Below, one piece after another: positions 1 through 14,190 of a stretch of DNA of 14,190 nucleotides. Where the stretch lies: positions 1-14,190 of the forward strand of contig JAUXEA010000005.1 of assembly GCA_030620695.1 (NCBI GenBank), read 5' to 3'. How positions within the stretch are numbered: the first letter of the stretch is position 1; each line of letters opens with the position of its first letter. Source of the stretch: Candidatus Aenigmatarchaeota archaeon. GTDB lineage: Archaea; Aenigmatarchaeota; Aenigmatarchaeia; QMZS01. Made by a program: the position numbers and the translations under genes. The notes below the pieces were generated by a model. It saw only the letters and a program-made list of their open reading frames with translations. It ran no database searches and was not told the origin of the DNA.

Positions 1-1449
1 AATTCTCTTTTTTTCTTCATCTTCCTGTTTCCAGGGTTCATTATTGTTAAAATAAGCATTTGCAAGTTTTGCATAGTGAACAATATATTTTAAGACTTCA
101 TGAAATTTGCAGGATTCATATGCTTTTATTATTCCTAATTCTAGACCTGCAAATCTTAGCAAAGTTGTTTCTTCTTCTGATGAAATATTATCCTTATAAG
201 AATAATCCAATTTAGGAATTCCGTTGTAGTTTGAATAACAAAAAGAAAGAACCCGATGAACAAAGTTTCCTATTATATCAGCAAATTCATTGTTTATAAT
301 CTCCTTAAAAATTTCTGTTTTAAATACAGAATCATTTTGCTCAGGGTATAAAGAAATTAAAACAAATCTCCAGTAGTCAGCAGGATATTTTTTAAGTGCT
401 TCTTCTGTTGTGAGTCCTTTCCCCCTGCTTTTTGAAAATTTTATTCCTTCAGTCTTCAGCCATCCGCTTGAAATTATCCTGTCCGCGAGTTTCCAGTTTT
501 CCTTACAACCCAAAAGCATTGCAGGAAAAATTATTGAATGGAAAATTGTGTTGTCTTTTCCCATGAATTGCACAAGTTCTGTTCCTTTGCTTTTCCACCA
601 GTCCTCAAATTCCTTTTCTATCTTTTTCTTACTTTTATCTTTCTCCTCTCCAAGAAATTCCTTTGTGAAAGACAAGTAACCAACGGGTGCATCAAACCAC
701 ACATAAAAAATTTTATCTTCATATCCTTTCCTGGGAACTTTAAATCCCCATGAAGCGTCTCTTGTAATTGCTCTTTGTTTTAGTCCCTGCTTTATAAATC
801 CCAAGGTCTCATTTTTTGCAAGTTTGCTCCACCCTTTACTGTTTCCAGCAAATTTTAGTAATTCAGGCTCAAATTTTGGCAAATCCAAAAACAAGTGTTT
901 TGTTTTTTTGAATTTAATTTTCTTTTTGCAAAGAACACAATGAGGCTCAACTATTTCTTTTATATCTATTAATTTACCGCAGTCATCACACTGGTCTCCT
1001 CTTGCCAAGCCCCTGCAAAAAGGACAGGTGCCCTCCACCCACCTGTCTGATAAAAATCTTTTGCAATTATCACAGTAAGCACTCTCAACTTCTTTCTCTT
1101 TAATGTACCCATTTTTATCAAGTTTGTCAAAAATATGACCTGTTAATTCTCTGTTTATCTCGCTGTCACTAATTCCATAATAATCAAAACTCAGTTTAAA
1201 TTTTCTGAAAATCTCTTTTATTTTCCTGTGATTTTCATAAACCAGTTTTTCTGGTGTTGTCCCAGCTTTCTTCGCACCAATTTCAAACATTGTTCCATGT
1301 GAATCAGAACCGCAAACAAACAAAACATTCTCTCCTCTCAACCTGCAAAATCTTGCATAAACATCTGCTGGCAGGACAGAACCGACTATGTTTCCTAAAT
1401 GGGGCACCCCATGAATATAAGGCAAAGCAGAGGTAATTAGTTTTCTCAT
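1..1449 (-). CDS. metG: Methionyl-tRNA synthetase, N-terminal 483 residues (3' end beyond window)
   Basis: Charges tRNA-Met with methionine in the cytoplasm; class I aminoacyl-tRNA synthetase. The visible frame is open from the ATG at 1449 to the window edge, giving 483 residues with no stop. The first class I signature reads HLGN at residues 17-20 inside ALPYIHGVPHLGN, the HIGH variant usual in archaeal and eukaryotic enzymes. Four CxxC pairs (126-129, 142-145, 154-157, 171-174) form the double zinc-knuckle insert of the connective peptide. The second signature is KFSKS at 337-341, followed by RGKG. What is missing is the rest of the anticodon-binding helical domain and any C-terminal tRNA-binding extension. 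The start is chosen because conserved sequence begins at residue 2 and the upstream DNA is non-coding. The gene is preceded by a 201-base spacer, so it is probably transcribed on its own. Confidence 0.96.
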   Translation of the reverse strand, partial: MRKLITSALPYIHGVPHLGNIVGSVLPADVYARFCRLRGENVLFVCGSDSHGTMFEIGAKKAGTTPEKLVYENHRKIKEIFRKFKLSFDYYGISDSEINRELTGHIFDKLDKNGYIKEKEVESAYCDNCKRFLSDRWVEGTCPFCRGLARGDQCDDCGKLIDIKEIVEPHCVLCKKKIKFKKTKHLFLDLPKFEPELLKFAGNSKGWSKLAKNETLGFIKQGLKQRAITRDASWGFKVPRKGYEDKIFYVWFDAPVGYLSFTKEFLGEEKDKSKKKIEKEFEDWWKSKGTELVQFMGKDNTIFHSIIFPAMLLGCKENWKLADRIISSGWLKTEGIKFSKSRGKGLTTEEALKKYPADYWRFVLISLYPEQNDSVFKTEIFKEIINNEFADIIGNFVHRVLSFCYSNYNGIPKLDYSYKDNISSEEETTLLRFAGLELGIIKAYESCKFHEVLKYIVHYAKLANAYFNNNEPWKQEDEEKKRI

Positions 1450-1650
1450 AAATAAACTTTTTATTTGTTAAATTGGTTAAAAAAGTTTAATCAAAAAAAT
1501 TAAATTTGTTAGTAAGAAAGCTTTTAAAAAATGGTTAAGGCAAAATAGAGAATTGGTTAGTAAGAAAAGGTCTCTACCCAAAGAAAACAGATTTATATAA
1601 CTGGGAGTCTACCCAGAGTTTATACAAATTAAACAACCGTGAATTATGTC
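1450..1650. other. 201-base AT-rich spacer upstream of metG with small repeats and a hairpin
   Basis: No credible gene lies here. On the plus strand it contains the 12-mer GTTAGTAAGAAA twice (1508-1519 and 1556-1567), the 8-mer TCTACCCA twice (1573-1580 and 1608-1615), and a hairpin CTGGG(1601-1605)/CCCAG(1612-1616) with a 6-base loop. A TATA-like ATTTATATAA lies at 1591-1600. The metG promoter should be within about 35 bases of 1449, where the DNA is almost pure A/T and no single box stands out. A small RNA or regulatory site is possible but not demonstrated. Confidence 0.4.
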
Positions 1651-2220
1651 TTAGTTGCGGGGAAGTCTAAGAAGTCTATTTTCCTTCCAATTCTCTTCAT
1701 AATACCTGTCGTGATAATCATCTAATTCTTCTCTAGATAAATTTTCTTTAATAGTGAACCCTGCATTTTCAAATTCTTTAAGTAGGTCTTCAACTGTTCC
1801 TTTCCAAATAAACTTATTATCTGAGTATATCTTATCCGAATCATACCAACTTGCTCTATATGATTTAAATGCAGTTATTATTTTGCCTTCTTCCCCCACA
1901 TTTAAATAAACTTCATATCCAATACCTTTAATTTTATCTATAATTTCTGGAGGTACAGTTGAATGTATTTTTGCATAATTTAATGCAAATAGTGTAGTTT
2001 CTACCCTTCCACTTTTTAAGACTTCATGGTCCATATAAGAACCACTATGTTTCAAATTATATTCAACTGAATCTAAGTCAATACCTTTAAACAATTTTAT
2101 CTCAGTGGGTTCTTTACCTGTTAAAAGCTCAACAATAGATTTGTCTACTTTTTTCATTTCTTTAGCGTACCATCCATGAGTATAAAGTTTTCCCATATTT
2201 ATCAATTCTCTTTCACACAT
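1651..2220 (-). CDS. Hypothetical protein, 189 residues
   Basis: I do not recognise a family. The protein is soluble in appearance: no membrane segment or signal peptide, many charged and aromatic residues, and a C-terminal stretch rich in Tyr, Glu, Asp and Arg (about 165-189). The ATG at 2220 is preferred over the internal Met at residue 9 because a TATA-like TTTTAAAT lies 23-30 bases upstream of it, the spacing seen for other genes here. It has its own promoter and is separated from the upstream glycosylase gene by a terminator-like palindrome, so it is probably a single-gene unit. It could be a lineage-specific or horizontally acquired gene. No function is proposed. Confidence 0.75.
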   Translation of the reverse strand: MCERELINMGKLYTHGWYAKEMKKVDKSIVELLTGKEPTEIKLFKGIDLDSVEYNLKHSGSYMDHEVLKSGRVETTLFALNYAKIHSTVPPEIIDKIKGIGYEVYLNVGEEGKIITAFKSYRASWYDSDKIYSDNKFIWKGTVEDLLKEFENAGFTIKENLSREELDDYHDRYYEENWKENRLLRLPRN

Positions 2221-2242
2221 ATTTTAACCACTAATAAATAAG

Positions 2243-2250
2243 ATTTAAAA
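2243..2250 (-). promoter_or_regulatory. TATA-like promoter box for the 189-residue gene
   Basis: The minus strand reads TTTTAAAT here, 23-30 bases upstream of the ATG at 2220. This matches the archaeal TATA box spacing for a leaderless or very short-leader transcript. Confidence 0.5.
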
Positions 2251-2271
2251 CTATTTAACGAGCAAATCCTC

Positions 2272-2310
2272 AAAAAAACTCTCTCTAAACCCCAAAATTT
2301 TGAGGTTTAG
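2272..2310 (-). terminator. Palindrome plus oligo-T, probable terminator of the glycosylase gene
   Basis: A 26-base palindrome with one mismatch occupies 2285-2310: arms CTAAACC and GGTTTAG flank an inner CAAAA/TTTTG. On the minus strand it begins 12 bases after the stop of the glycosylase gene and is followed by AGAGAG and seven T. Archaeal termination needs mainly the T-run; the palindrome resembles a bacterial intrinsic terminator. It could instead be an operator for the 189-residue gene, whose TATA box lies about 35 bases further downstream. Confidence 0.55.
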
Positions 2311-2321
2311 CAAAATCCTAC

Positions 2322-3059
2322 TTATTTCACTTCAAAAAATCTCTGAAGATATGCCTCTGCTAACCCGCGATATTCTCCCCAGAGTTTTCTGCTTGCTTCT
2401 TCCATGTTTCCATTTATTTTGTATTTCTCACTCATTATTTTTTCTGTGAGGCAGTCAATATAAAATGCATCATAATTTCTTTTCTGGAAAATCTCAAACA
2501 AGTTTTTTGAGTAGGGACCAATTCCTTTTATTTCATCCAAATCACCATCAAAGTTTTTTGCTAAATTAATTAAATAAGGGAGTTTGTATCCTAATCCCAA
2601 ATCAACCAAATTTTCTTTTGTAAAATTTTCCGGGACGAAATTTAGTTTTCTGCAAATTTCAAGCATTTTCTTTCTGTAATTTTTATAAGAATTGTTTTGT
2701 GATACAATTGCTCCGACAAGTGCTTCAAAATCAGAAAAAGCAGAGATTATTCTTGTTCCTTTGATTTTGTTGAGATGATTTTTTAGCACAATGTCTTTTT
2801 CACAAATTTTATAAAACACTTCTAAATTTTCATCTAAACCAAGACAATATTTTATTCTCTTTGTGAGTTCCTTCTTTTTCCTGAGAACTCCTGTTATTTT
2901 TACTAAAAGAATTTTTTCCTTTTGTTCAAATTCCAAATCCAGAAATTCATTATTAAAATAAATTTCTTTTGTTGGTTCTTTCTCATAGAAAAAATAGAAT
3001 AAACCGGAATTGAAAGTCTTTTTGAAATCAAAATCATTTGTCTCTATTTTTAGAATCAT
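2322..3059 (-). CDS. HhH-GPD family DNA glycosylase (AlkA/OGG-like)
   Basis: Predicted base-excision repair enzyme that removes damaged bases from DNA. The 245 residues follow the AlkA/OGG plan: a beta-rich N-terminal domain (about 1-70), then the helical domain with a SQNNS segment at 120-124, the helix-hairpin-helix IKGIGPYSKNL at 177-187, and the conserved aspartate in FYID (D202) that activates the glycosidic bond. A C-terminal GEYRGLAEAYLQ motif resembles the AlkA/OGG tail. The position that holds the Schiff-base lysine in OGG1-type bifunctional enzymes (GVGTK) is a tyrosine here (Y183), so I infer a monofunctional, AlkA-like chemistry; the nearby K185 leaves some doubt. The substrate cannot be read from sequence. 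It lies 46 bases downstream of the SBDS gene in the same direction. Confidence 0.82.
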   Translation of the reverse strand: MILKIETNDFDFKKTFNSGLFYFFYEKEPTKEIYFNNEFLDLEFEQKEKILLVKITGVLRKKKELTKRIKYCLGLDENLEVFYKICEKDIVLKNHLNKIKGTRIISAFSDFEALVGAIVSQNNSYKNYRKKMLEICRKLNFVPENFTKENLVDLGLGYKLPYLINLAKNFDGDLDEIKGIGPYSKNLFEIFQKRNYDAFYIDCLTEKIMSEKYKINGNMEEASRKLWGEYRGLAEAYLQRFFEVK

Positions 3060-3105
3060 TATTTAGTTTGTTCTTTTAGAAAATATGAGCTAAGGTTTTA
3101 AAAAC

Positions 3106-3783
3106 TTATTCTTCCTCAATCAAAGCCTCGCCGTGAGTTAAAGCACCGAGTCTGTCATAAACATCATTTTTCTGACCGGCGGGGACTTCCAGAACACAGG
3201 AAAAACTCCCGTCATTATTCCAGTTCTCTTTAAGAATTTTTCCAAGAGATTTAATTTTACCATAAGCAGGACCAGAATATTTTGCAGGAATATTTATTTC
3301 CATTTTCAGATTTTCAATAGACAATGGAATTTCACTTCTGATTTTTTCTATTGTATCCTTAACCTGCTCCTCAGCACTTTTATAGAAATTTACATTAATT
3401 CCCTTCTTCTCCATAACTCCAAGAATTCTTTCAATCGGATGCGGAGCCCTTGTCTGCGGATTTATTGCTGTTTTTGAAATTATTGCTGCAATCTGTCTTC
3501 TCTTTTTCTCTGTCATCTCATCTCTCAGTTCTTTTGGAATTTGTGTTTCTCCATCCAACAAAATTTTTTTTGCAACTTCAAGTTTGTTTTCAGTTCCAAA
3601 GTTTTTGTTTAAATCCTGAGAAGACACTTTTTTACCCAGTTCAACATCTGAAAATATTTCATCAGAGACAATAACATCTTCAATATTTCTCTTCCCCTGT
3701 TTAAACTCAAGAGCCTCTCTTGGATAAACCAGAATCTCAAATATTTCCCCTCCCTTTTTTAGTCTTGCAATTACAGGTTCCAT
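3106..3783 (-). CDS. sdo1: Ribosome maturation protein SBDS (Sdo1)
   Basis: Archaeal homologue of Shwachman-Bodian-Diamond syndrome protein, which acts in late maturation of the large ribosomal subunit; in eukaryotes it works with the GTPase EFL1 to release the anti-association factor eIF6. The N-terminal domain begins VIARLKKGGEIFEILVYPR and contains KRNIEDVIVSDEIFSDV; the central domain has QIPKELRDEMTEKKRRQI and the hallmark TAINPQTRAPHP; the C-terminal ferredoxin-like domain ends near residue 215. Length (225) fits archaeal members (about 230). I start at the ATG at 3783, where homology begins; a TTG four codons upstream (3795) is in frame but unlikely. Neighbours in the same orientation are Spt4, Bud32 and fibrillarin genes, an informational gene cluster. 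Confidence 0.93.
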   Translation of the reverse strand: MEPVIARLKKGGEIFEILVYPREALEFKQGKRNIEDVIVSDEIFSDVELGKKVSSQDLNKNFGTENKLEVAKKILLDGETQIPKELRDEMTEKKRRQIAAIISKTAINPQTRAPHPIERILGVMEKKGINVNFYKSAEEQVKDTIEKIRSEIPLSIENLKMEINIPAKYSGPAYGKIKSLGKILKENWNNDGSFSCVLEVPAGQKNDVYDRLGALTHGEALIEEE

Positions 3784-3838
3784 AATTTTAAACAATAGTT
3801 TAACAATAACTTAAAAAATAAGAAAAATCAAAAATAAA

Positions 3839-4486
3839 TTATTTTCTTCTTTTGGAAACTTCTTTCTCCACCACACCAATATATTTGTCTGCTTCTTTTG
3901 CAACAACATCTTTTAGACCAAGACCTATTGCAATAGCGAATCCAAGACCAGCACTTGCAATTATTATTAGCAATATGTTATTTACTAAACTTGGGTTTAT
4001 TCCAAGGAATGGTAAAGCCAGTGCAATTGCCACATAGACTGTAAAGAAATTAACTATTCTTCCAACTAGATTTTTATATATTCCTTCACTTTTCCTTATC
4101 TGCTCTTCAAAGAAACTTCCCAAGATGTATCCAACCACTACAATTATTGCTGCACCAACAGCCATTGGTATGAAGTACACAATTTTATTTACAAATACTG
4201 CTAATGTTATTATTCCCAAAAATTGAACTGCTGACTGAATAAATACCAAATAAATTATCCACTCTCCTGCTATCTTGAACAAATTACTTAGCTTGAACCC
4301 TTTGCACTTTACATATTTGTCCACTTTTACGGTAACGCAGAACTTTTCAATTACTATTCCAATCCCTTTTCCCACTAGATAACCAATTGCCAAGAGTATC
4401 AACGCTCCCACCAGGTTTGGAAGAAACTCAATTGTGCTGCTTCCAAGTCCTATTAAAAAACTATTTATTTCCTGTATTCCTGCCAT
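3839..4486 (-). CDS. Membrane protein with conserved TM-helix repeats (MscS-associated TM_helix type)
   Basis: A 215-residue integral membrane protein with about five hydrophobic helices (roughly 20-48, 74-100, 102-128, 143-165 and 168-192). Glycine-rich segments such as ALILLAIGYLVGKGIG (28-43) and GLGFAIAIGLGLKDVVAKE near the C terminus match the 'conserved TM helix' repeat that often accompanies small-conductance mechanosensitive channels. The MscS beta and alpha-beta cytoplasmic domains are absent, so a channel function is only possible. The C terminus is short and basic (SKRRK). A strong TATA-like box 15-24 bases upstream indicates its own promoter although spt4 lies only 27 bases upstream. 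Confidence 0.8.
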   Translation of the reverse strand: MAGIQEINSFLIGLGSSTIEFLPNLVGALILLAIGYLVGKGIGIVIEKFCVTVKVDKYVKCKGFKLSNLFKIAGEWIIYLVFIQSAVQFLGIITLAVFVNKIVYFIPMAVGAAIIVVVGYILGSFFEEQIRKSEGIYKNLVGRIVNFFTVYVAIALALPFLGINPSLVNNILLIIIASAGLGFAIAIGLGLKDVVAKEADKYIGVVEKEVSKRRK

Positions 4487-4500
4487 AATATATATAAATA

Positions 4501-4510
4501 TTATATAAAT
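4501..4510 (-). promoter_or_regulatory. TATA-like box upstream of the TM-helix membrane protein
   Basis: The minus strand reads ATTTATATAA, 15-24 bases before the ATG at 4486 and just after the stop codon of spt4. It suggests an internal promoter within the cluster. The surrounding DNA is extremely A/T rich, so part of the match may be chance. Confidence 0.45.
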
Positions 4511-4513
4511 AGA

Positions 4514-4696
4514 TTATACTTTAACTGCATACTTCCCAGGTGCCTCAAAATTCAGGTCTTTTGCAATCTCACTATCCTCTGGATTGAAAATAATAACAAT
4601 TCCCTGCCAGTTCTCTGTCAACTCTTTTGTTTTGCACACAGGGCATTCTCTCTTATCTGTTAATCTGTGACAAGTTCTACAAGCTTTCTCTGTCAT
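4514..4696 (-). CDS. spt4: Transcription elongation factor Spt4 (RNA polymerase subunit E'')
   Basis: Small zinc protein that pairs with Spt5 to form the processivity clamp over archaeal RNA polymerase. The 60 residues are the normal archaeal length. Two CxxC pairs (C6/C9 and C18/C21) form the zinc site, with the typical CRTCHRLT and ECPVC context, followed by NWQGIVIIFNPEDSEIAKDL and a PGKYAVKV end, both characteristic of the family and of the Spt5 interface. It sits 23 bases downstream of bud32 in the same direction and is probably co-transcribed with it. Spt5 is not in the window. Confidence 0.95.
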   Translation of the reverse strand: MTEKACRTCHRLTDKRECPVCKTKELTENWQGIVIIFNPEDSEIAKDLNFEAPGKYAVKV

Positions 4697-4719
4697 AATT
4701 TTATTTTTAAAATAAAAGG

Positions 4720-5448
4720 TTAACTATATCTCCTCCTTTTTAATATTTTCTCAAAGACCTCCAAAACACTCGTTTTTCTTTGAAACATTCTTTGTTCAAG
4801 CAAAGCTTGAACATCTTTTCTGCCTTTGGCAGAAAATCTTTTTCCTTCGGGAAAAGATGCATCGTTTTTTCTCTGAAAAAACGAATGAACGGTGCATCGT
4901 TGCGAAGCAACGAATGCTTTCTCTGTTTCTTTTCTTCTGTAACCAGTCAGAAAATATTTCCAACAATCAAATTCTGGATGAACAGACTTGAAGTTTTGAT
5001 ATAAAGTCAGCAAGTCAGATGCTTTCTGCTCTGGACCTTTTGTTTCTATGCCGAGTCCAAAATCTATAAAATAGAGCTCCCTTTTTTTGACAATTAAATT
5101 TGAAGTTGTTAAATCTCCATGAATTATGTCAGCGAGATGCATCTTTGCGATTTCTTCACCGATTTTTCTGCTAAAATTTTTATAATTGTTTTTGTTAAGA
5201 ACTTTTTTTAACTTGCTCCCCTCAACAAATTCCATTTCTATTAGAAATTTTTTTACATCAAACAGAGTGGGAACTTTAACACCAACTCTTTTCACATCTG
5301 ATAATAATTTTGCTTCTTTTTTTGTTCTTGTCTTTCTAAGGAAAATATCAAGTTCTTTTTCCCTGTATTTTTTGCAGATTCTTTCTTTCTTAATTTTCCC
5401 CCTGTCAAGATAAATTTTTGCCTCTGCTCCCTGAGCAATTAGTTTCAT
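4720..5448 (-). CDS. bud32: KEOPS complex kinase/ATPase Bud32, with a palindromic in-frame insertion
   Basis: Bud32 is the small RIO-like ATPase of KEOPS, which with Kae1 makes the t6A37 modification on ANN-decoding tRNAs. The core is complete: the glycine-rich start IAQGAEAKIY (4-13), an acidic/basic alpha-C region, the catalytic loop HGDLTTSN (110-117), the metal-binding DFG (129-131) and the family's C-terminal basic tail, here KILKRRRYS. Bud32 normally runs directly from the GY segment (169-170) into the last helix and tail; here residues of about 178-226 interrupt it. This stretch is encoded by consecutive DNA palindromes (4771-4917), is in frame and has no stop. Without it the protein would be about 193 residues, near the usual size. 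It overlaps flpA by 4 bases (ATGA), implying translational coupling. The catalytic residues are intact, so I call it functional rather than a pseudogene. Confidence 0.93.
   Translation of the reverse strand: MKLIAQGAEAKIYLDRGKIKKERICKKYREKELDIFLRKTRTKKEAKLLSDVKRVGVKVPTLFDVKKFLIEMEFVEGSKLKKVLNKNNYKNFSRKIGEEIAKMHLADIIHGDLTTSNLIVKKRELYFIDFGLGIETKGPEQKASDLLTLYQNFKSVHPEFDCWKYFLTGYRRKETEKAFVASQRCTVHSFFQRKNDASFPEGKRFSAKGRKDVQALLEQRMFQRKTSVLEVFEKILKRRRYS
4771..4917 (-). repeat. Array of short palindromes inserted in frame in bud32
   Basis: Consecutive hairpins on the plus strand. Unit A 4793-4813 has arms of 9 bp and loop AAA. Unit B 4816-4836 has 9 bp and loop TTT. Unit C 4837-4857 has 9 bp with one G-T pair and loop TTC. 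Unit D 4863-4883 has 9 bp and loop TCT. Unit E 4897-4913 has 7 bp and loop GAA, extendable through GCAT/ATGC with one bulged base. A weak 4-bp hairpin TTTC/GAAA lies at 4775-4785. Units D and E share flanks: TGCATCGTT at 4858-4866 and 4893-4901, and AACGAATG at 4880-4887 and 4909-4916. Most full units are 21 bases, seven codons, which preserves frame. The encoded peptide repeats related words (FQRK twice, SFPEGKR, FSAKGRK). The layout recalls Rickettsia palindromic elements inside genes, but I recognise no named family. Confidence 0.85.
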
Positions 5449-6047
5449 TTTAATTTTCCAACAATAAATAGGTGGTCGTGTTCGTAAGGCTCCAAATCAA
5501 TAGCTTCAATAATCTCAAAATCTTCATTTAATTCTTTAATTGCTTCCTTATAAATTTCCTTTACTTCTCTCACAGAATCTATTGCCTTTGCTTTCAGGGC
5601 AATTACTATAATTCCGTTTTCTTTTAAAAAAACTTTATTTCTTTTCAAAATTGAAACCTGGTCTCTCTGGGCAATATCCTCATAAATTAAATCAACTTTT
5701 CCAATCCACCCGTAATTTTCAGGAAATCTTGCATCTTCAAGCATTGGGACTATATTTTTCTTTTTTTTTATTTTTTCCAATAACTTTGGAATTACCCTGT
5801 TTGAAACTTCAACCCCGTAAAGCAAACCTCTATCGCTGACAATATCTGAAAAATGAGAGATTGTTGTCCCGTGAGCAGCACCAAGATATAAAATTATCTG
5901 CCCCTTTTTTATTGGGAAATTTTGCAGACCATTTAAAATTGCTGCTGCGGGTTTTGATTTATAATGATTCCAATCTTCCAGATTTTTACCTTTTGTGAAA
6001 AGTTTTTCTCCTTTCTTGTAAACTCCCGGAAATATTTGCTCTGCCAT
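5445..6047 (-). CDS. flpA: Fibrillarin-like rRNA/tRNA 2'-O-methyltransferase
   Basis: Catalytic subunit of the archaeal C/D-box ribonucleoprotein, which 2'-O-methylates rRNA and tRNA at sites chosen by guide RNAs, together with Nop5 and L7Ae. The 200 residues show the fibrillarin order: N-terminal FPGVY (6-10), the SAM-binding motif YLGAAHGTT (54-62), acidic SAM ligands E80 and D105, the DLIYEDIAQ strand (119-127), and ALKAKAID later with the catalytic lysine. The usual motif is GAASGTT; histidine replaces serine at residue 59, a minor departure. Length is normal for archaea (about 210-230). It overlaps bud32 by 4 bases and lies 21 bases downstream of the archaeosortase-like gene. Nop5 is often adjacent in archaea but is not present here. 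Confidence 0.94.
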   Translation of the reverse strand: MAEQIFPGVYKKGEKLFTKGKNLEDWNHYKSKPAAAILNGLQNFPIKKGQIILYLGAAHGTTISHFSDIVSDRGLLYGVEVSNRVIPKLLEKIKKKKNIVPMLEDARFPENYGWIGKVDLIYEDIAQRDQVSILKRNKVFLKENGIIVIALKAKAIDSVREVKEIYKEAIKELNEDFEIIEAIDLEPYEHDHLFIVGKLK

Positions 6048-6068
6048 AAATTTATAGTTGTGTTCTTT

Positions 6069-6611
6069 TTACCTCTTGCAACTTTTTGTCTTTTGTTTTC
6101 CATGCCTCTTTACAATCTTCTTGCGATTTTTTAATTCAACTTTTCCATTAACATTAAGATACCACCAAAACCAGAAAACAAAGATTAAAGCAAGGAAAAG
6201 AAAATCCCACAAAAAATAATGAATTAACCTGAAGGAAGAATAAGAAAGAAAAGTCATCAGGTAAATTGTCAAGGCCACTCTAAATAAATTATAAAAATAA
6301 AGAGGGATTAAAAATAACAAGCCTTTCAATCTATTGGATAATTTAATTCCGAGAGGCAGAAAAATTAATGCGCAGAAAATATAAAACTGTTTCCACCCAG
6401 TGCAATCAAAAGTTATTATTGATGAAAAATTTGAGGTTGCTATCTGGTAGCCCTGGGCTTGGAATTCAATTCCAAACAAGTTCAGAAAATAAATAACCTG
6501 ATGAAAAAAAGTTTGATGAAAAAAAGAAACCTGAAAATGAATAAAAGAAAGAAAAATCAGGGGAGTTAACAACAAAACTGCTTTCAGGATTAATTTTATT
6601 TTTTCCTCCAT
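6069..6611 (-). CDS. Exosortase/archaeosortase family transpeptidase
   Basis: A polytopic membrane protein of 180 residues with about five or six hydrophobic helices. The family's conserved triad is visible: cysteine in FDCTGW (C70), arginine in YNLFRVAL (R111) and histidine in FRLIHYFLWD (H131). Archaeosortases cut C-terminal sorting signals of surface proteins (for example PGF-CTERM) and attach the new end to lipid. Which signal this one reads is unknown, and no protein in the window carries an obvious transmembrane-plus-basic C-terminal sorting tail. The C terminus is strongly basic (about 155-180). The ATG at 6611 is chosen because it directly precedes the first hydrophobic helix. It may share a transcript with flpA, 21 bases downstream. 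Confidence 0.8.
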   Translation of the reverse strand: MEEKIKLILKAVLLLTPLIFLSFIHFQVSFFHQTFFHQVIYFLNLFGIEFQAQGYQIATSNFSSIITFDCTGWKQFYIFCALIFLPLGIKLSNRLKGLLFLIPLYFYNLFRVALTIYLMTFLSYSSFRLIHYFLWDFLFLALIFVFWFWWYLNVNGKVELKNRKKIVKRHGKQKTKSCKR

Positions 6612-6746
6612 AAACTGAACTTCTAAATTTAACTAAAAACAATCTTTTCATAGAATATTTGATCAATATAATTATTAAACATTAAAAAATAAACAATCCC
6701 GCCATGAAGGAAGGGGTATTTAGATAAATAAAATCAAAAATTTGGT
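6612..6746. other. 135-base spacer between the archaeosortase-like gene and GAPDH
   Basis: AT-rich, with no gene seen. It should hold the archaeosortase promoter near 6624-6640 (minus strand GTTAAATTTA at 6624-6633) and, directly after the GAPDH stop, a T-rich minus-strand stretch likely to terminate GAPDH transcription. One local GC-richer island (about 6698-6717) has no evident structure. Confidence 0.4.
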
Positions 6747-7760
<1,014 letters not shown>

Positions 7761-7783
7761 TTATTTATTAATTGAGTTATATT

Positions 7784-8185
7784 ATGATAACTGACATAGA
7801 ACTCATTGTTAAACTAATCTTGGTAATTGTTCTTGGTGGGCTTATCGGGCTTGAAAGAGAAAAATCTCATAAACCTGCAGGAATGAGAACACATATGCTT
7901 GTTGCATTAGGTTCCTGTTTGTTTACTGTCTCTTCAATAAACTATGGTCTTGATGCGGGTAGAATTGCTGCGGGAATTGTTACAGGAATAGGGTTTATTG
8001 GTGCGGGAACTATTATTGGAGCCAAAGGACAGATTAAAGGAATAACAACTGCTGCTTCTCTCTGGACAACAGCTGCAATAGGTTTACTTATAGGCATGGG
8101 AGAATATTTTGTGTCTCTTGTTGCAACCTGTTTAATATTGCTTATTTTGCTTCTTGATTATTTAGTTAAAAAATGGATAAAATAA
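7784..8185 (+). CDS. MgtC/SapB family membrane protein
   Basis: A 133-residue integral membrane protein with about four hydrophobic helices. It carries the family signature GGLIGLEREKSHKPAGMRTH (18-37) followed by LVALGSCLF and GIGFIGAGTI. MgtC proteins are linked to growth at low magnesium and to control of F-type ATPase in bacterial pathogens, but the biochemical activity of stand-alone members in archaea is unknown; transport of Mg2+ is unproven. The ATG at 7784 is used, because an in-frame TTG at 7772 adds only four residues and lies within the shared promoter gap. The 3' end overlaps nnrD by 13 bases, so the two are almost certainly co-transcribed. Confidence 0.88.
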   Translation: MITDIELIVKLILVIVLGGLIGLEREKSHKPAGMRTHMLVALGSCLFTVSSINYGLDAGRIAAGIVTGIGFIGAGTIIGAKGQIKGITTAASLWTTAAIGLLIGMGEYFVSLVATCLILLILLLDYLVKKWIK

Positions 8186-9018
8186 AAAGAAAATTAAGAG
8201 AGATTTACAAAAAAAGAGATAAAAAAGTACATAAATATAATTTTGGTTCTCTGCTTGTAATTGGAGGTTCCAAAATTTACTCTGGTTCCCCGGCATTTAA
8301 TGCTCTTTCTGCTTTAAGAAGCGGGGTTGACCTGGTTGAAATTACTGCACCAGAAAGAGCAGCAAATATTATTGGTGGTTTTTCACCGGACTTAATTACT
8401 CATCTATTGAAAGGAGATTTTCTTAAAACAAAACATTTAAAACAGATTTATAAAATTTCAAAAAATAAAACAGGAGTTGTTATTGGAGGGGGCCTTGGAA
8501 GAGAAAAAGAAACTTTCAAGGCAGTCCAGAAATTTCTGTCTGAAACAAAACTTCCCTGTGTAATTGATGCTGATGCAATTCATGCAATCGCGGGAAAAAA
8601 GAATATTATGTCAGGAAAAAACTTTGTTATAACTCCACATGCTCATGAATTTTTTGTTTTTAGTGGTGAGAAAATCCTGAAAGATTTAGAGGAAAGAAAA
8701 AAACAAGTAAAAAAACTTGCGAAAGAATTAAAGACAACAATTTTGTTAAAGGGAAATACAGACATAATTTCTGATGGAAATAAAATTTATCTGAATAAAA
8801 CAGGCACTCCTTATATGACAAAAGGAGGAACAGGAGATACTTTGGCAGGGATTGTTGGGGCCCTGCTTGCAAGAAAAGTCAAACCTTTTGAATCTGCCTG
8901 GTGTGGGGCATACATTAACGGAAAAGCAGGAGAACTTGCATCAAAAAAATTCGGAGAAGGGTTGCTCGCTTCAGACTTACTAAATGAAATACCCAATGTA
9001 ATTAAAGAATATATTTAA
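8173..9018 (+). CDS. nnrD: ADP/ATP-dependent (S)-NAD(P)H-hydrate dehydratase
   Basis: Repairs damaged nicotinamide cofactors by dehydrating S-NAD(P)HX with a nucleotide as energy donor; ribokinase-like fold, cytoplasmic. The 281 residues cover the dehydratase domain alone. Visible motifs are GSLLVIGGSKIYSGSP (25-40), GGGLGR (105-110), the IDADAIHA strand (131-138), TPHAHEF (154-160), LLKGNTDII (191-199) and the nucleotide-binding GGTGDTLAG (218-226) with the catalytic aspartate D222. In many microbes the epimerase NnrE is fused to the N terminus; here it is absent and not elsewhere in the window. The gene starts inside the end of the mgtC-like gene, and its stop codon lies within the next gene's promoter box. 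Confidence 0.94.
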   Translation: MDKIKRKLREIYKKRDKKVHKYNFGSLLVIGGSKIYSGSPAFNALSALRSGVDLVEITAPERAANIIGGFSPDLITHLLKGDFLKTKHLKQIYKISKNKTGVVIGGGLGREKETFKAVQKFLSETKLPCVIDADAIHAIAGKKNIMSGKNFVITPHAHEFFVFSGEKILKDLEERKKQVKKLAKELKTTILLKGNTDIISDGNKIYLNKTGTPYMTKGGTGDTLAGIVGALLARKVKPFESAWCGAYINGKAGELASKKFGEGLLASDLLNEIPNVIKEYI

Positions 9019-9019
9019 G
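9012..9019 (+). promoter_or_regulatory. TATA-like box overlapping the nnrD stop codon
   Basis: TATTTAAG, 17-24 bases before the ATG at 9036. It matches the boxes upstream of the next plus-strand genes and would drive the coiled-coil protein separately from nnrD. Confidence 0.5.
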
Positions 9020-9035
9020 TAACCTAAATATTATT

Positions 9036-9656
9036 ATGATGAACAAGGAAGAAATAGTTGAAAGGGTTGGTAATTTTGTAAGAAAGATAAAAGAAGACAG
9101 GAGATTTTTTGGAATAAGTATTGTTCTAGTAGTTTTAATATTAATAGGAGTTGGCTCTTTCACAGGGAATATGATAATGAAAAGTAAAAGTGTGGAAAAT
9201 GAATTAGGTATCTCCAGAGCTGAACTGGAAACCTGCCAGAAAAATTTAGAAGAACTTATCAGTACAACAACAAAACTTTCAGAGCAGGTAGCAACACTCG
9301 AGGAAAATATTTCTCTTTCAACAGCAGACCTAAATAGGTGTATGATGGAAAAAGAAAATTATAAATATTCTTTCGAGAACTGCCTAGAACTAAAAAACCA
9401 GACTTCTGCTGAACTCAAAATTTGTAAGGATGATTTGATAACTGTTCTTAATGACTTAGATGAATACGAAAAACTTTTAAGAGATTGCAAAAATCTTGAA
9501 ACAAATTTTGCCAAAAGTGAGTGTTGTCCGAACTATGACTATTACACTGTAACAGATGAAGAGAATATTCTCTGCTGTTATGAAAATGAGGGAATCTATT
9601 TCTGCGGGGCCGGGGAAGAAACTTCTGAAAATGAAATAGAGGAGTTAAGTTGTTGA
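9036..9656 (+). CDS. Membrane-anchored coiled-coil protein with heptad-spaced cysteines
   Basis: No family recognised. The 206 residues read as a short basic cytoplasmic N terminus (1-23), one transmembrane helix (about 24-48), a long predicted coiled coil (about 53-160), then a cysteine-rich tail with CC pairs at 163-164 and 180-181 and single Cys at 190 and 206. Positive charge before the helix suggests N-inside, C-outside topology. In the coiled coil, hydrophobic residues sit at a and d positions (L64, L71, V85, I92, L99 and so on), and all five cysteines (67, 102, 116, 130, 151) are separated by multiples of seven, hence on one face. This favours disulfide-linked parallel chains outside the cell. 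Translation may start at either of two adjacent ATG codons (9036 or 9039). It is followed by strong T-runs, so it is a single-gene unit. Confidence 0.85.
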   Translation: MMNKEEIVERVGNFVRKIKEDRRFFGISIVLVVLILIGVGSFTGNMIMKSKSVENELGISRAELETCQKNLEELISTTTKLSEQVATLEENISLSTADLNRCMMEKENYKYSFENCLELKNQTSAELKICKDDLITVLNDLDEYEKLLRDCKNLETNFAKSECCPNYDYYTVTDEENILCCYENEGIYFCGAGEETSENEIEELSC

Positions 9657-9678
9657 TTTTTTTGTTGTTTTTTTTTTT
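9657..9678 (+). terminator. Double oligo-T terminator
   Basis: Seven T directly after the stop codon (9657-9663) and eleven T at 9668-9678. Oligo-T on the coding strand is the archaeal RNA polymerase termination signal. No hairpin precedes it. Confidence 0.65.
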
Positions 9679-9689
9679 CTATTCATAAG

Positions 9690-9697
9690 TATTTAAA
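9690..9697 (+). promoter_or_regulatory. TATA-like promoter box
   Basis: TATTTAAA, 22-29 bases before the ATG at 9719. The same octamer core recurs upstream of psmA, the MFS gene and the gene at 13778, which makes it the best-supported promoter element in the window. Confidence 0.65.
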
Positions 9698-9718
9698 GTT
9701 TTTTGTGTAATTATTTAT

Positions 9719-10063
9719 ATGGAATATATTGATAAAGTGTATGAAGAATGTAAAGGAAGAATTATAGTTGCTGTAATAAAAGGAATTAAAGAAATTCAAG
9801 GTGAAGTAAGTGGTTTTAGAAGAATACAACTTGGAGCAATATATTCAAAGCAAGAGGGTTGTTTAGTTAGCGGTGGATTAGATATATATACTAACCATGT
9901 TTCTTTATATCCTGAAGATGGACCTCAATGGAGAGATTTAAGAGAACCCGGTAGAGATTATTATGAAGGTTTCTCCTTGAGATATGCTATAAATAATCTT
10001 GATTTTCCAGTTGTTGCAAAAATAGCCGAAGGATTAATAGAATATAAAAGGATGAAAGAATAA
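9719..10063 (+). CDS. Hypothetical protein, 114 residues
   Basis: I do not recognise this protein. It looks soluble: an N-terminal helix (about 1-12), a likely beta region (14-70: GRIIVAVIKG, GCLVSGGLDIYTN, HVSLYPEDG), a charged aromatic segment (PQWRDLREPGRDYYEG, 76-91) and a C-terminal helix ending GLIEYKRMKE. No metal-binding or catalytic pattern stands out. The promoter box directly upstream and the terminator before it argue that this is a real, independently transcribed gene. The next gene, thpR, starts 38 bases downstream and may be co-transcribed. Confidence 0.75.
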   Translation: MEYIDKVYEECKGRIIVAVIKGIKEIQGEVSGFRRIQLGAIYSKQEGCLVSGGLDIYTNHVSLYPEDGPQWRDLREPGRDYYEGFSLRYAINNLDFPVVAKIAEGLIEYKRMKE

Positions 10064-10101
10064 AAAGCTAACCTTAAATTTTTATTTTGTAGAACTTGTT
10101 T

Positions 10102-10638
10102 ATGAGATGCTTTATTGCAATAAATCTGCCGGATAAAATTAAGAACAAAATTATTGGGATAACAAGAGAATTGCCAGATAGAGGAATAAAGAAAGTTGAG
10201 AAACAGAATTTGCACCTGACTCTAAAATTCCTTGAAGAAGTAAATGATAAAAAGATTGAAGAGATAACGAATGTTTTAGAAAAAATTAGTTATAATAAAT
10301 TTGAAGTCTCCCTAAAAAACTTTGGATTTTTTCCAAACATGAATTTTATTAAAGTTATCTGGATTGGTATTGAAAAAGGCAGAGAAGATATTATTGAATT
10401 GCAGAGACAGATTGATTTAGAGTTAGAAAAAATTGGGTTTAAAAAAGAAAAAAACTTTGAACCCCACCTGACAGTTGCAAGAGTAAAATCTTTAGAGAAC
10501 AAAGCAGGTTTTTTAGAGTTGATAAAAAAACTCAAATTTGAAGCTGGTTTTTCTGTTTCAAATTTTGAGCTAATGCAAAGTTTTTTAAAACCTGAGGGAC
10601 CGGTTTATGAAAAGATAGTGTGTGTTGAATTAAAATGA
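10102..10638 (+). CDS. thpR: RNA 2',3'-cyclic phosphodiesterase, 2H family (ThpR/LigT)
   Basis: 2H phosphoesterase that opens 2',3'-cyclic phosphates on RNA ends; bacterial members were first found as 2'-5' ligases of tRNA half-molecules. The two catalytic HxT motifs are present: HLT at 38-40 in NLHLTLKFL and HLT at 122-124 in EPHLTVARV. The N terminus MRCFIAINLP is typical and fixes the start at the ATG at 10102; a TTG two codons upstream is in frame but lies before the homology. Length (178 residues) is normal. Its presence beside intron-containing tRNA genes is suggestive, since splicing leaves cyclic phosphates, but a role in splicing is my speculation. Confidence 0.92.
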   Translation: MRCFIAINLPDKIKNKIIGITRELPDRGIKKVEKQNLHLTLKFLEEVNDKKIEEITNVLEKISYNKFEVSLKNFGFFPNMNFIKVIWIGIEKGREDIIELQRQIDLELEKIGFKKEKNFEPHLTVARVKSLENKAGFLELIKKLKFEAGFSVSNFELMQSFLKPEGPVYEKIVCVELK

Positions 10639-10653
10639 ATTTATTTTATTCCT

Positions 10654-10663
10654 TATTTAAATA
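10654..10663 (+). promoter_or_regulatory. TATA-like promoter box for psmA
   Basis: TATTTAAATA, 14-23 bases before the ATG at 10677. It is slightly closer than classical spacing, consistent with a leaderless message. A second A/T run (10666-10676) directly abuts the start. Confidence 0.6.
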
Positions 10664-10676
10664 ACTTATATATATA

Positions 10677-11345
10677 ATGGTTGAGATGGATGTTCCTGCA
10701 CAAATGGGTTATGACAGGGCTATTGTTGTTTTTTCTCCTGAAGGAAGAATTTATCAGGTAGAGTATGCTTTACAGGCAGTTAAACTTGGAAAAACCACTG
10801 TTGGTGTTGTTTTTAAAGATGGCATTGTTCTTGCTGCTTATTCTCCAATCAGTAATTTACAATTATATTCAAAATCAACTAAAGTAGGAAAAATCGATAA
10901 ACACATTGGGTCTGCTGCCTGTGGATTTACAGGAGACGCAAGAATCTTAATTGACTTTTTGAGAGTTCAGGCACAAGTTAATAAATTAACTTACGGAGAA
11001 CCAATAGATGTTTTTGTCCTGGCAAAAAAACTTGCTGACAGAATGCAGTTACTCACACAATTTGCAGGGGCAAGACCTTATGGAGCCGCTATCTTGTTGG
11101 GAGGTGTTAATAATGAACCCATTTTGTATGTAATAAATCCTTCAGGAACTCTGGATAGATGGAAAGCAAAGGCAATAGGTAAAGGGGAAAGAGAATCCCA
11201 GCATTATCTTGAAAAAAATTATAAAGATGGAATTAGCGAAGAAAATGCAAAAAAACTAGCAGCAGCAGCAATTGAACAGGGAGAAAAAAAGTTAGGCAAA
11301 TTTGACAAGAAAGCAATCGAGATTTTGGTTGTGAAGAAGAAATAA
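10677..11345 (+). CDS. psmA: 20S proteasome alpha subunit
   Basis: Forms the outer heptameric rings of the 20S proteasome, which gate substrate entry to the proteolytic beta chambers. The 222 residues show the alpha-subunit start GYDRAIVVFSPEGRIYQVEY (11-30) including the Y12-D13-R14 gate residues, GKTTVGVVFKDG, the ACGFTGDAR segment (81-89) and the conserved QFAGARPYGAAILLGG (128-143). The C terminus is lysine-rich and somewhat shorter than in many archaea (about 230-260). The catalytic threonine is on beta subunits, which are not in the window. The ATG at 10677 adds ten residues before GYDRA, normal for the flexible gate. Confidence 0.96.
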   Translation: MVEMDVPAQMGYDRAIVVFSPEGRIYQVEYALQAVKLGKTTVGVVFKDGIVLAAYSPISNLQLYSKSTKVGKIDKHIGSAACGFTGDARILIDFLRVQAQVNKLTYGEPIDVFVLAKKLADRMQLLTQFAGARPYGAAILLGGVNNEPILYVINPSGTLDRWKAKAIGKGERESQHYLEKNYKDGISEENAKKLAAAAIEQGEKKLGKFDKKAIEILVVKKK

Positions 11346-11370
11346 ATTAAAATTTAAAAACATAGATTTA

Positions 11371-11378
11371 TATTTAAA
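11371..11378 (+). promoter_or_regulatory. TATA-like promoter box for the MFS gene
   Basis: TATTTAAA, 14-21 bases before the ATG at 11392, in a 46-base spacer after psmA. Confidence 0.5.
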
Positions 11379-11391
11379 AATAAGTTGTTGT

Positions 11392-11943
11392 ATGGTATTC
11401 AAAAAATTAGGAAACTACAAAATATTTTTACTCTCAAATTCAAGTTTAGGTTTTGCAATGGGTTTGTTCTTTCCTTTTTGGATAATATTTTTACAGAATT
11501 TTGGCGGGGGTATAGAACAATTTGGGTTTGCAATTGGTCTGATGAGTTTTGCTTCAGCAGCAACAGCCTATTTCGCAGGGAAATATTCTGATAAATTGGG
11601 TAGAAAAATATTCCTGATTATTGGTGGATTTATTCTGGCTTGTGTTGTGGTCACATATACCTTGATTACTTCTTTGACACATTTGTATATTTTACAGATT
11701 ATAATGGGAATTACAAGTTCTATGCAAATGACAATGGAGACTACATTTTTAGGTGATGTGACAAAAAAAGTTTCAAGAGGATTAAACATAGGAAAATATC
11801 ATGCAATAACCGGAATTGCTGCTGCAATAGCAATGATGGGTAGTGGATTTGTAGTTGGACAGGCTGGTTTTGAAATAATATTTTATATTGTTGCTTTAAT
11901 GATTTTTGTTTCTACATTGGCTTTGTTTTATATAAAGGAATGA
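11392..11943 (+). CDS. Half-length major facilitator superfamily transporter
   Basis: A 183-residue membrane protein with six predicted helices (about 11-35, 42-62, 72-92, 97-118, 136-157, 159-180). It carries the MFS motif A between helices 2 and 3 (GKYSDKLGRK, 63-72), and the region around 115-135 resembles the end of helix 4 and the 4-5 loop of drug-type transporters. Ordinary MFS proteins have 12 helices and about 400 residues; this is the N-terminal six-helix half, ending in a clean TGA. The convergent DHH gene ends four bases beyond, so there is no room for the second half. Either it works as a dimer, as primordial MFS models propose, or it is a truncated remnant. The substrate is unknown. 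Confidence 0.82.
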   Translation: MVFKKLGNYKIFLLSNSSLGFAMGLFFPFWIIFLQNFGGGIEQFGFAIGLMSFASAATAYFAGKYSDKLGRKIFLIIGGFILACVVVTYTLITSLTHLYILQIIMGITSSMQMTMETTFLGDVTKKVSRGLNIGKYHAITGIAAAIAMMGSGFVVGQAGFEIIFYIVALMIFVSTLALFYIKE

Positions 11944-11946
11944 TTT

Positions 11947-12921
11947 CTATTTTACAAATTTCTCAACCTCAGAAATAAACTCTTCCATAAAAACACCAAA
12001 TTTCTTTTTTTCTATTTTTGCTCCCGCTGCTTTTCTGTGTCCTCCTCCATCTCCCCCGCAAATTTTTGCAACTTTTTTAACAATTTCCCCGAGATTTATT
12101 CCCGTTTCCATATTTGTCCTCGTGCTGATGTTGTAAAAGTCTTCAAAAGTAGAATAAGCAACGACAACTATACTCTTATTTTTTTCCAGGATTTGAGAGG
12201 CAATAATTGATTTTATGTTATATCTGGATTCAACTTCAACAAAAATAATATTTCCTTCTCTTTCCATCTGCTTTTTGGATTTTGAAAGTTCTCTCTGAAT
12301 TTCATCATAGCACTCTTTCAAATATATATTTTGAACAACTTCTTCTGGAGACTTTGTTGCTCTTAATATCTCAAGTACTTTTTCGTTTCCTTTAACATTA
12401 TCCACGAGACCTGCAGAGAAAATATAATCTGAAATTAAATCAAGTTCCTGCCTGTTTTCAAAACTATCAACAAACTTTTTGCATAGTTCTGAATTCTCAT
12501 CTCCTTTGTCGCCAATAACACCAACCGCACTAATCCATTTTGTTTCTTCCATGTTCTCCAGTTCAGAACAGACTTCGTAGACAAGATATGAAGCAGGGAT
12601 ATAAGCTTCTTTATCAACCTCTCTTGGATTATAAAAAGGTATTGAAGGTTTTTTGGTGAACTGGTGGTGGTCTATTATCAAAGTTTGAGATGATGCAAAT
12701 TTCAGGGCATTGTCCTGATTAATATCCAGAAAAATCATTACATCCTTTGTTTCTAATTTTTCTATTGGAACTTTTGTAATTTTATGTTCTTCTTTTATTC
12801 CTCTTTTATTCAGGAAATTCTGTAAAATTGCAAGAGAACAAATTCCATCAACATCATTATGGGAAACAATTTTAACTTCTCCAATTAAATTTTTTAGGAA
12901 TTGAACAGCATCTTTTTTCAT
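11947..12921 (-). CDS. DHH/DHHA1 family phosphoesterase, RecJ-like
   Basis: Predicted manganese-dependent phosphodiesterase of the DHH superfamily, which includes RecJ nucleases, archaeal GINS-associated nuclease and oligoribonucleases. Motif I is SHNDVDG (20-26), D66 is in IFLDINQD, the name-giving DHH is at 84-86, the fourth-motif aspartate is in VIGDKGD (D138), and the DHHA1 glycine-rich binding motif GGDGGGHRKAAG lies at 289-300. Length (324) is close to other stand-alone archaeal members; there is no extra OB-fold or S1 domain. It starts 4 bases inside the upstream HD gene (ATGA overlap), so the two are translationally coupled. Whether it acts on DNA or RNA cannot be decided from sequence. 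Confidence 0.9.
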   Translation of the reverse strand: MKKDAVQFLKNLIGEVKIVSHNDVDGICSLAILQNFLNKRGIKEEHKITKVPIEKLETKDVMIFLDINQDNALKFASSQTLIIDHHQFTKKPSIPFYNPREVDKEAYIPASYLVYEVCSELENMEETKWISAVGVIGDKGDENSELCKKFVDSFENRQELDLISDYIFSAGLVDNVKGNEKVLEILRATKSPEEVVQNIYLKECYDEIQRELSKSKKQMEREGNIIFVEVESRYNIKSIIASQILEKNKSIVVVAYSTFEDFYNISTRTNMETGINLGEIVKKVAKICGGDGGGHRKAAGAKIEKKKFGVFMEEFISEVEKFVK

Positions 12922-13472
12922 GCTTTGCCTTTTAAAGCTTCCTTCAACAATTCTTTTAAATACGCATCTGTGTACGCGTCTATAGAATCAGCAAAATGCA
13001 CAATCATTGCCTCAAGTATTAATCCATCAGGTTTTAGATGATTTAAAACAATATGTACAACTTCTTCAGGAAAATTTCTTGCATATAATTCGCAACCAAT
13101 TAACTCCTCGTGAGCTATTAGTTTCCCGACCAATTCATAATTCTTCCCTTTTTTTCTAAAATCAAAAACTCTCATCAAATCATGCAATAATGCTCCTGCA
13201 ATTATATAATCTTTGTTTATTTCGCAATATCTCTGGGCAACAAAATCAGCAATTTCTATTGATAGTTCTGTAACATTTTTTGTGTGCGTCACCAGCCCTC
13301 CTTTCTCCATATGATGCTCAAAGCCCTTGTATCCGGCAGGACTCTCCTCTAATTTAAGAGGTGTATATTTTAGGTTTTTGTTGCTTAATTTAATATCTTT
13401 AAGCAGTTCTTTGGTTTTCTCTCTCAGTTTTTTATCCTCAATTTTGTCAGCCAATTTAAGTAAATCGTTCAT
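12918..13472 (-). CDS. HD-domain phosphohydrolase
   Basis: A 184-residue metal-dependent phosphohydrolase of the HD superfamily. Candidate metal ligands are H63 (LVTHTKNV), H97-D98 (GALLHDLMR) and D162 (VHFADSIDA); further histidines H121 and H145 resemble the extended HD set. The spacing and the late HFADSIDA motif recall the HD domain of YhaM-type 3'-5' exoribonucleases, but the N-terminal OB-fold of that enzyme is missing and the helical region 1-40 replaces it. Coupling with the DHH gene suggests the pair acts on the same nucleic acid or nucleotide. The ATG at 13472 is 27 bases from the divergent tRNA gene, so the two share a promoter region. Confidence 0.87.
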   Translation of the reverse strand: MNDLLKLADKIEDKKLREKTKELLKDIKLSNKNLKYTPLKLEESPAGYKGFEHHMEKGGLVTHTKNVTELSIEIADFVAQRYCEINKDYIIAGALLHDLMRVFDFRKKGKNYELVGKLIAHEELIGCELYARNFPEEVVHIVLNHLKPDGLILEAMIVHFADSIDAYTDAYLKELLKEALKGKA

Positions 13473-13539
13473 AAAATAGTTTTTTAATAAATTAGGTATG
13501 GGTCTGTAGCTCAGCTTGGTTAGAGCGCCGGTCTTATAA

Positions 13540-13604
13540 GGCTGAACTTCCTTTCAACGAAGAAGTTTAATCAAAGAACATATTGGTTCTTGTAAGGCGT
13601 AAAA
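13540..13604 (+). other. tRNA intron 1 (anticodon loop, 37/38 or 38/39)
   Basis: About 65 nt. Exon bases TTAT (13534-13537) pair with GTAA (13599-13602), flanked by three-base bulges AAG (13538-13540) and AAG (13603-13605), a bulge-helix-bulge arrangement. GCT (13541-13543) pairs with GGC (13596-13598) inside. The exact cut may slide one base because A flanks both sides. The outer helix is imperfect: T31 and C32 are not cleanly paired. Two internal hairpins are visible, AACTTC/GAAGTT and AGAAC/GTTCT. Confidence 0.75.
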
Positions 13605-13619
13605 GCCGGAGGTCAAGAG

Positions 13620-13660
13620 TGAACCCTTTTCTTTCTTATAAGGAAGAAGGCTTCATTGAA
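13620..13660 (+). other. tRNA intron 2 (53/54, T-arm)
   Basis: About 41 nt between G53 and T54. The 3' junction has the same AA^T bulge form as intron 3, and CAA (13614-13616) pairs with TTG (13656-13658), giving three of four central pairs, so the bulge-helix-bulge is relaxed. Inside, GAA (13621-13623) pairs with TTC (13652-13654), enclosing a hairpin with stem TTCTT/AAGAA and loop containing TTATAA. The T at 13620 or 13661 can serve as T54, so the junction is uncertain by one base. Confidence 0.68.
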
Positions 13661-13666
13661 TTCAAA

Positions 13667-13712
13667 TCTGGCAAATCAAAGATTTGCAACTTTCCAATTT
13701 GCCAATTGAAAA
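13667..13712 (+). other. tRNA intron 3 (59/60, T-loop)
   Basis: 46 nt. This is the clearest splice motif: T-stem exon pairs form the outer helix, TTCA (13661-13664) pairs with TGAA (13707-13710) as the 4-bp central helix, and the bulges are AAT (13665-13667) and AAT (13711-13713), each cut after the second base. The intron holds two alternative stems: TGGCAAAT/ATTTGCCA (13669-13676 with 13697-13704), or the local hairpin GCAAATC-AAA-GATTTGC (13671-13687). Confidence 0.82.
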
Positions 13713-13726
13713 TCTCTCCAGGCCCA

Positions 13727-13732
13727 TTTTTT
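13727..13732 (+). terminator. Oligo-T after the tRNA
   Basis: Six T immediately follow the discriminator base A73 at 13726, a standard archaeal tRNA gene end. Confidence 0.55.
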
Positions 13733-13752
13733 AAAGCCTTTTAAGTTAAATG

Positions 13753-13762
13753 TATTTAAATA
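13753..13762 (+). promoter_or_regulatory. TATA-like promoter box
   Basis: TATTTAAATA, 16-25 bases before the ATG at 13778, identical in core to the boxes before psmA and the gene at 9719. Confidence 0.6.
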
Positions 13763-13777
13763 CTTAAATTATTATTT

Positions 13778-14122
13778 ATGGGAGATGAAATAGATATATA
13801 TGGGTACAAAAATCCCCACCAGAAAACACTCAGTGATTATGTTGGACTTAACTTTAGAGTAGATATGAGCCAATGGGGGCATATTGTTATCAAAGTAGAA
13901 AATGGAAAGACAAGAGAAACTGAATTAAACATTGAAGATTTACTAAAAGCATATGAATGGAATGGAAAACTAACTGTTGTTTCTGAGAATACTCCTCTTT
14001 CCAGAATTAAAAATGGTATTAAAGAAAGGTGTGAAAACGCTGTTTTTTTCAAAACCTGGGAACCGAAATATAAGAAGTTTAAGAATTATTTAGAAAGATA
14101 TTGGAATGGATTAAATTCTTAA
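13778..14122 (+). CDS. Hypothetical protein, 114 residues
   Basis: I do not recognise a family. It looks soluble, with no hydrophobic helix. The first half is probably beta-rich (LNFRVDMSQWGHIVIKVENGK, about 24-44), and the second half has a helix (NIEDLLKAYEW, 51-61) and a basic, aromatic C-terminal part (WEPKYKKFKNYLERYWNG) that could bind nucleic acid. It has its own promoter box and lies alone between two RNA genes. Similarity to the 114-residue protein at 9719 is limited to length. Confidence 0.72.
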   Translation: MGDEIDIYGYKNPHQKTLSDYVGLNFRVDMSQWGHIVIKVENGKTRETELNIEDLLKAYEWNGKLTVVSENTPLSRIKNGIKERCENAVFFKTWEPKYKKFKNYLERYWNGLNS

Positions 14123-14136
14123 TTTTATTAATTTAT

Positions 14137-14190
14137 GGGCGGATAGTTCAGTAAAACTGCAAACAGTTTTATCATTTAGGCTGTCTTCGC
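14137..14190 (+). tRNA. Possible 5' part of a second tRNA gene, interrupted by a hairpin and cut by the window edge
   Basis: GGGCGGA-TA-GTTC-AGT (14137-14152) has the layout of a tRNA acceptor strand, T8, A9 and D-stem. It is followed at once by an 8-bp perfect hairpin TAAAACTG-CAAA-CAGTTTTA (14152-14171) where the D-loop GG should be. No clean D-stem 3' strand can be placed in the remaining 19 bases. It may be a tRNA with a D-loop intron, but the sequence ends too soon to fold it, and the amino acid cannot be named. Confidence 0.38.

Follow-up and report, generated by a model that had tools for sequence, protein, structure and literature searches.

A predicted tRNA-Ile(UAU) gene with three introns and a six-base exon in an Aenigmatarchaeota genus rich in interrupted tRNA genes

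How often can a tRNA gene be interrupted and still encode a working decoder? The question is raised by a locus in the 14,190-nt stretch of DNA analysed here (the window), which represents contig C35 of a 547-kb genome (G000; 65.6% complete). An initial annotation, based on the sequence alone, had read this locus as a tRNA-Ile(UAU) gene with three introns and had guessed a DPANN host. The guess agrees with the closest named relatives of the 184-aa protein encoded next to the tRNA, namely, seven Candidatus Aenigmatarchaeota MAG loci (74–87% identity); we take this neighbour to be an HD-domain protein. As detailed below, the locus very probably is a functional, apparently single-copy tRNA-Ile(UAU) gene which decodes AUA and would require three bulge-helix-bulge (BHB) splicing events.

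Three introns and a six-base exon

The locus was analysed with a cloverleaf solver that allows optional introns and scores stems, conserved bases and agreement with the BHB rule; each intron costs score and must form at least three of the four central BHB pairs. Under this rule, a central helix of 4 bp is accompanied by 3-nt bulges at both junctions. The three-intron reading ranks first with the final solver, with a score of 31.9 (Table 1), reproducing the introns, their sites and the micro-exon TTCAAA as originally proposed, with intron 1, originally assigned to the anticodon loop, now placed at 38/39. At the canonical 37/38 position, C32UUA35 and CGUA are, by eye, unpaired, and the shift to 38/39 gives four pairs out of four. 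The original grading of the motifs also stands, with introns 1 and 3 fitting the BHB rule (4/4 central-helix pairs each) and intron 2 a relaxed version (3/4). Removal of the introns restores a complete tRNA with its conserved bases, and ARAGORN identifies the spliced 75-nt sequence as tRNA-Ile(tat), in keeping with the isotype assigned before. The sequence by itself leaves an uncertainty of a few bases at junctions 1 and 3 and of a single base at junction 2; junctions 2 and 3 are fixed by the BHB rule together with orthologous introns that have a different first base (intron 2 of L028 and intron 3 of L031). Trans-splicing or permutation was dropped from consideration, since the exons follow one another in the expected order over a span of 227 bases. 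No group I intron core was detected by Rfam, with only tRNA and weak lncRNA matches at E ≤ 1 in positions 13401–14190.

Table 1 Features of the tRNA-Ile(UAU) locus and its surroundings in the window
Feature	Position	Strand	Description	Basis
tRNA-Ile(UAU) gene	13500–13726	+	4 exons (40, 15, 6, 14 nt), 3 introns (65, 41, 46 nt)	cloverleaf solver
Exon 1	13500–13539	+	acceptor 5′ strand, D arm, anticodon stem 5′ strand, loop to A38; anticodon TAT	solver; ARAGORN on spliced sequence
Intron 1 (65 nt), 38/39	13540–13604	+	U33UAU36 with GUAA, 4/4; bulges AA|G and AA|G39	solver; L027, L029 without intron 1
Exon 2	13605–13619	+	GCCGG AGGTC AAGAG (39–53)	solver
Intron 2 (41 nt), 53/54	13620–13660	+	CAAG (48–51) with AUUG, 3/4, relaxed	solver; L048 without intron 2
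Exon 3, 6-nt micro-exon	13661–13666	+	TTCAAA (54–59)	solver; uninterrupted TTCAAATCTC in L028, L029
Intron 3 (46 nt), 59/60	13667–13712	+	UUCA (54–57) with UGAA, 4/4	solver; L027, L028, L029 without intron 3
Exon 4	13713–13726	+	T60, T stem 3′ strand, acceptor 3′ strand, discriminator A73	solver; ARAGORN on spliced sequence
Divergent neighbour gene, 184 aa	12918–13472	−	synteny anchor	
5′ end of second tRNA, probably tRNA-Ala(GGC)	14137–14190	+	15-nt exon, then D-loop intron cut by contig end	by eye

A rival reading would retain the anticodon intron and assume a tRNA with only one or two introns and a degenerate T arm, in which TGAAAAT or a similar sequence serves as the T loop. In the raw, unspliced window, no tRNA is called by ARAGORN and no Rfam family reaches its gathering cut-off; at lax thresholds, the best unspliced alignment to the Rfam tRNA model (21.2 bits; cut-off, 29) contains a single intron and stops at 13638, having started at 13500. 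With early, looser T-loop weights, the two-intron reading with TGAAAAT (31.7) and two others (31.8) came out level; once the weights had been tightened, a solver version unable to fill both 53/54 and 59/60 left other readings at 27.0. The solver was then extended to allow introns at both sites. In this final version, on which the shuffles and the census are based, the three-intron reading wins, whereas the other readings lose T54-T55-C56 or distort the anticodon arm. Moreover, TTCAA(A/G)TCTC is contiguous in L027, L028 and L029. A tRNA with a degenerate T arm is thus very unlikely, and a reading with one intron or none, the latter being an alternative that the initial annotation had considered, scores poorly with both ARAGORN (no tRNA) and Rfam (21.2 bits). 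As a control for the three-intron reading, the 250 bases following exon 1 were dinucleotide-shuffled 160 times with exon 1 fixed; no shuffle reached 31.9 (best, 25.7; 12 without a solution), with a solver that was tuned on this gene itself and rewards BHB pairs.

Orthologues with different intron sets

The comparison with orthologous tRNA-Ile genes that the initial annotation had called for covered nine Aenigmatarchaeota copies, and each of the three introns is missing in at least one of them. All three are present in the window and in L030–L033, introns 1 and 2 in L028, only intron 2 in L027 and L029, where the anticodon loop is uninterrupted, and introns 1 and 3 in L048, a locus from another genus of the family with an intron at 38/39, a 182-nt intron at 59/60 and none at 53/54. 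The G003 copy has introns 1 and 2. Splicing the orthologues at the inferred junctions produces nearly identical mature tRNAs. Given that intron 1 is kept in L048 and L030–L033, L027 and L029 seem to have lost it precisely. Intron gain and loss between close relatives is likewise described for the Caldiarchaeum tRNA-Thr(GGU) in the available portion of PMC3293823; there, a mobile element integrating at a single locus is given as the cause, whereas here many genes and short repeats are concerned.

The central helix of intron 1 has four pairs out of four in L028, L030–L033 and L048. That of intron 2 is equally complete in L027–L033, unlike CAAG/AUUG of the window with its one mismatch, and covaries on both sides (CAAG/CUUG, CAGG/CCUG, CGAG/UUCG), and that of intron 3 is complete in L031 and L048 and has three pairs in L030, L032 and L033. 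In the alignment of the mature tRNAs (six distinct rows), 97.6% of the cells are paired and four of the 21 pairs are doubly changed, three of them in the acceptor stem, that is, between exons 1 and 4. The covariation score was matched by none of 500 shuffles, a figure which is not a probability, and the count of doubly changed pairs was matched by 43 of 500. Among L030–L033, introns 1 and 2 are 90–100% identical to one another.

The same neighbour gene adjoins the tRNA in eight of the nine genus genomes, and in the ninth (G003), the same two tRNAs are found and the contig ends there. In the more distant relatives L034 and L049, a search with a D-arm pattern next to the neighbour gene yielded no such tRNA. 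An assembly artefact, in which repeats were misjoined into a tRNA, might be suspected for a MAG in 122 contigs when the window itself ends inside a repeat; yet the same three intron sites recur in L030–L033, which come from separately named MAGs, leaving this explanation scarcely credible.

The tRNA-Ile(UAU) as the probable sole reader of AUA

AUA accounts for 119 of the 336 isoleucine codons in 17 window ORFs of our choosing. In archaea, this codon is usually read by a CAU tRNA modified by TiaS. TiaS (PF08489) was found in none of 40 genomes (G000 and 39 relatives; 22 of the 40 at least 90% complete, MAG completeness being the limit on this negative result), with four of four archaeal controls positive, and the UAU gene is therefore probably the only AUA reader. 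UAU-type decoding of AUA may be general in the class, TiaS being found in none of these 40 genomes. According to the part of PMC6000648 available to us, tRNA-UAU is present in 2 of 167 archaeal genomes; these two cases, Nanoarchaeum equitans and Korarchaeum cryptofilum, resemble the present one in that a UAU anticodon replaces the modified CAU, and a single intron is described for the Korarchaeum tRNA-Ile(UAU), as opposed to three here (excerpts of PMC6000648 and PMC8450103).

A second, intact UAU gene, which would have weakened the original proposal, was sought and not found among the solved tRNA genes of G000 (65.6% complete), G002 and G003, each of which has one UAU gene. A 13-base anticodon-arm pattern, with one mismatch allowed, hits 11 sites in the nine genus genomes, comprising the expected string once per genome (9/9) and two other one-mismatch matches; the pattern would miss a UAU copy with a different stem, and its reversed control gives 13 matches, so that by itself it is not specific and constitutes a weak test.

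These data bear on whether the locus might be a decaying pseudogene, with AUA read by another tRNA encoded in the unassembled third of the genome. Completeness of 65.6% leaves room for such a tRNA, and one T-stem pair of the gene is non-standard (49-65, A-C, shared with two of the other five distinct mature sequences). On the other hand, each of the nine genus genomes has one copy of the same anticodon string, synteny is kept (eight copies beside the same neighbour gene, and the G003 copy beside the same two tRNAs), compensatory changes are present, and TiaS was not found in the 40 genomes. Furthermore, exon columns have a mean identity of 94%, whereas introns of the window are only 41–72% (introns 1 and 2) and 24–61% (intron 3) identical to their orthologous counterparts. 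Decay of the gene is hence highly improbable, and we regard the locus as a functional tRNA-Ile(UAU) gene. It appears that a small genome can encode a probably essential decoder as four separate exons, the shortest of six bases.

A proposed splicing route and its enzymes

The gene structure, its motifs, the variation among orthologues, the covariation and the presence of EndA and RtcB genes can be read from the sequences; expression, splicing and ligation of tRNA-Ile(UAU) are what these features predict. For each intron, a helix would form between two four-base segments, one in the exon and ending two bases ahead of the junction, the other in the intron and ending two bases ahead of the 3′ junction. 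The endonuclease EndA would cut within the two three-base bulges, and RtcB would join the exons. Intron 2 is expected to leave first, because it splits the 5′ strand of the T stem from the T loop. Following its removal, the T stem (49–53/61–65) would become the outer helix of the intron 3 motif, and the 6-nt exon would close the T loop, whereas intron 1 could be removed independently. In some archaeal tRNAs, one intron must likewise leave before the next BHB forms (PMC8450103, in the section available).

The order of splicing is the weakest step of this scheme. In the minimum free energy (MFE) structure of the precursor without introns 1 and 2, the T stem forms, along with a 3-nt 3′ bulge, UUCAA/UUGAA and the intron 3 hairpin; when introns 1 and 3 are removed but intron 2 is retained, the T stem is absent. 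However, the intron 3 hairpin with UUCAA/UUGAA forms even in the full precursor, with intron 2 present, so that the proposed order depends solely on EndA needing the T stem as an outer helix. No MFE structure that retains intron 1 or 2 contains the central helix of that intron.

A single EndA gene (PF01974) was found in each of eight of the nine genus genomes, including this one, and none was found in the ninth (70% complete). The protein is a single unit with a Lys-rich N-terminal tail of variable length. Alignment of the G000 protein to that of M. jannaschii (1A79) shows that the Tyr-His-Lys catalytic positions, which we take to be the EndA catalytic triad, are kept. Between the Tyr and the His lies a Lys/Arg-rich insertion, VKLKRGPKTLR, which aligns with insertions in the proteins of N. 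equitans (3IEY_A) and ARMAN-2 (4FZ2) and has no counterpart in 1A79 nor, among the matches listed, in 2CV8, a Sulfolobus enzyme. Such loops are tied to relaxed recognition in the part of PMC12397907 at hand. RtcB is present in all nine genus genomes. In G002, RtcB (G002:C2:39426-42179) is matched in two pieces, 1–50 and 49–426, within one 965-aa open frame, which suggests an intein.

Intron saturation of tRNA genes in the genus

The initial annotation deemed three introns unusual for such a genome. Our census contradicts this: all 22 distinct solved tRNA genes of G000 are interrupted, 11 by one, eight by two and three by three introns (36 in total). Among the matches listed, introns are present in 17 of the 20 tRNA genes of the congener G002 and 18 of the 21 of G003. 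Duplicate entries of one gene were merged before counting (23 to 22 and 23 to 21). Of the 23 Rfam tRNA matches in G000, 19 gave a solution, leaving four unsolved (C85, C52, C121:8455, C96), the match on C85 being left out as a tRNA-Leu with one intron that scores 21.9, below the threshold of 27; three of the 22 genes were taken from repeat loci (L098, L103, L120), and the anticodon of L120 is uncertain. The C52 match (L016, G000:C52:2440-2519; 80 nt, 25.4 bits), which gave no solver solution, has good acceptor and T stems and an odd D and anticodon arm, and is possibly intron-free or no tRNA.

The 87 introns solved in the three genomes are most frequent at 59/60 (17), 53/54 (15), 37/38 (14) and 15/16 (11), as placed by the solver, and neighbouring positions (56, 54, 36) may represent the same sites as these main clusters. 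Two genes interrupted in G000, those for tRNA-Ile(GAU) and tRNA-Gly(GCC), lack introns in both G002 and G003. In G000 and G002, tRNA-Gln(UUG) also has three introns (L103, L173). The window itself contains the start of a second tRNA gene (Table 1), and GGC tRNAs adjoin tRNA-Ile(UAU) in L144 and L164 as well.

Such genes are poorly visible to ARAGORN and Rfam. Strong Rfam tRNA matches (E ≤ 1e-9) number one in G000, 1–11 per genus genome and 0–47 over 85 genomes, in a survey with stricter filters, with up to 50 candidates scored per genome, which measures detectability and not introns as such. Three class relatives (G025, G042, G076; 74–87% complete) have no Rfam tRNA match at E ≤ 1e-9, and their tRNAs may be still more disrupted. 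That ARAGORN and Rfam see few intact tRNAs in these genomes could distort inferences of completeness and codon reading.

Multi-intron tRNAs are already known in archaea, and what is new is their occurrence in a lineage for which we found no report: a search by title outside subscription papers retrieved no paper on tRNA introns in Aenigmarchaeota, Aenigmatarchaeota or DPANN. Thermoproteales, to which the initial annotation had mainly confined such tRNAs, have up to three introns per tRNA gene and intron transposition, and multi-intron tRNAs are listed for Nanoarchaeum and ARMAN (PMC4033280 and PMC4090602, in the passages available). As in Thermoproteales, a tRNA gene of this genus can have as many as three introns, non-canonical positions are used, and similar introns are shared among tRNAs (Sugahara 2008 and Fujishima 2010, as relayed in parts of PMC4033280, PMC8450103 and PMC4090602). 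The genus differs in being a DPANN lineage with one PF01974 gene found, in contrast to the two-subunit enzyme of Crenarchaeota, and in that a repeat which occurs between genes as well is matched by some of its introns. Other archaea, too, are reported to have multi-intron tRNAs in abundance: in three genomes of the Asgard lineages Atabeyarchaeia and Freyarchaeia, 92–95% of tRNA genes are interrupted, over half of them several times and often at non-canonical positions (PMC11291895, in the available text). The figures obtained here (22/22, 17/20 and 18/21 solved genes, the latter two among the matches listed) come from an unrelated lineage.

A dispersed repeat inside and outside tRNA introns

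A 66-base probe taken from beside a tRNA has 53 matches in G000 at E ≤ 10 and 22 at E ≤ 1e-5. This dispersed repeat is palindromic, partly tandem, and located both between genes and in tRNA introns of G000 (loci L097–L126 included); the incomplete intron of the tRNA gene at 14137–14190 also contains a dispersed repeat (match at 14154–14178). Among 30 copies examined, six lie in tRNA introns (L098, L099, L103, L120, L121, L124), 14 between ORFs, and ten are unclassified. None of the 14 copies away from tRNAs, which were picked by eye from the 30, overlaps an ATG-started ORF of at least 80 aa. Compared with the introns at E ≤ 1e-3, these 14 copies match 14 of 87 (10/36 in G000, 2/27 in G002, 2/24 in G003), and reversed copies match none of the 87. 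Furthermore, 12 of the 36 G000 introns match sequence outside solved introns in repeat loci, part of which may be unsolved tRNAs, for example, L125. All but one of the 14 matches share the orientation of the tRNA, and nine reach the left end of the element, which begins there 0–6 bases from the 5′ splice site. Cases that do not fit a simple picture are tRNA-Val(GAC), where the element begins about 19 bases in, tRNA-Thr(GGU), where the left part differs, and L026, where the element is antisense.

Saturation in a DPANN genus together with introner-like repeats is unexpected. One possible explanation, which we put forward tentatively and consider rather less probable than not, is that the short palindromic repeat acts like an archaeal introner: intergenic and intronic copies would be the same element, and its insertion at D-, anticodon- or T-loop sites would make BHB introns, because its left end lies 0–6 nt from the 5′ splice site and its 3′ end would supply the bases completing the BHB helix. 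Through recurrent insertion, the tRNA genes would have become saturated with introns, giving rise to multi-intron genes with micro-exons. The introns of tRNA-Ile(UAU) would then be older, diverged products. Comparison of these three introns with the dispersed-repeat loci produced no match, and hence the proposal concerns the lineage and not these three introns; intron 2 has a 13-nt match with two tRNA-Thr(CGU) introns (E 0.001).

The mechanism of archaeal tRNA intron transposition is called unknown in the available part of PMC4090602. We found no report of tRNA introns matching an intergenic repeat in the literature covered, which does not extend to Fujishima 2010. Because close relatives display filled and empty sites in many tRNA genes, and one sequence family is both intronic and intergenic, intron gain and loss could be studied directly here.

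A repeat match also occurs in a protein-coding gene of the window. The 242-aa kinase gene at 4720–5448 on the minus strand, Bud32-like in our reading, carries an in-frame insertion of about 50 codons (~4767–4917) near its 3′ end, which is absent in seven of eight aligned congeners; the eighth (L142) loses frame there. A BHB intron was considered for this insertion and rejected, its ends being unpaired by the rule (by eye), and the insertion is treated as translated. It holds a 19-nt perfect match to a dispersed repeat.
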